A stretch of DNA of 64,000 nt from Treponema sp. Lineage in GTDB: Bacteria > Spirochaetota > Spirochaetia > Treponematales > Treponemataceae. The notes under the pieces are model-generated. The model was given only the letters and a program-made list of their open reading frames with translations, was not told the origin of the DNA and searched no databases. Positions within the stretch are counted from its first letter, which is position 1, and every line of letters begins with the position of its first letter. The stretch spans positions 1-64,000 of the forward strand of contig JAFSJX010000075.1 in assembly GCA_017449285.1 (NCBI GenBank), written 5' to 3'. This document shows positions 1 to 64,000 of this stretch, piece after piece. The position numbers and the translations under genes were made by a program.

Positions 1-294
1 ATGGAAGAGCAGAACGAAGGCTCCAAGCAGATTACGGATGCCCTTCACAGCATGAACGACAGCACCGTGGAAGTCCGGAACGCATCTTCTGAAATGGAAG
101 AAGGCAACAAGATGATTCTGAAAGAAGTCCAGCACTTGCAGAATGCGACTATCGCGATGAACGAAAGCATGGAAGAAATGGCTGTCGGCGCGCGCAAGAT
201 TAACGAGACTGGTGCCACGTTAAGCGACATTTCAAGCAAAGTGAAAGAGTCTATCGCTCAAATCGGCGAGCAGGTAGATAAGTTCAAGGTATAA
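1..294 (+). CDS. Methyl-accepting chemotaxis protein, C-terminal fragment
   Basis: This is the last 97 residues of a chemotaxis receptor; the gene starts before the window, so the ATG at base 1 is probably internal. The sequence is a long Gln/Glu/Met/Ser-rich alpha-helix (SSEMEEGNKMILKEV, MNESMEEMAVGARKINETG) typical of the distal arm of the MCP cytoplasmic coiled coil, where methylated Glu/Gln pairs sit. It ends in VDKFKV with no CheR-binding pentapeptide. Receptors of this type pass ligand signals to CheA/CheW. The sensory domain is not visible, so the ligand is unknown. A rho-independent terminator follows within 60 bases. Confidence 0.85.
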   Translation: MEEQNEGSKQITDALHSMNDSTVEVRNASSEMEEGNKMILKEVQHLQNATIAMNESMEEMAVGARKINETGATLSDISSKVKESIAQIGEQVDKFKV

Positions 295-349
295 AGACTG
301 TCGTTTTCGGGCTTGCCCCGAAAATCTATTTGCCTTTCAGAATACAGGG

Positions 350-389
350 CGGCACGCTGGAAACTCCCGAATCCCGTGCCGTCTTTTTT
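350..389 (+). terminator. Rho-independent terminator after the chemotaxis receptor
   Basis: A 7-bp stem CGGCACG/CGTGCCG is followed by TC and six T. It lies between the convergent receptor and HAD genes. A second hairpin, TTTTCGGG/CCCCGAAAA, lies at about 304-324. Confidence 0.7.
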
Positions 390-401
390 GCTTGCTGTCG
401 T

Positions 402-1049
402 TTATCCCAACAGCAGTTTCTGCAAATCTTCTACGGTCGCTGCGATATAATCTGCACCCGCTGTTTCCAGTTCAGAGCGGCTTCCGTAGCCGTACAAAAT
501 CCCCACGGATTGCACTCCATTCGCTTTTGCGCCGTCCACATCGTGATGTCGGTCTCCAATCATCACAAGGTCATCGGCTTTTGACCCGCAGTTGTCCATC
601 ACGTAGCGGATTACCGTGGCTTTGTCTGCATGGGTTTCCGCCTCGTCGCTTCCGCCGCAAAAATCAAAATATTTGAGCAAGTCATAATGCTTCAATATGG
701 GGAACATGAATTTTTCAGGCTTTCCCGTAGCGACGCAGAGGTGTTTGCCAGCCTCTTTCAGCGCACCAAGCAGTTGGGGGATTCCCTTGTAGACACTGTT
801 TTCAAAAATGCCGTGGACAGCGTAATATTCGCGGTAAACAGCCATCGCCTTTTCTGCCTCGTCCTTGCTAAAGCCATAGAATGTGCTGAAAGAATAGACC
901 AGCGGAGGGCCGATAAAGCGATAGAGGGCGGTATCATCAGGTTCATCTATGCCCCAACGTCTGAGCGCATAGCGAACGGAATGTATAATGCCAGGCCCGC
1001 TTTCGGTTAGCGTACCGTCCAAATCAAAAAAGAAATAGTTTTGCTTCAT
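402..1049 (-). CDS. HAD-superfamily phosphatase (phosphoglycolate phosphatase-like)
   Basis: A 215-residue haloacid-dehalogenase-like hydrolase. Motif I is FFDLDGTLTESG near residue 7, where the first Asp is the phosphorylated nucleophile. Motif II is CVATGKP, and motif III/IV is VMIGDRHHDVDGAKANG near residue 165. The cap arrangement and length match the Gph/PpaX/5'-nucleotidase-like branch. The substrate cannot be read from sequence; a small phosphomonoester such as phosphoglycolate or a nucleotide is the family expectation. Its ATG shares one base with the stop of the upstream HAD gene (TAATG), so the two are almost certainly translationally coupled. Confidence 0.85.
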   Translation of the reverse strand: MKQNYFFFDLDGTLTESGPGIIHSVRYALRRWGIDEPDDTALYRFIGPPLVYSFSTFYGFSKDEAEKAMAVYREYYAVHGIFENSVYKGIPQLLGALKEAGKHLCVATGKPEKFMFPILKHYDLLKYFDFCGGSDEAETHADKATVIRYVMDNCGSKADDLVMIGDRHHDVDGAKANGVQSVGILYGYGSRSELETAGADYIAATVEDLQKLLLG

Positions 1050-1648
1050 TACATGCGCTCGCCCGTACTGCTTTGAATGTAGGCGCGGGCATCTTCCGCC
1101 GAAGTGTACACATGCGCGTGAATGCCAAGGCTTTGTGCCGCCGCCACATTTTCCGGCATGTCGTCAAAAAAGAAGATGTCTTTAAAATCGTAGGATTTTT
1201 CCGCCGCCTTGATGTAGTGCCAAAACGTGATGTCCGGCTTAATCTGCCGCATCAGGTGAGAGGCATACACTTTGTCGAAACAGTCATATTGACCGTGCGT
1301 GATGTGGTAATCGTAGTGTACGTCAATCACATTCGTGCCGCAGACCACACGATTCCCCGCCGCACGCAATTCCTCGACTAGGCGCACGGTGTCTTCGTTC
1401 ACCTCGGGCTTAAAAAACGAGAGCCAATAATTTTCTTTTGGGGCGGCGAGGTTTTCACGGCGGGCAAGCAATGCAAGACTTTCGGCACTGGAAATATCCC
1501 CACGACAGGCCGCATCTATCAGCCCGCCGTGTTTTTTTGCCGCACTATCCGCATCTGAAATGCCCATTGCCCGACAAATGTTTTCCCATACCCAAAAACT
1601 GCGCGTCACCACGCCGCCCATGTCGAAGATAAATAACGTATTCTTCAT
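1049..1648 (-). CDS. HAD-superfamily hydrolase, subfamily IA
   Basis: A 199-residue HAD hydrolase. Motif I is IFDMGGVVTRSF, the D-x-G-G-V form of the YihX/epoxide-hydrolase-N-like branch rather than DGTL. Motif II is CGTNVID and motif IV is FFFDDMPENVAAAQSLG near residue 160. It probably acts on a small phosphorylated metabolite; the substrate is unknown. It is the first gene of a two-gene HAD operon and overlaps the next start by one base. Its Shine-Dalgarno GAGGA lies in the end of a CTCTGTG-type palindromic repeat (1655-1721), so the repeat appears to have donated the ribosome-binding site. Confidence 0.85.
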   Translation of the reverse strand: MKNTLFIFDMGGVVTRSFWVWENICRAMGISDADSAAKKHGGLIDAACRGDISSAESLALLARRENLAAPKENYWLSFFKPEVNEDTVRLVEELRAAGNRVVCGTNVIDVHYDYHITHGQYDCFDKVYASHLMRQIKPDITFWHYIKAAEKSYDFKDIFFFDDMPENVAAAQSLGIHAHVYTSAEDARAYIQSSTGERM

Positions 1649-1654
1649 CTAAAA

Positions 1655-1721
1655 TTCCTCACGGAAAGCACAGAGGTCACAGAGACTGAAAACTCCGTGT
1701 TCTCCTAGGCTCTGTGTGTGG
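1655..1721. repeat. CTCTGTG-type palindromic repeat, copy 1
   Basis: One arm reads CCTCACGGAAAGCACAGAGG and the other arm has CTCTGTGTGTGG. A second copy lies at 14986-15060. It sits between purH-like and the HAD operon. On the minus strand its GTGAGGAATTT end immediately precedes the HAD start codon. Confidence 0.7.
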
Positions 1722-1726
1722 CTTTT

Positions 1727-2902
1727 TTAGTGATAGAAGAGCCTCATGCCTGTGAATGCCATGACCATGCCGTACTTGTTGCAGGTTTCAATTACGTTGT
1801 CATCGCGGACAGAACCGCCGGGCTGGGCAATCACGCTCACACCGCTCTTGCGGGCACGTTCAATGTTATCGCCAAAGGGAAAGAATGCGTCGCTTCCCAA
1901 AGCCACATCGGTGTTTTTATCCAGCCAAGCACGTTTTTCCTCGCGGGTGAACACCGTGGGCTTTTCAGCAAAAATCGTCTGCCATTTGCCTTCGGCAAGC
2001 ACATCCTCGTATTCGTCTCCAATGTATACGTCAATCGCATTGTCGCGGTCAGTACGCTTGATGCCGTCCACAAACTTTAGCCCCAGCACTTTGGGAGACT
2101 GACGAAGCCACCAGTTGTCCGCCTTCTGACCCGCAAGACGCGTACAGTGGATGCGGCTCTGCTGTCCAGCACCAATACCGATTGCCTGTCCGTCCTTTAC
2201 ATAGCAGACTGAGTTTGACTGCGTGTACTTCAAGACAATCTGCGCAATCAGAAGATTGTGTTTTTCATCTTCGGTAAGCGTTTTCTTTTCGGTCACGATG
2301 TTTGCCAGCGTGGACTCGTCCAGTTTGAAGAAATTATGTCCCTGCTCAAATTTTACGCCAAAGACCTGCTTTACTTCTGTTGCGGGCGGAACATAGTCAG
2401 GGTCAATCTGCAGAATACAGTAGGCACCCTTTTTCTTTGCCTTCAGGATTTCCAATGCGTCCGCATCGTAGCCCGGAGCGATGATGCCGTCTGAAACTTC
2501 CTTTGCAATCAGTTGGGCAGTTGCCTTGTCGCACACATCGGAAAGGGAGATAAAGTCGCCAAAAGATGACATGCGGTCAGCCCCACGCGCGCGGGCATAG
2601 GCACAGGCAAGGGGAGTGAGTTTAATCGCATCATCAACAAAATAGATTTTTTTGAGCGTGTCAGAAAGCGGCTTACCAATGGCAGCACCCGCCGGAGACA
2701 CATGCTTAAAACTCGTCGCCGCAGGAAGCCCTGTCGCTTCTTTGAGTTCCTTTACCAACTGCCAGCCGTTGAGCGCGTCAAGCAAATTGATATATCCAGG
2801 CTTACCGTTAATCACCGTAACAGGCAGGTCGCCCTCGTCCACATACACCCGCGCCGGTTTCTGGTTGGGGTTACATCCGTATTTCAGTTCAAGTTCTTTC
2901 AT
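1727..2902 (-). CDS. Phosphoribosylaminoimidazolecarboxamide (AICAR) formyltransferase, stand-alone
   Basis: A 391-residue protein corresponding to the transformylase half of PurH without the IMP cyclohydrolase domain. It transfers a formyl group from 10-formyl-THF to AICAR, the penultimate step of purine synthesis. Diagnostic segments are LKYGCNPNQKPARVY at the start, LPAATSFKHVSPAGAAIG near residue 60 (the K-H pair is catalytic in the family), and VIAQPGGSVRD and MAFTGMRLFYH at the end. I chose the ATG at 2902 rather than 2962 because family homology starts there and a -10-like TATTAT lies exactly six bases upstream, implying a leaderless message. A separate IMP cyclohydrolase would be expected elsewhere in the genome. 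Confidence 0.92.
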   Translation of the reverse strand: MKELELKYGCNPNQKPARVYVDEGDLPVTVINGKPGYINLLDALNGWQLVKELKEATGLPAATSFKHVSPAGAAIGKPLSDTLKKIYFVDDAIKLTPLACAYARARGADRMSSFGDFISLSDVCDKATAQLIAKEVSDGIIAPGYDADALEILKAKKKGAYCILQIDPDYVPPATEVKQVFGVKFEQGHNFFKLDESTLANIVTEKKTLTEDEKHNLLIAQIVLKYTQSNSVCYVKDGQAIGIGAGQQSRIHCTRLAGQKADNWWLRQSPKVLGLKFVDGIKRTDRDNAIDVYIGDEYEDVLAEGKWQTIFAEKPTVFTREEKRAWLDKNTDVALGSDAFFPFGDNIERARKSGVSVIAQPGGSVRDDNVIETCNKYGMVMAFTGMRLFYH

Positions 2903-2995
2903 ATAGTCATAATATAATGGAAAAAAGCGATAGGGGGAAGTAAGTTTTGCGAACTTCGACACAAATCGAACGCAAAACTTATTAAACGAAGCGGG

Positions 2996-3250
2996 TTAAA
3001 CAGTTCCTGCAATCGGGCAATTATGCTCTCTCGCCCAACGCAAAGCAAAATTCAACCGAATCTCATACCCTGCATTAGATACTTGAAGCCAAGCCTTATT
3101 ATCATCATCAAGAAGTGTTGCCAATCGTTGGTTACGAAAATGCCCCGTAGCCCATTGCTCCCGCGTTATTTCTGGTATGTCAGACAAATCTATTGTCCGA
3201 TTTTTTATTTGAGCCACACGCTCAGCCGTCAATGTGTTTGCGATATTCAT
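2996..3250 (-). CDS. brnA: BrnA-family antitoxin
   Basis: An 84-residue protein starting MNIANTLTAERV. It has the conserved BrnA segment IKNRTIDLSDIPEIT and a C-terminal ribbon-helix-helix-like part with AGYEIRLNFALRWAREH, matching the G-Y-x-T/E-R-I/L-N pattern of BrnA. BrnA neutralises BrnT and represses the operon through its DNA-binding C-terminus. The start at 3250 is preceded by GAGGAATT and lies 29 bases inside the brnT 3' end, the usual overlap for this pair. Confidence 0.85.
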   Translation of the reverse strand: MNIANTLTAERVAQIKNRTIDLSDIPEITREQWATGHFRNQRLATLLDDDNKAWLQVSNAGYEIRLNFALRWAREHNCPIAGTV

Positions 3251-3527
3251 TGTATAATTCCTCTTCAAGTGCTGTCGCCAAACGCGCATTGATTATTCGA
3301 ATGCGCTCCCGTTCCGTAAAAACTGTGGTTACAATCATCATGCCAGCCACATTTCCAACTCCGACATATCTTTCTTCCGATGCAGTAGAATGCGTTTCGT
3401 CATAAATCTCATAAAAATAAGGGTCATCGAAAACCGGCAAGATTTCCTCAAACGCAATACCATGTTTGCGCATATTGATTTCGTTCTTATCGGAATCCCA
3501 TTCATATTTGCCGTGTATTACCGTCAT
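3222..3527 (-). CDS. brnT: BrnT-family ribonuclease toxin
   Basis: A 101-residue protein. The N-terminus KYEWDSDKNEINMRKHGIAF matches the BrnT signature (F/Y-E-W-D-x-x-K-x2-x-N-x-x-K-H-G-I/V-x-F). It continues with EERYVGVG and the basic strand ERERIRIINARLAT. BrnT toxins are RelE-fold RNases that block translation and are bound by BrnA. The open frame extends further 5', but the ATG at 3527 has a strong SD (AAGGGGAG) and begins at the family N-terminus. The promoter at 3548-3576 supports this. The pair lies against a decayed outer-membrane gene. Confidence 0.88.
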   Translation of the reverse strand: MTVIHGKYEWDSDKNEINMRKHGIAFEEILPVFDDPYFYEIYDETHSTASEERYVGVGNVAGMMIVTTVFTERERIRIINARLATALEEELYNEYRKHIDG

Positions 3528-3547
3528 CAGAACTCCCCTTTGTGACA

Positions 3548-3576
3548 AGTATAATCTATTTTGACAAAGTTGTAAA
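3548..3576 (-). promoter_or_regulatory. Sigma70-type promoter of brnTA
   Basis: On the minus strand, TTTACA (3571-3576), a 17-base spacer and TATACT (3548-3553). It overlaps the very beginning of the decayed gene on the plus strand. Confidence 0.7.
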
Positions 3577-4372
3577 ATAAAAAATACCCAGCATCCGTAA
3601 AAGAAGAGTATTCTGACATAGGAATCGACATAACAAAATATCAGTATGAGAAGAAAGCCATAGATTTTAAACTCATTCCCTTTGGAAAGCAAATCAACTC
3701 AAAAAAGAATGAAGCTCGGTACTTTACCATCGAACCCGGCTTGAATTTCAGAATAGAGCCTGAAGCATCTGAAATAAATTTTGAGACACCTGTGCAAGAA
3801 GATAATGCGTTTGTCAAATGGACCATGAAATCTGACCGAAAAAACTACATCATCCGTCCGTATTATTCCACGACGCTGTAACGCCTTTGGGAAACCTTTT
3901 TTCCATTACGCTGAATGTCCTGTATGCCCCCTGTTATTTCTATTGGAGCAAGAGCAACGTTTCATTCGACATATTTTATTATCAGGGCGCAACAAAAGCA
4001 ACATTTTCCATTCCTGACGTACATCTGGATGCCACGGGATTTGCCACCAATTATGTTGATGCAAATATAATGCTCAGTCTTTTTAACATTGCCGCGTTCT
4101 CCTGTAGAATGATTTTTGAGCGTGACCACAAGACTGATTTCGGTCTTGCGACTAATGAGGCAGAAAAGAAGTTTGACCCTGCCGAAAAAGACAACACCTA
4201 CGAAAAACTCAGCCTGAAAGTCGGCGGCTCGCTCATAAACATCGGAAAAGCAAGCATGAGAATCAAGGCTGGCATCTTCTACCAGTGGGACTGGGAATAC
4301 AACCACAATGCCGAAAAATGGACGAATTCCGGCAAATGGATTTTTGGCGTAGGAATGCGAAACCTGCACTGA
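3576..4372 (+). pseudogene. Decayed outer-membrane beta-barrel protein gene
   Basis: A plus-strand reading frame with no start codon runs from 3576 (NKKYPASVKEEYSDIG...) to a stop at 3879-3881. The protein character then continues in another frame to 4372. Amphipathic, aromatic-rich strands alternate throughout (FTIEPGLNFRIEP; KNYIIRPYY; VLYAPCYFYW; RIKAGIFYQWDW; WIFGVGMRNLH). A single frameshift between about 3840 and 3886 would join the two parts, giving roughly RPYY-FHDAVTPLGNLFSITL. The 5' end, including signal peptide and promoter, is missing exactly where the brnTA promoter begins. I infer an outer-membrane porin-like gene truncated and frameshifted; the family is not recognised. A sequencing error could explain the frameshift but not the missing 5' end. 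Confidence 0.65.
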
Positions 4373-4394
4373 TTCGCCGCATGAAAAAAGCCAG

Positions 4395-4700
4395 TTATGC
4401 CACAGAAATCACATCTTCCGTATTGTACAGATATCCGTTCTCATACATAAATTCCGGGGCGCAGTCTATTTCGCCATTGTTCCATGTGACGATGCCATAT
4501 TCCAGTTTCGGATTTTCATATACTTCTGGATTCCTAAGCGGTTCAAAAACTTCGCCCGTAAGAATACTTGTATCAAATAGTTTTAAAACATTGTCTGAAA
4601 ATTTCAGTAAATAAATACCGCCATACATGTGCTTCACTTCAAGAACAGTTAGCATTTTTTCCGGGTTATCTGAATGCACAATGCCATTTTCTTCGTGCAT
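4395..4700 (-). CDS. DUF2442 domain-containing protein
   Basis: A 101-residue acidic protein, MHEENGIVHSDNPEKMLTVL. It has the DUF2442 pattern of a short beta-rich domain: VLEVKHMYGGIYLLKFSDN, LKLFDTSILTGEVFEPLRN and EYGIVTWNNGEIDCAPEFMYENG. The AGGAGG ten bases before the ATG at 4700 fixes the start. Family function is unknown; members usually sit next to a DUF4160 gene, and such pairs are sometimes proposed to be toxin-antitoxin-like. Here the DUF4160 partner is reduced to a remnant ten bases upstream, so this may be an orphan survivor. Confidence 0.75.
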   Translation of the reverse strand: MHEENGIVHSDNPEKMLTVLEVKHMYGGIYLLKFSDNVLKLFDTSILTGEVFEPLRNPEVYENPKLEYGIVTWNNGEIDCAPEFMYENGYLYNTEDVISVA

Positions 4701-4710
4701 GTTTTGCCTC

Positions 4711-4859
4711 CTACGAATCGATTTTATCAAAATGCTTGTTCTGAACGGCAAGATTCCATGCCGCATACGCTTTTTCCTCATTGCTTTTAAGCCAGTTCTG
4801 AACAGCCTTTAACTGCTTCGCGGGAAGTTCACCGGCTAACATCGTTTTAACTCTGGCAT
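4711..4859 (-). pseudogene. DUF4160 protein remnant with internal deletion
   Basis: The ATG at 4859, with SD AAGGGG, opens MPELKRC and then stops. The next frame, from the ATG at 4842, reads LAGELPAKQLKAVQNWLKSN and then NEEKAYAAWNLAVQNKHFDK, which matches the C-terminal half of DUF4160 proteins (G-E-L-P-x-K-Q-L-K...W...A...F-x-K-I). The N-terminal first residues and the C-terminal third are therefore present while the middle (the G-I-x-I-x-M/Y...H-F-H part) is gone, as from a deletion. The 43-residue downstream frame might still be translated. Ten bases separate it from DUF2442. Confidence 0.6.
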
Positions 4860-4913
4860 GGTTTCACCCCTTGCCTTAATAATACCACATATCATTGTTT
4901 TATCAACCCGCAC

Positions 4914-4949
4914 AAAAAAAAACGGTCTGCCCCGCAATGGAACAGACCG
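4914..4949 (-). terminator. Rho-independent terminator of gdhA
   Basis: Minus strand: CGGTCTG, a loop, CAGACCG, then nine T. It lies 135 bases downstream of the gdhA stop, beyond a small palindromic insertion. Confidence 0.8.
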
Positions 4950-4999
4950 TCATTCACATCAATTTGCGCTTGCGCGCATGAGCGTCATAGCGCTCGCAA

Positions 5000-5104
5000 T
5001 TACACCAATCCCTGAGCCAGGAAGATTCGCCTGCGGCGAACTTCTGCGAGTTTGCCTTCGCAAACTCGTGGCAACTCAGTTCTCTTAGACTAATCCCTGA
5101 GCCA
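5000..5104 (-). repeat. Palindromic insertion flanked by 20-bp duplication of the gdhA 3' end
   Basis: Bases 5000-5019 repeat the last bases and stop of gdhA (5085-5104) with 18 of 20 identical; both encode AQGLV and stop. Between them are 65 bases with two perfect hairpins, GAGTTTGC/GCAAACTC and TTCGCC/GGCGAA. This looks like insertion of a small palindromic element with a target duplication that kept the protein C-terminus intact. Confidence 0.6.
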
Positions 5105-6449
5105 TCATTGCCCTCGCGACTTTCAGGAAGCCGTAGATGTTTGCGCCGGAGACATAATCTGCTTTGGTGGCGTATTTGGCTGCGGTCTCGTAGGCGTTGT
5201 CGTGGATGTTGGTCATAATCTGCTTGAGTTTTGCATCCACTTCTTCGCGAGTCCATGAGAGGCGTTCTGAGTTCTGGCTCATTTCAAGACCAGAAACGGC
5301 GACGCCACCTGCGTTTGATGCCTTTCCAGGAGCGAAGAGCACGCCCTTTGACTGCAGGAATGCGATTGCATCCGCGCGGGTCGGCATGTTTGCGCCTTCG
5401 GCAACCAGTTTACAGCCATTTGCAACCAGTTTTTCCGCATCTTCCATGTAGATTTCGTCCTGAGTTGCACAGGGGAATGCACAGTCAACCTTTACGCCCC
5501 AGGGTTTTTCGCCCTTGAAGAACTTTGCCTTGGGATATTTCTTTACGTACTCGTCCACTTTCTTGTGTGCGGCGCGGAATTCCATGACATAAGCCAGTTT
5601 CTCGGCATCAATTCCGTCTTCGTCCAAAATGTATCCAGATGAGTCAGACAATGTAACGACCTTGCCGCCCAACTGAGTGATTTTCTCACATGCGTACTGA
5701 GCCACGTTTCCGTCGCCAGAGATTGAGCAGACCTTGCCCTTGAAGTCAGTTCCCGCAGCGTGGAGCATACAGTCAGCGAAGTAAATCAGTCCGTAGCCAG
5801 TTGCCTCCGGGCGAATCAATGAACCGCCAAAGTCCAGTCCCTTTCCTGTCAAAACACCAGTGAAGTTGTTCACGATTCTCTTGTACTGACCGAACATCCA
5901 TGCAACTTCGCGTCCACCAACACCCTTGTCGCCAGCGGGAACGTCGGTATCAGCACCAATGTGGCGGTAGAGTTCTGTCATAAATGACTGGCAGAAGCGC
6001 ATAACCTCGCCATCGCTCTTTCCGTGCGGGTCAAAGTCTGAACCACCCTTGCCGCCACCCATGGGGAGCGTTGTGAGTGAGTTCTTCAAAACCTGCTCAA
6101 AGCCAAGGAATTTCAAAACGTCAAGACCTACTTCGGGAGAGAAGCGGAGACCTCCTTTGTAGGGACCGATTGCGCTGTTGAACTGTACGCGGAATCCGCG
6201 GTTTACATGGGGCTTACCCTGATCGTCCGTCCACGGTACACGGAACATAATGATGCGCTCAGGCTCAACAAAGCGTTCCAGTACGGCAGTTGCTTCCAGT
6301 TCAGGCATTGTGTCTACAACCGGAGAAAGCGTCTCCAGAACAAGACCTGCAGCCTGCAAAAAGTGCTCCTGATCTGCATAGCGAGCCTGCAAATCTTCCC
6401 ACACGCGCTTACAATACGCGTTCTTCACGTTAAATGATTTGATTGCCAT
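5085..6449 (-). CDS. gdhA: NADP-specific glutamate dehydrogenase
   Basis: A 454-residue protein that interconverts 2-oxoglutarate plus ammonium with glutamate in the cytoplasm; it is the main ammonia-assimilating route in many gut bacteria. The motif PMGGGKGGSDFDP holds catalytic K134, and DVPAGDKGVGGRE holds catalytic D174. The Rossmann segment is SGDGNVAQYA at about 244. Length and layout match the hexameric GdhA class. The ATG at 6449 is preceded by AAGGGG and begins at the family N-terminus; an upstream in-frame extension (MYGAFF...) is not conserved-looking. Its 3' end carries a palindromic insertion and a terminator at 4914-4949. Confidence 0.95.
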   Translation of the reverse strand: MAIKSFNVKNAYCKRVWEDLQARYADQEHFLQAAGLVLETLSPVVDTMPELEATAVLERFVEPERIIMFRVPWTDDQGKPHVNRGFRVQFNSAIGPYKGGLRFSPEVGLDVLKFLGFEQVLKNSLTTLPMGGGKGGSDFDPHGKSDGEVMRFCQSFMTELYRHIGADTDVPAGDKGVGGREVAWMFGQYKRIVNNFTGVLTGKGLDFGGSLIRPEATGYGLIYFADCMLHAAGTDFKGKVCSISGDGNVAQYACEKITQLGGKVVTLSDSSGYILDEDGIDAEKLAYVMEFRAAHKKVDEYVKKYPKAKFFKGEKPWGVKVDCAFPCATQDEIYMEDAEKLVANGCKLVAEGANMPTRADAIAFLQSKGVLFAPGKASNAGGVAVSGLEMSQNSERLSWTREEVDAKLKQIMTNIHDNAYETAAKYATKADYVSGANIYGFLKVARAMMAQGLV

Positions 6450-6624
6450 TTTTTTACCCCTTACAATCATAAATTTTTGCACAAAAAAAGCGCCATACAC
6501 AAAACGCTACCACACCCCTATAGGGCGCATCGGTAGAGCCTTATGTATGACGCCATTGTCATTGGCATTACTATATATCAGAACAAAAAAAATGTCTAGT
6601 CCTCATGCAATTTCCGCAATTTCT

Positions 6625-6728
6625 GGAGGGGCGAAGCCTCGCCCCTAGGTTCAGCCAGCGGCTTTGCCGCCGTCTTCACCATACCCCACTCTCCTAGGGG
6701 CGATATTTCCGCTTTTCAGCCCCTAAGA
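6625..6728 (-). repeat. Family-1 palindromic repeat, copy A
   Basis: In the 311-base interval between gdhA and the M13 peptidase. Read on the minus strand it has three hairpins: TAGGGGC(TGAAAAGC...)GCCCCTA, then GGCGGC/GCCGC, then GGGGCGAGGCTTCGCCCC. Its stem sequences differ from copies B and D by paired changes. Confidence 0.75.
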
Positions 6729-6758
6729 CCTGCAAGACAGACTTACTTCCCTTCAATT

Positions 6759-6787
6759 TGTTTTTTTCCATGAGGTATGCTATACTT
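6759..6787 (+). promoter_or_regulatory. Promoter of the M13 peptidase gene
   Basis: TTGTTT (6759-6764), 17 bases, then TATACT (6782-6787). An AAGGAG ribosome-binding site follows before the ATG at 6811. Confidence 0.6.
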
Positions 6788-6810
6788 TTCCTTAAAAAGG
6801 AGACTGAGAC

Positions 6811-8844
6811 ATGAAAAAAATCATTCTTGCGGCAACCACCGTGTTGACAGCCATCTTCCTCGTCGGCTGCACTCGCACTTCGACACAGACAGACACCAGC
6901 GGCGGAAAGCCATGGATTGACAGTGCCATTCAGGCGAACGTCAAGAAAACAAAGAAGCCCGCGCCACAGGACGACTTCCACCTGCACGTAAACCATGACT
7001 GGCTTTTAAAGGCAAAGATTCCAGAGGGCGAACCAAGATACGGTTCTTTCTCGGAGGCGGCAAAAGAAATAGACGACAAAGTCCTTTCCATTTTGAATGA
7101 CAACACCGTTCCGGGAAATGATGCGGAACAGGTACACGCGCTTTACCATGCATTCCTTGACTGGGATGCGCGCAATGCCGCAGGAACAACCCCCGTCCTT
7201 CCAATCATACAGGACATCCGCGCAATCAAGACAATTGACGACCTTTCAGACTTCATCTGCGACCCCGAACGGAGTTTCTGGACACCAACGCTTGTAAGCA
7301 TAGGTAACGAAGCAAGTTTTGACGATGCCTCGTCATACGCAACCTGCATCAGCACCGACAGCCTTACGCTGGACGATGCCGCAGAATACCAGAACCGCAC
7401 GGAAACGGGAAACCGCTACGCAAAAGGAATATTCCATATTTTTGAGGCAACAGCCGTCCGCCTTGGCTACAGCAAAAAAGAAGCGCAGGATGTATTCGAC
7501 ACAACGCTTGGTTTTGAGGGGAAAATTGCCGCCAAGTCACTGACACAGGCAGATGAAATGTCTCCTGATTATATTCAGAAAATCAACAACTCCTACACCC
7601 CGCAAGAAGTCGCAAAACTCCTTACAAAATTCCCGCTCGTCCGTTATATTGAATCGCAGGGATATGCAAATGCAAAAAAATTCATCATTTTTGAGCCGGA
7701 AGCACTTAAAATGGTGGACGAACTGTACACACAGGAAAACCTTGAATCCATAAAGGCCTACATGCTGATGCACAGCATCCACCTGCTCTCATCATACCTT
7801 GACCAGAAAGCGGACAAGATATGCACCGAAGCAAACAACATCCTCTCAGGCGCAACAGGAAATCTGTCCGATGAAAAACGGGCGGCAAACATGGTACGGG
7901 GCATGCTTCCCGTCCCGATGGCTCGGGCATACCTTGCCCGCTACGACATGAGCGAAATGAAGAAGAAAATAACGGAAATCTGCCGGAACGTAATCGCCAC
8001 CTACCGCGAAATGCTCAAAGGCGAAGACTGGCTTTCCGAAGAGACGCGGGCAAAGGCAATCGAAAAACTTGATGCAATCACCATCCATGCCGTATACCCG
8101 GAAAAATGGATTGACTTCAGCAGCCTCAACCTTAAAGGTCTTTCTTACATGGACGCTACAAAAGCCGTGGCCAACTTTGCACGGAACATAAACCGTTCCC
8201 ACACAAACGGCAAGGTAGACACCGAACTGTGGTCAATACAAGACATCCTGCAGACAAACGCATTTTACAATCCGCAGGACAACTCAATCAACATGATTCT
8301 CGGACTCCTTGCAAACCCCTTCTATTATGAGGGCATGTCCCAGGAAGCACTGCTGGGAAGCATCGGTGCCGTCATCGGACACGAAATCAGCCATGCGTTC
8401 GACACAAACGGCGCGCAATTCGACAAGGACGGTAACTTTGCAAACTGGTGGACAGAGCAGGACTACAAGGCATTCCAGAACCGCGCCGCAAAACTCATTG
8501 CATACTATGACGGCGTTACGCCATGGAAAGGAATGGAGATTCAAGGAAAGAAAATTCAGACCGAAGCGATTGCAGACATGGCTGGCATAAAGGCGATTCT
8601 TCTGATTGCAAAAAAAATGCCGAACTTCGACTACAAGGCATTCTTTGAAGCATACGCCGGAAACTGGAGGATGATTAACACCATCGAATACGAGCAAAAC
8701 CGCATAAAGGCAGACCCTCATCCGCTCAACTACCTGCGCACGAACGTCAGTCTCCAGCAGTACGATGAATTCATGGAGACATTCAACGTACATGAGGGCG
8801 ATAACATGTACCTCGCGCCAAAAGACCGCATTCTCGTCTGGTAA
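6811..8844 (+). CDS. M13-family zinc metallopeptidase lipoprotein (PepO/neprilysin-like)
   Basis: A 677-residue secreted endopeptidase. The N-terminus MKKIILAATTVLTAIFLVGC is a lipoprotein signal with lipobox LVGC, so the enzyme should be anchored in the envelope. The zinc site HEISH is at 524-528 within GAVIGHEISHAFDTNGAQF. The third ligand helix is TEAIADMAGI about 55 residues later, and the upstream substrate-binding strand N-A-F-Y-N-P matches the family. Length is normal for M13. Likely roles are peptide uptake or processing of envelope or host peptides; this is not shown by context. It is monocistronic, with its own promoter and AAGGAG site. Confidence 0.92.
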   Translation: MKKIILAATTVLTAIFLVGCTRTSTQTDTSGGKPWIDSAIQANVKKTKKPAPQDDFHLHVNHDWLLKAKIPEGEPRYGSFSEAAKEIDDKVLSILNDNTVPGNDAEQVHALYHAFLDWDARNAAGTTPVLPIIQDIRAIKTIDDLSDFICDPERSFWTPTLVSIGNEASFDDASSYATCISTDSLTLDDAAEYQNRTETGNRYAKGIFHIFEATAVRLGYSKKEAQDVFDTTLGFEGKIAAKSLTQADEMSPDYIQKINNSYTPQEVAKLLTKFPLVRYIESQGYANAKKFIIFEPEALKMVDELYTQENLESIKAYMLMHSIHLLSSYLDQKADKICTEANNILSGATGNLSDEKRAANMVRGMLPVPMARAYLARYDMSEMKKKITEICRNVIATYREMLKGEDWLSEETRAKAIEKLDAITIHAVYPEKWIDFSSLNLKGLSYMDATKAVANFARNINRSHTNGKVDTELWSIQDILQTNAFYNPQDNSINMILGLLANPFYYEGMSQEALLGSIGAVIGHEISHAFDTNGAQFDKDGNFANWWTEQDYKAFQNRAAKLIAYYDGVTPWKGMEIQGKKIQTEAIADMAGIKAILLIAKKMPNFDYKAFFEAYAGNWRMINTIEYEQNRIKADPHPLNYLRTNVSLQQYDEFMETFNVHEGDNMYLAPKDRILVW

Positions 8845-8924
8845 AAAACGTGGCCAGCCAGAAAGGGGAAGTTCTCTCAGGCTTCCCTTTTCTTCCACAC
8901 AAACTTCGCGCCTTCTGGCAATTC

Positions 8925-9179
8925 CTACAAGACCAACTCATTGTTCATAATTGTCTTTCGGACAATCGTAAGTCTGAATTTTATTATTTTTAGGTTCAGT
9001 TCCGCATAGGGCATGAACTCAACTTTTACCGTCAGCGCAGCCCGGCTGGGAAGAATGACGGGAATAAGGTTCTCCAGTTTTACATTAAATTTGAATTCCG
9101 TGCCCAGCGTAATCGGCAGCCCCATCTGCGGACGAGGCTTCGCTGCTTTGGATGCCGGCAAATATTTCACTGGAAGCAA
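8925..9179 (-). pseudogene. Possible gene remnant, unknown
   Basis: The 398-base interval 8845-9242 has one coding-looking stretch. On the minus strand, 84 codons (from a TTG) use the same codons as the neighbours and read as a small beta-rich segment (GLPITLGTEFKFNVKLENLI, RAALTVKVEFMPYAELNLK). There is no ribosome-binding site, and I recognise no family. It may be the end of a lost gene. The rest of the interval shows only a weak inverted repeat just after the peptidase stop. Confidence 0.3.
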
Positions 9180-9242
9180 AATTCTTTGTGTGCGATGTTC
9201 TTTTGTGTGTTCTTTTGGCGAATTTGTGTATATAATAGGAGT

Positions 9243-10343
9243 ATGAGCGCAGAAAATGTTGAGAACAGAAAGAATCGGAAATTAGGACGAAAAGGAATTC
9301 TTTTTCGTGTGACCAGTGGTTTGTGGCGCACGGCAAAATCTCATTCAACCGCTATCGGAATTTTACTGGGCATATTGTTCCTGTGTTTTTTGATGACGAT
9401 GGTGGCGTTCGGGCTGATTCTCTCTAAAATTCAGCGGACGTATGCCGTGCTGGTCATGTTCATTACGACGTTCGTGCTGACTATTCCGAGCCACTATCTG
9501 CTGATTCGGCTGGTGTATCGGCTGACGGGGAAGCATTTTCTGGACAAATACGAGCGTGAGCGTGAGGTTGCGGCTCTTCGGGCAGAACTTGCGGAGAAAA
9601 AGCAGGAAGAGGAAACGCGGCGCAACAATAATTTTCCGCAGGAGCGCGGGCAGAAAGTCAGTTGGCTTCCCGTGTGGGAACAGCGCATTGACCAGCCGAT
9701 TTTTGACAGCGTTCCCTATGAAAGCGAAAAACGGGTGGCATTTGACCGTCACAATATTTTGGTGCGTGGCGCGAAAAAAATGTATCACTGGGTTGTTCCC
9801 GTTAAAATCAACATCAACGCTGAAAAAGAAAAACCCGACAAGGAAGAGCGGCTGTATGTGGCGGGCCATATCACCGGACGCCGAATTTTCTGGGTGGACG
9901 CGGACGAAATTATGGTCAACATTGATGACCCCACGACATTTTTGGTCTACGGACTTGACCAAAGCGCAATTCATGCGGGATTTTTGGACGATGCGGAGAT
10001 ACCTTCGTTCCGTGTGGATAAATATTTTAGTTGGGCTGTCAGCACTTCGGGCGGAAAATCAGGCGGTTCTGACAACATCAAAAAATTTGAGCTTATCCGC
10101 GATGACGAGATGACCGTTCGTTCCAGCCGTATTTCGTTGCATTGGGACAGGCTTGTTGACGACATAAAAACCGACACTTCCCGCGTGATGAACGACGTGC
10201 TTTCTGCCACAAAGGAAAAAATTATCGCCACGCTCAAAACGATGGATGCTTCCAAGCGCGTTGAATTTGTGGACGCAAAGACTGTCGGCACGGAGCAAAA
10301 ATTCTTGACCTATTTTGATTTGAGCGGCAAAGTCGAACAGTAA
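9243..10343 (+). CDS. Uncharacterised two-helix membrane protein
   Basis: A 366-residue protein I do not recognise. A basic N-terminus is followed by two membrane helices at about 40-60 and 67-90 (AIGILLGILFLCFLMTMVAF; AVLVMFITTFVLTIPSHYLL). A charged helix follows (KYEREREVAALRAELAEKKQ), then a soluble domain of about 240 residues containing WVDADEIMVNIDDPTTFLVYG. The topology suggests a short periplasmic loop with a large cytoplasmic C-terminus. A perfect TATAAT (9231-9236) lies six bases before the ATG at 9243, and AGGAG lies between them. It is therefore either leaderless or very short-leadered. A family-1 repeat follows the stop directly. Confidence 0.75.
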   Translation: MSAENVENRKNRKLGRKGILFRVTSGLWRTAKSHSTAIGILLGILFLCFLMTMVAFGLILSKIQRTYAVLVMFITTFVLTIPSHYLLIRLVYRLTGKHFLDKYEREREVAALRAELAEKKQEEETRRNNNFPQERGQKVSWLPVWEQRIDQPIFDSVPYESEKRVAFDRHNILVRGAKKMYHWVVPVKININAEKEKPDKEERLYVAGHITGRRIFWVDADEIMVNIDDPTTFLVYGLDQSAIHAGFLDDAEIPSFRVDKYFSWAVSTSGGKSGGSDNIKKFELIRDDEMTVRSSRISLHWDRLVDDIKTDTSRVMNDVLSATKEKIIATLKTMDASKRVEFVDAKTVGTEQKFLTYFDLSGKVEQ

Positions 10344-10347
10344 CGGC

Positions 10348-10446
10348 GGGCGTTGCGGGGCTGAAAAGCGGAAAATTGCCCCGCAGAATGGGGTGTGGTG
10401 AAAACCGCGTAGCGGGTTGAACCCAGGGGAAAGGCTTTTCCCCTCC
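10348..10446 (+). repeat. Family-1 palindromic repeat, copy B
   Basis: It begins five bases after a TAA stop. Hairpins: GCGGGGC(TGAAAAGC...)GCCCCGC; ACCGC(GTA)GCGGG; GGGGAAAGGCTTTTCCCC. The core GGGGCTGAAAAGC is shared with copies A, C and D. Confidence 0.8.
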
Positions 10447-10483
10447 TCTTTATATTCTTGCGGGAATGCGGTATACTGAGGGT

Positions 10484-11812
10484 ATGAATGGTCGTTTGTG
10501 CAGGCGGGCGGGATTTTTTCTTTTTTTGCTCGCGTTTTTTTCAGTGGTGATGGCGTGCGGGTCTACGTTGGGGTACAGCGTTGTCTTGTGGAATGACAGC
10601 GAGAACCAGTTGCAGGACGGAACGATTGTCCGTGTGTATATCCGCTCAAATATTTCTCATGTGTATGTGATTGGGCTTCCTGAGTCAAATAAAAAAGTGG
10701 AGATTCCGCTGTGGATGCTGACTGAGCCGACGAACATGAAAAAAGCGAAAAGAATTGCGGCGCGCTATGCGGAATATGAGCATACCTATGCTTCGGTCAA
10801 ACTGGACGGGCTTCCGATTCGGGCGGAGGCGGTGAACACGTCGAAACAGGTCTATCGTCTGCGTGAAAAAGAAATTATCCGCGTTCTGTACAAGGGAAAA
10901 GGACAGGCGGTGACAAACGGAAAGGGCAATATGCAGGGCGAATGGCTTCGGGTACTGACTTCGGGCGGAACGCAGGGCTGGTGCTTTTCGTACAATCTGG
11001 ATTTGTTTCAGGCGGATGCGCAGGGGCTTTCTCAGAACAAGAATTCGGATTCCGTGGTGGAAAAGGCGGACACGTTGTTGGATGCGGTGATTACAAAAGC
11101 GTGGTATCCGGAGCAATATCTTGATATGATTCAGAACAAGCGCATTGACCCTTCAAGAATGGACGCGACTTATGGATTCGGCATTGCGACGGACTATCAG
11201 ACGATTCGGCTGGCATTGCAGTCAACGTCGCTTTCGTGGAAATATTCGGGCATTGAGAAGGCGAGCGACAAGGTGTACCATTTTGCGGAAACGCCGGTGA
11301 CGATGACGGTACGCAATGAAAACGAAATCGCCGTGCAGTTTACCGACAATGACGGCAAAATCAAATCGCAGAATTTTGTCGCGCTTTCGGAGAATATTTC
11401 CGCGCTCTTGCAGGAAGAAATCAACCGTCGCTCAAAGGAACTGGAGCAACTGCGGCTTTTCGGTCCGTCATTCTCCAGCTCAAACTACGGCAAACTTTCG
11501 TTCCGCGAGGGAAATCTGTTCACGTGGAGCGGCTACAACCTGCTTGTCCCGTCGATAATCGCAAAGTCGGCGAAAGGAAACGGCACGGTCAGCGTGAATT
11601 ATTTTATCTCCAGTTCGCTCAAAACTTCGTATGACGGTATTCTGACGTTCCGTTTTAACGAAATGGCAAAAGAAGTGAATTTCCTGTACAAGATGACTGA
11701 TGATGGCTTGCGACTGGAAGATGCGACTCAGGCGCAAATCAGTAACGGCGTGGTGGTAAGCCGAAGTTCAAGTCCCTTGGTTATTTTCTTTGCCCACGAC
11801 ACAGGACGGTAG
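10484..11812 (+). CDS. Lipoprotein with SH3-like domain, unknown function
   Basis: A 442-residue exported protein. The signal peptide MNGRLCRRAGFFLFLLAFFS ends in a lipobox-like VMAC. Near residues 100-170 is an SH3b-like stretch (VRVYIRSN earlier, then REKEIIRVLYKGKGQA and GEWLRVLTSGGTQGWCFSYN), the pattern of bacterial SH3 domains that bind peptidoglycan or peptides. The remaining 260 residues are beta-rich and unrecognised. TATACT (10472-10477) is six bases before the ATG at 10484, so I chose that start over 10466, which lies upstream of the -10 box. The ABC-F gene starts two bases after the stop, so the two are cotranscribed. Confidence 0.75.
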   Translation: MNGRLCRRAGFFLFLLAFFSVVMACGSTLGYSVVLWNDSENQLQDGTIVRVYIRSNISHVYVIGLPESNKKVEIPLWMLTEPTNMKKAKRIAARYAEYEHTYASVKLDGLPIRAEAVNTSKQVYRLREKEIIRVLYKGKGQAVTNGKGNMQGEWLRVLTSGGTQGWCFSYNLDLFQADAQGLSQNKNSDSVVEKADTLLDAVITKAWYPEQYLDMIQNKRIDPSRMDATYGFGIATDYQTIRLALQSTSLSWKYSGIEKASDKVYHFAETPVTMTVRNENEIAVQFTDNDGKIKSQNFVALSENISALLQEEINRRSKELEQLRLFGPSFSSSNYGKLSFREGNLFTWSGYNLLVPSIIAKSAKGNGTVSVNYFISSSLKTSYDGILTFRFNEMAKEVNFLYKMTDDGLRLEDATQAQISNGVVVSRSSSPLVIFFAHDTGR

Positions 11813-11814
11813 CC

Positions 11815-13869
11815 GTGGCATTCGTTCAATTCTCTCAGGTTTCACTTGCCTTCGGCGACCGTGATATTCTCAAAAATGTGTCAGTCAATTTGCAGGCAGG
11901 AAGCAAAGCTGCTCTGACAGGCGCAAACGGTGCGGGAAAGTCTACGCTTATAAAGGTGATGGCAGGTCTTTTAGAGCCTGATAGCGGTACTCGTGTCGCC
12001 CAAAAAGATGCCCGCATTTCCTATCTTCCGCAGAGCGGACTGACCCATCATGGCTGTACCCTGCGGGAAGAGGCGGACAAGGCATTTGCCTTTGGCTACG
12101 AACTGAATGAAGAACTGGAGCGCATCGGCGATGAGTTGCAGAAAAATCCGCCAAATACCAAAGTGCTGCTCGAAAAGCACGATGCGATTCTAACGGAACT
12201 GGAAAATTCTGGCTGGAACAGGCGCGGCGTGACGGCGGAGCAGGTGCTGATTGGTCTGGGCTTTAGCCACGAGGATTTGGACAGGCAGACCGAGGAGTTT
12301 TCGGGCGGCTGGCAGATGAGGATTGCCCTTGCCAAGGCACTGATGGTGAACCCCGACATTCTGCTTTTGGACGAGCCGACCAATTATCTGGACATTGAGG
12401 CGCGCGCTTGGCTTGAAAAATTTCTCAAGGATTACAATGGCGGCTTTCTGCTGGTCAGTCATGACCGCTATTTTCTTGACCACACCATAAATGTCGTGTA
12501 CGAACTTTTTAACGGCGACCTGCACAAATATCCCGGCAATTTTACCCACTACGAAAAGACGCGGGAAGTGGAACTTGAAACGCTGATTTCCCAGTATGAG
12601 CAGCAGCAGGCGGAAATTGCAAAACTGGAAGATTTTATCCGCAGATTCGGCGTAAAGGCGACCAAGGCGGCACAGGCGCAGGAAAGGCAGAAGATGCTGG
12701 ACAGGCTGCGGGAAAATGAGATTGTCATACCGGAATCCCTCAAAAAGATTCATTTTACCTTTCCCGCCGCTCCTCATGCAGGTCGCCTTGTCCTCACGCT
12801 GGAAAAAGTGACAAAATCCTACGACGGAAATGCACCTGTTCTGAAAGACGTGGACTTGCTCGTGGAAAATGGCGACCGACTTGTGGTTGCGGGGCATAAC
12901 GGCGCGGGAAAGTCAACTTTGCTCAGAATTATCGCAGACGCGGCGGGTCTTGCGGGCGGCGACAGTGATTTTTCAGGCGAGGTAAAACTGGGGGCGGGCG
13001 TTTCGGTGGGCTATTTTTCTCAGGACAACGCCGAGTCGCTCAAAGGCAGTCAGACGATTCTGGATTTGCTCGAAAGCGAAGCCCCCCTGGAACTGATTCC
13101 CCGACTGCGCGACATGCTGGGAGCCTTCCTCTTCCGTGGCGATGATGTCTTCAAGTCCATTGACGTTCTGAGCGGCGGTGAAAAAAGCCGTGTCGCATTG
13201 CTTCGTCTCCTCCTGCGTCCCGTGAACCTGCTCGTCCTTGACGAACCGACCAACCATCTGGACATGCATTCCAAGGACGTGCTCATGGATGCCCTCAAGG
13301 ATTTTGGCGGCACCGTCATTTTTGTCAGCCATGACCGGGGTTTTATCGAAGGTCTTTCCACCCGTGTTCTGGAACTCAAACCTGGACGCTACCGAACCTT
13401 CCCTGGCGACTATGCCTATTACATGCAGCGGCTGGAAGACGAGGCGAACGGTATTGTAGGTACAGAAAATTTGGAGGGGAAAAGCCCGCTTGAAACTTCG
13501 CCTAGCGGCTCGTTGCGAATGTCCCCTAGTTCGCACTCCGTTGCTCACATACCCCTTTCGCCTAAGGGGCAAGACCCCTTAAAATCCCCGGCAAATGCTC
13601 CCGTCAGCACAACCAAACAAAGTTGGGAAGAGCAGAAAAAACTCGCCTCTGAGCGCAGAAAACTGGAGCGCGAAGTTGCCGCTCTTGAAAAAGAAATTGA
13701 AACGGTAGAAAATAAACTCAAGGAAGCGCAGATAAAAATGTCGAATCCCGACGTGTACTCCAACGGCGAAAAAGCCAAAGCCGTACAGCGGGAAATTGAC
13801 GAGTTGAGCGCACAACTGGAAAACTTGAACACCCGCTGGGAAACGGCGGCGGAAAAAATGGAGGAATAG
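11815..13869 (+). CDS. ABC-F family ATPase (translation/ribosome-associated)
   Basis: A 684-residue soluble protein with two ABC domains and no membrane part. Walker A sites are GANGAGKST (about 36) and GHNGAGKST (about 360). Signatures are SGGWQMRIALAKAL and LSGGEKSRVAL. Walker B sites are LLLDEPTNYLD and LVLDEPTNHLD. The linker helix lies between the domains, and a C-terminal coiled coil (KLASERRKLEREVAALEKEI) is of the Uup/YdiF kind. ABC-F proteins bind the ribosomal E site and relieve stalls or antibiotic effects; which subfamily this is cannot be said. Residues about 553-592 are unlike any ABC-F linker and are encoded by a palindromic repeat (13474-13592). The start is GTG, two bases after the upstream stop. 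Confidence 0.9.
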   Translation: MAFVQFSQVSLAFGDRDILKNVSVNLQAGSKAALTGANGAGKSTLIKVMAGLLEPDSGTRVAQKDARISYLPQSGLTHHGCTLREEADKAFAFGYELNEELERIGDELQKNPPNTKVLLEKHDAILTELENSGWNRRGVTAEQVLIGLGFSHEDLDRQTEEFSGGWQMRIALAKALMVNPDILLLDEPTNYLDIEARAWLEKFLKDYNGGFLLVSHDRYFLDHTINVVYELFNGDLHKYPGNFTHYEKTREVELETLISQYEQQQAEIAKLEDFIRRFGVKATKAAQAQERQKMLDRLRENEIVIPESLKKIHFTFPAAPHAGRLVLTLEKVTKSYDGNAPVLKDVDLLVENGDRLVVAGHNGAGKSTLLRIIADAAGLAGGDSDFSGEVKLGAGVSVGYFSQDNAESLKGSQTILDLLESEAPLELIPRLRDMLGAFLFRGDDVFKSIDVLSGGEKSRVALLRLLLRPVNLLVLDEPTNHLDMHSKDVLMDALKDFGGTVIFVSHDRGFIEGLSTRVLELKPGRYRTFPGDYAYYMQRLEDEANGIVGTENLEGKSPLETSPSGSLRMSPSSHSVAHIPLSPKGQDPLKSPANAPVSTTKQSWEEQKKLASERRKLEREVAALEKEIETVENKLKEAQIKMSNPDVYSNGEKAKAVQREIDELSAQLENLNTRWETAAEKMEE
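13474..13592 (+). repeat. Repeat-derived in-frame insertion in the ABC-F gene
   Basis: Hairpin-rich DNA with CCTAAGGGGCAAGACCCCTT and ACCCCTTTCGCCTAAGGGG. It closely matches the reverse complement of the intergenic repeat at 33297-33378. It is translated as a Ser/Pro-rich linker (LETSPSGSLRMSPSSHSVAH) between the second ABC domain and the coiled coil. Confidence 0.65.
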
Positions 13870-13870
13870 A

Positions 13871-14854
13871 ATGAAAGTTTTGGTAATCGGAGGCGCAGGC
13901 TATATTGGAAGCCATGTTGTAAAGGCGTTGATGGCAAAAGGACACGCGGTGACGGTGTTCGACAATCTTTCCAGCGGGCTGCGCCAGAATCTGTTTAAGG
14001 AAAACGATTTTGTTCACGGCGACATTCTGAACACTGAGCAGTTGGACAAGGCTTTTGCGCGCGGCTTTGACGCATTCATTCATCTGGCGGCTTTTAAGGC
14101 GGCGGGTGAGTCTATGATTGAGCCAGAAAAATATTCGGTCAACAACCTGACGGGCACGATTAACATTATGAACGCCGCCCTCAAGCATGATTGCAGGAAG
14201 ATGGTCTTTTCTTCCAGTGCGGCAGTCTTTGGCGAGCCTCAGTATCTCCCGATTGACGAAAAGCACCCCAAAAATCCCGAAAACTACTACGGCTTTACCA
14301 AACTGAACATAGAGCAGATTATGCAGTGGTACGACAAACTCAAAGGACTTCGTTTTGCCGCGCTCCGTTACTTCAACGCGGCGGGCTACGACCCTGAGGG
14401 CATTCTGTACGGTCTGGAGCAGAATCCCGCAAACTTGCTCCCTGTCATTATGGAGACTGCCTGCGGTATGCGAAAGCAGCTCAAAGTCTTTGGAAATGAC
14501 TACGACACCCGCGATGGCACCTGTATCCGCGACTATGTGCATGTGACCGACCTTGCCGATGCCCATGTGCGCGCGCTGGACTACATCAGCAAAAACGACA
14601 GGAGCCTGACCGTCAATCTGGGAAGCGAAAGCGGCGTAACGGTTTCCGAAATGCTTGACGCTGCCCGAAGAATCACGGGAAAGGAGATTCCTGCAGAATA
14701 TGTCGGCCGCCGCCCAGGGGATCCTGCCTGTCTGTATGCCACTTCTGCCTATGCCCGCGAGACCTTGGACTGGAAGCCGAAGTACAGCGACGTGGATTCA
14801 TTGATTTCGACCACATGGAACGCATACCAAAAGTTTTTGGCTGAAAAGAACTAG
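13871..14854 (+). CDS. galE: UDP-glucose 4-epimerase
   Basis: A 327-residue short-chain-dehydrogenase-fold enzyme interconverting UDP-glucose and UDP-galactose with tightly bound NAD. The N-terminal GGAGYIGSHV is the nucleotide loop. SSSAAVFG supplies the catalytic Ser/Thr region, and Y140-x3-K144 (YGFTK) is the catalytic pair. RYFNAAGYDPEG, IRDYVHVTDLADAH and NLGSESGVTVSEM are standard GalE blocks. It starts one base after the ABC-F stop with GAGG before the ATG, so it is the third gene of an operon. It probably supplies UDP-sugars for envelope glycans or galactose use. A family-2 repeat begins directly at its stop codon. Confidence 0.93.
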   Translation: MKVLVIGGAGYIGSHVVKALMAKGHAVTVFDNLSSGLRQNLFKENDFVHGDILNTEQLDKAFARGFDAFIHLAAFKAAGESMIEPEKYSVNNLTGTINIMNAALKHDCRKMVFSSSAAVFGEPQYLPIDEKHPKNPENYYGFTKLNIEQIMQWYDKLKGLRFAALRYFNAAGYDPEGILYGLEQNPANLLPVIMETACGMRKQLKVFGNDYDTRDGTCIRDYVHVTDLADAHVRALDYISKNDRSLTVNLGSESGVTVSEMLDAARRITGKEIPAEYVGRRPGDPACLYATSAYARETLDWKPKYSDVDSLISTTWNAYQKFLAEKN

Positions 14855-14982
14855 GGGGGCGTTCGTCGGGCGTTACCCTACGCGGCTTTTCCGCTTCGGG
14901 TCGCTATGTCCGGGGCTTGCTTACGCGCGGTGCTCCACTTTGTTGCGCACTGGCTGCGCCACCCCTACCAGCGCTAACGCAT
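14855..14982 (+). repeat. Family-2 repeat, copy 1
   Basis: It starts at the base after the galE TAG (GGGGGGCGTT) and ends GCGCTAACGCAT. It contains the family landmarks GGGCGTTACCC and CGGGTCGCTATGTCCG plus short GC-rich hairpins. Confidence 0.7.
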
Positions 14983-14985
14983 ACA

Positions 14986-15060
14986 TTCCTCACGGAAGTC
15001 CAGAGAAGGCAGAGAAATTTCCAAAAAAACTCTGTGTCTCTGTCACTCGGTGAGGATTTA
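14986..15060. repeat. CTCTGTG-type palindromic repeat, copy 2
   Basis: The arms CCTCACGGAAGTCCAGAGA and TCTCTGTCACTCGGTGAGG can fold into a long hairpin with a short A-rich loop. As with copy 1, the GTGAGGATTTA end points at the start of a gene, here the M20 peptidase. Confidence 0.75.
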
Positions 15061-15080
15061 AAAACACAGGAGAAAAACTG

Positions 15081-16310
15081 ATGCTTGATTTTGAAAAACT
15101 GAAACAAAATATCCGCACGCACGAGCGCGACATGGTTGCGCTGGAAGGGCTTTTGACATCGCATCCCGCGCTCTCGCCGGAAAACGGTGGCGACGGCGAG
15201 CTGGAAAAATGCGCCGCGCTGGAAAAATGGCTTACGGCGCACGGCTTTGCGGATTTGCAGCGGTTTGACGCTCCCGATGCGCGTGTCTCCAGCAAAATCC
15301 GCCCAAACTTGATTGCCACCGTAAAAGGCAAGAGCGACGAGCGCACTATTTGGGTGATGGCGCATCTTGATGTCGTTCCGACGGGAAACCTTGCGCTCTG
15401 GCAGACTGACCCGTGGCAGGTGGTGGAAAAAGACGGCAAACTGTTTGGCCGCGGGGTGGAAGACAACCAGCAGGGGCTTGTGAGCGGTGTCTTTGCCGCA
15501 CTTTCCTGCCTTGAAACAGGCATTGTCCCCGCATACACGGTAAAACTGCTTTTCATCGCGGACGAGGAGTGCGGCTCAACCTACGGCATCCGCTACCTTT
15601 TGGAAAAGCACGGCAATTTGTTCCGCAAGGAGGATTTCATTCTGATTCCCGATGGCGGCGACAGCAAGGGCGAGACGATTGAGATTGCGGAAAAAAACAT
15701 TCTGTGGCTGCGCGTCCATACGAGCGGAAAGCAGTGCCACGGCTCGCGCCCTGATGAGGGAAAGAATGCCTGTCTTGCCGCCTGTGACCTTGCGCTTCGT
15801 CTGCACGATTTGGAAAACTGTTTTGCCGCGAAGGACGCGCTTTTTGCGCCCGACCGTTCCACCTTCCAGCCGACCAAGCGCGAGCCGAACGTGGACGGCG
15901 TAAACATCATCCCGGGTGACGATGTATTCTACATGGACTGCCGCATCTTGCCTCGCTACACCTTGGACGAAGTGCGCGCCGAAGTGAAAAAGCGCGTGGT
16001 GGCGGTGGAAAAGCAGTACGGCGTAAAAGTTGTGGTGGATGAAGAGCAATCATCGCAGTCTCCGGCTACGAGCGCGGATGCTCCCGTGGTAAAAGAACTT
16101 GCCACGGCAATCAAGGAAGCGCACGGCATTACCGCAAAGACAATCGGCATTGGTGGCGGTACGGTGGGTGCGTATCTGCGGTGCAGGGGCTACGATGCGG
16201 TGGTCTGGAGTACGATGGACGAATTGGCGCACCAGCCCAACGAGTATTGCATAATAGAAAACATCATAAAAGACGCGGAAACGCTTGCGGCTCTTTTTGT
16301 GCGGGGCTGA
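15081..16310 (+). CDS. M20-family metallo-hydrolase (ArgE/DapE-like)
   Basis: A 409-residue cytoplasmic di-zinc amidohydrolase. The first metal motif MAHLDVVPTG is near residue 95, with the bridging Asp in the following GRGVEDNQ. The catalytic base is in FIADEECGSTYG near 162. The dimerisation-domain histidine is in SGKQCHGSRPDEG. The C-terminal metal His is in DELAHQPNEY. This set fits the M20A branch, whose members cleave N-acyl amino acids, N-succinyl-DAP or dipeptides; the substrate is undetermined. The AGGAG eleven bases before the ATG supports the start. The gene stands alone between a repeat and the bacteriocin-like locus. Confidence 0.88.
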   Translation: MLDFEKLKQNIRTHERDMVALEGLLTSHPALSPENGGDGELEKCAALEKWLTAHGFADLQRFDAPDARVSSKIRPNLIATVKGKSDERTIWVMAHLDVVPTGNLALWQTDPWQVVEKDGKLFGRGVEDNQQGLVSGVFAALSCLETGIVPAYTVKLLFIADEECGSTYGIRYLLEKHGNLFRKEDFILIPDGGDSKGETIEIAEKNILWLRVHTSGKQCHGSRPDEGKNACLAACDLALRLHDLENCFAAKDALFAPDRSTFQPTKREPNVDGVNIIPGDDVFYMDCRILPRYTLDEVRAEVKKRVVAVEKQYGVKVVVDEEQSSQSPATSADAPVVKELATAIKEAHGITAKTIGIGGGTVGAYLRCRGYDAVVWSTMDELAHQPNEYCIIENIIKDAETLAALFVRG

Positions 16311-16371
16311 AAACTTTTTTGCGGGCAATTTTTTTTGCATTTTTTCGGGGGTATCGTATAATATATTGTAC

Positions 16372-16400
16372 TTGCGATATGAATAATCCCGTGGTACAAT
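16372..16400 (+). promoter_or_regulatory. Promoter of the bacteriocin-like gene
   Basis: TTGCGA (16372-16377), 17 bases, then TACAAT (16395-16400), with TGG just before the -10 (extended -10). The ATG at 16407 lies six bases beyond, so transcription should begin at or next to the start codon. A second TATAAT lies near 16357. Confidence 0.6.
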
Positions 16401-16406
16401 AAGACT

Positions 16407-16786
16407 ATGAAAACCTCCTGTTCCATAAGGGGGGGGGGAGAAACTTCAAAAAGTCAAAGAAAGCGGATGCTCCCATGGAACTTACTGTTGATGAGTTGGA
16501 GCATGTTGCCGGTGGCAGTGCCGTAGGTGACTGGTTCTCAAAGAACTGGAAGGCTCTTGTGGTAGGCGTTTTTGTTGCTGTTGCAGCGTCAATCGGCTTG
16601 GGTTTTGTCGGTGCGGCTTTAGGTTCACTGTCTCCTGCCGTTGGTGGAGGCGCGGTTTTTGCCGTCAATGAGGCTTCTGCAGCGGCGATAACAACGGGAA
16701 CCATGATTGGTTCATCCGTGGGTCTTGCGCTTGGAATCGGTGCGACGGCGGCCATGACCTGTACGGACAACGCGCTCAATTCATAG
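16407..16786 (+). CDS. Bacteriocin-like double-glycine peptide precursor behind a G10 tract
   Basis: The intact frame from the ATG at 16475 gives 103 residues. The leader MELTVDELEHVAGG matches the double-glycine consensus (L-S/T-x2-E-L-x2-V/I-x-G-G). An 89-residue mature part follows, SAVGDWFSKNWKALVVGVFV and onward, which is Gly/Ala-rich, hydrophobic and full of GxxxG motifs, like class II (Blp-type) bacteriocins. The 16475 ATG has no ribosome-binding site. The promoter-linked ATG at 16407 reads into ten G (16429-16438) and is out of frame by one base. With eleven G (or eight) it would give a 37-residue leader, MKTSCSIRGGGRNFKKSKKA-DAP, joined to MELTVDEL. I infer a phase-variable, currently OFF gene; a homopolymer sequencing error is the alternative. 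No dedicated peptidase-transporter or immunity gene is adjacent. Confidence 0.6.
16429..16438 (+). repeat. Homopolymeric G10 tract in the leader region
   Basis: Ten consecutive G lie 22 bases inside the putative leaderless message. It is the longest G run in the window and sits exactly where one base decides the reading frame. Confidence 0.85.
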
Positions 16787-16814
16787 GCGACAGAAACAGA
16801 TTTACAGACAATGG

Positions 16815-16842
16815 CACCCGTCATCATGGCGGGTGTTTTTTT
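16815..16842 (+). terminator. Terminator of the bacteriocin-like gene
   Basis: CACCCG, loop TCATCATGG, CGGGTG, then seven T, 28 bases after the stop codon. Confidence 0.8.
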
Positions 16843-16879
16843 AGTATGGAATACATTGGTAAGCCGCGTGGAGGCGGAA

Positions 16880-18232
16880 ATGAGCGGCGCGAATTGTAGC
16901 CGAGGGGGAAACTTCCCTCTAAAAATTCTGATTTTTTCTCTTTCATTGCTTTTTTCGTCTTGTATGACGATGGCGGATTATAATTATTCGCGGATTGACT
17001 CGAATTTGGCGGCGGGGAAGTATGCTGATGTTGCGGCGGAACTGACTGAAAAAAAGACGACGATTTACGGAATGCACGATGAGGTGCTGACTTTTTTGGA
17101 CGCGGGGCTGGTTGCGCATTACGATAATAGGATTGCGGATTCAAATGCGAACTTGGGTCAGGCGGAAACTCTGATGGAAAAATATGGCGCAAAAAGTGTG
17201 TCGCAGAGTATTCTTTCGATGGTGACGAATGATTTGGTGCAGGATTACGCGGGCGAAGATTTTGAGAATATTTATGCTAATGTGTTTATGGCTCTGAATT
17301 ATCTGCGCCTTGGGGAACAGGACGAGGCGATGGTTGAAATTCGGCGGTTTGACAACAAGTTGAAAACGTTGCGCTCGAAATATGAGGGCCAGATTCATGA
17401 TTTTGAGATGGCGAACGAAGATGCAAAAGTAAAGAAAGTTTCTATCCAGTTTCATGATTCTGCGCTGGCCCGATATCTGAGCATGATTTTGTATCGGGCG
17501 GACGGAGATGCTGACAATGCGGCGGTGGACTATAAATATCTAAAATCGGCGTTTGATACGCAGAAAGATTTGTACAATTTTGACATTCCGATGACGGCGG
17601 CGGAAGAGGCTGGAATCGGAAAGAGTAAGGCGCGGCTGAACGTGCTGGCGTTTTCGGGGTTGTCTCCGATAAAAAAGGAAAAAGCGGTGCGCGCCTACAG
17701 TTGGGAAGGAACGGTCTGGTACAAACTCGCGCTCCCAGTGATGGAAAGACGGTCTTCTTCGGTTTCTTCGGTGCTGGTAACGGCGACCGATAAGGCAAGC
17801 GGCGAACGGTTCACGCAGAAACTGGAATTGCTGGAGAGCCTTGAAAATATCTGTGAGGACACGTTCCAGCAGAAATATTCGATTTTGTATGCAAGGGCGT
17901 TGGCGCGTTCCATCGCAAAAACAGCGGCAAACACAACGATGCATGTGCTTTCCAACAAAGAGCAGAAAGAAAAAAATATGAATGAGGCAATCATTTTTTC
18001 GCTTTTGGACTTCGCAACAAAAATCACGAACGAGGTGACTGAACGCGCTGATGTGCGTACCTGCCGCTATTTTCCTGCGAAAGCGTCCGTTGCGGGAATC
18101 ACGTTGCCCCCCGGCGAATACACGGTGAGCGTGCAGTTTTTGAACGGACGCAAGATTGTTCACACGGAGACAAAAGAAATGTCCGTCCGCGCCGGCAAAC
18201 TGAATTTTTTTGAGGCGACGTGCCTGAAATAG
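16880..18232 (+). CDS. Uncharacterised lipoprotein, COG3014-like with TPR-type helices
   Basis: A 450-residue exported protein. After a short hydrophilic lead-in, KILIFSLSLLFSSC is a lipoprotein signal with lipobox FSSC. The mature part resembles COG3014 proteins. Helical repeats hold DSNLAAGKYADVAAELTEKK and NVFMALNYLRLGEQDEAMVE, and a C-terminal beta domain has LPPGEYTVSVQFLNGRK. Family members sit near cell-wall-synthesis activators, but function is unproven. The ATG at 16880 follows a strong GGAGG at 16870. An upstream in-frame ATG at 16811 lies inside the preceding terminator and was rejected. The first residues after Met (GANCSRGGNFPL) are encoded by a palindromic repeat module shared with 20541-20573. 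Confidence 0.75.
   Translation: MSGANCSRGGNFPLKILIFSLSLLFSSCMTMADYNYSRIDSNLAAGKYADVAAELTEKKTTIYGMHDEVLTFLDAGLVAHYDNRIADSNANLGQAETLMEKYGAKSVSQSILSMVTNDLVQDYAGEDFENIYANVFMALNYLRLGEQDEAMVEIRRFDNKLKTLRSKYEGQIHDFEMANEDAKVKKVSIQFHDSALARYLSMILYRADGDADNAAVDYKYLKSAFDTQKDLYNFDIPMTAAEEAGIGKSKARLNVLAFSGLSPIKKEKAVRAYSWEGTVWYKLALPVMERRSSSVSSVLVTATDKASGERFTQKLELLESLENICEDTFQQKYSILYARALARSIAKTAANTTMHVLSNKEQKEKNMNEAIIFSLLDFATKITNEVTERADVRTCRYFPAKASVAGITLPPGEYTVSVQFLNGRKIVHTETKEMSVRAGKLNFFEATCLK
16892..16918 (+). repeat. Family-1 terminal module inside a lipoprotein start
   Basis: ATTGTAGCCGAGGGGGAAAC followed by TTCCCTCT. The same module, with G/A changes, is found at 20546-20573 in intergenic copy C. Confidence 0.6.
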
Positions 18233-18303
18233 AATCCCGCGTGCGTTTGCCTTGCTCTGATATATTGCTAGTAATTGCGCGGAATCTGTGGTATAATAGA
18301 AAT

Positions 18304-19701
18304 ATGGACGTTATTGCAAAAAGGCATGGGCTTTCGGGGCATATCCGCGTTCCGGGGTCAAAATCTCATACTATTCGCGCGCTCATTCTGGCAACGCTGG
18401 CGGAAGGGCGGTCTTATATTCATAATCCTTTGCCGAGCGCGGATTGTCTGAGTACGGCGGCGGTTGTTCCGCTTATCGGCGCAGACATTGACCTTGATTT
18501 GTCTACCGAGGGCGCATGTGGCTCAACGTGGGTGGTAAACGGCGCGGGAAAAAATCTGCATCTTCCAACCGACGTAATCAACGTGGGAAACAGCGGCTCG
18601 CTTTTGTATTTTCTTTCTCCGATTGCGGCGACATTTGACGGCTGGAGCATTTTTACTGGCGACGAGAGCATCAGAAAGCGTCCGGTGGCGCATGTGGCAG
18701 ATGTGATTGCGCAGATGGGGGGCGAAGCATGCATTTCCCAGCCGAACGTGAACGGTTGCCCGCTGATTGTGCGAGGTCCGATTACAAAGGCGAACAAAGT
18801 GGTCACTTCAGGGAGCATAAGCAGCCAATACATTTCCGGGCTGATGATGACGGCGTTGCGGCTTTCTGCTCCGCTGGAAATTGAACTGACCGACCCCAAA
18901 GAAACGCCGTATCTTACGATGACGCAAAAATGGCTTGAAAGCGTGGGCGCGAAGGTCAGTATGACCGAGGATTTTAAGCATATTTCGGTGACTGCGCCAA
19001 AAGAGTTGAAAGCGTTTGACAAGACGATTCCGAGTGACTGGGAAGCGGTGGCTTTTCCGCTGATTGCAGGAATTCTGACTGACAGCGAAATTGTCATCGA
19101 CAATATTGACGGAGGCGGTACGCAAGGTGACGACGCAATTGTGTCGATTTTGCAGTCAATCGGTGCTGACGTGGAATGGAACCGCCAGAACGAGACGATT
19201 ACCGTTCGCGGCGGAAAAAAATCCAAGGACGGAATCGGACGGCTGACTACGGAGCATCTGCCCAAAAAAGAACTGCATGTCGCGCTCTCATCTTTTCCCG
19301 ATGCGATTTGTGCGCTTGCGGTTGCCGCCTGTTTTACCGAGGGAACAACCGTTTTGGAAGATGCCGCTGTGTGCCGCCGCAAGGAAACCGACCGCATTGA
19401 GGTGATGAAAGAAGTGCTGACGCTGTTGGGTGCGGATATTGAGATTGGCGATGATTTTATGGTGATACACGGACATTCGCCTGTGCTTGCGGATGGAACG
19501 GCAAATCCTGCGTTTACCCTGCGCGGCGGTCTTGTGGAAAGTTACGGTGACCATCGGGTTGCCATGTCGCTTGCATGTCTGGGACTGGGATTGCCCGATG
19601 ACCAGCGGCTGAAAATATGTAACGCGGAATGTTGTAACGTAAGCTTCCCTCATTTTTTTGAAGTAATGAATGAGATTGGAGCGGGGTTTCAGGAGTCGTA
19701 A
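18304..19701 (+). CDS. aroA: 3-phosphoshikimate 1-carboxyvinyltransferase (EPSP synthase)
   Basis: A 465-residue enzyme of the shikimate pathway joining PEP to shikimate-3-phosphate. The N-terminal VPGSKSHTIRALIL is the substrate loop. GNSGSLLYFL replaces the classical G-N-A/S-G-T block, indicating a glyphosate-tolerant-like divergence. RPVAHVADVIAQMG, SGSISSQYISGLMM, and the C-terminal RRKETDRIEVM and YGDHRVAMSLACLG are all diagnostic. I place the start at the ATG at 18304 rather than in the upstream extension: an extended -10 TGGTATAAT ends six bases before it, implying a leaderless message, and the family N-terminus begins here. The upstream frame also overlaps the end of the lipoprotein gene. 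plsC follows 18 bases later. Confidence 0.93.
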   Translation: MDVIAKRHGLSGHIRVPGSKSHTIRALILATLAEGRSYIHNPLPSADCLSTAAVVPLIGADIDLDLSTEGACGSTWVVNGAGKNLHLPTDVINVGNSGSLLYFLSPIAATFDGWSIFTGDESIRKRPVAHVADVIAQMGGEACISQPNVNGCPLIVRGPITKANKVVTSGSISSQYISGLMMTALRLSAPLEIELTDPKETPYLTMTQKWLESVGAKVSMTEDFKHISVTAPKELKAFDKTIPSDWEAVAFPLIAGILTDSEIVIDNIDGGGTQGDDAIVSILQSIGADVEWNRQNETITVRGGKKSKDGIGRLTTEHLPKKELHVALSSFPDAICALAVAACFTEGTTVLEDAAVCRRKETDRIEVMKEVLTLLGADIEIGDDFMVIHGHSPVLADGTANPAFTLRGGLVESYGDHRVAMSLACLGLGLPDDQRLKICNAECCNVSFPHFFEVMNEIGAGFQES

Positions 19702-19719
19702 AAAGGCAGGACGAGGATT

Positions 19720-20433
19720 ATGTTACGGATTTGGTATGCAATCATAAAGGCATTTCCCGATGCGCTGGGATTGATTCGGAAAGGGCGTGAGGCAAAAAAA
19801 CATCCCGAACGTCATTCGGTTGAGGAAAATTATAACGTACTCTTGCATTACATTGAGGTGCTGCAAAAAAAAGCATATATCACGACGATTGTTTCTGGCA
19901 CGGAGAATCTTCCCGCAGAGGGCAGTTACGTGATGTTTCCCAATCATCAGGGAAAATATGATGGCATTGGTCTTATCGGCGCGCACAAAAAGCCCTGCAC
20001 CGTGGTGATTGACGCAAAACGCTCGCGCTTTCCGATTGTGGACGAATTTATCACGCTGATTGGCGGCTTTCGTCTGGACAGAACAAGTATGCGCTCCCAG
20101 TTTGAGGGCATGAGTACGATTGTTGACGAAATCAAGGCCGGCCGGCGATTTATCGTGTTTCCCGAAGGAATGTACCGCAAAAATCACAACAACGTGCTTG
20201 AATTTCGTCCGGGCGCGTTCAAAAGCGCAATCCGCGCAAAGTGTCCGATTGTTCCTGTCGCGCTTGTGGATTCGTACAAAGTGTTTGAGTACAATTCGAT
20301 TAAGCCCGTGCAGAGTCAGGTGCATTTTTTAAAGCCGCTTTATTATGAGGACTACAAAGATTTGACTTCACAGCAGATTGCCGACAAAGTACGCGAAGCG
20401 ATTGTTGAGAAGATTGTATCGGTGGTAAGTTGA
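19720..20433 (+). CDS. plsC: 1-acyl-sn-glycerol-3-phosphate acyltransferase
   Basis: A 237-residue acyltransferase that adds the second acyl chain to lysophosphatidate at the inner membrane. The catalytic H-x4-D box is NHQGKYDG near residue 76. Block II is IDAKRSRFPIVDE, block III FPEGMYRKN near 147 and block IV CPIVPVALVDSYK. There is one weakly hydrophobic N-terminal segment and no clear spanning helix beyond it. It lies 18 bases downstream of aroA with an ACGAGG site and is probably cotranscribed, although the pathways are unrelated. A family-1 repeat follows. Confidence 0.88.
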   Translation: MLRIWYAIIKAFPDALGLIRKGREAKKHPERHSVEENYNVLLHYIEVLQKKAYITTIVSGTENLPAEGSYVMFPNHQGKYDGIGLIGAHKKPCTVVIDAKRSRFPIVDEFITLIGGFRLDRTSMRSQFEGMSTIVDEIKAGRRFIVFPEGMYRKNHNNVLEFRPGAFKSAIRAKCPIVPVALVDSYKVFEYNSIKPVQSQVHFLKPLYYEDYKDLTSQQIADKVREAIVEKIVSVVS

Positions 20434-20436
20434 CTT

Positions 20437-20577
20437 GGGGCGTTGCGGGGCTGAAAAGCGAGAAGATTGCCCCGCAGAGGGGGTAGGCGGAAATTGACGG
20501 TGTTTGAGGTGGTTGAGCGTGTCGAAACCACATCAAACACTGTCGATTGTAGCCGAGGGGGAGACTTCCCCCGCCGT
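20437..20577 (+). repeat. Family-1 palindromic repeat, copy C (expanded)
   Basis: Begins GGGGCGTTGCGGGGCTGAAA shortly after the plsC stop. Its middle is replaced by a long hairpin (GACGGTGTTTGAGGTGGTT / AACCACATCAAACACTGTC). It ends with the module GTAGCCGAGGGGGAGACTTC-CCCC. Confidence 0.75.
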
Positions 20578-20578
20578 A

Positions 20579-20607
20579 TTGAAAAAAAACTTTAACAGTG
20601 CTAAAGT
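20579..20607 (+). promoter_or_regulatory. Promoter of ilvE
   Basis: TTGAAA (20579-20584), 17 bases, then TAAAGT (20602-20607). An AGGGG ribosome-binding site lies before the ATG at 20650. Confidence 0.55.
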
Positions 20608-20649
20608 TGATGTATCGAGATTGCAAAACTTTTTGATAGGGGTAAAGCG

Positions 20650-21672
20650 ATGGCAAAAAATTTGGATTGGGCAAATCTGCCGTTTGGTTACATGGAGACG
20701 AGCAAAAGCTTCGTGGCGAACTGGAAAAACGGCTCTTGGGATGAGGGTGTGCTGACGGGCGACCACACGATTACGATTTCTGAGTGTGCGGGCGTTTTGC
20801 AGTATGCGCAGACTTGTTTTGAGGGCTTGAAGGCGTACACCACAAAGGACGGAAAAATTGTTACCTTCCGCCCCGATTTGAACGCAGAGCGCATGAAAGA
20901 TTCCTGTGAGCGTCTGGAGATGCCTGTGTTCCCCAAAGACCGCTGGATTAAGGCGGTGATTGATACGGTAAAGGCAAATGTTGACTGGGTTCCTCCTTAC
21001 GGAAGCGGCGCAACTTTATATATCCGCCCATATATGTTCGGTTCTTCAAGCGTGATTGGCGTAAAGCCTGCGGACGAATATCAGTTCCGCATTTTGGTCA
21101 CTCCTGTCGGACCGTATTTCAAGGGCGGGGTAAAGCCGATTGTCGTCCGCCTTTCAGACCTTGACCGCGCCGCTCCCCACGGAACGGGTGACATCAAGGC
21201 TGGTCTGAACTATGCGATGAGTCTTCACAACATTATGGACGCTCACCGAAACGGATTTGCGGAGAACATGTATCTTGACCCCGCAAGCCACACATATATT
21301 GAAGAAACTGGCGGCGCAAACATTCTGTTCGTCACCAAGGACGGCAAACTGGTCACTCCAAAGTCAAACAGCATTCTGCCGTCGATTACCCGCCGCTCTT
21401 TGGTACAGGTGGCAAAAGACTACCTGCACATTGAGGTTGAGGAGCGCAAAGTTCACAAGGATGAACTGAAAGACTTTGCGGAGTGCGGCCTTTGCGGAAC
21501 CGCCGCCGTCATCAGCCCGATTGGAAAGATTGACGACCACGGAAAGGAGATTCTGTTCCCCAGCGGCATGGAAAAAATCGGTCCTGTATTGGGCAAACTG
21601 CGCGAAACGCTTACCGGCATCCAGATGGGTACGGAAAAAGCGCCCGAAGGCTGGGTCGTAGAGATAAAATAG
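20650..21672 (+). CDS. ilvE: Branched-chain amino acid aminotransferase
   Basis: A 340-residue class IV PLP aminotransferase catalysing the last step of Leu/Ile/Val synthesis or the first of their breakdown. The PLP lysine is K183 in GDIKAGLNYA. YLDPASHTYIEETGGANILF and SILPSITRRSLV follow, and the late block is ECGLCGTAAVISPI. Length and the N-terminal CFEGLKAY fit the eukaryote-type (BCAT) group of about 340 residues rather than the E. coli-type of 309. It has its own promoter and is followed by a convergent gene 15 bases after the stop. Confidence 0.93.
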   Translation: MAKNLDWANLPFGYMETSKSFVANWKNGSWDEGVLTGDHTITISECAGVLQYAQTCFEGLKAYTTKDGKIVTFRPDLNAERMKDSCERLEMPVFPKDRWIKAVIDTVKANVDWVPPYGSGATLYIRPYMFGSSSVIGVKPADEYQFRILVTPVGPYFKGGVKPIVVRLSDLDRAAPHGTGDIKAGLNYAMSLHNIMDAHRNGFAENMYLDPASHTYIEETGGANILFVTKDGKLVTPKSNSILPSITRRSLVQVAKDYLHIEVEERKVHKDELKDFAECGLCGTAAVISPIGKIDDHGKEILFPSGMEKIGPVLGKLRETLTGIQMGTEKAPEGWVVEIK

Positions 21673-21687
21673 TTTTGGAATGACGTT

Positions 21688-22377
21688 TTACACCCACAGC
21701 AGGGAGATTTCTTCTTGCGGTGGAGTGTAGGGCGCAAAATGAGCCGTTTTTTCGTCCGTCTGCATACTGTAGAACTGAAAGGTCGTATTTTGCGGGGAAA
21801 TCGTAATAATCGCAAAAGAATTGACCGAGTTCCTGCGCGGGCGGGCGCAACTTCCTGGATTTAAAATCAGAATATCGTCTTCGTTTTTTGCATAGGGAAT
21901 GTGCGTATGACCGAACAATACGATTTCTGCATATTCTCGTTTTGCCGAGTGAAATAATTCTTTTGTACCGTAATACACATCATACAAATGTCCGTGCGTG
22001 ACAAAAACAAGTTTTCCCGCTGCTATAAAAAATTGTGATTTTGGAACGGAAAATGCCTGTGGATGCGAAGAATGCAGGACGCAGGAAGAAAAATCACCGT
22101 TTCCTTGGGCAAGCGCAACAACAGGGGGAATAGATTTTGCGAAGTCTGCATGGCTCAGACTATTTGCAAGAACGGAAAGTACGTCGCGGCTACCGTCCCC
22201 GCAGAAACAAAGAGCGTCACATGTTGAACCAAAATGCTTTAGAATGCTGTGAACGGCGGACGAACTCCCATGTGAATCTGAAATCACGAGCAGTCGGGCG
22301 GAATCTTTCTGAGCCAGGGCATCGATTGCGTTTTTGTTTCCAAGGAGCAAAGACTTTTGTTGTATCAGTTCAAACAT
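21688..22377 (-). CDS. YfcE/MJ0936-type metallophosphoesterase
   Basis: A 229-residue calcineurin-like phosphodiesterase. Metal motifs in order are VISDSHG (D, H), CFCGDGSRD, ALAQGNGD (GN-D), FVTHGHLYDVYYG and LFGHTHIPY. LNPGSCARPR is the usual family ending block. MJ0936/YfcE enzymes hydrolyse phosphodiesters in vitro with divalent metals; the natural substrate is unknown. An N-terminal extension of about 25 residues precedes the first motif. The start could be the GTG at 22380 or the ATG at 22377. It lies 15 bases after a lipoprotein gene on the same strand, forming a two-gene operon. Confidence 0.85.
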   Translation of the reverse strand: MFELIQQKSLLLGNKNAIDALAQKDSARLLVISDSHGSSSAVHSILKHFGSTCDALCFCGDGSRDVLSVLANSLSHADFAKSIPPVVALAQGNGDFSSCVLHSSHPQAFSVPKSQFFIAAGKLVFVTHGHLYDVYYGTKELFHSAKREYAEIVLFGHTHIPYAKNEDDILILNPGSCARPRRNSVNSFAIITISPQNTTFQFYSMQTDEKTAHFAPYTPPQEEISLLWV

Positions 22378-22395
22378 CACGCGTTTCCTTTGAGG

Positions 22396-23160
22396 CTAGT
22401 TGAAGATAAAATGATTCTGCGCTTGCAGTCCCGATTCTGTGTCGATGTATCTGGAGATGGTTCTGTCCGGACCGACAATTTTCTGCACGAAAGACTGCAA
22501 ATCTTCTGGTGCAGGAATCGGTTCACGGGGATTCAGCATAGTTTGAATTGAATTTTCCAGCAATGTGTCCGCGTCAAAATCAGGCAGATGCTCCACCTCT
22601 TCTGACGCAAGCAGTTCCGCTTTTTGGGCATAATCCAGCACAAAGTCTGCGGTTGCCTCAGAGCCAAGCATATCGTCCTGCGGGAACAGGCTGAACACAG
22701 GATAGGGGAGCGAGCCGTTGTTCTTGTCCTGTAGCCGGGCAAGCGAAAGATTTGTCGCTTCTGGCGCACCAAGAATCACAATTCCTGCGAGGGGTTCTTC
22801 TTCGAGCATCGTATACAGCATACTGATTCGTGCCGTAGAACCGCGCATAAAATCATTCGGAAAAACGGCGAGTTTTACCAGACCTTCGGATTCCTCTGTG
22901 AGCAGCCCGAATTTTTCGGAAAGGTCGGCCCTTGTTTTTTCTACAAAAGATTCATCGTTGTAGCCATAGCCGAGAAGCACAAAAACGTGTTTTCCCTCAA
23001 GATATTGTTTTGCGTTGTCGTCAAGATTTCTCATGCTGACGGGAGACTGTTCTTCAATTTGCTCTTCTTCGCTTACGACAGAAACCCGTTTTTGCTTTTG
23101 ACAAGAAGTAAGCAACAAGGCGCAGAGTATAAAAATGGTACATGACAAAAATTTCTTCAT
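22396..23160 (-). CDS. Uncharacterised lipoprotein, periplasmic-binding-like
   Basis: A 254-residue protein with lipoprotein signal MKKFLSCTIFILCALLLTSC. The mature part alternates strands and helices (HVFVLLGYGYNDESFVEKTR; LAGIVILGAPEATNLSLARL; YPVFSLFPQDD), the feel of a periplasmic-binding or DUF3798-like Rossmann fold. I could not assign a family. The ATG is preceded at exactly six bases by TATAAT, with TTGAGC 17 bases further upstream (23190-23195), again a leaderless arrangement. The YfcE-type gene follows after 15 bases. Confidence 0.7.
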   Translation of the reverse strand: MKKFLSCTIFILCALLLTSCQKQKRVSVVSEEEQIEEQSPVSMRNLDDNAKQYLEGKHVFVLLGYGYNDESFVEKTRADLSEKFGLLTEESEGLVKLAVFPNDFMRGSTARISMLYTMLEEEPLAGIVILGAPEATNLSLARLQDKNNGSLPYPVFSLFPQDDMLGSEATADFVLDYAQKAELLASEEVEHLPDFDADTLLENSIQTMLNPREPIPAPEDLQSFVQKIVGPDRTISRYIDTESGLQAQNHFIFN

Positions 23161-23166
23161 ATAATG

Positions 23167-23195
23167 ATTATACCGTTTGGGTTAGACAGGCTCAA
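23167..23195 (-). promoter_or_regulatory. Promoter with -10 six bases from ATG
   Basis: Minus strand TTGAGC (23190-23195), 17 bases, TATAAT (23167-23172), then CATTAT and the ATG at 23160. There is no room for a Shine-Dalgarno leader. Confidence 0.65.
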
Positions 23196-23206
23196 CTAGC
23201 ACGAGG

Positions 23207-23315
23207 AAAAAAAAGGCTGTCTTAAAGAATGAGAACGGTCATTCCGAACCTGTCCGCCAAGAGCAGACCTGATTCGGAATCTTATGACAATTCGTTCTTT
23301 TTTAGACAGCCCTTT
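23207..23315 (-). terminator. Large palindromic terminator after fecR-like gene
   Basis: Minus strand: GGCTGTCT...AGACAGCC as outer arms, an inner ATTCCGAATCAGG/TTCGGAAT pairing, and eight T after the closing arm. It is about 110 bases long, so it could also be a mobile palindrome acting as terminator. Confidence 0.6.
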
Positions 23316-23327
23316 GCAGATTTACTG

Positions 23328-24260
23328 CTAGAAATTTAACGTGAGGATGACGCTACCAGTAGATGATGATGGCGTTTCAATCGGAGTCAGTGCGGCAGGC
23401 GGATTATCCGCAGGACCTCCCATAGAAACCGCATTCGTCGCAGCAGCAGTCTGAGTGCCGCTACCCATTCCAATCGCATCGTTTGCCGCTTTTGTCTCAG
23501 GTTTTTCGGTGCTGCCGTTTTCGTTGAAGCCCGCAGACTGACCTGCGCTTACAAGGAATGAATTCTTTGGGGCCAATCCATCGGAAACGGTTTCGGTGGT
23601 TGTTTTGGGGCTTGCGGAAATTTCTCTTTCAGCAGGTTTTTCTTCTTCAGCAGGAGCGTTTTCTTCAGCCCCGGCTCCTTCTTCAGCGCCAGCACCTTTG
23701 GCAACGCCGCCTTCTTCGCCACCGGCAACCGATTCTCCGTCAAAGTTTGTCACTACTTCTTCATCTTCTTCAATTTCTGCGCCATCGTGGCTCTCCAACC
23801 ATGTGGCAAAAGAACCTTGATACGCATCAAATATCGTAGACTGGAATCCGATTGCCGCGCCGATTATCGTACCACGGACAGAAGCCGTTGCGACCGGGCT
23901 TTTTACGGTAAAGCCTACGCGCCGGTTCTCAACCTTTTTGACATTTGCTTTGAGTGAGCCAGTATCCAAGAACACGCGGGTGTCGTCCTTTGTGCCTTTG
24001 TCGGTCAGCTGCTCAATCGTCACGCGGGAAAGCGGAGCAACCGAAACGGTGGATTCCTTAATCTTTAAGACCAGTTCCGACTTGAACCCAGTCTGAATAA
24101 TCGAGCCTTTTTTGAGGGAATCACCTATTGCCAGAGCCTTCCATGCGTCTCCGTCCTGCACTTCTACCTTGCCTTTTGCGGAAATAACCGTTGCTTCTAT
24201 TGCGGTGACCGCTGAAATTGCCATTGCCGCAAGAATTGCCGTTAAAACAAGTTTTTTCAT
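23328..24260 (-). CDS. FecR-domain envelope protein
   Basis: A 310-residue exported protein. It has a signal peptide (MKKLVLTAILAAMAISAVTA), then a FecR-type beta domain at about 22-140: GKVEVQDGDAWKALAIGDSL, KKGSIIQTGFKSELVLKI, GSLKANVKK and the conserved FTVKSPVATASVRGT. A low-complexity Ala/Glu/Pro stretch (AEEGAGAEENAPAEEEKPAE) follows, then a C-terminus rich in Ser/Pro/Thr ending in aromatic LNF. FecR domains sense or transmit envelope signals and are frequent neighbours of CHASE2 cyclases. It is the last gene of a three-gene operon divergent from such a cyclase. Confidence 0.82.
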   Translation of the reverse strand: MKKLVLTAILAAMAISAVTAIEATVISAKGKVEVQDGDAWKALAIGDSLKKGSIIQTGFKSELVLKIKESTVSVAPLSRVTIEQLTDKGTKDDTRVFLDTGSLKANVKKVENRRVGFTVKSPVATASVRGTIIGAAIGFQSTIFDAYQGSFATWLESHDGAEIEEDEEVVTNFDGESVAGGEEGGVAKGAGAEEGAGAEENAPAEEEKPAEREISASPKTTTETVSDGLAPKNSFLVSAGQSAGFNENGSTEKPETKAANDAIGMGSGTQTAAATNAVSMGGPADNPPAALTPIETPSSSTGSVILTLNF

Positions 24261-24270
24261 ATCTTACCCC

Positions 24271-25464
24271 CTAGAATGAGATTGCCGCTTTGAGCTGAAT
24301 ACAACTCTTGTTGCGGCTGTCGGAATCTTCTTTGTCATAATATTGATACATCGTGGCTCCAAGCGAAACATCGCTGACAATCTGCCAGTTTGCGTTCAGA
24401 CCGTATTGAAAGCCTTCGTATTCTATGGATTCAGCCGCATTGAAAATCACGTCGCCAGTCGCTCCCAAAAGGAGATTGCTGACTGGTTTGAGAGACATTG
24501 CGAGTCCTGTCCGAATTATGCCTGTGTATTCTGTCCGCCCGCTGAGCGCATTTGTTGCTGTCTGACTGGTAAATCCTGCGAACGGTTTGAAACTGCCTTG
24601 CTCGCCAGAAGCATACACACCGTTTACACCAATCGCGAGACTTTTGACTGGCGCATAGTAGGTTAAACCTGCTTTGCCCAAAAGCCCCATGTTCATATCG
24701 CCGCCATCATACGATGCGAAGCCGAGCGTACCGTTCAGATTGTAGTACACGGTAGAAAAGAGCGGACCTCCAAGAGAAAGTTCGCCGTACATACGATTGT
24801 AAGTTTCGTTTTCTAAGCGGAATGCGCCAAGAAACTGTGCCGAAATCGTCTGGTTTGCGGCGGCAAAGGAGAGGGAGAGTGCACCCACCGCATATTTTGC
24901 CGCTAACTGATAGATTTTGTCAGTATCTTCGACAAAGGACGGGTCAAGTATTGAAACGACCCGCGCATTTAGAAGACCTGTGTATCCTCCGTAAGCAGAA
25001 ACCCGAAGCCGCGACACTTCGTAGGAAAGCAGTAATCCGTCTGCTGTCTGGCTGAATACCAGTCCGCTCAAATCGCTGACAAAGAACCGACCTGCCGTTA
25101 CGTTGAATTTTCCGCTTTCTGTATCGACCTGCGTGGCGAATTTGAACAAATCAACATCAGCAGCGAACAGATTTTTGTCCTGCAAATCATCCAGACCAGA
25201 CAGATTAAAATATTTGCGCTCCCACTGGAAAAGCCCTTCCGCCGTGAAATAGGTGGTTCCTTTTTGGTTGAACGGAGTGCGAAGCCACAACGAGGCGGCA
25301 TTTTTCTGATTGAGCGCCAGTTTGCCGAAACCATTTCCATAGCCCGCCACATTGGTGAATTTGGAGTCGTTTGTTATCATGCCGCCAAAATCGACTGCTG
25401 AAGCGGTATAAATTGCGCCTGTAAAAAGCAATGCGGCAAACGCATAGGCAAGTGACTTTTTCAT
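24271..25464 (-). CDS. Outer-membrane beta-barrel protein, unknown family
   Basis: A 397-residue protein with signal peptide MKKSLAYAFAALLFTGAIYT-ASA. Alternating amphipathic strands with frequent Tyr, Phe and Gly run throughout (LWLRTPFNQKGTTYFTAEGL; KFNVTAGRFFVSDLSGLVFS; LSLGATMYQYYDKED). A terminal IQLKAAISF ends in Phe, as expected for BAM-dependent barrels. The strand count suggests about 16-18 strands. No specific substrate can be inferred. Its ATG overlaps the previous stop by four bases (ATGA), and the FecR gene starts ten bases after its stop. Confidence 0.78.
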   Translation of the reverse strand: MKKSLAYAFAALLFTGAIYTASAVDFGGMITNDSKFTNVAGYGNGFGKLALNQKNAASLWLRTPFNQKGTTYFTAEGLFQWERKYFNLSGLDDLQDKNLFAADVDLFKFATQVDTESGKFNVTAGRFFVSDLSGLVFSQTADGLLLSYEVSRLRVSAYGGYTGLLNARVVSILDPSFVEDTDKIYQLAAKYAVGALSLSFAAANQTISAQFLGAFRLENETYNRMYGELSLGGPLFSTVYYNLNGTLGFASYDGGDMNMGLLGKAGLTYYAPVKSLAIGVNGVYASGEQGSFKPFAGFTSQTATNALSGRTEYTGIIRTGLAMSLKPVSNLLLGATGDVIFNAAESIEYEGFQYGLNANWQIVSDVSLGATMYQYYDKEDSDSRNKSCIQLKAAISF

Positions 25465-25916
25465 TCTTCATTTCCTCCCGTAAGAGCAATGCAGCCGTTC
25501 AGAATGGCGATGGCATCCCTTCCATTTATGGACATGCCAGAATCAACGCTCTGTGGAAGAATGCCTTGTGCTTTCAGTTCCCGATAGGCATAACGTGGAT
25601 TATGGAAAAGACTGTAGAAAAGTCCGCCTTTTACCCCCGCCGCATCCGCACAGAGAAATGCCGCTTCCTGCAAAGGAATTTTGTCATCTATGCTTACATC
25701 GGGAGAAATAAGACCTGCCTGACGCAATGCCTCAAAGGACTGTTCATAAGAGGCATGGTCTGATACGCGCATATTGTAGACACCCGCAAGATAGGACATT
25801 TGTCCGTAGGTAACGTCTTTCGTTTTGATGATTTCAGAAATCTTTTCCGCGCTCTGTGCATGGACAGCGACACAACCGAGCAGGATGAGAGCGGACAACA
25901 AAAAATGTTTTTTCAT
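25461..25916 (-). CDS. Small exported protein, unknown
   Basis: A 151-residue protein with cleavable signal MKKHFLLSALILLGCVAVHA. The mature part is helical (VTYGQMSYLAGVYNMRVSD; ASYEQSFEALRQAGLI; LQEAAFLCADAAGVKGG; INGRDAIAILNGCIALTG). It is reminiscent of an S-layer-homology-type or tandem-helix periplasmic domain, but I do not recognise it. It is the first gene of the envelope operon, with AGAGGAG before the ATG and a four-base overlap with the barrel gene, so the three products probably act together. Confidence 0.7.
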   Translation of the reverse strand: MKKHFLLSALILLGCVAVHAQSAEKISEIIKTKDVTYGQMSYLAGVYNMRVSDHASYEQSFEALRQAGLISPDVSIDDKIPLQEAAFLCADAAGVKGGLFYSLFHNPRYAYRELKAQGILPQSVDSGMSINGRDAIAILNGCIALTGGNEE

Positions 25917-25960
25917 TCGTCAATCTCCTCTAAACTTTCTATAAATAATAGTTCATTTTA

Positions 25961-25989
25961 ATTATAACATATGATATACTTTTTGTCAT
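25961..25989 (-). promoter_or_regulatory. Promoter of the FecR envelope operon, overlapping the divergent cyclase start
   Basis: Minus strand ATGACA (25984-25989), 17 bases, TATAAT (25961-25966). The -35 covers the ATG of the cyclase gene. The cyclase -10 (TATACT, 25975-25980, plus strand) lies in the spacer, so the two promoters physically exclude each other. Confidence 0.6.
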
Positions 25990-28822
25990 GGGAAAGAAAC
26001 AAAAATCGTTATTTTTTACAAAATGGGCGGCAAAATTTTTTGTCGTGCTGATTATCCTCTTTTGGGTAACGCTTGCGGCTTTCGGTCTTCTGCAAAAGTT
26101 TGATTACCGTCTGTATGATTTGATGATGGGCTTGCGTCCGAATCCTGATGAGCGTCAGGAACTTTTGTTTGTTGAGGTTGACAATCAGTCTCTGGAAGCG
26201 ATGGGTCCATGGCCGTGGACGCGTGACATTATTGCCAATGCGCTGATTCGTATGAAAGAACTTGGTGCGAGCGAGTCTGTCTTCGATATTGAGTATCTTT
26301 CTCCCTCAAACATGGGTGTTAATCCCGATGCGCCAGCACAACTTGCGGCAGATTTTGACCAGCAGAAACAGGATATTTCCGATGTAGTCTCTGAACTGAC
26401 CAACGGTGTTTCCTCTGGAAGCGTGACCAAATCAGACCTGCCTGATATTTCACGTCAGATGGTTGAGGATTACATTTATCCTGGTCTTGATGCCTTGTAC
26501 GATTCCGTCCAACATTCAGTGTACCGTGACTTTGATGACATTTTTGCCCGTTCCCTACAGTTTTTCAGCAATGCGTGGCTGACGATAAATATTGCCGACA
26601 TTGGTATTACTCCTACGGAAGAAGAAAAGGCTTACGTTGTAAATCGGGCATTGTTCAAGAATGTTGAGGATGAAAAAAATCTTATTGCCGCTGACGGAGC
26701 ATTCTATGCCGCTGACCAGGGCAATCTTCCTGGCTTTGCCCCTGCGATTTATCCGTTTATGCGGCGCGCAAAAGGAGCGGGATTTACGAACATCGTGCTT
26801 GACGGAGACGGAACGCGCCGAAGGGTCATTTTGTTCAACAAGCAGGGAGATAACGGCTACGTTGGTCAGCTGGTGGTTGCCCCGTTGCTCAAAAAACTTG
26901 ACGTGCAGAAAGTTGTACGTCATTCCCGCAGCGTGGAACTGGTCGGCACAAAAATTCCGGGAAGGACATCCCGAACCGACATCACCATTCCGCTGGATTC
27001 ACATGGAAGAATGAATATCAACTGGTTGCACAAAGAATTCGTGGATTCATTCCGTCACGAAAGCATTTTGTCTCTTGCCCAGCTGGATGATTTGGAGAAC
27101 AACATCGTAGCATATCTTTCCGGGCTGAGTGGCTATGTGCTGACAACTGATGACGGAACTCCGCTTTCATACTACGAGACGGTTAATTCGCTTCTGAATG
27201 ATTATGCCGACATCGTTGCTTACAAGGAACATCTGCTTTCCCGCTGTGAGGGATACGATATAGACGGAGCGGCAATAGACGGTGGCATCGGCGAAGAAGA
27301 GTATGCGGAATACTTTGCCGCCCGCGCAGCATTTTTTGACGGTGTGACGCAATTCCTTTCTGGCGCATCCTACGATGAGATTACCGCCCGTCTTGAAGAA
27401 CTAAAAGACCTTTTGACCGAAGAGCAGTATCAGACGAATCTTTCCGGCGTGAACAGCATTTTCAGCGACTTAAAGGAGCAGTCCGAGTTGTATGCCTCTT
27501 ACATCACCGAGATGCGCAAAAATTATGAGCACGCTTTCTGTATCATCGGAAATACCGCCAGCAGCACAACCGATTTGGGAAACACTCCGTTTAACCGCGC
27601 ATACCCGAACGTGGGAACGCATGCGAACGTGTACAATACGATTGTCAATCAGGATTTTATCACGCCGATAGACTGGCAGATAGGTGCGCTCTTTACTATT
27701 ATATTGACGTTGCTCTACGTATTCTTGACGGACGGCAAAAAGGCATGGATTCAGAACTTTTACGGCGTATTGCTGGTGCTTTTGGTCATTCTTGTGCCGA
27801 TTCTGCTGATGGCATTTGCGGGTATCTATAGCCCTGTGGTTACGCCTGTGCTGATAGCCTTTACGTCTTTCCTTGTGGTGACAATCCTGCACTTTATCAC
27901 GAGCGAAAAAGACAAGTCATTCTTGCGGAGCGCGTTCAGCACCTACCTTTCCCCCACCGTCGTTGACCAAATTGTAAAAGACCCGTCAAAACTGACCCTT
28001 GGCGGCGAAGAAAAGGAACTGACTGCATTGTTCAGCGACATCCGCTCGTTCTCCACGTTCAGCGAAATGGTCACCCCGACCAAACTTGTCCGCGTGCTGA
28101 ACGAATACCTTGGCGCGATGAGCGACTGCATTCTTGCCGAGAACGGAACGATAGATAAATACATCGGAGACGCAATCGTTTCGTTCTTTGGTGCGCCAAT
28201 TGACTTGGAGAACCATGCCTTTGCTTCAGCCGTCGCCGCAATTCGCATGAAACAGGCAGAAAAGGCCTACAACGACGAGCATTTTGCAAGCGGCGACATT
28301 CCCATGCTCCTTCAGACCCGCATCGGTTTGAATTCGGGAAGCATGGTCGTGGGCAACATGGGAACGGACAACAAGATGAACTACACGATGATGGGCGACA
28401 ACGTAAACCTTGCGAGCCGCTTGGAAGGCGTAAACAAAATCTACCACTCTTGGATTCTTTGTTCCGAAACCACCTGGCAAATTGCAAACCGTGGCGAGCA
28501 TAACGGCATTCTGGTTGGTCGCCCGTTTGACAGGGTTCGCGTTGTGGGAAAAGAACAGCCCGTTCAGTTGTACAATATTCTTGGCTTCAAGAGCGAAATG
28601 ACGAACACCGAACTAGAGATGGTTGACGTGTTCCAGGGCGCAATTGATTTGTACCTTAAACGCGAATTCACCAAGGCGCAGCATCTTTTTGAGGAAGCAA
28701 ACAAAGTCCTTCCCGATGAAACGTCGCTGATGTTTGCCGACCGCTGCAAGGAATACCTGAGCGCGAATCTCCCCGAAGACTGGGACGGCGTGTACCAAAT
28801 GACCACAAAGGGGCATGATTAA
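25988..28822 (+). CDS. CHASE2-domain adenylate/guanylate cyclase
   Basis: A 944-residue receptor. One membrane helix at about 15-35 leads into a long extracytoplasmic CHASE2 sensor (FDYRLYDLMMGLRPNPDERQ, VEVDNQSLEAMGPWPWTRD, ESVFDIEYLSPS). Three helices follow at about 560-640, then a class III cyclase domain at about 675-860. Metal-binding aspartates are in LFSDIRSFSTFSE and DKYIGDAIVSFFGAP, and the nucleotide/transition-state segment is MMGDNVNLASRLEG. The Lys and Asp at the base-recognising positions favour ATP, so cAMP is the likely product. A TPR-like tail (EFTKAQHLFEEANKVLP) ends the protein. The ATG lies seven bases after TATACT. Divergent FecR and barrel genes suggest an envelope-sensing unit. 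Confidence 0.9.
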   Translation: MGKKQKSLFFTKWAAKFFVVLIILFWVTLAAFGLLQKFDYRLYDLMMGLRPNPDERQELLFVEVDNQSLEAMGPWPWTRDIIANALIRMKELGASESVFDIEYLSPSNMGVNPDAPAQLAADFDQQKQDISDVVSELTNGVSSGSVTKSDLPDISRQMVEDYIYPGLDALYDSVQHSVYRDFDDIFARSLQFFSNAWLTINIADIGITPTEEEKAYVVNRALFKNVEDEKNLIAADGAFYAADQGNLPGFAPAIYPFMRRAKGAGFTNIVLDGDGTRRRVILFNKQGDNGYVGQLVVAPLLKKLDVQKVVRHSRSVELVGTKIPGRTSRTDITIPLDSHGRMNINWLHKEFVDSFRHESILSLAQLDDLENNIVAYLSGLSGYVLTTDDGTPLSYYETVNSLLNDYADIVAYKEHLLSRCEGYDIDGAAIDGGIGEEEYAEYFAARAAFFDGVTQFLSGASYDEITARLEELKDLLTEEQYQTNLSGVNSIFSDLKEQSELYASYITEMRKNYEHAFCIIGNTASSTTDLGNTPFNRAYPNVGTHANVYNTIVNQDFITPIDWQIGALFTIILTLLYVFLTDGKKAWIQNFYGVLLVLLVILVPILLMAFAGIYSPVVTPVLIAFTSFLVVTILHFITSEKDKSFLRSAFSTYLSPTVVDQIVKDPSKLTLGGEEKELTALFSDIRSFSTFSEMVTPTKLVRVLNEYLGAMSDCILAENGTIDKYIGDAIVSFFGAPIDLENHAFASAVAAIRMKQAEKAYNDEHFASGDIPMLLQTRIGLNSGSMVVGNMGTDNKMNYTMMGDNVNLASRLEGVNKIYHSWILCSETTWQIANRGEHNGILVGRPFDRVRVVGKEQPVQLYNILGFKSEMTNTELEMVDVFQGAIDLYLKREFTKAQHLFEEANKVLPDETSLMFADRCKEYLSANLPEDWDGVYQMTTKGHD

Positions 28823-28980
28823 TGACAGGGGATACCTGCGACGCTACGAGAACCTGGATGCCGATGAAGTGCTACGGGAATTAGTGTGAGGGAAATTTCT
28901 TTCTAAAACTTTTTTCCGATACCCACTATAAATTCTCCCGCAAATTCGCTACACTGTATGCGGATAAATCTGAGGAACGT
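28823..28980 (+). other. Intergenic spacer with short coding-like remnant
   Basis: Directly after the cyclase stop, 20 codons read GYLRRYENLDADEVLRELV and stop, which looks like the tail of a lost protein but has no start. Nothing else is evident except the GAGGAACGT ribosome-binding region before gatB. Confidence 0.3.
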
Positions 28981-30516
28981 ATGGCTATTGACAAATACGA
29001 AATTGTAATCGGGTGCGAGATACACACGCAGCTTCTGACGAATACAAAGGCATTCTGCGCCTGCGAGAACCGTTACGGCGGTATGCCCAACACACGTGTC
29101 TGCCCGGTCTGCTTGGGATTGCCGGGCGCAATGCCCAGAATTAGCAAGGGCTATGTTGAACTTGGTGCGGTGGCGGGTCTTGCGCTCAACTGCAATATCG
29201 CTCATTTTACCAAATTTGACCGCAAGCACTATTTTTACCCGGACTTGACCAAGGGCTATCAGATTACGCAGTACGATATTCCGCTGTGTACGGACGGTTT
29301 TGTTGATTTGCCTCTTTCACATTTTCCCAAGGACGAGCAGGTTGGCGGCTCAAAACACCGTCCAAATAATTTCAAGGGCGAGCCGTGCATTATCGACAAT
29401 AAATATCGCCGTGTACGCATTGAGCGAATCCACTTGGAAGAGGACGTAGGAAAGAGCCTTCACTTGCAGGGCGCGCACTCATACATTGACTACAACCGCT
29501 CAGGCACTCCGCTCATCGAAATCGTCACCAAGCCGGACATGTCTTCCCCGGACGAGGCGGCTCTTTTTATGCAGACGGTGCAGGAAATCCTTCGCTATGT
29601 AAAAGTCACTGCGGGAAACCTTGAAGAAGGAAACATGCGCTGTGACGCGAACATCAACCTGAACGTGTGGGAAGACGGCAAACTCTACCACACGCCCATT
29701 TCCGAAATCAAAAACCTCAACTCTTTCAAGGCAATCCGCGAGGCCTGTACCTACGAGGCAAAACGGCAGTTGGAGGAATTTCAGAACGACCGGCAGGAAT
29801 TCAACGCGGGCTTTAAGGTCACCATTGGCTGGGACGAGGCAAAAGGTCAGACGGTCGTGCAGCGTACCAAAAACTCATTTGTTGACTACCGCTTTGTCGT
29901 AGAGCCGGACATCAAGCCTTTTTCTGTGAGCGATGATTTGATTAACCGTGCGGGCGGCAGGGTAGGTGAACTTCCCGAGGCAAAACGCACCCGCTTAAAG
30001 AAGGATTATGGGCTTTCTGACTTTGACGTGGAGACTCTGACTTCTACCCGCGAACTTTCCCTTTGGTTTGAGGAAGCGGCTAAGGGCGCAAAAGATGTCA
30101 AAAAAGTCGCCAACTGGATTCTTGCGGAACTTCTTGCTGTCCTCAATGAAAAGAACATTACAATCAGCGAGGTCAACATCAAGCCCGCCCACATCACGGA
30201 ACTGGTAAACGCCATCGCCGACAAAAAAATCACTTCGGCTCAGGGAAAGACCGTCTTTGCCAAAATGCTTGAAAGCGGCAAAATGCCTGCACAAATTATC
30301 AAAGACGAGGGCATGGAAAGCGTGTCTGACACGGGCGCGATTGAAGCAATCGTTGACCAGGTTATCGCCGACAATCCCAAGGCTGTCGCTGACTTCAAGG
30401 GCGGAAAGACCAATGTGGTCGGCTGGCTCATGGGTCAGGTGATGAAGGCAAGTCAGGGCAAGGCAAATCCCGGCGTTGCGACTAAACTTGTGCAGGAAAA
30501 ACTGGCGAAACTGTAG
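28981..30516 (+). CDS. gatB: Asp-tRNA(Asn)/Glu-tRNA(Gln) amidotransferase subunit B
   Basis: A 511-residue tRNA-dependent amidotransferase subunit. It phosphorylates the mischarged aminoacyl-tRNA and passes ammonia from GatA to make Gln-tRNA(Gln) or Asn-tRNA(Asn). EIVIGCEIHTQLLTNTKAFC opens the protein. The zinc-like cysteines lie in CACENRYGG and CPVCLGLPGAMP. The kinase-pocket blocks are DRKHYFYPDLTKGYQITQYD and DYNRSGTPLIEIVT. The C-terminal YqeY-like tRNA-binding tail (IEAIVDQVIADNPKAVADFK, VGWLMGQVMKASQGKANP) is complete. gatC and gatA are not adjacent, so the complex is encoded at separate loci. A reversed family-2 repeat starts 11 bases after the stop. Confidence 0.96.
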   Translation: MAIDKYEIVIGCEIHTQLLTNTKAFCACENRYGGMPNTRVCPVCLGLPGAMPRISKGYVELGAVAGLALNCNIAHFTKFDRKHYFYPDLTKGYQITQYDIPLCTDGFVDLPLSHFPKDEQVGGSKHRPNNFKGEPCIIDNKYRRVRIERIHLEEDVGKSLHLQGAHSYIDYNRSGTPLIEIVTKPDMSSPDEAALFMQTVQEILRYVKVTAGNLEEGNMRCDANINLNVWEDGKLYHTPISEIKNLNSFKAIREACTYEAKRQLEEFQNDRQEFNAGFKVTIGWDEAKGQTVVQRTKNSFVDYRFVVEPDIKPFSVSDDLINRAGGRVGELPEAKRTRLKKDYGLSDFDVETLTSTRELSLWFEEAAKGAKDVKKVANWILAELLAVLNEKNITISEVNIKPAHITELVNAIADKKITSAQGKTVFAKMLESGKMPAQIIKDEGMESVSDTGAIEAIVDQVIADNPKAVADFKGGKTNVVGWLMGQVMKASQGKANPGVATKLVQEKLAKL

Positions 30517-30527
30517 CGGGGTCGTTC

Positions 30528-30624
30528 CGTGCGCAAGGGTATGTAGCCCCGCAGTTCGAGACGCGAAGCGTCGGAGAATGAGCGTGAGCGAAGGGCGGAA
30601 CACCCGACCCGTAGGGATGCGCCC
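30528..30624 (-). repeat. Family-2 repeat, copy 2 (reverse)
   Basis: The reverse complement starts GGGCGCATCCCTACGGGTCG, continues with a variable GC-rich hairpin (GACGCTTCGCGTC) and ends ATACCCTTGCGCACGG. Confidence 0.7.
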
Positions 30625-30647
30625 AAAATCAGCACGAAATCGCCTTA

Positions 30648-30676
30648 TTGAAAAAAAACTGTTTTTCTGGTAAAAT
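30648..30676 (+). promoter_or_regulatory. Promoter of the TrpX-like gene
   Basis: TTGAAA (30648-30653), 17 bases, then TAAAAT (30671-30676). The GTGAGGATTGT site lies before the ATG at 30713. Confidence 0.55.
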
Positions 30677-30712
30677 CGAAGCAACATTTTTTCCAAAAAA
30701 AGTGAGGATTGT

Positions 30713-31687
30713 ATGAAGAAGAGCGTGTTGGTTCTTTTGGCGTTGGCTGTTGCTTTGGTGGCGACAGGTTGTTCAAAAAAGACGGTGGCTTCCGCTTCTG
30801 CTGCGACGGAAACCAAAACGGCAAAATTGAAGGTTGGCGTTATTCAGCTGGTGGAACATCCGGCTTTGGACGGCGCATATCAAGGTTTTGTCGATGGTCT
30901 TGCGGATGCGGGATATAAAAATGGCGAGAATATCTCTATTGATTATCAGAATGCGCAGGGCGAACAGGCAAACTGTGTGACAATTGCGAACAAATTGGTA
31001 AATGACAAGGATGATTTGATTTTGGCGATTGCGACTCCTGCGGCTCAGGCGGTTGCGCAGTTGACCCAGACTATCCCCGTTTTGATTACGGCTGTTACAG
31101 ACCCCGAATCTGCAAAATTGGTGCAGTCAAATACACATCCGGGAAATAACGTGACAGGTACGAGCGACTTGACTCCGGTTTCTGCTCAGATTGACTTGCT
31201 GAAGCGTGTCGTCCCGAATGCAAAAACAGTCGGGCTTATGTTCTGCTCCAGCGAACAGAACAGCATCTTCCAGATTCAGTTGGCAAAGGATGCGTGTACT
31301 CGTTCTGGGCTGAAATATATCGAAGGTTCAGTTTCTAACAGCAACGAAATTCAGCAGGTCACTCAGAGTTTGGTCGGTAAGGTTGATGCAATTTATGTTC
31401 CGACGGACAATATGCTGGCTGCGGGTATGCCGTTGTTGGCACAGGTTGCGAACGAAGCGAAGATTCCGACGATTGTCGGCGAAGACGGCATGGTTAAGAG
31501 CGGTGGTATGGTCACCTATGGAATCAACTACTACGAACTCGGAAAACAGACTGCAGCGATGGCTGTAAAAGTTCTGAAAGGCGAGGCAAACCCCGCTGAT
31601 ATGCCGATTGAATATCTTGAAAAATGTGATTTAAGCTACAACAGCGATTCTCTTGCAAAAGTCGGAATTACGTTGCCGAAACTGTAA
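30713..31687 (+). CDS. ABC transporter substrate-binding lipoprotein, TrpX/TyrX-like
   Basis: A 324-residue periplasmic binding protein of the PF04392 type, often linked to tryptophan or tyrosine uptake. The lipoprotein signal MKKSVLVLLALAVALVATGC is followed by KLKVGVIQLVEHPALDGAYQ, the conserved opening. Further blocks are DLILAIATPAAQAVAQLTQT, PVLITAVTDPESAKLV, GNNVTGTSDLTPVSAQIDLL and YVPTDNMLAAGMPLLAQVA. Its usual permease and ATPase genes are not downstream; a repeat and a convergent MATE gene follow. It is therefore an orphan binding protein or works with components encoded elsewhere. The ligand assignment is by family only. Confidence 0.85.
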   Translation: MKKSVLVLLALAVALVATGCSKKTVASASAATETKTAKLKVGVIQLVEHPALDGAYQGFVDGLADAGYKNGENISIDYQNAQGEQANCVTIANKLVNDKDDLILAIATPAAQAVAQLTQTIPVLITAVTDPESAKLVQSNTHPGNNVTGTSDLTPVSAQIDLLKRVVPNAKTVGLMFCSSEQNSIFQIQLAKDACTRSGLKYIEGSVSNSNEIQQVTQSLVGKVDAIYVPTDNMLAAGMPLLAQVANEAKIPTIVGEDGMVKSGGMVTYGINYYELGKQTAAMAVKVLKGEANPADMPIEYLEKCDLSYNSDSLAKVGITLPKL

Positions 31688-31694
31688 TTCTTTA

Positions 31695-31917
31695 GGGGGG
31701 GGCGTTCCCCAGCGCGCAAAATGTCCTTGTTTTGCGCACTGGGTCGCTACGTTCGCCGTTCCGCTTGCGCTCCATACCTGCGGTACGCCTTACGGCGCGG
31801 CTTCCATCGCTAACGCACGCGCATGGAAGCGCGTTCCATTAGCAAAGACGGCAGCTAGTCCTGCCGTCGCATTTGCGTAAAACAGGAGGTTTTACGCAAT
31901 ATGCCCTATCGCTAACG
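31695..31917 (+). repeat. Family-2 repeat, copy 3
   Basis: Starts with eight G (GGGGGGGGCGTTCCCC) eight bases after a stop codon. It contains ACTGGGTCGCTACGTTCG and several hairpins (GCGCAAAATG/CTTGTTTTGCGC; GGTACGCCTTACGGCGC). It ends CCCTATCGCTAACGC, where the final bases overlap the stop codon of the convergent MATE gene. Confidence 0.7.
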
Positions 31918-33273
31918 CTTGGCTTTAAGCCACTTTTCTCGTTTTAATCTGAACAGGAAAATACATCCTCTGAAACATAATTCGGTTGCCATTGCTATCC
32001 ACGCGCCTTGTAATCCCATCTTTTTTGTCAAAATATAGGAAAGCGTAAGGCGCACACCCCACATGCTGACCAAATTCATTATGCTGGGAACTAACGTGTC
32101 TCCAGCTCCGCGCAATCCCCCCGAAATAACGATGGCGGCGGCGTAAAATGCTTCTGCCCACAGTTCGGTGCGTAATACCAGTATGCCGAGACTGCGTACG
32201 TCCGCATCCGGGGTAAGAAATCTGAATATGGCGGGGCAAAGCGCGTACATAACGATTCCCGTTGTTGCCATGACGCACATTCCCATCGCCACGGTAAGCC
32301 ATGCGAAGCGTTTTGCCAAATCCGTGCGCTTTGCACCGATGCTTTGTCCGACCAAGGTTGTCGCCGCTTCCCCGATACCGTATCCGGGCATATAGCACAA
32401 GGATTCTGCCGTGATGCTGAACGAGTGGGCGGCGATGGCGATAGTACCCAGCGGAGCGATAATTTTTGTTGACATAACGTATGCGCCGCAAAGGGCAATC
32501 TGCTCAAAGCCCATCGGAAGCGAAACTTTTCGTGCGGTGCGCAACGTTTCTGCGCGGGGAATCCAGCTGCCTTTTTGCCGAAGATTGAGCGCGGGAGAAG
32601 CGACGCAGGTAAAATATATCATTGCGACTGCGACCACCACCAGTGCAGCCGCGCTTCCCAATGCCGCTCCCAAAACGCCAAGTTTGCACACAAAGATAAA
32701 GATAAAATTAAACGCAACGTCAAGGAAGCACATCAGCGCGTTAAGGATTCCCGGGATTTTCATATTGCCCGCGCACTGAAGGCTTGCCCCAAGCATAAAG
32801 AAATTCTGCATGAGCGGCAAAAACAGCGCGAACACAAGAAAGTACACGGACGCATCTTTTTGGATTTCCGCAGAACCGCCCAGCCAGATGGGAAGAGAGC
32901 CGCTGATTGCGATGCCGATTGCCGCAAGCACAAAAGAAATTGCCGCGCCGACAACGATTTCTTGACGCAGAATGTCTTTTGCTTTTTGTTTGTCACCGGC
33001 TCCCGTTGCCTGTGCAATCTGCACGGAAAATCCCATGCCGACTGCGTGGCTCAGCCCCCCGAAAAGCCATGTGCTGGAGGCGACAAGTCCGATTGCCGCA
33101 GAAGGGGCGGCTCCCAAAGAACCGACCATTGCCGCATCAATATACTGCATTATTATTGAAGAAATCTGCGCAAGTATTCCGGGAACAGAAAGCCGCCACA
33201 CATAGGAAAGTTGTTGTCTGAGCGAAAATTCTGTATGTTCCTGAAGAAGTGCGGACAAGTCGAATTCTTTCAT
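31912..33273 (-). CDS. MATE-family efflux transporter
   Basis: A 453-residue inner-membrane cation-coupled multidrug exporter with 12 predicted helices in two homologous halves. The N-half has SVPGILAQISSIIMQYIDAA and MVGSLGAAPSAAIGL. The C-half has SLPMGFEQIALCGAYVMSTK and GIGEAATTLVGQSIGAKR. These match the duplicated MATE motifs, where the first helix contains P-x-x-L-x-x-x-x-x-x-x-x-D-x-x-x-V-G. The C-terminal REKWLKAKR stop codon falls within a repeat end. TATAGT lies seven bases before the ATG, another leaderless-type start. Drug or organic-cation export is the family role; the substrate is unknown. Confidence 0.9.
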   Translation of the reverse strand: MKEFDLSALLQEHTEFSLRQQLSYVWRLSVPGILAQISSIIMQYIDAAMVGSLGAAPSAAIGLVASSTWLFGGLSHAVGMGFSVQIAQATGAGDKQKAKDILRQEIVVGAAISFVLAAIGIAISGSLPIWLGGSAEIQKDASVYFLVFALFLPLMQNFFMLGASLQCAGNMKIPGILNALMCFLDVAFNFIFIFVCKLGVLGAALGSAAALVVVAVAMIYFTCVASPALNLRQKGSWIPRAETLRTARKVSLPMGFEQIALCGAYVMSTKIIAPLGTIAIAAHSFSITAESLCYMPGYGIGEAATTLVGQSIGAKRTDLAKRFAWLTVAMGMCVMATTGIVMYALCPAIFRFLTPDADVRSLGILVLRTELWAEAFYAAAIVISGGLRGAGDTLVPSIMNLVSMWGVRLTLSYILTKKMGLQGAWIAMATELCFRGCIFLFRLKREKWLKAKR

Positions 33274-33296
33274 GTTGTGTACTATAGCAGAACGGG

Positions 33297-33378
33297 GGTT
33301 TTAGGGGAACTCCCCTAGGAGAAAGGGGTAGCGCCGTACGCAGTAGGCGGTAGGGGAAAGGCTTTTCCCCTCATAAAC
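33297..33378. repeat. Family-1-related palindromic repeat, copy E
   Basis: GGGTTTTAGGGGAACTCCCC, then CCTAGGAGAAAGGGG, then GGGGAAAGGCTTTTCCCC. Its reverse complement resembles the insertion in the ABC-F gene, and its last hairpin is identical to that of copy B. Confidence 0.65.
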
Positions 33379-33431
33379 AAGTAGACACACATTTAAAATT
33401 CCCTTATAATAATATGATAAAGGAAAAAATT

Positions 33432-34103
33432 ATGGGATTGCTTGGAGTTTACGATTATACTGTTGTTCTCACCTACATCGGAACGGTTGTGGCGTTTCTT
33501 GGAATGGGCTATGCGGTTGACGGTGGCAAGATGCACATCTTTACTGCATTAGTGTGTCTGATGATTTCCGGTTTTTGTGATATGTTTGACGGAAAAATTG
33601 CCTCAACGAAAAAAAATCGCACTCCAAAAGAAAAGAAATTTGGTGTCCAGATTGATTCGTTGAGCGACCTTGTGTGTTTTGGCGTTCTTCCTGCAATCAT
33701 TGTCTATCAGTTGCGTGTTGGCAGCAAAATTGAATTTGCGGTGTCTGCTTTTTACTTGATGTGCGGTCTGATTCGTCTGGCGTATTTTAACGTAGAGGAA
33801 GAAGAGCGTACCAGTCAGACTGACGCACGGCGCACGGAATTCAGAGGAATGCCGATTACAAGTGCGGCTTTGTGGTTTCCTGGTTTTTATGCGGTCGCGG
33901 TGCTTTTGCAACAGTATGCGAACAGTGCGTTGCATCCCAGAGTAATTATTTCTGTGCTGGCCGTGCTGGTGGGAATCGCGTTCATTACGCCGTTCAAACT
34001 GACCAAACCTGGTTTTGTTGGCAAAATCGTGATGATTTTGATTGGTGTTGTTGACATCGCGCTGATGGTGTGGGCGGCAATTTCCATCGGTTGGTTCGAA
34101 TAA
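33432..34103 (+). CDS. pssA: CDP-diacylglycerol-serine O-phosphatidyltransferase
   Basis: A 223-residue integral membrane enzyme making phosphatidylserine from CDP-diacylglycerol and serine. The CDP-alcohol phosphatidyltransferase signature D-x2-D-G-x2-A-x(n)-G-x3-D-x3-D is seen as DMFDGKIAS...FGVQIDSLSD, with a longer-than-usual insert. About seven hydrophobic segments follow. I chose the ATG at 33432, with AAAGGA seven bases before it, over that at 33414, which lies too close to the TATAAT at 33405-33410 to be within the message. psd follows 14 bases after the stop, so the two make phosphatidylethanolamine together. Confidence 0.9.
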   Translation: MGLLGVYDYTVVLTYIGTVVAFLGMGYAVDGGKMHIFTALVCLMISGFCDMFDGKIASTKKNRTPKEKKFGVQIDSLSDLVCFGVLPAIIVYQLRVGSKIEFAVSAFYLMCGLIRLAYFNVEEEERTSQTDARRTEFRGMPITSAALWFPGFYAVAVLLQQYANSALHPRVIISVLAVLVGIAFITPFKLTKPGFVGKIVMILIGVVDIALMVWAAISIGWFE

Positions 34104-34117
34104 TTCAGAGGACGCGC

Positions 34118-34942
34118 GTGAGCGACAATAACGATTCTTCTGTTGCATTTTTATACACCACTACATTTGGACGCTGTGTGCTGTGGTTTTTGCTTCATTG
34201 CAATTATTCTGGCATTGCGGCGTTTTTGTTCCGCACGCGTCTTTCTTCGCTGTTCATAAAATCGTTCGCAAAAAAACACGGCATTGATTTGACTCCGTGG
34301 CAGGGACAAAAATTCAAGTCGTTCGCCGATTTTTTTATCCGCAAAAAGGAAGTCAGTTTTGACGCTGAGCCATCTCACCTTATCAGTCCTTGCGATTCAT
34401 GGCTGAGCGTTTATCCGATAGAAGAAGATTCGTCGTTTGCAATTAAAGGCTCGCGCTACAAAGTGGCGGATTTAATTGCGGGGGACGAAACGAATCTTGC
34501 CGCGCAGTTTAATGGCGGCGTGTGCCTGATTTTCCGCCTGTGTCCGACCGATTATCACCGCTATCTGTACATTGATGACGGCTTTCAGGGAAAAAATCAT
34601 TTCATTCCGGGAATGCTTCATTCGGTACAGCCGATTTGCGCAGAAAAATATCCGATTTACACGCTGAACCGCCGAATGTGGACACCGCTGGAGACGGCTC
34701 ATTTTGGAAAAGTCATTCAGACAGAAATCGGTGCGCTTGTGGTGGGCGGAATCAACAATTACTACGAGGACGTGCAAATGAAAAAAGGCGATGAGATGGG
34801 TCGCTTTGAGTTTGCGGGTTCTACGATTACGATGCTTTTTCAAAAAGACAAAATCACGCTTCTTCCCGATATTGTCGGGGCGACCAAAGACGGCGCAGAA
34901 TACAAAGTTCATGCCGGTCAGCAGATTGGTTCAGGAATCTAA
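34118..34942 (+). CDS. psd: Phosphatidylserine decarboxylase
   Basis: A 274-residue proenzyme that self-cleaves to form a pyruvoyl cofactor and converts phosphatidylserine to phosphatidylethanolamine. The cleavage site is FAGSTI, where the Gly-Ser bond is cut and Ser becomes pyruvoyl. It also carries FADFFIRK, LISPCDSWLSV (with the catalytic Asp), and the autocleavage His in CPTDYHRYLYIDD and FIPGMLHSVQPI. The start is GTG at 34118 with AGAGG upstream; the reading frame before it overlaps pssA and is not family-like. It forms a two-gene operon with pssA. Confidence 0.9.
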   Translation: MSDNNDSSVAFLYTTTFGRCVLWFLLHCNYSGIAAFLFRTRLSSLFIKSFAKKHGIDLTPWQGQKFKSFADFFIRKKEVSFDAEPSHLISPCDSWLSVYPIEEDSSFAIKGSRYKVADLIAGDETNLAAQFNGGVCLIFRLCPTDYHRYLYIDDGFQGKNHFIPGMLHSVQPICAEKYPIYTLNRRMWTPLETAHFGKVIQTEIGALVVGGINNYYEDVQMKKGDEMGRFEFAGSTITMLFQKDKITLLPDIVGATKDGAEYKVHAGQQIGSGI

Positions 34943-34951
34943 AAATAAAAT

Positions 34952-34980
34952 TTGCATTATTCTAAAATCGGACTTACAAT
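34952..34980 (+). promoter_or_regulatory. Promoter of the iron ABC operon
   Basis: TTGCAT (34952-34957), 17 bases, TACAAT (34975-34980). The palindrome GGAAATATTTTCC lies just downstream, before the GGAGG site, and could be an operator. Confidence 0.6.
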
Positions 34981-35025
34981 AATACTAAAGAAAACGGGAA
35001 ATATTTTCCGGAATTTGGAGGTATT

Positions 35026-36120
35026 ATGAAAAAGGTCATTGCATTGCTGGCGGGCGTGGCATTGGTGCTGGGGTTTGCCGGATGTAACAAAAAGGCGCAG
35101 AAAGCGGCGGGAACAGATGCTGCTTCTGATGATTTGGTTGCGGCCGCAAAGGCTGAGGGTGAACTGACCGTATACGGATCTTGTGAGGAAGAGTATCTTG
35201 CGGCGGCAGTAAATCATTTTGCTGAGTTGTATGGAATCAAGACTCGGTATCAGCGACTTTCGACATCAGAAGTCTACACGAAGATTGCTGAGGAAAAAGG
35301 AAAGCCTTCTGCTGACGTTTGGTTCGGTGGTACGACAGATCCGTACAATGAGGCAACGGCGGCGGGCCTTTTGGAAAGTTATGCCGCGAAAAATGCGAAA
35401 AATCTTATCAACGACAATTACAAAGACACCGGCAACTGCTGGTATGGTATCTACAAAGGAATCCTTGGCTTTATGGTGAACACCGAGGAACTTGCCCGGT
35501 TGAACATCAAAGCACCGCAGTCTTGGGACGATTTGACCAAGCCCGAGTACAAAGGACTGATAATGCTCTCTAACCCGAATACGGCGGGAACGGCAAAACT
35601 GGTTATCAACACGATGGTTCAGATGAAAGGTCACGATAAGGCGATGGAATATTTCAAGACGTTGGACAAGAACGTAACACAGTACACAAAATCTGGTTCT
35701 GGTCCGTCAAAGATGGTTGGTCCTGGAGAATGTGTTATCGGTGTCGGCTTCCTGCATGACGGCATCTATCAGATTCTGCAGGGCTACAAGAACATCGGTC
35801 TGATTGTTCCTTCTGACGGCACATCTTATGAAATCGGTGCGACGGCAATCTTCAAGGGAGCGCAGCATCCGAACGCCGCAAAACTGTGGATTGAATACGC
35901 GCTTTCTCCCGAATGTGTGAATCTTGCAAAAAAGAATGGCTCATATCAGTTCCTGGTGCTGAGCAATGCAGAACAGCCCCCGGAGGCAGCGCAGTTCGGT
36001 CTGGATATGAACAACACAATCAACTACGACTTTGAGGACGCAAAGAAGAACAGCGCGAAGTACATTGAGGACTTCTTTGTTGCGATGGAAGGCGGTTCAG
36101 ACAAGTTTAAGACGAAATAG
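35026..36120 (+). CDS. ABC transporter substrate-binding lipoprotein, ferric iron type
   Basis: A 364-residue periplasmic binding protein of the AfuA/FutA class. The lipoprotein signal MKKVIALLAGVALVLGFAGC is followed by ELTVYGSCEEEYLAAAVNHF, ADVWFGGTTDPYNEATAAGL, WYGIYKGILGFMVNT, and LMLSNPNTAG-like and KSGSGPSKMVGPGECVIGVG stretches. These proteins usually bind Fe3+ (or sometimes spermidine, thiamine or phosphonates) and deliver it to a two-halved permease. The permease and ATPase follow on the same strand. A 150-base palindrome separates it from the permease and may keep binding-protein mRNA more abundant. GGAGG lies before the ATG. Confidence 0.88.
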   Translation: MKKVIALLAGVALVLGFAGCNKKAQKAAGTDAASDDLVAAAKAEGELTVYGSCEEEYLAAAVNHFAELYGIKTRYQRLSTSEVYTKIAEEKGKPSADVWFGGTTDPYNEATAAGLLESYAAKNAKNLINDNYKDTGNCWYGIYKGILGFMVNTEELARLNIKAPQSWDDLTKPEYKGLIMLSNPNTAGTAKLVINTMVQMKGHDKAMEYFKTLDKNVTQYTKSGSGPSKMVGPGECVIGVGFLHDGIYQILQGYKNIGLIVPSDGTSYEIGATAIFKGAQHPNAAKLWIEYALSPECVNLAKKNGSYQFLVLSNAEQPPEAAQFGLDMNNTINYDFEDAKKNSAKYIEDFFVAMEGGSDKFKTK

Positions 36121-36169
36121 GCGAGTAGTATATGGATGGGTTATTTTTTGGCAACAGATGAAATGAAGA

Positions 36170-36322
36170 CCCATTCTGTACAAAAAACAGGCGGTAGGTG
36201 AGGTTCGACCAAAAACTCGCTTTGAGCGTGACGAACGAGCGAAACGAGTGAGTTCGATACCTATGACGCTCGACCACGAGTTTGGGGGGCTGATTCTCGC
36301 CGATAGCCTGTTTTTTTTGTTG
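36170..36322 (+). repeat. Intercistronic palindrome in the iron ABC operon, first
   Basis: Outer arms AAAAAACAGGC and GCCTGTTTTTTT, with inner pairs AACTCG/CGAGTT and GAGCGT/ACGCTC. It fills most of the 264-base gap between the binding protein and permease. The eight T after the closing arm would make it a partial terminator. Confidence 0.6.
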
Positions 36323-36384
36323 ATTGCAGATTATTTTAAAATCATCTATTACAAAAATCAAACGAGAGTGACAAGGAGGTGTGC

Positions 36385-38091
36385 ATGGCGACTGCTCAGA
36401 GTGTGCAATTGGAGCGGAAGAAATTTTTTGCAGACCCGATTATGATTACGATGATTGGGGTGCTGCTGGTTTTCCTTTCGCTGTTTATTTTGTATCCGCT
36501 TCTGATGGTGTTGATAGACAGTTTTTTCAGCGAAGGAAAGTTGACGCTGGCTGTGTTCAAGCGGATTTTGAGCCTAAAACGGTTTCAGACGGCGTTCTCA
36601 AACACGCTGGTACTGGGATTTATTACAGGTATTTTTTCCACGGCGATAGGACTTCTGTTTGCTTATGTGGAAGTGTATGTCAAGCTTCGGAGCAAGGTTC
36701 TTTCCACGTTGTTCAGGCTGGTCTCCATGCTTCCGATTGTGTCGCCGCCGTTTGTCCTTTCTCTCTCAATGATTATGCTGTTCGGGCGTAGCGGAATTAT
36801 TACGCGCTCGGTTCTGCATATTTACGATTCCAATGTCTACGGACTGAAAGGCATTGCAATCGTCCAAATCATGACATTTTTCCCGGTTTGCTATCTGATG
36901 CTTAGGGGATTGCTTAAAAATATTGACCCGTCGCTGGAAGAAGCCGCGCGGGACATGGGGGCAAGCCGGTTCAAAGTGTTCAGTTCCGTTACGCTGCCGC
37001 TCATGCTTCCTGGTCTTGGAAACGCATTTTTGGTCACTTTTATTGAATCGGTGGCTGACTTTGCAAACCCGATGCTGATTGGCGGCTCGTATGACACGCT
37101 TGCCACGACAATTTATTTGCAGGTGACTGGCGCATACGACGCGACGGGTGCGGCGGCCATGAGCGTTGTCCTGCTGTCGCTTACGGTCGTCCTGTTCTTG
37201 ATTCAGAAATATTATCTTGAGGCAAAAACCGCCGCCACATTGAGTGGAAAGGCGAGTCGCCAGCGCATGTTGATAGAAGACAATTCTGTGCGCTATCCGC
37301 TGGCACTTATCTGCGGGCTCGCTTCTGCGTTTGTCCTCCTTATGTACATCATGGTGCCGATTGGTGCGCTCTTTACGCTTTGGGGACGCGACTACCACCT
37401 GACGTTCAAATGGTTCAACTATATGTTCAGGACTTCGGGATTGAAGGCGTTCAAGGATTCGTTTGTGCTTTCAATCATCGCCGCGCCTTTGACTGCTTTC
37501 CTTTCGATGGTGATTTCGTACCTCGTGGTCAAAAAGAAATTCCGCTCAAAGGGATTCATCGAATTCATTTCCATGCTGGCTATGGCGGTTCCGGGAACGG
37601 TTCTGGGTATCGGCTACATTCGCGGCTATGCGAACGGACTTTTCCGTAGCGGCGTGATGAGCAGTCTGTACGGCACAGGATTGATTTTGATTATCGTGTT
37701 TATTGTGCGCTCGCTTCCCACAGGAACGCGAAGCGGCATTTCGGCTCTTCGCCAGATTGACAAATCAATTGAAGAAAGTGCGTATGACATGGGCGCGGGT
37801 TCTGGTCGTGTGTTTATGACCGTCACCCTGCCGCTGATTCGCGACTCATTCTTCAGTGGCTTGGTCACAGCATTCGTGCGAAGCATTACGGCAATTTCTG
37901 CCATCATCTTGCTTGTTACGCCGCAATACCTCTTGATTACGTGCCAAATCAACGAGCAGGCGGAGAAGGGAAGCTACGGCATTGCGTGTGCATACGCCAC
38001 CGTGCTTATCATCATCACCTACGGCGCAGTCCTTTTGATGAACACGCTGATAAAGTATCTCGGCACGAGCCGCCCGGTAAAGTATAAGTGA
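36385..38091 (+). CDS. ABC transporter permease, ferric iron type (fused two-domain)
   Basis: A 568-residue inner-membrane protein with two homologous permease domains of about six helices each, the FbpB/AfuB arrangement. Each half carries an EAA loop: LEEAARDMGASRFKVFSSVT near residue 190, and IEESAYDMGAGSGRVFMTVT near 465, where the ATPase docks. SMLPIVSPPFVLSLSMIML and SMLAMAVPGTVLGIGYIRGY are corresponding helices. Together with the neighbouring binding protein and ATPase it forms an importer, most likely for Fe3+. The ATG at 36385 is preceded by AAGGAGGT; the in-frame GTG at 36379 lies within that site. Confidence 0.9.
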   Translation: MATAQSVQLERKKFFADPIMITMIGVLLVFLSLFILYPLLMVLIDSFFSEGKLTLAVFKRILSLKRFQTAFSNTLVLGFITGIFSTAIGLLFAYVEVYVKLRSKVLSTLFRLVSMLPIVSPPFVLSLSMIMLFGRSGIITRSVLHIYDSNVYGLKGIAIVQIMTFFPVCYLMLRGLLKNIDPSLEEAARDMGASRFKVFSSVTLPLMLPGLGNAFLVTFIESVADFANPMLIGGSYDTLATTIYLQVTGAYDATGAAAMSVVLLSLTVVLFLIQKYYLEAKTAATLSGKASRQRMLIEDNSVRYPLALICGLASAFVLLMYIMVPIGALFTLWGRDYHLTFKWFNYMFRTSGLKAFKDSFVLSIIAAPLTAFLSMVISYLVVKKKFRSKGFIEFISMLAMAVPGTVLGIGYIRGYANGLFRSGVMSSLYGTGLILIIVFIVRSLPTGTRSGISALRQIDKSIEESAYDMGAGSGRVFMTVTLPLIRDSFFSGLVTAFVRSITAISAIILLVTPQYLLITCQINEQAEKGSYGIACAYATVLIIITYGAVLLMNTLIKYLGTSRPVKYK

Positions 38092-38095
38092 GGTC

Positions 38096-38224
38096 ACACG
38101 GAACGAAATGTCAGGGATATGGCATGCTAACGCTACGCGACTAACGTCGCTAAAAGTAAGCCGGTGATATAACCGAGCGAGGACGTTAGTCCGAGTAGCG
38201 TTAGCGAATTATCCGTGTGACAAA
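38096..38224 (+). repeat. Intercistronic palindrome in the iron ABC operon, second
   Basis: A near-perfect long hairpin. Outer arms are GTCACACGGA and TCCGTGTGAC; inner arms are GCTAACGCTACGCGACTAAC and GTTAGTCCGAGTAGCGTTAG. It spans the 151-base gap between permease and ATPase and has no T-run, so it is unlikely to be a terminator. Confidence 0.75.
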
Positions 38225-38242
38225 AATAAAGGAGGAAAGACT

Positions 38243-39316
38243 ATGAAAGAGAAAAAAGGCGTAAAACTTGACCATATTTCTAAGATATACCAAGACCCCA
38301 AGACGGGAAAAGAATTTTATGCGGTAAAGGATACCACACTGGAAATCAAACCTGGCAGTTTTGTGACCCTGCTGGGACCTTCTGGCTGCGGAAAAACCAC
38401 GACCCTGCGCATGATTGCGGGATTTGAAAGCCCCGATGAAGGCGAAATCTATCTTGGTGACGAGGCAATCAATGCGCTTCCGCCGAACAAACGCGACACG
38501 GCAATGGTGTTCCAGAGTTACGCGCTTTTGCCACATTACAATGTGTTCGACAACGTGGCGTATGGACTTAAAATCCGCAAAGTTCCCAAGGCGGAGATTG
38601 AAGAAAAAGTGCTTTCCATGCTGAAACTTGTTGAGATGGAAGGCATGGAGACCCGCATGACGAACCAGCTTTCCGGCGGTCAGCAGCAGCGTGTTGCGTT
38701 GGCGCGCGCTCTCGTGATGGAGCCGGGCGTTTTGCTTTTTGATGAGCCACTTTCCAACCTTGACGCAAAACTGCGTGTGACGATGCGCACGGAAATCCGA
38801 AAGATTCAGCAGAAAGTGGGCATTACCGCTGTCTACGTTACCCACGACCAGAGCGAGGCCATGAGTATTTCCGACCAGATTATCATCATGAGCAAGGGCA
38901 GGGTGGAACAGATTGGCTCTCCGCGCGAGATTTACTATCACCCCAACAACAAATTTGTGGCGGACTTTATCGGCGAGGCAAATTTCCTTGACGCTGAGGT
39001 AAAATCTGCGACGGACGGAAAGGCGGCGATTGTGGTGAGCGGAAACGAAATGACCGTGCAGAACTACATCAATGCAAAAGCGGGAGATAAGGTTTCGCTT
39101 GTGCTTCGTCCTGAAAACGTCAAACTTGCCGACAAGGGCGCATTGCAGGGAAAAGTGACGCTCTCAACCTTTATGGGGTCGTACCAGTATTATCAGGTTG
39201 ACGTGGATGGTAAAGAAATTCAGATTACCGACTACAACCCGATTGGTCGCAAAACCTACGAGGCGGGCGAGACGGCATACCTTGATTTTGACGCAAGCGG
39301 TGTGTATATTCTGTAA
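38243..39316 (+). CDS. ABC transporter ATP-binding protein, ferric iron/polyamine type
   Basis: A 357-residue importer ATPase. Walker A is LLGPSGCGKTTTLRM near residue 45, the Q-loop is MVFQSYALLPH, and the signature is LSGGQQQRVALARAL. Walker B is LLFDEPLSNLDAKLR, and the H-loop is YVTHDQSEAMSISD. A C-terminal TOBE-like regulatory domain starts at about residue 250 (KVSLVLRPENVKL, LSTFMGSYQYYQVDVDG), as in FbpC and PotA. It drives the permease at 36385-38091. The ribosome-binding site AAAGGAGG is strong. A large palindrome precedes it, but no promoter is evident, so it is probably cotranscribed. Confidence 0.93.
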   Translation: MKEKKGVKLDHISKIYQDPKTGKEFYAVKDTTLEIKPGSFVTLLGPSGCGKTTTLRMIAGFESPDEGEIYLGDEAINALPPNKRDTAMVFQSYALLPHYNVFDNVAYGLKIRKVPKAEIEEKVLSMLKLVEMEGMETRMTNQLSGGQQQRVALARALVMEPGVLLFDEPLSNLDAKLRVTMRTEIRKIQQKVGITAVYVTHDQSEAMSISDQIIIMSKGRVEQIGSPREIYYHPNNKFVADFIGEANFLDAEVKSATDGKAAIVVSGNEMTVQNYINAKAGDKVSLVLRPENVKLADKGALQGKVTLSTFMGSYQYYQVDVDGKEIQITDYNPIGRKTYEAGETAYLDFDASGVYIL

Positions 39317-39407
39317 CGGCATGGGGGAGGGGATTTGTTTCTTCTCTCCCGCGCACTTTTTTTCCTGTGTATAGACTTTTCCTCATATCTCATCTATAAT
39401 ATAGAAT

Positions 39408-40079
39408 ATGCTTGAAAATATTTCGGTGATTGCGTTTGACATTGACGGTACTCTGTATCCATCGTGGGCATTGAACGTTCGCATTGTGGTGTATTTTTTG
39501 CGCAACCTGAGATTTTTTCTGAGTTTTAACAAAGTCCGCAAGCAGTTGCACAAGACTGCTCCCGTGGCGGATTTTTATGAGTATCAGGCGCGTTTGCTTG
39601 CCATTGAACTGGACTGTTCAGTGCAGAATGCAAAGTCCATGATTCAGCAGATTGTGTATGACGGGCTAAAACCTGTGTTTGAGCGGATTAAACCGTTTAA
39701 ATATGTCAGGGATGCGTTCCAGCGGTTGAAAGATTCGGGCTACAGGCTGGCAATTCTTTCTGATTTTCCTCCGTCTCAAAAAGGAGAGATGTGGGGACTG
39801 CTTCCGTATTGTGATGCGGTTTTGGGAGCGGAAGAAATTGGCGCGCTAAAGCCGTCAAAGTATCCGTTCGGTATTCTGGCGCGTGTCCTTAACGTGGCGG
39901 AGACAGAAATTTTGTACGTTGGCAACAGCGTTCGCTATGATGTGATTGGTGCGCGTAATGCCGGCTTGAAAAGTGCGTATTTGCTTCCGTGGTGGAGAAA
40001 ATTTCTTCATCTAAAGCACCCGAATGCCGACATTTCTTTCTCAAACTATCGTCAATTTGCAAAGATTGTGATACAATAA
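39408..40079 (+). CDS. HAD-superfamily hydrolase
   Basis: A 223-residue phosphatase-type protein. Motif I is VIAFDIDGTLYPSWALN near residue 8 (Asp nucleophile and acid/base Asp), motif II is LAILSDFPPSQKG, the Lys motif is LKPSKYPFG and motif IV is LYVGNSVRYDVIGARNAG. Between motifs I and II is a helical cap with LRNLRFFLSFNKVRKQLHK. The substrate is not predictable. TATAAT (39395-39400) lies seven bases before the ATG, and no ribosome-binding site is present. The SpiroCoCo gene follows 48 bases after the stop. Confidence 0.85.
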   Translation: MLENISVIAFDIDGTLYPSWALNVRIVVYFLRNLRFFLSFNKVRKQLHKTAPVADFYEYQARLLAIELDCSVQNAKSMIQQIVYDGLKPVFERIKPFKYVRDAFQRLKDSGYRLAILSDFPPSQKGEMWGLLPYCDAVLGAEEIGALKPSKYPFGILARVLNVAETEILYVGNSVRYDVIGARNAGLKSAYLLPWWRKFLHLKHPNADISFSNYRQFAKIVIQ

Positions 40080-40127
40080 AAAAAATTATGCGTCTTTTCG
40101 GGCGAAAATTTTGGGTGGGGTAAAAAA

Positions 40128-43100
40128 GTGGTTGTTCTCGCAGCTTTTATTTCTACGGCGATTTCTCTTGCGGTAATTTTTTTGTTCCGCGCGCTGGACA
40201 AAGACAATAATGCTATGGATAAGGTGCGCCGGTATTCCAATTCGCGCATTGAAGAATTTGAAAAATATTTTAAGGAGCAGGCGCAGAATTTGAACGGCGT
40301 TTCTGCTGACCTTGATACCCGGCAGACGACTGCGAATGCTGCGGTAAAGCGGCTTGAAAATCAGATTTCAGAATTCAAAAAAATGAGCAGTGGATTTGAA
40401 AAAGAATTCAACGCAGTGGACTCAATCGGCAACAAAATTGAGCGGTATGGTGCGGTGCTGAACGAACTGATGGAGATGACTGAAAAAGCCGAAGAAAATC
40501 TTGAGAATATCCGCACGGAAACAAGAATTATTGATGATTTGCGCTCAAAGTTGGAGAGCCAGAAAAAAATAGTCGATTCTATCGAAAAAAAGATTCCGCA
40601 GATTAACGAAAAATTCAGGGAAGATAACCAGAATCATCTCCAGTTGATTGGAACGGAATTGCTGAACCAGTATAACGCCCGCGCGGAGCAGATTGATACG
40701 TCTACAAAGGCCGCCGCAGACCATACGGACAAAGTGCTGGCAAAAATTGAATCGGATATTCAGGCGGCATATATCAACGCAGCGCAAAAGGCGGCAAATC
40801 TTGAGGATACAGCATTCAAAAATCTGACGAAAAAAGCGGAGGAACGCAGTGACAATTATCTGCGTGAACTGAATGCCCGGCTGAAAGATTTGGAGAGCCA
40901 ACTGCTGGCAAAGGCAAATGAATTGCAGCGCATGATTGAGCAGCGTTCCAATGCGTTTACGGCAAATTTGGGCGAACGTTCCACCGCAATGGACAACGAA
41001 TTCAGAACAAAGACTTCTGAACTTTCCCAGTTTCTCAAAGCGGAGACGGATTCTATCAAGCGGCAGTTTACCGAATCTTTGCAGCAGGCAAAGAAAACCG
41101 CATCTGAACTTCAGGCAGAAGTGAATGGCAACGGAAAAACCTTGGAAAGCCTTCGCGCATCGCTTGAACGGCAGACGCATGATTTGCAGACTCGCTACGG
41201 TAATCTGTACCAGAAAGCGATTGCCGATGCTGATTCAAAAGAAACTGCCGCTTACGAAAAATTTCAGGATTATTCGGCAAAGCATTTGGATGTGTACAAA
41301 ACTTCGGTGCAAGACAGAATCAATATGCTGCAGTCCGAAATGAACCAAAAAGTCTCCACAATGCAGGACAATGTGACCGAAAAAGTCAACGCGTTGCAAA
41401 GCGAGGTAGAAAGCAAAGTCACCACAATGCACGACAGCGTGAACGAAAAAGTCAATACGTTGCAGAATATAGTGGCAGAAAAAGTCAGCACATTGCAGGC
41501 CGATGTCGAAGGCAAAGTCACCACGCTTCAGGTTGATGTCGAAACTAAGGTCAACGCTCTTCAGTCAGATGTCAGCGAAAAAATGGCGGACGTACAGACA
41601 AAAGTGCAGTCTACGCTTGCCGATGTGCAGAAAACATTGGATGATTCTGCGACGGGGGCGACCGCTACGGCAACACGAATCGCAGAGACTGCGGAAAAAG
41701 CGAATTTGGAATTGACTTCATTCCAGCAGCAGGCAGACGAAAAAATCAAGACCATTAACGATAAACTTGCCGAAATGACAAAAGTGCTTTCCACGACTTA
41801 CGATGCGAAGCAGACAGAATTGCTGGACATCGTGGACAAACAACTGACCGAATATCGGAAGAACATGGAATATCGTTTTGGCAAACTGGAACAGGTCAGC
41901 GCAGACGTAGATACGTTGGAAAAAAATCTGCGTCAGACAATGGAAAATACGCAGGAACGGGTTCTGGGCGAATTCAACAGTTTTACGGCTATGCAGGATC
42001 AAAGGCAGGAAGATTTTGCCCGTTCCGTCAAAATGAATAACGACGAACTTTCCGCTCAGATTGAGACGCTGGAAAGAAATCTTGCGGAAATCAAGGCGAC
42101 GGCAAGCAGCAATGTAAGCGCAACGCTCAAAGACTTCGAGGAGAATTTTGTTGCGGATTTAAAGCAGCGTAGTGATAAGATTGACGATGATTTGAACGCA
42201 TGGAAGCAGAACCTTGATTCTCGGCTGACGGTGCTGAGCGGTGATTTTGAGAGCAAAAGAACTGACCTTGAATCGAAATACGTTGACGACTTAAAGAGCC
42301 GCCTTGCCGAACTAGAGGCGAAGAACCGCGAACTGGCAGAACGCTACGAGGCGAATTTCTCTCAGGCGCAGAACGATATTCAGCAGAAAATCAGCGCGGT
42401 TGAAGAAAATATCCGTACCTTTACGGAAAAATCTCGTTCCAGTTTGCAGACGGCGGCCGAAAATTCTGACAGCCTGATACGGGCAAGCCTTGAAGGATAT
42501 GCCCAGCGCGTAAACGAAATGATTGCTAAGGCAGAAAAAGAAATGTCGGGAAAACTCTCCGAAATTGAGCAGACCGTACAATCGCGGCAGGAAACAAATA
42601 ATGCGACAATTGATGGCATGGTGAGCGATTTGACTACGTGGCGCAGTCAGTTGAAGTCTCAATTTGAGCAAAATCGCGATTTGTTTACAAAGCAGTTGCA
42701 ATCGCTCAAGACAGCGGCAGAACAGAAAGTTGGCGAAATCCAGATTGCGTTCAATCAAAATGTGTCCGAGTTCCAGAACAAAACGCGTGACCATCAGGAA
42801 GAACTTTCTGCGGACATTTCAAGTTTGCAAAGTCAAATGGAATCATCGGTGGCTGATTACAAGGCGCGTTCCGAGCAGGTTCTTGATGAGCAGCGGCGTA
42901 TGTATGAGGATATGCTCAAAGAAACTCAGAAACGTGTGCGTGAGCAGAACGAGGAAGCCGAAAAGAAACTGCATGACTTGCAGGTTCAGATTCAGACGGT
43001 AAACGATACCGCCGATGCCCGCGAAGCAGAATTGACTATGCGTATGCAGTCCGAGGCAAACGATTTGCAGATGCGGTTCAGCGAGATTGACAAGCAGGTT

Positions 43101-44000
43101 AAGGCATTCTCCGCGCAGATGCAGGTGTACCAGACGGCAGACAAACTTAAAGCCCAGCTTGATTCTGAAATCAGCGATTTGAAGACCGAAATTTCTAAGA
43201 TTGAGAATTATCAGGCGGCTATGCAGACCTTGCAGGCTCATTTTTCGCAGATTCAGGGATTGAATGACGAGGTGAACACAAAACTGAGCCGCTTTGCAGA
43301 GGAAAAAAATCATATTGATTCGTTGGAGCGTGATTTTGAGCGGCTTGTTTCGATGAGCGGCTCAATGGATCAAAAAATCCGCGAATTGCAGACGACCAGT
43401 GATGACTTGCAATCCGTCCAACTTGAAGTGCGCAAATTCCAGGAGACGCTGGGCGATATTTCCAGCCGCTATGACCGCCTTGAAAAGAAGCAGGAAGTGA
43501 TTGAGCGGGTTTCCAGCGAGGTTGACAAAACGTTTGACAATCTGACCGATTTGGAGAAGCGGCTGAACGAGGCAATTCGTCAGACAAATGCCCTGCCTGA
43601 TTCAATTAAGGATGTGCAGCGTAATGTTGCTTCCCTTATGGAAAACAGCGGGCGGATTAGCGAGGCGGTGGATAAAATTACGTCCTTGCAGGATTTGCTT
43701 TCCGAAACAGAAGTGCAGGTTGAGCAGATTAAGACCGCGCGGACTGGTTTTGCCGGAGTTGAAACCCGTTTGCAGAAGTTGGACAAAGAAATCGAAAGCA
43801 AAATGGATTTGCTTTTGAAAGCAACGCGCGCAGACTTAAACGAAAATCCGGGGCAGATTTCTGACCGCATGACTCCTCAGGAAAGAGATACGATTATCGC
43901 GCTTAAACGGCAGGGCTGGACGGTTGATGAAATTGCCCGCCGCATGAAACGAAGCGTAGGTGAAGTGGAACTTATCCTTGAAATGGGAACAAATAGTTAA
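40128..44000 (+). CDS. Giant coiled-coil membrane-anchored protein, SpiroCoCo family
   Basis: A 1290-residue protein. One N-terminal membrane helix (VVLAAFISTAISLAVIFLFR) is followed by about 1180 residues of almost unbroken alpha-helical coiled coil, and a small C-terminal domain (MTPQERDTIIALKRQGWTVD, EIARRMKRSVGEVELILEMG) that looks like a helix-turn-helix of the Sigma-70/CENP-B kind. Residues about 401-505 are a tandem array of 11-residue units, KV(N/S/T)xLQxxVxx. Members are confined to spirochaetes as far as I know and are thought to be structural; the role is unproven. The GTG start follows GGTGGGG. Codon use is like the neighbours. Confidence 0.8.
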   Translation: MVVLAAFISTAISLAVIFLFRALDKDNNAMDKVRRYSNSRIEEFEKYFKEQAQNLNGVSADLDTRQTTANAAVKRLENQISEFKKMSSGFEKEFNAVDSIGNKIERYGAVLNELMEMTEKAEENLENIRTETRIIDDLRSKLESQKKIVDSIEKKIPQINEKFREDNQNHLQLIGTELLNQYNARAEQIDTSTKAAADHTDKVLAKIESDIQAAYINAAQKAANLEDTAFKNLTKKAEERSDNYLRELNARLKDLESQLLAKANELQRMIEQRSNAFTANLGERSTAMDNEFRTKTSELSQFLKAETDSIKRQFTESLQQAKKTASELQAEVNGNGKTLESLRASLERQTHDLQTRYGNLYQKAIADADSKETAAYEKFQDYSAKHLDVYKTSVQDRINMLQSEMNQKVSTMQDNVTEKVNALQSEVESKVTTMHDSVNEKVNTLQNIVAEKVSTLQADVEGKVTTLQVDVETKVNALQSDVSEKMADVQTKVQSTLADVQKTLDDSATGATATATRIAETAEKANLELTSFQQQADEKIKTINDKLAEMTKVLSTTYDAKQTELLDIVDKQLTEYRKNMEYRFGKLEQVSADVDTLEKNLRQTMENTQERVLGEFNSFTAMQDQRQEDFARSVKMNNDELSAQIETLERNLAEIKATASSNVSATLKDFEENFVADLKQRSDKIDDDLNAWKQNLDSRLTVLSGDFESKRTDLESKYVDDLKSRLAELEAKNRELAERYEANFSQAQNDIQQKISAVEENIRTFTEKSRSSLQTAAENSDSLIRASLEGYAQRVNEMIAKAEKEMSGKLSEIEQTVQSRQETNNATIDGMVSDLTTWRSQLKSQFEQNRDLFTKQLQSLKTAAEQKVGEIQIAFNQNVSEFQNKTRDHQEELSADISSLQSQMESSVADYKARSEQVLDEQRRMYEDMLKETQKRVREQNEEAEKKLHDLQVQIQTVNDTADAREAELTMRMQSEANDLQMRFSEIDKQVKAFSAQMQVYQTADKLKAQLDSEISDLKTEISKIENYQAAMQTLQAHFSQIQGLNDEVNTKLSRFAEEKNHIDSLERDFERLVSMSGSMDQKIRELQTTSDDLQSVQLEVRKFQETLGDISSRYDRLEKKQEVIERVSSEVDKTFDNLTDLEKRLNEAIRQTNALPDSIKDVQRNVASLMENSGRISEAVDKITSLQDLLSETEVQVEQIKTARTGFAGVETRLQKLDKEIESKMDLLLKATRADLNENPGQISDRMTPQERDTIIALKRQGWTVDEIARRMKRSVGEVELILEMGTNS
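41329..41640 (+). repeat. 33-base tandem coding repeats (11-residue hendecads)
   Basis: About nine units of 33 bases encoding KVSTMQDNVTE, KVNALQSEVES, KVTTMHDSVNE, KVNTLQNIVAE, KVSTLQADVEG, KVTTLQVDVET, KVNALQSDVSE and more divergent ends. Unit-to-unit DNA similarity is high, implying recent duplication. Confidence 0.8.
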
Positions 44001-44049
44001 TGCACCAATGCTGAGAAAAAGCGGCGGTCAGTTTGAACGAGTTTTGAAA

Positions 44050-45393
44050 TTACTTATGCAAAAGACAGGTCGCAAAGGCTTCGATAACTTTACCTGTTCC
44101 TACGTCACCTGTTTTTTCACCAGTTTTTGCCTTGACGAAAATTTGTTCCGCACTCACGCCAAGCACATCAGCGATGGAGCAACGAACTGCATCGCGCCAT
44201 GGCAAAAATTTTGGCTTTTCAAGCGCAATCACGCAGTCCAGATTGCCTAATTTCCATCCTGCGGCAGTAATGTCTTTCCACACCGTTGCCAGAAGCATTT
44301 TTGAATCAGCGTCTTTCCACGTTGCGTCGCTCGGCGGAAAATACGAGCCGATGTCTCCCAGTGCGGCGGCACCCAAAAGCGCATCGGTAATTGCATGAAG
44401 CAGCACATCGCCATCGGAGTGACCGTCCTCTCCTTTTTCAAAGGGAATTTCTACGCCGCCAAGCATCAGTCTGCGTCCAGTAACTAAAACGTGCTTGTCA
44501 TAGCCTAATCCTGTGCGAATGGTCATGGAGGACTCCTTTTTTGTCTGCGGTACGGTGGCGGATTTCTTTTCTGTCGTTGATGGTGGCTGGCTTGGAATGT
44601 CAGACGGCCAGGTGATTTTTTTGTTTTCGCTTGAGCCCGCCACGATTTTTACGGCGTGATACGTTTTGCCATCAGCAACATACGTGTCCCAAATTTCAGT
44701 ATCGTCGGTGCAGACGGCTTTGTCAGTGGCGGCTTTGCGGTGGGCGGCAAGAAGCGGCTGGAATCTGAACACCTGAGGCGTTTGTACGGCGGCAAGCTGA
44801 GAGCGGACCAGATGGCGCGTAATAAAACCATCCGCATCAATTTCTTTTTGCGTGTCTACGGGCTGCAACGCTGGAACTGACGCGCCGTATTGCAGTGCCG
44901 CCGCTTCGCAGTCACGGATAATGGTTTCGCTGACGAAAGGACGCGCGCCATCATGGATAAAGACGAGCGGATTTTTCTTTTCCGCGCCGCCAGCCTGATT
45001 TTTTTTCAGTTCTTTTGCGATGGCTTCCAGCGCATTCAGTACGCTTTCTTGCCGTGTTGCGCCGCCAGGAACGAACAGAAATTGCGTTTGAGAAACGGCA
45101 TTTTTTTCGCGCTCAATATTGGCAAACAGGGCGGCCCGGCATTTTTGTTCTGCGGTGGCATTTTCAGCCTTGTCTTCGCGCTCTGAACCAGAATGTTTTG
45201 CGGGATAGGTAACCGCCACCACGGAAAAAGGCAGCGTCCGTAAAAAAACACGGGCGGCAGATGAAAGCACCGTACCGCCGTTCATTGGAAGGTATTCCTT
45301 TTTGATGCCGCCCATTCTGCTAGAAGAACCCGCCGCCACAAGAATAAGCGCAGATTGTTCCGCAGAACGTTGCGGCTCAGATTTATTCGTCAT
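44050..45393 (-). CDS. ispDF: Bifunctional IspD/IspF (MEP isoprenoid pathway)
   Basis: A 447-residue fusion. Residues about 12-270 are 2-C-methyl-D-erythritol 4-phosphate cytidylyltransferase (IspD): LILVAAGSSSRMGGIKKEYL, VFIHDGARPFVS and LVRSQLAAVQTPQVFRF. Residues about 289-447 are 2-C-methyl-D-erythritol 2,4-cyclodiphosphate synthase (IspF): RTGLGYDKHVL (metal D-x-H as D-K-H), GHSDGDVLLHAITDALLGAA, IGSYFPPSD and FVKAKTGEKTGDVGTG. The IspD part has an insert rich in Lys/Glu (SGSEREDKAENATAEQ). A disordered linker (PPSTTEKKSATVPQTKKES) joins the parts. It overlaps the 3' end of the CarD gene by 11 bases, so expression is coupled to that regulator. Confidence 0.94.
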   Translation of the reverse strand: MTNKSEPQRSAEQSALILVAAGSSSRMGGIKKEYLPMNGGTVLSSAARVFLRTLPFSVVAVTYPAKHSGSEREDKAENATAEQKCRAALFANIEREKNAVSQTQFLFVPGGATRQESVLNALEAIAKELKKNQAGGAEKKNPLVFIHDGARPFVSETIIRDCEAAALQYGASVPALQPVDTQKEIDADGFITRHLVRSQLAAVQTPQVFRFQPLLAAHRKAATDKAVCTDDTEIWDTYVADGKTYHAVKIVAGSSENKKITWPSDIPSQPPSTTEKKSATVPQTKKESSMTIRTGLGYDKHVLVTGRRLMLGGVEIPFEKGEDGHSDGDVLLHAITDALLGAAALGDIGSYFPPSDATWKDADSKMLLATVWKDITAAGWKLGNLDCVIALEKPKFLPWRDAVRCSIADVLGVSAEQIFVKAKTGEKTGDVGTGKVIEAFATCLLHK

Positions 45394-46036
45394 CGTCGTC
45401 CATTACGTCTTCGTCGGTGTCTTCCTCTTCTTCATCGTCATCATCGTCCGAATCATCATTAGAAGAACCGAAGTCATCCGAAAATTCATCGTCATCATCT
45501 TCGTCATTGGGGTCGAGCAAGGGCTTTTTGACATTGATTGCACCGAGCGGCTCCAGTTTTGCATGAATCATGGATTCAACTTCTTTTTCGCTTTTGCCTG
45601 TCGCAGATGCAATCTCGTCAATCAGCAATTTGCGCGCGCTATCATATAATTTTCGTTCCAAAATGGGTAGTTCCTTTACTTTAGAACGATGGTACAGGCT
45701 TCGCACAATGCTCGCAATATCAGCGATACTGCCTTTTTTGAGCAAATCCAGATTCATCTGATAGCGTAATTTCCAGTCAGAAGTGACTGGCTCAATAGTC
45801 TCGCCCAGCGATTCCAATGCGGCAAGAGCCTCCGCTTCTTCAACGATGGGGCGAATTCCCAGCATGGTGGCATTATCAACCGGAACCATGACAATCATAT
45901 CAGAAACGTCAATGTAAATTTTGTAGTATTGTGTGGTTTTGTCGTTAAACTGTTTTTCAAAAATTTCCAGTATTCTGCCGACACCTTGGCTTGGGTAGAC
46001 GATTTTTTGGTCAACCTTAAAATTGATTTCGCTCAT
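45383..46036 (-). CDS. CarD-family transcriptional regulator with long acidic tail
   Basis: A 217-residue protein. The N-terminal CarD/CdnL RNA-polymerase-interaction domain is VDQKIVYPSQGVGRILEIFE, YYKIYIDVSDMIVMVPVDNA. A helical DNA-contact domain follows (LRYQMNLDLLKKGSIADIAS, VRSLYHRSKVKELPI). The last 45 residues are almost only Asp/Glu/Ser (DSDDDDDEEEEDTDEDVMDD), unusual for CarD and reminiscent of DNA-mimicking tails. CarD proteins bind the polymerase beta subunit and stabilise open complexes, affecting many promoters. The start at 46036 has TATACT eight bases upstream. It overlaps ispDF by 11 bases. Confidence 0.9.
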   Translation of the reverse strand: MSEINFKVDQKIVYPSQGVGRILEIFEKQFNDKTTQYYKIYIDVSDMIVMVPVDNATMLGIRPIVEEAEALAALESLGETIEPVTSDWKLRYQMNLDLLKKGSIADIASIVRSLYHRSKVKELPILERKLYDSARKLLIDEIASATGKSEKEVESMIHAKLEPLGAINVKKPLLDPNDEDDDDEFSDDFGSSNDDSDDDDDEEEEDTDEDVMDDDDE

Positions 46037-46112
46037 ATAGTAACAGTATAGCATATTTTTTTAGAACTTGCAATTATCCCCCCTTTGGTTTATAGTTAAT
46101 ATAGTAGTTTTT

Positions 46113-48146
46113 ATGAATATGATGGAAGAAGAATTGTCAGAGACAAATGAAGTTGTCTCATCGGAAAATGAAGTTGTCTCGGCAGAAACGCCAGTGGCAG
46201 AGGAAACGGATTCAGAAGGAATTTCTTTTGAAGATTTGGGTTTGGATGAAGCGACTCTTGCTGCTGTTGAGCGAAAGGGATTTAAAGTTCCCAGTCCGAT
46301 TCAGGTGCTTGCAATTCCGCGTCTTTTAAACGGAGATTCGAATATTATTGCAAAGGCACGTACAGGAACAGGAAAAACAGCGGCGTTTGGTCTGCCGATT
46401 GTACAAAGAATCCGCGGTCGCCATGACGGTGTTCGTGCGCTTGTGCTGGAGCCGACCCGTGAACTTGCCGTGCAGACGTGTACGGAAATGAAGTCTTTTG
46501 GTGATGGAGATTTTCCGCGCGTGACCGTTTTATATGGCGGCGCACCCTATAACAAGCAGATAAATGAACTGAAACGCGGTGCAGAAATTGTGGTGGGTAC
46601 GCCTGGCCGTGTGCAAGACCATTTGGAGCGCGGAACATTAAAAATCGACCAGATTGATTATTTCATCCTTGACGAAGGCGATGAGATGCTGGATATGGGC
46701 TTTATCGAGGACATCGAGGCGATTTTTGCGCAGGCGAATCCAAACAGCCGAATCTTGCTTTTCAGCGCGACCATGCCCAAACCAATTCTGAAAATTGCCG
46801 AAGAATTTATGGGCGATTACGAAATTTGCGAGGAAGAAGGCTTTGTCGAAGAACCGCTTTTGATTGACCAGAGTTATCTTTTTGTGCGTGAGAGCGAAAA
46901 AATAGAGGCTCTTGTGCGCGTGATTGATATTTCTCCCGATTTTTACGGATTGGTGTTTACGCAGACCAAAAATGATGCTGACTTGGTGAGCCGATTGCTT
47001 GATGAGCGGGGATATGAAGTTGCCGCGCTTCACGGAGATATTCCGCAGGGGCAGCGTGAAAAAATTCTGGCGCGATTCCGAAGCAGAAAGACTCGTGTGC
47101 TGGTTGCGACCGATGTTGCTGCGCGTGGAATTGACATTACGGGATTGAGCCATGTAATCAATTATTCGCTCCCGTTTGACGGAGCAACGTATGTGCATCG
47201 TATCGGACGAACAGGACGCGCGGGGGCAAAGGGAATCGCAATCACATTGGTTCGTCCGGAGGAACGTCGCCGTCTGGAATATCTTCGCAACGCTGTTCGC
47301 CGTGCGGCAAAAGGTGAGATGGAAGAAGGCACGATTCCCACAATTGACGATGTGCTGAACACAAAACGCGCCCGTATGCTGGAAAATTTGAAGGCACAGC
47401 TGGGAATCTATGTGGTGAACAAAGTTGAGCTGACGGAAAATGATGCCGTGGTTGAGCGGGCTTCTTCCGCACATATTTCTGTTGATTCAGTCTACACGGA
47501 TATGGCGGAAGATTTGTGTACCAACCATGACCCAAAAGAAGTCCTTTCGGGTGTACTTTCCGCATGGTACGGAAAAACGCTGGATAAGAGTCACTACGGT
47601 GAAATTCGCGAATACAAGAACGGAAGGCCTCAAAGCGGAAAATTGGGTAAAGGCGGACGTGTTGCTGTTGACCCGAATCAAAAGCGCCTGTATGTGCAGT
47701 TGGGTAAACGTGACGGCTACAATGCCCGTGCGCTTGCGGCATATTTCAGCGGATTGCTCCATATTCCGGGACATCAAGTTGACCGCATTGAAGTGACGCA
47801 GAATTTCAGTCTCTTAAGTCTGCCAAAAGAGTCCGCTGAAAAGGTTTTACAGATGGCAAAACACGATAACTCGCTTCCGCACATTCATTTGGACACGCAG
47901 GAAAACGGCGGTTCTTTTGATAAAGACGGACATAGCGGACATGGCGGAAAACGAAATTTTGGTGATAGGGAAGAGAGTCGCCGCCGCTTCGCCGACAAAG
48001 ACGACCATTTTGGCAAAGGAAAACGCGACGGCAAAAAATCACGTGGATTCAAATCCGACCACGGCAGAGTAAAAGTGCATACGCCTACAGAACGGGTCGG
48101 TGCGAGCGCGTACAAAAAATCCAACCGCAGAAAAGACGAATTTTAG
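46113..48146 (+). CDS. DEAD-box-type RNA helicase with DEGD motif II and DbpA domain
   Basis: A 677-residue ATP-dependent RNA helicase. The N-terminal extension of about 45 residues is Glu-rich. The Q motif is ISFEDLGLDEATLAAVERKG. Motif I is ARTGTGKTAAFG near 80, motif Ia is LEPTRELAVQ, motif II reads LDEGDEMLDMGF (D187-E-G-D190, not DEAD), and motif III is FSATMP. The second RecA domain has ATDVAARGIDI and HRIGRTGRAG. A DbpA/CsdA-type RNA-binding domain (RLYVQLGKRDGYNARALAAY) is near 525-600, followed by a basic Lys/Arg/Gly/His tail. It probably acts in ribosome assembly or RNA decay. TATAGT lies seven bases before the ATG. Confidence 0.92.
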   Translation: MNMMEEELSETNEVVSSENEVVSAETPVAEETDSEGISFEDLGLDEATLAAVERKGFKVPSPIQVLAIPRLLNGDSNIIAKARTGTGKTAAFGLPIVQRIRGRHDGVRALVLEPTRELAVQTCTEMKSFGDGDFPRVTVLYGGAPYNKQINELKRGAEIVVGTPGRVQDHLERGTLKIDQIDYFILDEGDEMLDMGFIEDIEAIFAQANPNSRILLFSATMPKPILKIAEEFMGDYEICEEEGFVEEPLLIDQSYLFVRESEKIEALVRVIDISPDFYGLVFTQTKNDADLVSRLLDERGYEVAALHGDIPQGQREKILARFRSRKTRVLVATDVAARGIDITGLSHVINYSLPFDGATYVHRIGRTGRAGAKGIAITLVRPEERRRLEYLRNAVRRAAKGEMEEGTIPTIDDVLNTKRARMLENLKAQLGIYVVNKVELTENDAVVERASSAHISVDSVYTDMAEDLCTNHDPKEVLSGVLSAWYGKTLDKSHYGEIREYKNGRPQSGKLGKGGRVAVDPNQKRLYVQLGKRDGYNARALAAYFSGLLHIPGHQVDRIEVTQNFSLLSLPKESAEKVLQMAKHDNSLPHIHLDTQENGGSFDKDGHSGHGGKRNFGDREESRRRFADKDDHFGKGKRDGKKSRGFKSDHGRVKVHTPTERVGASAYKKSNRRKDEF

Positions 48147-48155
48147 GCAGTGGAG

Positions 48156-48325
48156 ATGCGCAAGGGATAGAAGCAGCGGCCGTAAGGCCGTTCTGTAGTG
48201 CTGTCAGTGCAGGGAAATCCCGAACTGGCAGCACGGAAGAATGGAGCGCATCTAGCGCGGAACTGCGGATAGCCCGACCTTCACGGTGGCGGAGCGAAGT
48301 CGAAGCCACCGTGAAGGATGCGCCC
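48156..48325 (-). repeat. Family-2 repeat, copy 4 (reverse)
   Basis: The reverse complement starts GGGCGCATCCTTCACGGTGG, folds as CTTCACGGTGGC/GCCACCGTGAAG, continues GGTCGGGCTATCCGC, has variable hairpins (CTGCCAGTTCGGGA, GGCCTTACGGCC) and ends TATCCCTTGCGCAT. It lies between the convergent helicase and pyrophosphatase genes. Confidence 0.75.
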
Positions 48326-48337
48326 AAAAATTAAAAA

Positions 48338-50524
48338 CTACTTAAACAATTCTCCCAGATACGCCCACAAATTGTAGTGCGCAAAAACGGAGACTGCAAC
48401 GAGCGAGACCGTAGACATGATTTTGATGAAGATGTCCATACACGGACCAACGGTGTCTTTGAGCGGGTCGCCAACAGTGTCGCCAACGACCGCCGCATCG
48501 TGGACAGAATCATAGCCTTCGCCACCTTTTTTGATGCCGTTAAGTCCGCCCTGCTCGATGAATTTTTTGCCGTTATCCCATGCGCCGCCTGCATTGCCTG
48601 TAAAGAGCGCAATCATAATCGCACAGATTGTCGAGCCAATAAGAATGCCGCCAACGAAATTTGCGCCGAACAAAAGACCGCACACGACGGGAATGACCAC
48701 TGCCATAAGGGCGGGTACTTTCATCTGGCTGATGGAGCCTTTTGTTGAGATGCCGATACAGGTTTTGTAGTCAGGGTCTTCCGTGCCAGCGAGAATGCCG
48801 GGATGCGCCTTGAACTGGCGGCGGATTTCGTCAACCATGTTGCGGGCAGCCTTTGCCACTGCGTCAATCAGCATACCACTGAACAGGAACGGAATTGCGC
48901 CGCCAACAATTGCACCTGCGAGCGTCATCGGTTCCATGATGTTCAGCTGGGGAACGCCACCGGTCAGTTTTTCGCCGGGAATGGAATACATATAAGAGAG
49001 CATAAGAGAAAGTGCGGCAAGTCCGCCTGAGCCGATTGCAAAGCCTTTTCCAATCGCAGCCGTCGTGTTTCCAACTGCGTCCAAAGTATCGGTAATCTCA
49101 CGCACACCTTCAGGAAGTTTTGACATCTCTGCGATACCGCCCGCGTTATCTGAAATCGGTCCGTAGGTATCAACAGAAACGGTGAGCGACACGAATGAAA
49201 GCATTCCCATCGCGCTCATCGCAACGCCGTACAGACCGGCAAGGTAATATGCCACGATAATTCCAACGCCAAGAATGATACACGGAATCATACAGGAATT
49301 CATACCGAGCGCAAGACCAGACGTAATTGTAAGTGCCGCGCCTTCACGAGAGGCTTCTGCCAGACGTTTTGTGGGCTTGTAATCGGAAGATGTGTAATAT
49401 TCCGCCACAATGCCGATTAAAATTCCTGCGATAACACCAACTGCGCCGCCGACAAACGGAGAAGCCCAGCCAGCCTTAAAACCAAGCGTGGTAAAATCAA
49501 TGCCTTTGCCGTTGAACAGATTGTATGAGAGGCAGAAACCCGCTACAATCGTAATCCCTGCGCCAATCCAAGTGGCGGCGTTCAGCTGTTGATGCACTTT
49601 CTTTGATTTTGAAAGGTTTCGTACCAAAAGTGAAGCCACGCCGATGACACACGCAAGCAAGCCGCAGGCGGCAAATGCCAGCGGGAAAGTGTAGAGCGCG
49701 TTCAGTGAAGAGGAAGAAACGCCCACTTTTACAATCAAATTATATGCCAGCGCGATAGCCGCGACGATGGAAGCCACATAACTTTCCAGCAGGTCTGAGC
49801 CAAGTCCGGCAACATCGCCTACATTGTCTCCTACGTTGTCCGCAATTGTCGCGGGGTTGCGTGGGTCATCTTCGGGAATATGCGCCTCGGTCTTGCCAAC
49901 AAGGTCAGCACCCATATCCGCCGCTTTTGTATAAATGCCGCCGCCAACGCGGTTAAACATAGCGACCAAAGAACAACCCAGCGCGTAGCCGGAAAGAATA
50001 TTCGGGAAGCGGATAATCTCGATTTTTGTCAGCCAGCATTTCGAAGTTTCCAGCGTATCAAGCCAGCCGAGTCCTTTTCCGAACACAAAAAATATAATCG
50101 CAAGTCCTAAAAGTGCGAATCCTCCTACACACAAGCCCATTACCGAGCCGCCACGGAATGCCACTTTGAGCGTCTGCCCGATATTCTCTGTTTTTCGCGC
50201 CTCATTGGTAACGCGCACATTGGAATACGTTGCGATTTTCATGCCGATAAAACCTGCCAATGCGCTCATCGTAGAGCCGACTAACAAGGCAACCGCCACA
50301 TACCATTCCAGAGCGAGCCACACAATTGCGGCAACAATCAGGACGACAACAACCAGCACTTTATACTCGTAGCCGATAAAAGTGTTGGCTCCCACACGGA
50401 TAGCAGCGGCAATTTTCTGCATTAGTTCCGTGCCTTCTTCCAGCCGTTTGACGGAGAAGAAATTGAAAGCGGCATAAGCAAGTGCTGCCAAAGCCGCCAG
50501 CAACAAAAGAATAGAAAGATTCAT
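48338..50524 (-). CDS. hppA: Membrane-bound ion-pumping pyrophosphatase, K+-dependent type
   Basis: A 728-residue inner-membrane pump with 16 predicted helices that couples PPi hydrolysis to H+ or Na+ export. The PPi/Mg site is seen in DMGADLVGKTEAHIPEDDPR and NVGDNVGDVAGLGSDLLESY, and the second site in FGPISD-like DTYGPISDNAGGIAEM. The segment GNTTAAIGKGFAIGSGGLAA has Ala at the position where K+-independent enzymes have Lys, which predicts potassium dependence. H+ versus Na+ specificity is left open. The start is placed at the ATG at 50524. The in-frame ATG at 50542 is part of the TATAATG -10 box and cannot be within the message. Confidence 0.94.
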   Translation of the reverse strand: MNLSILLLLAALAALAYAAFNFFSVKRLEEGTELMQKIAAAIRVGANTFIGYEYKVLVVVVLIVAAIVWLALEWYVAVALLVGSTMSALAGFIGMKIATYSNVRVTNEARKTENIGQTLKVAFRGGSVMGLCVGGFALLGLAIIFFVFGKGLGWLDTLETSKCWLTKIEIIRFPNILSGYALGCSLVAMFNRVGGGIYTKAADMGADLVGKTEAHIPEDDPRNPATIADNVGDNVGDVAGLGSDLLESYVASIVAAIALAYNLIVKVGVSSSSLNALYTFPLAFAACGLLACVIGVASLLVRNLSKSKKVHQQLNAATWIGAGITIVAGFCLSYNLFNGKGIDFTTLGFKAGWASPFVGGAVGVIAGILIGIVAEYYTSSDYKPTKRLAEASREGAALTITSGLALGMNSCMIPCIILGVGIIVAYYLAGLYGVAMSAMGMLSFVSLTVSVDTYGPISDNAGGIAEMSKLPEGVREITDTLDAVGNTTAAIGKGFAIGSGGLAALSLMLSYMYSIPGEKLTGGVPQLNIMEPMTLAGAIVGGAIPFLFSGMLIDAVAKAARNMVDEIRRQFKAHPGILAGTEDPDYKTCIGISTKGSISQMKVPALMAVVIPVVCGLLFGANFVGGILIGSTICAIMIALFTGNAGGAWDNGKKFIEQGGLNGIKKGGEGYDSVHDAAVVGDTVGDPLKDTVGPCMDIFIKIMSTVSLVAVSVFAHYNLWAYLGELFK

Positions 50525-50602
50525 AAAAGAATTTTCCCCCATTATAAGATACTTTTTATTCTAGCATATTTGTATCTATTTTGTAAAATGGTTTTTTAAA
50601 CA

Positions 50603-50630
50603 TTGAAAAAAGTGTAAAATACACTATAAT
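50603..50630 (+). promoter_or_regulatory. Promoter of the small OMP gene
   Basis: TTGAAA (50603-50608), 16 bases, TATAAT (50625-50630). A GGAG site lies before the ATG at 50654. Confidence 0.65.
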
Positions 50631-50653
50631 AAGAATGATTTTTGGAGATTCGC

Positions 50654-51310
50654 ATGAAGAAAATTATTTCAGTTATGGCACTTGTCCTTGGACTTGCAAC
50701 AATGGCGTATGCGGCAAATGACGCTTCTTCCGGCGCATTTAGTTTTGGTTTTTCATTTCCCCAGATTTATAACATGAACACGGCGGGCAAAGATATTGAT
50801 TCTGAAAAATATTCTTGTTTCGGTATCAATTTTGCATTGCGGGGTGCAATCGGTTTGCCGTTCGGACTGTATCTGGATGGAAATTTATATTTTCCCCATG
50901 CCCACAAAATTACGATGGACGACACCGAATACAATTATGACATGAGCAATAATAAATGCTGGGGCATTGAAGGGCAGATTGGCATTTATAGCGTCCTTCT
51001 CAATTCGGGACGATTTTTGCTTCCGTTCGGTGGCGGACTTCATTTGAACTATGCGAAATCTGAAGTCAACGGAAATCCCGACATTACGCAGGGAACGTTT
51101 TCTTTGGGTGTTGGCGGCTGGATGAACGCAGAGTTCCAGTTGACCGAAAAAGTCACGCTGTATGCTGGGCTCCGCTTGGATTATGATTTTTGGCAGCGCA
51201 TGAGCGTAAATACAAAAGTCGGCACAAATGCCTCAAAAACATCGACCAATTCTGGTGCAGTTTCCAATTTATTCCTTATTCCAGTTGTCGGCATGGTCAT
51301 CAGGTTCTAA
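50654..51310 (+). CDS. Small outer-membrane beta-barrel protein
   Basis: A 218-residue protein with signal peptide MKKIISVMALVLGLATMAYA. The mature part has alternating strands (GAFSFGFSFPQIYNM; FGINFALRGAIGLPFGLYLD; IEGQIGIYSVLLNSGRFLLP; VTLYAGLRLDYDFWQ) and ends LIPVVGMVIRF with a terminal Phe, the BAM recognition residue. Length and strand number fit an eight-stranded barrel of the OmpA-N/OmpW kind. No function can be assigned. It has its own promoter and GGAG site. A reversed family-1 repeat starts about six bases after the stop. Confidence 0.75.
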   Translation: MKKIISVMALVLGLATMAYAANDASSGAFSFGFSFPQIYNMNTAGKDIDSEKYSCFGINFALRGAIGLPFGLYLDGNLYFPHAHKITMDDTEYNYDMSNNKCWGIEGQIGIYSVLLNSGRFLLPFGGGLHLNYAKSEVNGNPDITQGTFSLGVGGWMNAEFQLTEKVTLYAGLRLDYDFWQRMSVNTKVGTNASKTSTNSGAVSNLFLIPVVGMVIRF

Positions 51311-51315
51311 ATTTT

Positions 51316-51416
51316 TGGAGGGGGGAAGTCTCCCCCCTGGGTTCAGCCCGCTTCGCGGTCTTCACCACACCCCCTTCTGCGGGGCAGTTATTTTGCTTTT
51401 CAGCCCCGCAACGCCC
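51316..51416 (-). repeat. Family-1 palindromic repeat, copy D
   Basis: The reverse complement reads GCGTTGCGGGGCTGAAAAGC, then TGCCCCGC, GACCGCGAAGCGGGCTGAAC and GGGGGGAGACTTCCCCCC. It follows the OMP stop and overlaps the 3' end of the convergent DUF523 gene. Confidence 0.8.
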
Positions 51417-51838
51417 TCGGCATCTGCTTTACTTTCTCCGTACACGGCGATACCGTTTTTTAAAAATAGTTCTGCCGTAATGCCGTTTCCGCTCACCAGC
51501 CCGCCATCAAATTTTCCGTTGTGAATCTGACCGCAGCCACAGGACGGACTTTTTTCTTTCAGCACGGCAACGGAACAGCCGTTTTCCTGCGCAATCCGCA
51601 ATGCTTCCCGCGCTCCTTTTTGGTACGCTTCCGTCTTGTCGTTTCCATTGCAGTCAAGCACCCGCCCGCCTACGATTTCGCACGACGGTCGGGGAGTGGG
51701 TAATCCGCCCAGCACTTCAGGACATACAGGGATAAGTTCTGCCTTTTCCGCAAGGCTCTGCACCGCCGCACACGGCTTTGCTTCTCCATCGTATCGACAT
51801 GCTTCCCCCAAAAGACACGCACTTACCAAAATCTTCAT
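51362..51838 (-). CDS. DUF523 (YbbK-type) protein with repeat-encoded tail
   Basis: A 158-residue cysteine-rich protein. The opening KILVSACLLGEACRYDGEAK, then PVCPEVLGGLPTPRPSCEI and KSPSCGCGQIHNGKFDG, is the complete DUF523 core with its conserved cysteines, which may bind metal. Function is unknown; the domain is also found fused to DUF1722. The core ends near residue 137. The last 17 residues (GVAGLKSKITAPQKGVW) are encoded entirely by family-1 repeat copy D. TATAAT lies five bases before the ATG, another leaderless-type start. Confidence 0.85.
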   Translation of the reverse strand: MKILVSACLLGEACRYDGEAKPCAAVQSLAEKAELIPVCPEVLGGLPTPRPSCEIVGGRVLDCNGNDKTEAYQKGAREALRIAQENGCSVAVLKEKSPSCGCGQIHNGKFDGGLVSGNGITAELFLKNGIAVYGESKADAEGVAGLKSKITAPQKGVW

Positions 51839-51892
51839 ACGTTATTATAGTAAAAAAAATGGCGTTTTGATATAGTAAAGTAATTGCTTCAA

Positions 51893-51918
51893 AGTGCCAT
51901 GTCAAATGGCCGCTTTGC
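51893..51918 (+). promoter_or_regulatory. Short 5' hairpin before metY
   Basis: CAAAGTGCCAT / ATGGCCGCTTTG pairs just upstream of the AAGGGG ribosome-binding site of metY. A TATAGT at about 51871-51876 could be the -10 box. The hairpin is too small to match a SAM riboswitch I recognise. Confidence 0.35.
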
Positions 51919-51935
51919 ATCAAAAAGGGGATTTT

Positions 51936-53210
51936 ATGAAAATCGAGACAAAATGCATTCAGGCGGGCTACGAGCCGAAGAACGGTGAGCCGCGCATGAT
52001 TCCAATCGTACAGAGTACGACTTTCAAATACGACACCAGCGAGGACATGGGAAAACTTTTTGACCTGCAGGCTTCGGGCTATTTCTACACCCGCCTGCAG
52101 AATCCCACCAATGACTATGTTGCGGCAAAAATCGCGGCTCTTGAAGGCGGAACTGCGGCAATGCTCACTTCCTCTGGGCAGGCGGCTAATTTCTTTGCGG
52201 TGTTCAACATTGCCACTGCTGGCGACCATGTGATTGTGTCATCTACCATTTATGGCGGTACATTCAATCTGTTCAACGTGACCATGCGCAAGATGGGCGT
52301 GGATTTTACGTTCCTTGACCCAGATTGCACCGATGCTGAGCTGGAAGCCGCTTTCAAGCCAAACACAAAGGCTGTCTTTGGCGAAACGATTGCAAATCCC
52401 GCGCTCGTTGTGTTCGACATCGAGCGGTGGGCAAAGGCGGCGCATAGCCATGGCGTTCCGCTGATTGTGGACAATACGTTTGCAACTCCAGTGAATTGCC
52501 GCCCGTTTGAGTGGGGTTGCGACATTGTGACCCATTCCACCACAAAATACATGGACGGACATGACGCGGCGGTGGGCGGCTGCATCGTTGACTCGGGCAA
52601 ATTCGATTGGATGGCACACAAGGAAAAATTCCCTGGGCTCTGCACTCCCGACGAGTCCTACCACGGCATTACCTATGCGGAAAAATTCGGCAAGGAAGGC
52701 GCATTCATCACCAAAGCGACCGCCCAGTTGATGCGAGACTTTGGCGCAATCCAAGCCCCGTTCAACGCCTATCTTCTGAACCTTGGTTTGGAATCGCTTC
52801 CTGTCCGCGTACAGCGTCATTGCGAAAATGCGCAGAAAGTGGCAGAATTCTTGGCGAGCCACAAAAATGTCGCGTGGGTCAATTATCCTGGTCTCCCCGA
52901 AAACAAATACTTCGAGCGCGCGCAAAAATACATGCCTAACGGCACCTGCGGTGTCATTTCATTCGGCGTGAAAGGTGGTCGTGCGGCGGCGGAAAACTTC
53001 ATGAAGCACCTGCATGTCGCCATGATTGCCACCCACGTTGCCGACGCGCACTCATGTGTCCTGCATCCCGCGTCCTCAACGCACCGCCAGATGACCGATG
53101 AGGAACTGATTGCGGGCGGCGTTGCTCCCGATTTGGTACGCTTTTCAGTTGGTCTGGAGAACGCGGACGACATCATTTCAGACATCAAGCAGGCATTGGA
53201 ACAGATATAA
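51936..53210 (+). CDS. metY: O-acetylhomoserine sulfhydrylase
   Basis: A 424-residue Cys/Met-metabolism PLP enzyme that makes homocysteine from O-acetylhomoserine and sulfide. IETKCIQAGYEPKNGEPRMI, PIVQSTTFKYDTSEDMG and YFYTRLQNPTNDYVAAKIAA open the protein. The cofactor lysine is K204 in THSTTKYMDGHDAAVGG. VNYPGLPENKYFERAQKYM and SCVLHPASSTHRQMTDEEL close it. The long insert after the PLP lysine (EKFPGLCTPDESYHGITYAE) distinguishes MetY from the cystathionine enzymes. Start at 51936 with AAGGGG. The next gene starts at the base after its stop, so they share a message. Confidence 0.94.
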   Translation: MKIETKCIQAGYEPKNGEPRMIPIVQSTTFKYDTSEDMGKLFDLQASGYFYTRLQNPTNDYVAAKIAALEGGTAAMLTSSGQAANFFAVFNIATAGDHVIVSSTIYGGTFNLFNVTMRKMGVDFTFLDPDCTDAELEAAFKPNTKAVFGETIANPALVVFDIERWAKAAHSHGVPLIVDNTFATPVNCRPFEWGCDIVTHSTTKYMDGHDAAVGGCIVDSGKFDWMAHKEKFPGLCTPDESYHGITYAEKFGKEGAFITKATAQLMRDFGAIQAPFNAYLLNLGLESLPVRVQRHCENAQKVAEFLASHKNVAWVNYPGLPENKYFERAQKYMPNGTCGVISFGVKGGRAAAENFMKHLHVAMIATHVADAHSCVLHPASSTHRQMTDEELIAGGVAPDLVRFSVGLENADDIISDIKQALEQI

Positions 53211-54857
53211 ATGAAGGTTACACAGTTTGCAAACGAGATGGGCGAAGTTCCCAAGGCAGTTGATTTCCTGCGCTCGGAACTTGCAAGGAAAAAAGTTTCG
53301 CAAAAAAACATCACGAGGATGCTTCTTGCGGCAGAAGATGTCATAACCAAGATGGTTCAGAATTCAACGGAATCCATAAGCATTTCTGTCGGCGGACTTT
53401 TGGGCAATGTCGAGATTTATGTGAAGGCAAAAGGTACGCCGTTTGAAAGTTCCGAAATCGAAGACAGCCTTCTTTTCCCGGAAGATGACGTTGAGGCCAA
53501 AGAGTCAAATGATGTAATCAGAAACATGATTGCAAAGGTCTACGAGAACAATATTGTTGTTCGCAACGAGCATGGAGTCAACAAGGTTGTAATCAGATCG
53601 GTAAAATCCCATGTCCGTCACCTCATGCTGACGTTTTTTGCGGTTGCCGCAGGTCTCCTTGTCGGTTGGCTCATGCATGAATTCCTGCCTCCCGCCGTCG
53701 CAAAAATGATTTCGGATTATGTATTTACTCCTGTGTATGTCATGTTCATGAATTCGCTGAAAATGGTTGTCGCACCGTTGGTTTTCTGTTCCATTGCGTC
53801 AAGCATTGCCGATTTCGGAGACTTGAAGGCACTCGGTAAGATTGCGGGGAAGGTTGTCGCCTGTTATCTGATAACATCACTGATTGCTACCGCTGTCGGC
53901 TACTTGATATACACTGTTTTCCCGATTGGCGACACGTCTCTTGTGGCCGCCGTTACCGATGCGGGAAAAGAAACCGTCGCAAGAAGTGCCGCGACTAAAG
54001 TCTCCGTTCGGGATACGCTGATTGGCATAATTCCAAACAACATCATATCGCCGTTTCAGACTTCAAATATGCTTCAGTTGATTTTCATGGCGGTCGTGCT
54101 TGGACTTGCGGGAGCGACCCTCGTGAAGAAAATTCCGCAAATCAAGGACGGACTCATAATCTTGAACAAACTCTGCTCAAAGATAACTTCAGCACTTGTG
54201 AGCCTCATTCCGTTCATCGTATTCTGCTCGATGGCAAAGATAATGATTTCGCTGAATTTCAAGAGCCTTGGAAATGTCATTACATGGGTTCCCATCGTTT
54301 ATGTTGGCGAAATTGCGATGATGTGCATTTATATGCTCTTGCTGGTCGTTTTTGGAAGGCTGAATCCGTTCAAGTTTGTGGCAAAGTATTATCCTGCCAT
54401 GATTACGGCATTCACCTTTGCCTCAAGCAACGCTTCCCTGCCAAGTTCAATCAAGCAGATGGAAAAATTGGGCGTTTCAAAGCGGGTTTATTCGTTCTCG
54501 CTTCCGCTCGGAGCGACAATCAACATGGACGGTTCCTGCATCACCATGATGATTTCCGCGCTGTTCATGGCAAAGATTTTCTCAGTTCCCGTCACGAACA
54601 GTGTCGTAATGTCGCTTTTTGCATCAATCATCATGCTTTCAGTGGGTGCGCCTGGCGTTCCGGGAGCGGCACTCATCTGCATTACGCTGCTCTTGCCGCA
54701 GATAGGCGTTCATGCCGAAGCGGTCAGCCTGATTATGGGATTGTACCCGATTGTCGGCATGATGCAGGTTTGTGCGAATGTAACAGGAGATGCCATCGTC
54801 ACCACGATTGTTGCAAGACATGAAAATCTCCTTGACTTGGAAAAGTACAACGAGTAG
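53211..54857 (+). CDS. Dicarboxylate/amino-acid:cation symporter with N-terminal ATPase-like domain
   Basis: A 548-residue protein. Residues about 140-540 form a DctA/GltP-type sodium or proton symporter, with the helical hairpin ASSNASLPSSIKQMEKLG, GATINMDGSCITMMISALFM and SVGAPGVPGAALICITLLLP. The first 130 residues resemble an RsbW-type HATPase domain: ELARKKVSQKNITRMLLAAE, DVITKMVQNS, GNVEIYVKAKGTPFE. The Asp of the D-x-G-x-P-F box is replaced, so ATP binding is doubtful. I infer a regulated transporter. The amino-acid or dicarboxylate substrate is unknown; coupling to metY could suggest a sulfur-metabolism link. The ATG immediately follows the metY stop. Confidence 0.85.
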   Translation: MKVTQFANEMGEVPKAVDFLRSELARKKVSQKNITRMLLAAEDVITKMVQNSTESISISVGGLLGNVEIYVKAKGTPFESSEIEDSLLFPEDDVEAKESNDVIRNMIAKVYENNIVVRNEHGVNKVVIRSVKSHVRHLMLTFFAVAAGLLVGWLMHEFLPPAVAKMISDYVFTPVYVMFMNSLKMVVAPLVFCSIASSIADFGDLKALGKIAGKVVACYLITSLIATAVGYLIYTVFPIGDTSLVAAVTDAGKETVARSAATKVSVRDTLIGIIPNNIISPFQTSNMLQLIFMAVVLGLAGATLVKKIPQIKDGLIILNKLCSKITSALVSLIPFIVFCSMAKIMISLNFKSLGNVITWVPIVYVGEIAMMCIYMLLLVVFGRLNPFKFVAKYYPAMITAFTFASSNASLPSSIKQMEKLGVSKRVYSFSLPLGATINMDGSCITMMISALFMAKIFSVPVTNSVVMSLFASIIMLSVGAPGVPGAALICITLLLPQIGVHAEAVSLIMGLYPIVGMMQVCANVTGDAIVTTIVARHENLLDLEKYNE

Positions 54858-54858
54858 A

Positions 54859-54967
54859 ATGCGGGGCGAGGAAATGCATTTCTAGTGGCTTTCCCAAAAA
54901 CAATATGTTGCGGTGGTTTTCCGGCACTTTCTGAACATCACAGTGTCGAAGCCGCCGCATTTTTTTT
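54859..54967 (+). terminator. Long-stem terminator after the symporter
   Basis: AATGCGG pairs with CCGCATT before eight T. About 90 bases lie between, with secondary pairing (GCGGTGG, CCGGCAC). It closes the metY-symporter operon and overlaps the end of the convergent CoA-binding gene. Confidence 0.5.
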
Positions 54968-55334
54968 ACATTGCCCTGTCCTTTGCATACACGCTCAGCC
55001 CAACCAAAAGGCATCCTTGGATATACGGCAGATTGCGTTCGTTCAGATACGCAAGCAGTTCGTCGCTTTCCGCGCCGGGCTGAATCACGATGCATTTGAA
55101 ATTCTTTTTGCAGTCGCGCATCAGCGAAAGTCCTTTTACGGGATGGATGCATAGGTCAATGATGTCAATTTCTTCGGGAATGTCGTTCAGGCTTGCCAGT
55201 TCTTTCCCGACCGAATGCACTTTGTAGCCTTTTTCCAGTAAGCCATGCTTGATTTTGTACGCATATTTTTCGCAGTTGACCGTGTCGCCCACCACCGCAA
55301 AAACCTTCTGCTCCATAATTTCTTTTAATTCCAT
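54966..55334 (-). CDS. CoA-binding domain protein (YccU-type)
   Basis: A 122-residue Rossmann-fold protein: KVFAVVGDTVNCEKYAYKIK, GLLEKGYKVHSVGKELASLN, EEIDIIDLCIHPVKGLSLM, CIVIQPGAESDELLAYLNER and GCLLVGLSVYAKD. This is the succinyl-CoA-synthetase-alpha-like CoA-binding domain found alone in YccU/YneT proteins. The role is unknown. I start at the ATG at 55334; the much longer upstream frame overlaps a real gene remnant on the other strand. An extended -10 TGGTATAAT lies exactly six bases before the ATG. That region also truncates the flavoprotein gene. Confidence 0.83.
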   Translation of the reverse strand: MELKEIMEQKVFAVVGDTVNCEKYAYKIKHGLLEKGYKVHSVGKELASLNDIPEEIDIIDLCIHPVKGLSLMRDCKKNFKCIVIQPGAESDELLAYLNERNLPYIQGCLLVGLSVYAKDRAM

Positions 55335-55355
55335 AGGTCGATTATACCACAGTTC

Positions 55356-55829
55356 TTGTGGATCGGGGAGGGGGCTCTTTCGGGTGAGATTGACTCGCTC
55401 GTGGACGATGCAGTTGAAAAATTGCAGGCGGCGGACGGAATCGTGCTTGGTTCGCCCGTGTATTACGCTTCTCCGAGCGGCGAGATGGTTTCCTTTTTGG
55501 ACAGGTTGTACTGGAAGGGCGAAAAATTCCTTCGCTTTAAGCCTGCCGCTGCTGTTACCGTTGCCCGCCGCGCTGGAACAACCGCCTGTCTTGATGTGCT
55601 GAATAAATACATTACGTATGCGCAGCAGCCAGTCGTCACTTCCCGCTACTGGAACATGGTTCACGGCTCGAACGGCGAAGATGTTATGAAAGATGAGGAA
55701 GGCATTCAGATTATGCGGACAATCGGCAGGAATATGGCGTGGCTTCTGAAAAGCATTGAGGCAGGAAAATCCGCAGGTGTCGCACAGCCCGAAGCTGAAA
55801 AGAAAATCTGGACGAATTTTATCCGGTAA
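55356..55829 (+). pseudogene. NADPH-dependent FMN reductase-like protein, 5'-truncated
   Basis: About 157 residues in a good frame: DSLVDDAVEKLQAADGIVLG, SPVYYASPSGEMVSFLDRLY, AAAVTVARRAGTTACLDVLN, QQPVVTSRYWNMVHG. This matches the flavodoxin-like NADPH-dependent FMN reductase / iron-sulfur flavoprotein family from the second strand on. The first roughly 60 residues (the FMN-phosphate loop G-S-x-R/P and the C-x2-C region) are missing. No ATG or ribosome-binding site exists; the frame would have to begin at a TTG. Upstream lies directly the divergent promoter of the CoA-binding gene, so the 5' end seems deleted. It is probably non-functional. Confidence 0.65.
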
Positions 55830-55914
55830 CGGCTGTCTTGTGAAAAAAGCATAAGCCCTGCCCTGCGGCGTAATTCCAGTTTCCTTTTTCACAATCTTTC
55901 ATTATACTTATCTT

Positions 55915-58539
55915 ATGAATCAGTTTTCAGTTACAGGAATGAGTTGCGCTGCTTGTGTGGCGCGGGTGGAAAAGGCGGTTGGCAAGGTCGAGGGCGTTTC
56001 TTCTTGCGCGGTGTCGCTTTTGACCAATTCGCTTGCGGTGGAAGGAACGGCTTCTGCTGACGCAATTATCAGTGCGGTGGAATCGGCGGGCTACGGGGCA
56101 AAGGCATTGGGTGGCGAAAAACATGTTGCTGCAAGTCAGAATGCTGCCCGCGGAAAGAATGGCTTGCGGGAAAATGGCGCGAGGGCTTCGGGTTCGCTTT
56201 CGGAAAAAGAGGATATGCTTCGTGACCGGGAAACGCCAGTGCTGGTGCGCCGTCTGGTGTGGTCGATCGGATTTTTGCTTGTGCTGATGTACCTTTCGAT
56301 GGGCCATCGTATGTTCGGCTTTCCGCTTCCCGCATTTTTGCACGGAAATCTGATTGCGCAGGGGCTTTCGCAGCTTTTGCTTTCTGCAATCGTCATGGTG
56401 ATAAATCAGAAATTCTTTGTGAGCGGGGCAAAGGCGTTGCTCAGTCGTGCGCCCAATATGGATACGCTGGTTGCGCTGGGTTCTGGCGTGTCATTTGCGT
56501 ACAGCACGGTCAATTTGTACGGCATGACATGGGCGGTGCTTTCAGGGGATAACGCGGGCGTTCTGCGTGCGGCGGACAATTTTTATTTTGAGGGCGCGGC
56601 GATGATTGTCACGCTTATCACGGTGGGAAAACTGCTAGAATCGCTTTCCAAGGGCAGAACGACAAATGCGCTCAAAAGTCTTTTGCATCTTGCTCCAAAG
56701 ACAGCGACGATACTTGTTGCTGGTACGGAAAAAGTTGTTCCCATAGAAGAAGTGCGCACAGACGATGTTTTTGTGGTTCGACCGGGAGAATCGATTCCAG
56801 TTGACGGCGTGGTGATTTCTGGCTCATCTGCGGTGGACGAAAGTGCGCTTACGGGCGAGAGCATTCCCGTGGATAAGACTGTGGGCGACAGGGTGAGTGC
56901 GGCAACGGTGAATCAGTCGGGCTATGTGCAGTGTAGGGCGACCCGTGTGGGCGAGGACACAACGCTTTCGCAGATTATTCAGATGGTGAGCGATGCGGCG
57001 GCGACCAAAGCTCCGATTGCAAAAATTGCGGACAAAGTTTCGGGCGTGTTTGTTCCTGCGGTGATTTTGATTGCGCTGGTGACGATGGCAGTATGGCTTT
57101 TGCTTGGCGAGGGCGTTGGCTTTGCGCTCAGCCGGGGCATTGCGGTTTTGGTGATTAGTTGCCCGTGTGCGCTGGGACTTGCAACTCCCGTGGCGATTAT
57201 GGTGGGAAACGGCGTTGGCGCAAAAAACGGCATTCTGTTCAAGACGGCGGCATCTCTTGAGGCTGCGGGGAGAACTCAAATTGTCGCGCTTGACAAAACG
57301 GGAACGATTACGAGCGGAAAGCCCGTGGTGACGGACATTATTCCGAATGGCGTTACGGAAACGGAACTTTTGCGTCTTGCGTTCAATTTGGAAAAAAAGA
57401 GCGAGCATCCGCTGGCAAAGGCGATTGTCGCGCGGGCTGAGGAACAAAATATGTCAGCACAGGAAGTTGCCGATTTTTCTGCGCTCCCGGGGAACGGACT
57501 TTCTGCGCGATGCGAGCAAAAAGAATTGGTTGGCGGAAGTCTTGCGTTCATCGGAAAACAGACGACGATTCCACAGGAGATGCAAAAACAGGCAGATGAC
57601 CTTTCCGCACAGGGAAAAACGCCGCTTGCGTTCATGTACGACGGAAAACTTGTCGGACTGATTGCGGTGGCAGATGTGATTCGGCAAGATTCGGTGCGGG
57701 CGGTTGATGAACTGCATAAAATGGGCTTGCGCGTGGTCATGCTGACGGGCGATAACGAGCGCACCGCAAAAGCAATTGGCGAACAGGCGGGCGTGGATGA
57801 AGTGATTGCAGACGTTCTGCCTGATGGGAAGGAATCAGTCGTGCGCCAGTTGCAAACAAACGGAAAAGTCGCCATGGTGGGGGACGGCATAAACGATGCG
57901 CCCGCACTCACACGGGCAGATACGGGCATTGCCATTGGTGCGGGAACGGACATTGCCATTGATGCCGCTGACGTGGTGCTGATGAACAGCCGCCTTTCCG
58001 ATGCCGCCGCCGCAATCCGTCTGAGCCGTGCAACGCTCCGCAATATCCATCAGAACTTATTCTGGGCATTCTTCTACAACATAATACTGATTCCTGTGGC
58101 GGCGGGCGCATATTATAAGGCGTTCGGTCTTGCGCTCAATCCTATGCTGGGGGCGGCTGCCATGAGCCTTTCCAGTTTCTGCGTAGTGATGAACGCCTTG
58201 CGGCTAAATCTTGCGCGGATAAAATCTGTCATTTCAAGCGAAGTCAGGGAATCTCAAAAGGAAATAGACCGCCGAAGCAAGTCTGATGATGACCCAACGA
58301 TTCCGCCCGCTAGCGACAGCACCGCCGCACAATCCGTCACAAAGACATTCCGCGTGGAAGGTATGATGTGCGAGCATTGCGAGCGGCACGTAAAAAATGC
58401 GTTGGAAGCGATTGATGGCGTTACCGAAGCGGCCGCAAGCCACGAAAAATGCGAAGTGACCGTAACGTTTTCCCGCGATGTGGCGTCGGACGAAATCAGC
58501 AAAGCCGTGACGGATTCGGGTTACACGTTTGTGGGATGA
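55915..58539 (+). CDS. copA: Copper-exporting P1B-type ATPase with HMA domains at both ends
   Basis: An 874-residue inner-membrane Cu+ pump. The N-terminal HMA domain has G-M-S-C11-A-A-C14. Helices MA/MB precede the core. The TGES actuator loop lies in [14 protein letters not shown]. The metal-site CPC is at 416-418 in [16 protein letters not shown]. The phosphorylated D460 is in [14 protein letters not shown] is in SEHPLAKAI, and the hinge is [14 protein letters not shown] and MSxS in the last helices ([30 protein letters not shown]) mark copper specificity. A second HMA domain with C819-E-H-C822 is fused at the C-terminus after a disordered linker, which is unusual. TATACT lies six bases before the ATG; no metal-operator is evident. 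Confidence 0.94.
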
Positions 58540-58599
58540 GCGGAAGATAGCGAAAAAAAGTTGTTCTCTGGGGTCTATGTACGGTTGGTCATTTTCCTG

Positions 58600-60111
58600 C
58601 TATAGTTTCTGCATGTCTTCCAGTGCGCGCAGTTTTTCCGTGTCCAGCTTGACAAAGAGATTTTTTTCGTGCGTGGGGAGGACAAGACCTTTCGGTCCGT
58701 TTTTTGCGCGGCGCAGATGCTTTACCTGCGTGTAATACAAATCCGCGCTGGCGTTTTTGCGGGCCTTGGAATAGTAGACGGCAAGATTTCCCGCATAGAG
58801 CAAGATTTCCAGCGGAACAGTCTTTCCGGCGCGCGCCTTGATAAAGACATAGCCGCCAGAATAATCCCGTGTGTGCAGCCACATGTCAGAGCCGCGCACA
58901 TGATGGCGGAGCAGTTCATCGTTTTCGTTTGCGTCACGCCCCACAAGAATGTACCAGCCGTCCACAAAATAGTCCAAACCGGGATGCGATTTCTTTTCCT
59001 GCTGTCTGGGCTTTTGTGTCTTTCGCAGGAGTTGTTCCAGTTTGAGGGGATTTTTTTCTCCGCACATGGCGGTATATTTCGCTTCCAAATCTGAAAGTGC
59101 CTTTTCCGCGCGGGAAATATCGTGTTCCAAGTCTTCCAGACCGCTTGTGGCTTTCTTGTATTTTTCGTAGTAGAGGGCGGCGTTTTCCTGTGCGTTTTTT
59201 TTGGGGTCAATCTTGATGCGGACGGTTTTGCCACTCTCATAATCCTCACATTCCAAAAAGTCTGAGCCGTCCTTTAACTGGTAGCCGAAAGCCAAAATCA
59301 AGTCGCCCTGATGCTTGAACTGACCCGCTCCCAAAAAGGTGTCGCGCTTTTCCCTAAGGCGTTCCAAGGCGGCTTCCTGACGGCTCTTGTGCTCTTCGTA
59401 CCATTTTTCCGCCTGCTCCAAAAGAGACTCAAGGGAGTTTGCCGCCGCTGTCTGGCTGTAGAAGAGGTCAACTTTTTGGTTAAAGGAAAGCGGCTCTGCA
59501 TCGGGATGTGCGGAGGAAAACGCTTCCTGTATCTCCGCAAAATCGCGCACTTCCCACACTTTGCCGTTCGGTTTTGGATCGGGCAGGGTGAAAATATTTC
59601 CCGTCATCTCATTTTTTGCAGGGCGGCGGTAGAACGAATCCAGAATCACCTTGTCCGTGCCGCACAGAAAAATGTTTGCCGCACCGCTCCACAGGCGGAT
59701 GTAAAGGGTGTAGTCTTCTTCCCCTGAAAGGGCGGATGCCATATTCTTTGCCTTTGCCAGTTTTTCCTGTGCGGCGGGCATGACCTGAATGGGCGCGTCC
59801 TTGTGGAGTGTCATGCGCACGATTCGCTCAAGACCGATTTGCTCACACGAGGTTATGCGCGCGCCCTTGATGCGGGAGCGAAGCATCTCCATAAAGCGCA
59901 GGGGCTTTTCATTCTTGGGAATCTTTCGCCTCACTTCATGCAGACGGCAGGCTCCTGCCGCAAGCGAGATGAATATGGTTTTGGGAGAGCCGGGCTTGTA
60001 GGTGTAGAGGGCAATGGAGTCGTATGAGGGCTGCACGATGTCCTGCACAAAGGCACTTGTCAGGTCGAGTTCAGAGAGAATTGCATTGATTTCGTTACAG
60101 TTAAGAGACAT
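58600..60111 (-). CDS. NFACT-family protein (Rqc2/FbpA-like)
   Basis: A 503-residue protein. An NFACT-N DNA-glycosylase-like domain (LNCNEINAILSELDLTSAFV; LRFMEMLRSRIKGARITSC) is followed by a central coiled coil (EKWYEEHKSRQEAALERLRE; LEDLEHDISRAEKALSDLEA). The NFACT-R domain at about 370-480 has DGWYILVGRDANENDELLRH and RGSDMWLHTRDYSGGYVFIK. Family proteins bind 50S ribosomal subunits with stalled peptidyl-tRNA and add Ala tails in ribosome rescue; some are surface adhesins. The N-terminal domain is shorter than usual, so activity should not be assumed. The HD-GYP gene ends two bases upstream, so they form an operon. Confidence 0.85.
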   Translation of the reverse strand: MSLNCNEINAILSELDLTSAFVQDIVQPSYDSIALYTYKPGSPKTIFISLAAGACRLHEVRRKIPKNEKPLRFMEMLRSRIKGARITSCEQIGLERIVRMTLHKDAPIQVMPAAQEKLAKAKNMASALSGEEDYTLYIRLWSGAANIFLCGTDKVILDSFYRRPAKNEMTGNIFTLPDPKPNGKVWEVRDFAEIQEAFSSAHPDAEPLSFNQKVDLFYSQTAAANSLESLLEQAEKWYEEHKSRQEAALERLREKRDTFLGAGQFKHQGDLILAFGYQLKDGSDFLECEDYESGKTVRIKIDPKKNAQENAALYYEKYKKATSGLEDLEHDISRAEKALSDLEAKYTAMCGEKNPLKLEQLLRKTQKPRQQEKKSHPGLDYFVDGWYILVGRDANENDELLRHHVRGSDMWLHTRDYSGGYVFIKARAGKTVPLEILLYAGNLAVYYSKARKNASADLYYTQVKHLRRAKNGPKGLVLPTHEKNLFVKLDTEKLRALEDMQKL

Positions 60112-60113
60112 GT

Positions 60114-61775
60114 CTAGCCGTCCACTTTCCTTACCGTGTCGGTCGGATTTATCTTGCCGCTTTCAATGAGCGACAGCATTATTTCCGTAAGCTTGGGGTC
60201 AAACTGCGTGCCGGCGCATCGTTTCAGTTCTTCTTTTACGAAGCCTATGTCCAGTGCCTTACGGTACACGCGGTTTGCAGTCATGGCATCAAATGCGTCC
60301 GCAATGCCGATGATGCGTGCGTTCAGCGGAATGTCCTCGCCTTTAAGCCCGGTGGGGTATCCCTTTCCGTCGTAGCGTTCGTGGTGGAATTTTGCGCCGT
60401 CATCCACATGCGGAATCAGCGTAAAGTCCTTGAGGATGTCACCACCGATGACCGTATGGGTCTTCATGATTGCATATTCCTCATCAGTCAGTTTTGCCGG
60501 CTTGTTCAGAATGGAATCAGGCACACCGATTTTTCCGATGTCGTGCAAAAGTCCTGTCCTGCGGATTTGATCCTGCTCTTCCGGCGTAAAGCCCAGTTCT
60601 GCCGCAATCTGCACGGAATATTCCGCCACACGGTAGGAATGCTTGCCGGTGTTCTTGTCGCGTGCTTCGACGGCATTCGCAATGGCAAAAATCGTCTCGT
60701 TTCCCATGCGGATTTGCCTTTGCATCGCCTCAATCTGCACCTGCTGGATTTTCTGCGCTTCTTTTTCCTCCATGTAGCGGACATGTTCGGTTTCGTCAAT
60801 CAGCGCATAAATCCTGCCGATGGGTTCATTCTTGTGCGTCAGATTCTTTTGTTCGACCGCATACATTTTTTCGCCGATGCTGATGTGTTCGTGCGTGCCG
60901 CTTTCGACTGCCTTCGTAATCTGCGGGGGAAGGCTGTTCGAGCCGATCTCAAGTTCCGGGTAGAGTTCCTTTGCCTTCTTGTTGATGTACTGGATGACTT
61001 CCTCACTGTCCAGCGCGATGATGCCTTCCGAAAGACGGTCAATCATAAAGGAACGTGCAATTTCCCGTGCCCCCAAGAGGTCGTAGCGGAAGAGCGCGAT
61101 GTACAGAAAAACCGCCGAAAGCGTGTAGCCTATCATCGTAAGGTCATAGCCGGGAATCAGCCTGAAATACCCAAGCCCAAGGAAGAGACCGTCCGCAAAA
61201 ATCGCCATCAGGACGAAAAATAACTGCTGACGTTTGTGCGCGTTCTTGTGTTTTTGTATCGTTCTTGCCAGCAGTATGAGCGCAAAAATGACGTAGAAAA
61301 ATATTAGCATCATGTACACGTTGTATACGATGCCGTTGGTGTGCGTGATGTGCGGAAAAATTCCGTTTTTGTCAAAGGTGAATGACCGGTAGTAGAGCGT
61401 GTTCTTTCGGATGGAAATTACCAGCGCATACACACATGCATGGAAGACGGCGAGCGGTATGGTGATTTTGGGATACCGCCGTTCCTTGCACAGGAGAATC
61501 ACAAAGTTCAGCAGGGCAAAAGGAATCCATGTGCGTCCCAGATATGACAACTGCGTGGTGAGGATGGCCTCTCCTTCCGTCCGGGAAAGCATGACACCAA
61601 GATAGCCTGCGTTGTTGATGAGCGTCACGCAGCAGCAGAAAAAAAGCCAGCCGTGGACAGGCTTGGACCATTTTCGGGTGATGTATGCGCACATAAAAAG
61701 CATGAGGGCGATGCTGACATATTGTACGCCAAGCAGAACATTGTACATACCTAGATGATAAGACGGAAAAAACAT
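60114..61775 (-). CDS. HD-GYP phosphodiesterase with 7-helix sensor
   Basis: A 553-residue membrane protein. Seven helices cover about residues 10-230 (VLLGVQYVSIALMLFMCAYI, and others), of the histidine-kinase N-terminal 7TM type. A PAS-like segment follows (RLSEGIIALDSEEVIQYINK). The HD-GYP domain at about 365-545 has H411-D412 in LLHDIGKIGVPDSIL and HHERYDGKGYPTGLKGEDIP. It is expected to degrade cyclic di-GMP to GMP in response to a membrane-sensed signal. All catalytic HD and GYP residues are present. The gene lies directly upstream of the NFACT gene. Confidence 0.92.
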   Translation of the reverse strand: MFFPSYHLGMYNVLLGVQYVSIALMLFMCAYITRKWSKPVHGWLFFCCCVTLINNAGYLGVMLSRTEGEAILTTQLSYLGRTWIPFALLNFVILLCKERRYPKITIPLAVFHACVYALVISIRKNTLYYRSFTFDKNGIFPHITHTNGIVYNVYMMLIFFYVIFALILLARTIQKHKNAHKRQQLFFVLMAIFADGLFLGLGYFRLIPGYDLTMIGYTLSAVFLYIALFRYDLLGAREIARSFMIDRLSEGIIALDSEEVIQYINKKAKELYPELEIGSNSLPPQITKAVESGTHEHISIGEKMYAVEQKNLTHKNEPIGRIYALIDETEHVRYMEEKEAQKIQQVQIEAMQRQIRMGNETIFAIANAVEARDKNTGKHSYRVAEYSVQIAAELGFTPEEQDQIRRTGLLHDIGKIGVPDSILNKPAKLTDEEYAIMKTHTVIGGDILKDFTLIPHVDDGAKFHHERYDGKGYPTGLKGEDIPLNARIIGIADAFDAMTANRVYRKALDIGFVKEELKRCAGTQFDPKLTEIMLSLIESGKINPTDTVRKVDG

Positions 61776-61783
61776 GCTGTCAA

Positions 61784-61809
61784 TAAAAAATCCCCACGTA
61801 AGGCGGGGA
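61784..61809 (-). terminator. Terminator downstream of adk
   Basis: Minus strand: TCCCC, GCCTTACGT, GGGGA, then a run of six T. It lies about 125 bases after the adk stop, beyond a hairpin-rich spacer. Confidence 0.6.
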
Positions 61810-61933
61810 CTGATTCGCTATGCCTTGCACCGCGAACGGTACTGTTTATACAGGACTGTACCGCGCCATGGAGGGCGCGTGAAAAGCGGGACAGAAAGCA
61901 CCGCTTTCTGTTAGAATGAGAAATAACAGGATG
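61810..61933 (-). other. Hairpin-rich spacer downstream of adk
   Basis: On the minus strand there are at least four consecutive stem-loops between the adk stop and its terminator: AGAAAGCGGTGCTTTCT, CGCGCCCTCCATGGCGCG, GGTACAGTCCTGT/ACAGTACC and TTCGC/GCGAA. It may be a structured 3' UTR or a small RNA processed from it. It matches no RNA family I know. Confidence 0.35.
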
Positions 61934-62569
61934 TCATTTCTTATTCGGGAACTTTGCCTCAAATTCCGCAAGGACTTTTTCCGGCGCGGGGCGGGCGTCC
62001 ACGTCTACCAGATTGCCCTTCTTCTTGTAGAAGTCAATCAGCGGGGCGGTGGATTTGCGGTAGACTTCAAGGCGGTGCTTGATAGACTCAGCCTTGTCGT
62101 CATCGCGGGTGTAGAGCGCGCCGCCGCATTTGTCGCACTTGCCTTCAGCCTTTGGCGGATTGAACTTAACGTGGAACATCTGACCGCATTCCTTGCAGCA
62201 GACGCGACCGCCCAGACGCTCAACCACGGCTTCGTCGGCAATGTCAAAGTTTACCGCGGCATCAATCTTTGCGAAGGTCTCCAGAGCCTCTGCCTGGGGA
62301 ATGGTGCGGGGAAAGCCGTCCAGAATGTAGCCGTTCTTCGTGTCGGGCTGTGAAAGGCGGTCTTTTACCAGACCAATGGTAATCTCATCGCTTACCAGTC
62401 CGCCTGCATCAATAATCGCCTTTGCCTTTTTTCCCAGTTCAGTCTGGTTCTTGATGTTCTCGCGGAAAATATCGCCCGTAGAAATGTGCGGAATGTTATA
62501 CGCCTTTGCCGCTTCCTTTGCCAGCGTTCCCTTTCCCGCTCCCGGCGGTCCTAAAAAAATAAAATTCAT
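61934..62569 (-). CDS. adk: Adenylate kinase, zinc-LID type
   Basis: A 211-residue enzyme interconverting ATP + AMP and 2 ADP. The P-loop is GPPGAGKGT at 7-15. The NMP-binding region is HISTGDIFRENI with KAKAIIDAGGLVSDE. YILDGFPRTIPQAE is the third block. The LID carries four cysteines, C125-x2-C128 and C145-x2-C148, which should bind a structural zinc, as in Gram-positive and some spirochaete enzymes. The ATG is preceded by AGGAGACC, and the gene stands alone. Its transcript appears to carry a structured 3' end. Confidence 0.96.
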   Translation of the reverse strand: MNFIFLGPPGAGKGTLAKEAAKAYNIPHISTGDIFRENIKNQTELGKKAKAIIDAGGLVSDEITIGLVKDRLSQPDTKNGYILDGFPRTIPQAEALETFAKIDAAVNFDIADEAVVERLGGRVCCKECGQMFHVKFNPPKAEGKCDKCGGALYTRDDDKAESIKHRLEVYRKSTAPLIDFYKKKGNLVDVDARPAPEKVLAEFEAKFPNKK

Positions 62570-62657
62570 TATGGTCTCCTATAAAAATTCGTTTCCGTAT
62601 TTTGCGGAAGATACTTGCATTATATAGAAAAACAAATGTGATGTAAATGCTGCTTTT

Positions 62658-62804
62658 GGGCGTGCCCCGTCGGTGGCTTTCGCCACCTTACCCAGTTTTT
62701 GCTATGCAAAAACTGGCGGGTCGGGCTTTGCGGGGTTGCGCTATCGCTTCATTGCTTCACTTTGTTTCGCAACGGCTACGCCGCCCCTACAATCCCTCAC
62801 GCAT
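62658..62804 (+). repeat. Family-2 repeat, copy 5
   Basis: Starts GGGCGTGCCCCGTCGGTGGC, with hairpins GGTGGCTTTCGCCACC and CAGTTTTTGCTATGCAAAAACTG. It continues CGGGTCGGGCTTTGCGGGG and ends AATCCCTCACGCATG. It occupies much of the 468-base interval 62570-63037. The rest of that interval holds only the toxin promoter and leader. Confidence 0.75.
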
Positions 62805-62925
62805 GTGGGCGCACATGGAGGTGCGCTGAAAATCTCGAACTCCATTACGCAAAAAGCATATCTCGCCCCATAACACCGTGGCGCTATGGATTCCGGATAA
62901 ATGGATTGTAGAAAAAAATGTTCAT

Positions 62926-62954
62926 TTGTCACGATTACAAAAATATAGTATATT
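62926..62954 (+). promoter_or_regulatory. Promoter of the holin-like toxin gene
   Basis: TTGTCA (62926-62931), 17 bases, TATATT (62949-62954). It predicts a 5' leader of roughly 75 bases, in contrast to the leaderless genes around it. Confidence 0.6.
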
Positions 62955-63037
62955 TTTGTATGTATCCGTGGCATGGGCGGATTGCCCCGAACTCAACTGG
63001 CCACAAGGTCGGATTACTTGCTTTGGGAGGCACAGCT

Positions 63038-63148
63038 ATGAGTCTGTACGAAAAGATTATGGTAGCAATCGCTATCATCACACTTGTCTACGACATACTT
63101 AGCGACCTTCTCCGTAGCCGGAAAAAGGCAACGATGAGTAAAAAATAG
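63038..63148 (+). CDS. Putative holin-like small membrane toxin
   Basis: A 36-residue peptide: MSLYEKIMVAIAIITLVYDI, then LSDLLRSRKKATMSKK. A short N-terminus, one membrane helix and a strongly basic tail match the putative holin-like toxin family (Hol_Tox), which includes type I toxin-antitoxin peptides of the TxpA kind. GGGAGG lies seven bases before the ATG. The gene has its own promoter, a long leader and a strong hairpin overlapping its stop codon. Such toxins are normally silenced by an antisense RNA; I infer one here but cannot see its promoter with certainty. Confidence 0.65.
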   Translation: MSLYEKIMVAIAIITLVYDILSDLLRSRKKATMSKK

Positions 63149-64000
63149 CCCACCCTGTCTCGCACACAGTGTGGGCTTCGTCTGTAAAAACGGAAAACAT
63201 TAACTAGTGGGGCAAGACGCTTGTTGCGGGTGCTCCTCATTACCAATAATATATTCCATTTTTTCTGTGCCGTCAAGCACACACAAAAAAGCGACTCCCC
63301 TTCTGAGAAGCCGAAGTAGCCTCTGTCAAAAGCCACAAACCCAGCATAGTAAATGTCGGAAGCCTGCTGACTAGACGACCAGTAACGGGTGTCCGCGATT
63401 TTCGTTCCGCCTGCGGCCTCCAGCGATGCGTTCACCGTGGACTTGTTGTCGTACATCACGCGAAGCTCCACTCCGCTCGGAAGATACCATTCGTCTGCGT
63501 ATTCCATGCCGCTTACATGACTTTCTTCTTTGCTTGCGTAGTTGTTTACCCAATTGAACGCGGGGTATTTATCTGCAACGCTTCCCTCTGCTGTTCCTGC
63601 CGCATCCTGCTTGCAGATTTCAGCCCAGTTGTCGCTTCCGTCAAAGTCCCCCGTCACATAGTAAGAATAGCCGATGTACGGGTCCTTATACAGGTAGTAA
63701 GGCATGCCTTCTGCGGGGGTTGTACGGCTGTTTCCAAGTTGTATGTTCTGTTCGTCGCCGAACTGCGTGGTACAGCCTGTCGTTCCGGTCGGTGCCCACG
63801 CATAAGTTTTCGTGGTCTCGCCCTGTGTGTTGTGGATTCCCACACCGAGCGTCTTTTCGCCGAGAATATTCTCGTTCGAGCCGCTTGTTGCCGCTCCTGT
63901 ACCCGCATAGAAAATCACGGCGATTGCCTTTGATTTCTGGTCGTCGGTGAGCGTCAAATCACTTGCATAGGGTGTAGCAGACCCGTCACTGAACACGATG
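63088..64000 (-). CDS. Treponema surface protein, FISUMP/DUF1566-like C-terminal region, partial
   Basis: The gene enters from beyond the window; about 300 residues are visible. DDQKSKAIAVIFYAGTG, EKTLGVGIHNTQGETTKTYA, DNWAEICKQDAAG, YPAFNWVNNYAS, EWYLPSGVELRVMYDNKSTV and TRYWSSSQQASDIYYAGFVA follow the repeated pattern of large secreted proteins abundant in gut treponemes (related to DUF1566/Fibrobacter major-paralogue domains). They are probably surface-exposed lectin-like or C-type-lectin-fold modules. Such proteins normally end ...VCxVRAF. Here the sequence runs SLFCVCLTAQKKWN and then into a basic tail antisense to the toxin locus, so the true C-terminus appears lost or frameshifted near 63290. 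Confidence 0.7.
   Translation of the reverse strand, partial: IVFSDGSATPYASDLTLTDDQKSKAIAVIFYAGTGAATSGSNENILGEKTLGVGIHNTQGETTKTYAWAPTGTTGCTTQFGDEQNIQLGNSRTTPAEGMPYYLYKDPYIGYSYYVTGDFDGSDNWAEICKQDAAGTAEGSVADKYPAFNWVNNYASKEESHVSGMEYADEWYLPSGVELRVMYDNKSTVNASLEAAGGTKIADTRYWSSSQQASDIYYAGFVAFDRGYFGFSEGESLFCVCLTAQKKWNILLVMRSTRNKRLAPLVNVFRFYRRSPHCVRDRVGYFLLIVAFFRLRRRSLSMS
63145..63184 (+). terminator. Hairpin at the end of the toxin gene
   Basis: AGCCCAC and GTGGGCT pair around CCTGTCTCGCACACAGT, just after the toxin stop codon. In holin-like toxin loci a hairpin at this position typically ends the toxin message and the opposing RNA. Confidence 0.55.

Follow-up and report, generated by a model that had tools for sequence, protein, structure and literature searches.

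Within the window, the 64,000-nucleotide stretch of Treponema DNA that was analyzed, the ABC-F ATPase gene at positions 11,815–13,869 (+) contains a copy of a non-coding palindromic element that occurs many times in the genome and for which we use the working name Treponema palindromic element (TPE). We consider it very probable that TPE is a selfish element resembling the Rickettsia palindromic elements (RPE), tolerated where it lies in frame in a disordered linker or in a surface loop.

An element copy in the linker of an ABC-F protein

The host gene starts with GTG and encodes a protein of 684 amino acids that meets the features of an ABC-F ATPase, with two ABC domains, an interdomain linker and a C-terminal domain (Pfam ABC_tran twice, ABC_tran_Xtn and ABC_tran_CTD), and that matches NCBIfam NF000355 (ribosomal protection-like ABC-F) above the cut-off. 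Among proteins of solved structure, E. coli YheS is its closest homologue by E-value; the nearest ABC-F protein comes from Treponema sp. UBA3819, and the window genome groups with Treponema. An earlier note, made from the letters alone, had described positions 13,474–13,592 as the reverse complement of an intergenic repeat (its comparator being 33,297–33,378), translated in frame into a Ser/Pro-rich flexible linker of about 40 residues between the second ABC domain and the coiled-coil tail. The repeat is real, and only its boundaries had to be refined, to 13,475–13,589 (−), a composite form of 115 bp whose antisense reading corresponds to the 39 residues 554–592 (EGKSPLETSPSGSLRMSPSSHSVAHIPLSPKGQDPLKSP). 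The comparator is also a genuine copy, placed by our models at 33,294–33,371 (+; R1 E = 5.3e-17 genome-wide, R2 E = 3.7e-18). The insert lies between the second ATPase domain and the tail as described, with the frame kept: the coiled-coil tail, 3′ of the linker at 13,618–13,866 (+), is still in frame (ABC_tran_CTD at residues 615–677, predicted helices at residues 603–683).

The covariance model R1 assigned 73.1 bits to the ABC-F copy. Since the training set of R1 had included the ABC-F, CarB and GltB coding copies, a second model, R2, was built only from intergenic copies, without these three, in order to avoid circularity. In a search of the window, R2 still recovered the ABC-F copy (51.4 bits, E = 5.6e-12), which upholds the match to the reverse complement of the intergenic repeat; R2 E-values are rough, as the calibration was a short one. 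By blastn, the closest match of the ABC-F copy was an intergenic copy on another contig of the same genome (L011/L144; 82% over 123 nt, E = 3e-23), and the linker of the nearest relative (L049) was absent from the list of blastn matches to the window copy. Hairpin 1 of this copy spans 13,563–13,581 (−), its arms (13,563–13,569 and 13,575–13,581) being taken from the sequence and its structure from a consensus with two-sided pair changes. The outer arms of hairpin 2 (AGGGG.. / ..CCCCT), assigned from the consensus structure and the sequence, span 13,475–13,527 (−) and are pushed apart by an extra module of 34 nt nested between them at 13,487–13,520 (−), which is common to the intergenic copy L011/L144 (alignment A1, columns 111–144). 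Folding of the single ABC-F copy was not unusually stable (z of −0.98 and 0.09), so that the claim of a palindrome rests on covariation across the family.

The element-encoded residues comprise 10 Ser and 7 Pro, that is 44% S+P compared to 10% in the whole protein. In the AlphaFold2 model, residues 560–602 have a pLDDT below 50, with the rest mostly above 85, and the linker is accordingly predicted to be disordered. A linker was present in all compared orthologues from Treponema and other spirochaetes, with a length of about 37–113 amino acids over the compared segment and with a hypervariable sequence. Since every orthologue has some linker, the element, as judged from these alignments, is taken to enlarge or replace a pre-existing tolerant linker and not to create one. 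A linker conserved in distant orthologues without similarity to the repeat would have refuted the earlier note; the alignment revealed none, and repeats have been gained and lost at this position.

Architecture and reading frames of the repeat family

A short core pattern of the repeat had two matches in the window versus 0.00 expected, and 18 matches in the genome of the window versus one for a reversed control. With R1, 61 copies were detected in this genome at E ≤ 0.01, mostly of 75–130 bp, which meets the feature of a multi-copy palindromic intergenic repeat of RPE-like size (about 100–150 bp). Further intergenic copies in the window are located at 6,627–6,733 (−; R2 E = 7.4e-19), at 10,346–10,444 (+; R2 E = 4.3e-14), upstream of the gene at 10,466–11,812, and at 51,319–51,417 (−; R2 E = 6.8e-13), together with a diverged copy of the GCGTTGCGGGG-type variant at 20,437–20,574 (+; R2 E = 5.9e-6). 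The nearest relative, L049, likewise has an element upstream of its ABC-F gene (copy at 1525–1649). No match in Rfam 15 at E ≤ 1 was obtained for five element loci.

The aligned copies share a plan of two hairpins, GGGGTTTTAGGGG-loop-CCCCTAGGNGAAAGGGGT-variable middle-AGGGGAAAGGCTTTTCCCCT. Both hairpins are GC-rich (TTTTAGGGG..CCCCTAGG and AGGGGAAA..TTTCCCC), and the variable middle that they flank may hold further small palindromes. Two-sided (compensating) changes were observed in 5 of the 15 pairs of both hairpins, and the palindromic nature of the element is thus supported by two covarying hairpins.

All 23 internal copies inspected by eye in three genomes showed one reading per strand: insertions on the sense strand encode ..LGExxPLGEG...GETSPS and those on the antisense strand GExxPSL...SATPSAGxxP. 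Among the intergenic copies, antisense frames were more open than in dinucleotide shuffles (80 versus 63.7, SD 4.1) and sense frames were not (36 versus 42.1, SD 4.5). Open antisense frames may help the element to survive in genes. Antisense ORFs over the intergenic copies of L144, L151 and L153 were discarded, having no recognisable domain by inspection and better gene candidates on the opposite strand.

In-frame copies in other conserved proteins

A genome-wide search for other coding insertions, as suggested in the earlier note, was productive: in the genome of the window, at least 8 of the 61 copies are internal and in frame, in seven proteins, and more were found in other species. The hosts assigned with Pfam are the ABC-F protein described above, a second ABC-F with two copies in opposite orientations, CarB (in its C-terminal half), glutamate synthase (ahead of the GXGXG domain), RimO, an ABC exporter and a FeoB-associated/metal-binding-like protein. 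Genome G015 has 28 copies, of which 11 are internal and in frame, in CarB (N-terminal and C-terminal parts), CarA, UvrD/PcrA, MetH, DUF763, NFACT, a radical-SAM protein, VirD4/TraG, Hpre_diP_synt_I and ABC-F2. This genome is that of the isolate Treponema bryantii XBD1002, with 4950/4950 bases identical to NZ_FORI01000013 at the ABC-F locus. In genome G004, 4 of 30 examined copies are of this kind, in MnmE, a CobQ fusion, the amidotransferase domain of GltB and, at the same site as in the window genome, the ABC exporter.

In these 23 copies, for which frames were counted by eye, the frame is kept on both sides of the insert, and the host families were confirmed by Pfam; these coding copies are also detected by R2, whose training set lacked those of ABC-F, CarB and GltB. 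Copies at gene ends (tails of FtsH and PflA; N-termini of CoaE, of a histidine kinase and of IGPS), where the choice of start or an extended tail makes the reading ambiguous, do not enter the count. Solved homologues of GltB, RimO, CarB and PcrA align on both sides, break exactly at the insert and lack it; in CarA, the alignment with the solved homologue passes through the insert site with poor matching. The insert sites of GltB and ABC-F2 are variable loops in their orthologues, and other species carry elements there too. Location in an unstructured or surface region is therefore a feature met by the inserts, as judged from the pLDDT of the ABC-F linker, the gaps in solved homologues and the hypervariable loops of orthologues. 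Translation of the element peptide is inferred from the open frames and the retained domains, no proteome data being at hand.

Some further observations concern individual loci. The exporter copies of the window genome (L180) and of G004 (L360) lie in the same beta-hairpin turn of the ATPase domain. CarB is split into two genes in this group of genomes, and the three element insertions at L130, L314 and L330 occupy three different CarB positions. The MnmE ORF of G004 (L340, 293–1900) contains a second, weaker element match at 583–667 (−; E = 3.5e-4). In T. bryantii, the copy at 1501–1575 of L325 is in frame near the end of the VirD4/TraG coupling protein of conjugation, through which the element might pass from one species to another. 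In the window, positions 41,341–41,557 hold coding 33-nt tandem-like repeats in a coiled-coil protein, unrelated to TPE.

Recurrence of the element in the ABC-F linker across species

Ninety-three ABC-F loci were chosen by the ABC-F gene alone. At these loci, the element was present in 13 linkers (17.8 kb of linker DNA) and in seven intergenic copies (35.9 kb), and no copy was detected in 523 kb of other coding DNA; its density was higher in linker than in intergenic DNA (p = 0.004). The count of 13 refers to species, and includes two offsetting cases, L022, scored as 'otherORF' because its linker lies beyond its stop codon, and L020, matched twice by overlapping hits. R1 matches in the linker were found, among these species, in L020, L025, L029, L032, L033, L035, L043, L049, L063 and L077, as well as in L098 from termite gut. 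The hot-spot character of this linker is inferred to reflect tolerance, not a choice of target.

On an ABC-F gene tree made without the linker columns, presence of the element needs at least nine changes; the tree was made quickly, and fewer than nine are forced if only its starred branches are counted. The sister species L035 and L043 carry the element in opposite orientations in this linker. In G023 (L022/L057), the linker element contains an in-frame TAA, which would cut off the coiled-coil tail as a natural truncation. Five other ABC-F linkers contain an unrelated palindrome (TGAGCCTGTCGAA type), and one of these five also has the element.

A second palindrome (GGTTGAGCCTGTCGAAACC / CCCTGAGCCTGTCGAAGGG), unrelated to TPE, is also found in frame in the ABC-F linkers of L041/L064 (T. 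bryantii), L037, L052, L058 and L035, where it is read as VVEPVETT or VVSTGSTT, VPEPVEG or GPSTSSGT, depending on the strand. It is likewise nested inside elements (L008, L013) and present in UvrD of T. bryantii (L315). No mention of the palindrome TTCGACAGGCTCA was found in the literature searched. The near-identical ABC-F genes of L113 and L076 have entirely different linkers, the former a TTGACAATTGA-type inverted repeat and the latter an element-like stretch that was not called by the model.

Distribution and origin of the insertions

TPE was found in 50 of 59 genomes of the genus, with 1 to 51 copies each at a stricter setting. No target-site duplication was recognised by eye in the flanks of the 61 copies, for which no clean empty site was available, and our search yielded neither a mobilising enzyme nor a precise empty site. 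The exact inserted length cannot be read because the insertion sites are hypervariable. In the explanation that we favor, TPE would spread through Treponema genomes as DNA, as a non-autonomous, selfish, RPE-like element. Most copies would survive between genes, and a minority would survive within them for two reasons: each strand offers a stop-free frame, and the landing site is an in-frame position within a surface loop or a disordered linker. The host protein would keep its folds and gain a loop of 25–45 residues rich in Ser, Pro and Gly.

The present diversity might instead descend from one or a few old linker insertions that were later altered by gene conversion or recombination with copies of the same genome. 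The likeness of the window copy to an intergenic copy of its own genome, the completely different linkers of close relatives and the higher density in linkers would all agree with such a history, which nevertheless seems improbable to us: conversion requires homologous flanks within the element and would leave its orientation unchanged, yet the orientations in L035 and L043 are opposite; in other species, this linker is taken up by unrelated palindromes of the TGAGCCTGTCGAA type; and many unrelated genes carry insertions. It is an inference that the copies arrived through mobility and that gene conversion alone does not account for them; some of the turnover could be due to conversion between copies. 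It is very improbable that the peptide, or an mRNA hairpin, is kept for a function, for instance in translation pausing or in folding. Such a role would fit the position of several inserts at domain boundaries (the ABC-F linker, GltB before GXGXG, CarB before the MGS domain) and the covarying hairpin pairs, but not the erratic presence among orthologues (at least nine changes), the variable orientation, the inserts inside domains (RimO, the GATase domain of GltB, MnmE) or the lack of an Rfam family match. We infer that the element peptide is near-neutral or tolerated.

Mobilisation of a REP-type element by a RAYT (Y1) transposase is hardly credible, even though intragenic short palindromes are known for GTAG and CGTC REPs (PMC3733652) and the genome of the window has one gene with the RAYT fold (Y1_Tnp). 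Of the 59 genus genomes, just 13 have Y1_Tnp; among the 18 with at least 20 element copies, 13 lack it, T. bryantii included, and over the 59 it showed no correlation with element copy number (rho 0.12, p = 0.36). In the window genome, the contig that carries the Y1_Tnp gene yielded no element copy, and a GTAG tag is not conserved at the ends of the aligned copies. RAYT was rejected as the mobiliser, as its distribution does not track the element. We give practically no credence to a coincidence of low-complexity Ser/Pro linkers or to chimeric metagenome contigs: the draft genome of the window consists of 105 contigs, and metagenome bins make up many of its relatives, but E-values reach about 1e-18 with the model lacking the ABC-F, CarB and GltB copies, the 523 kb of other coding DNA gave no matches, and the same pattern occurs in T. 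bryantii XBD1002, whose identity to G015 over all 4950 bases rules out a draft-assembly error as the cause. Beyond the selfish, tolerated element that we favor, it is conceivable, and in our judgement unlikely, that TPE is an actively spreading coding-repeat system in which a mobiliser prefers protein linkers or spread is steered to them, in-frame insertion would routinely make and remake the disordered linkers of core proteins, and several unrelated palindrome families would compete for the same sites.

Relation to known coding palindromes and significance

RPE (Ogata 2000, 2002) are described in PMC10969869, PMC3767692 and PMC2229807 as short palindromic elements of about 100–150 bp with many copies, which lie between genes and in frame in conserved metabolic genes, with about half of the 44 first reported in ORFs and with no dedicated transposase known. 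These descriptions bear out the statement in the earlier note that in-frame palindromic insertions are known from Rickettsia. Like RPE, TPE is a short multi-copy palindrome found between genes and in frame in conserved genes without a known dedicated transposase. Unlike RPE, it is hosted by spirochaetes of gut and rumen and not by obligate intracellular bacteria, so that the lineage trait of a Rickettsiales host is lacking; it has a distinct two-hairpin design, the same linker is refilled in many species, and its coding copies occur in both orientations with a frame of their own per strand. The tested features of an RPE-like element are present in TPE, without homology to any RPE family having been demonstrated.

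The Wolbachia palindromic elements (WPE) and the coding palindromes of Methanocaldococcus jannaschii are described as protein-coding repeats in conserved genes, and the biotin-ligase gene site shared by WPE and RPE-4 is a precedent for a hot spot (PMC2996958, PMC3767692); these palindromes share the coding habit of TPE in different hosts. GTAG/CGTC REPs are units of 20–40 bp with a GTAG or CGTC tag, the GTAG ones linked to RAYTs; they sometimes lie inside ORFs (uvr, recB), at times at the same site in two species, for which recB of Xanthomonas is a precedent, and CGTC REPs have been reported from Spirochaetes among other phyla (PMC3733652). TPE differs from them in its size of 75–130 bp, its two hairpins and the absence of a conserved GTAG tag and of a link to RAYTs. 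ERIC and Correia-type MITEs are small non-autonomous repeats also fused in frame to genes (PMC2229807), with terminal inverted repeats and TA target duplications, neither of which was noticed by eye in TPE, at sites that have no clean empty counterpart.

We found no report of coding or palindromic repeats in Treponema in the literature searched, which is weak evidence, as the search did not cover most subscription journals. As far as we could find, an RPE-like coding palindrome is new for the spirochaetes; coding palindromes were earlier described from Rickettsia and then from Wolbachia and one archaeon. TPE provides a natural experiment on selfish DNA becoming protein: copy numbers run into the tens per genome, related genomes are numerous, one isolate (T. 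bryantii XBD1002) is in culture, and a single linker has been filled repeatedly. Comparison of close Treponema relatives makes it possible to count the sites and orientations, the frames used and the losses. It is also a warning for annotation, as Ser/Pro/Gly-rich loops in Treponema housekeeping proteins (SLPLA..SATPSAG..P, GVLGAxPLGEGVA..GETSPS) can be derived from repeats, and such loops matter for alignments, phylogeny and structure prediction.
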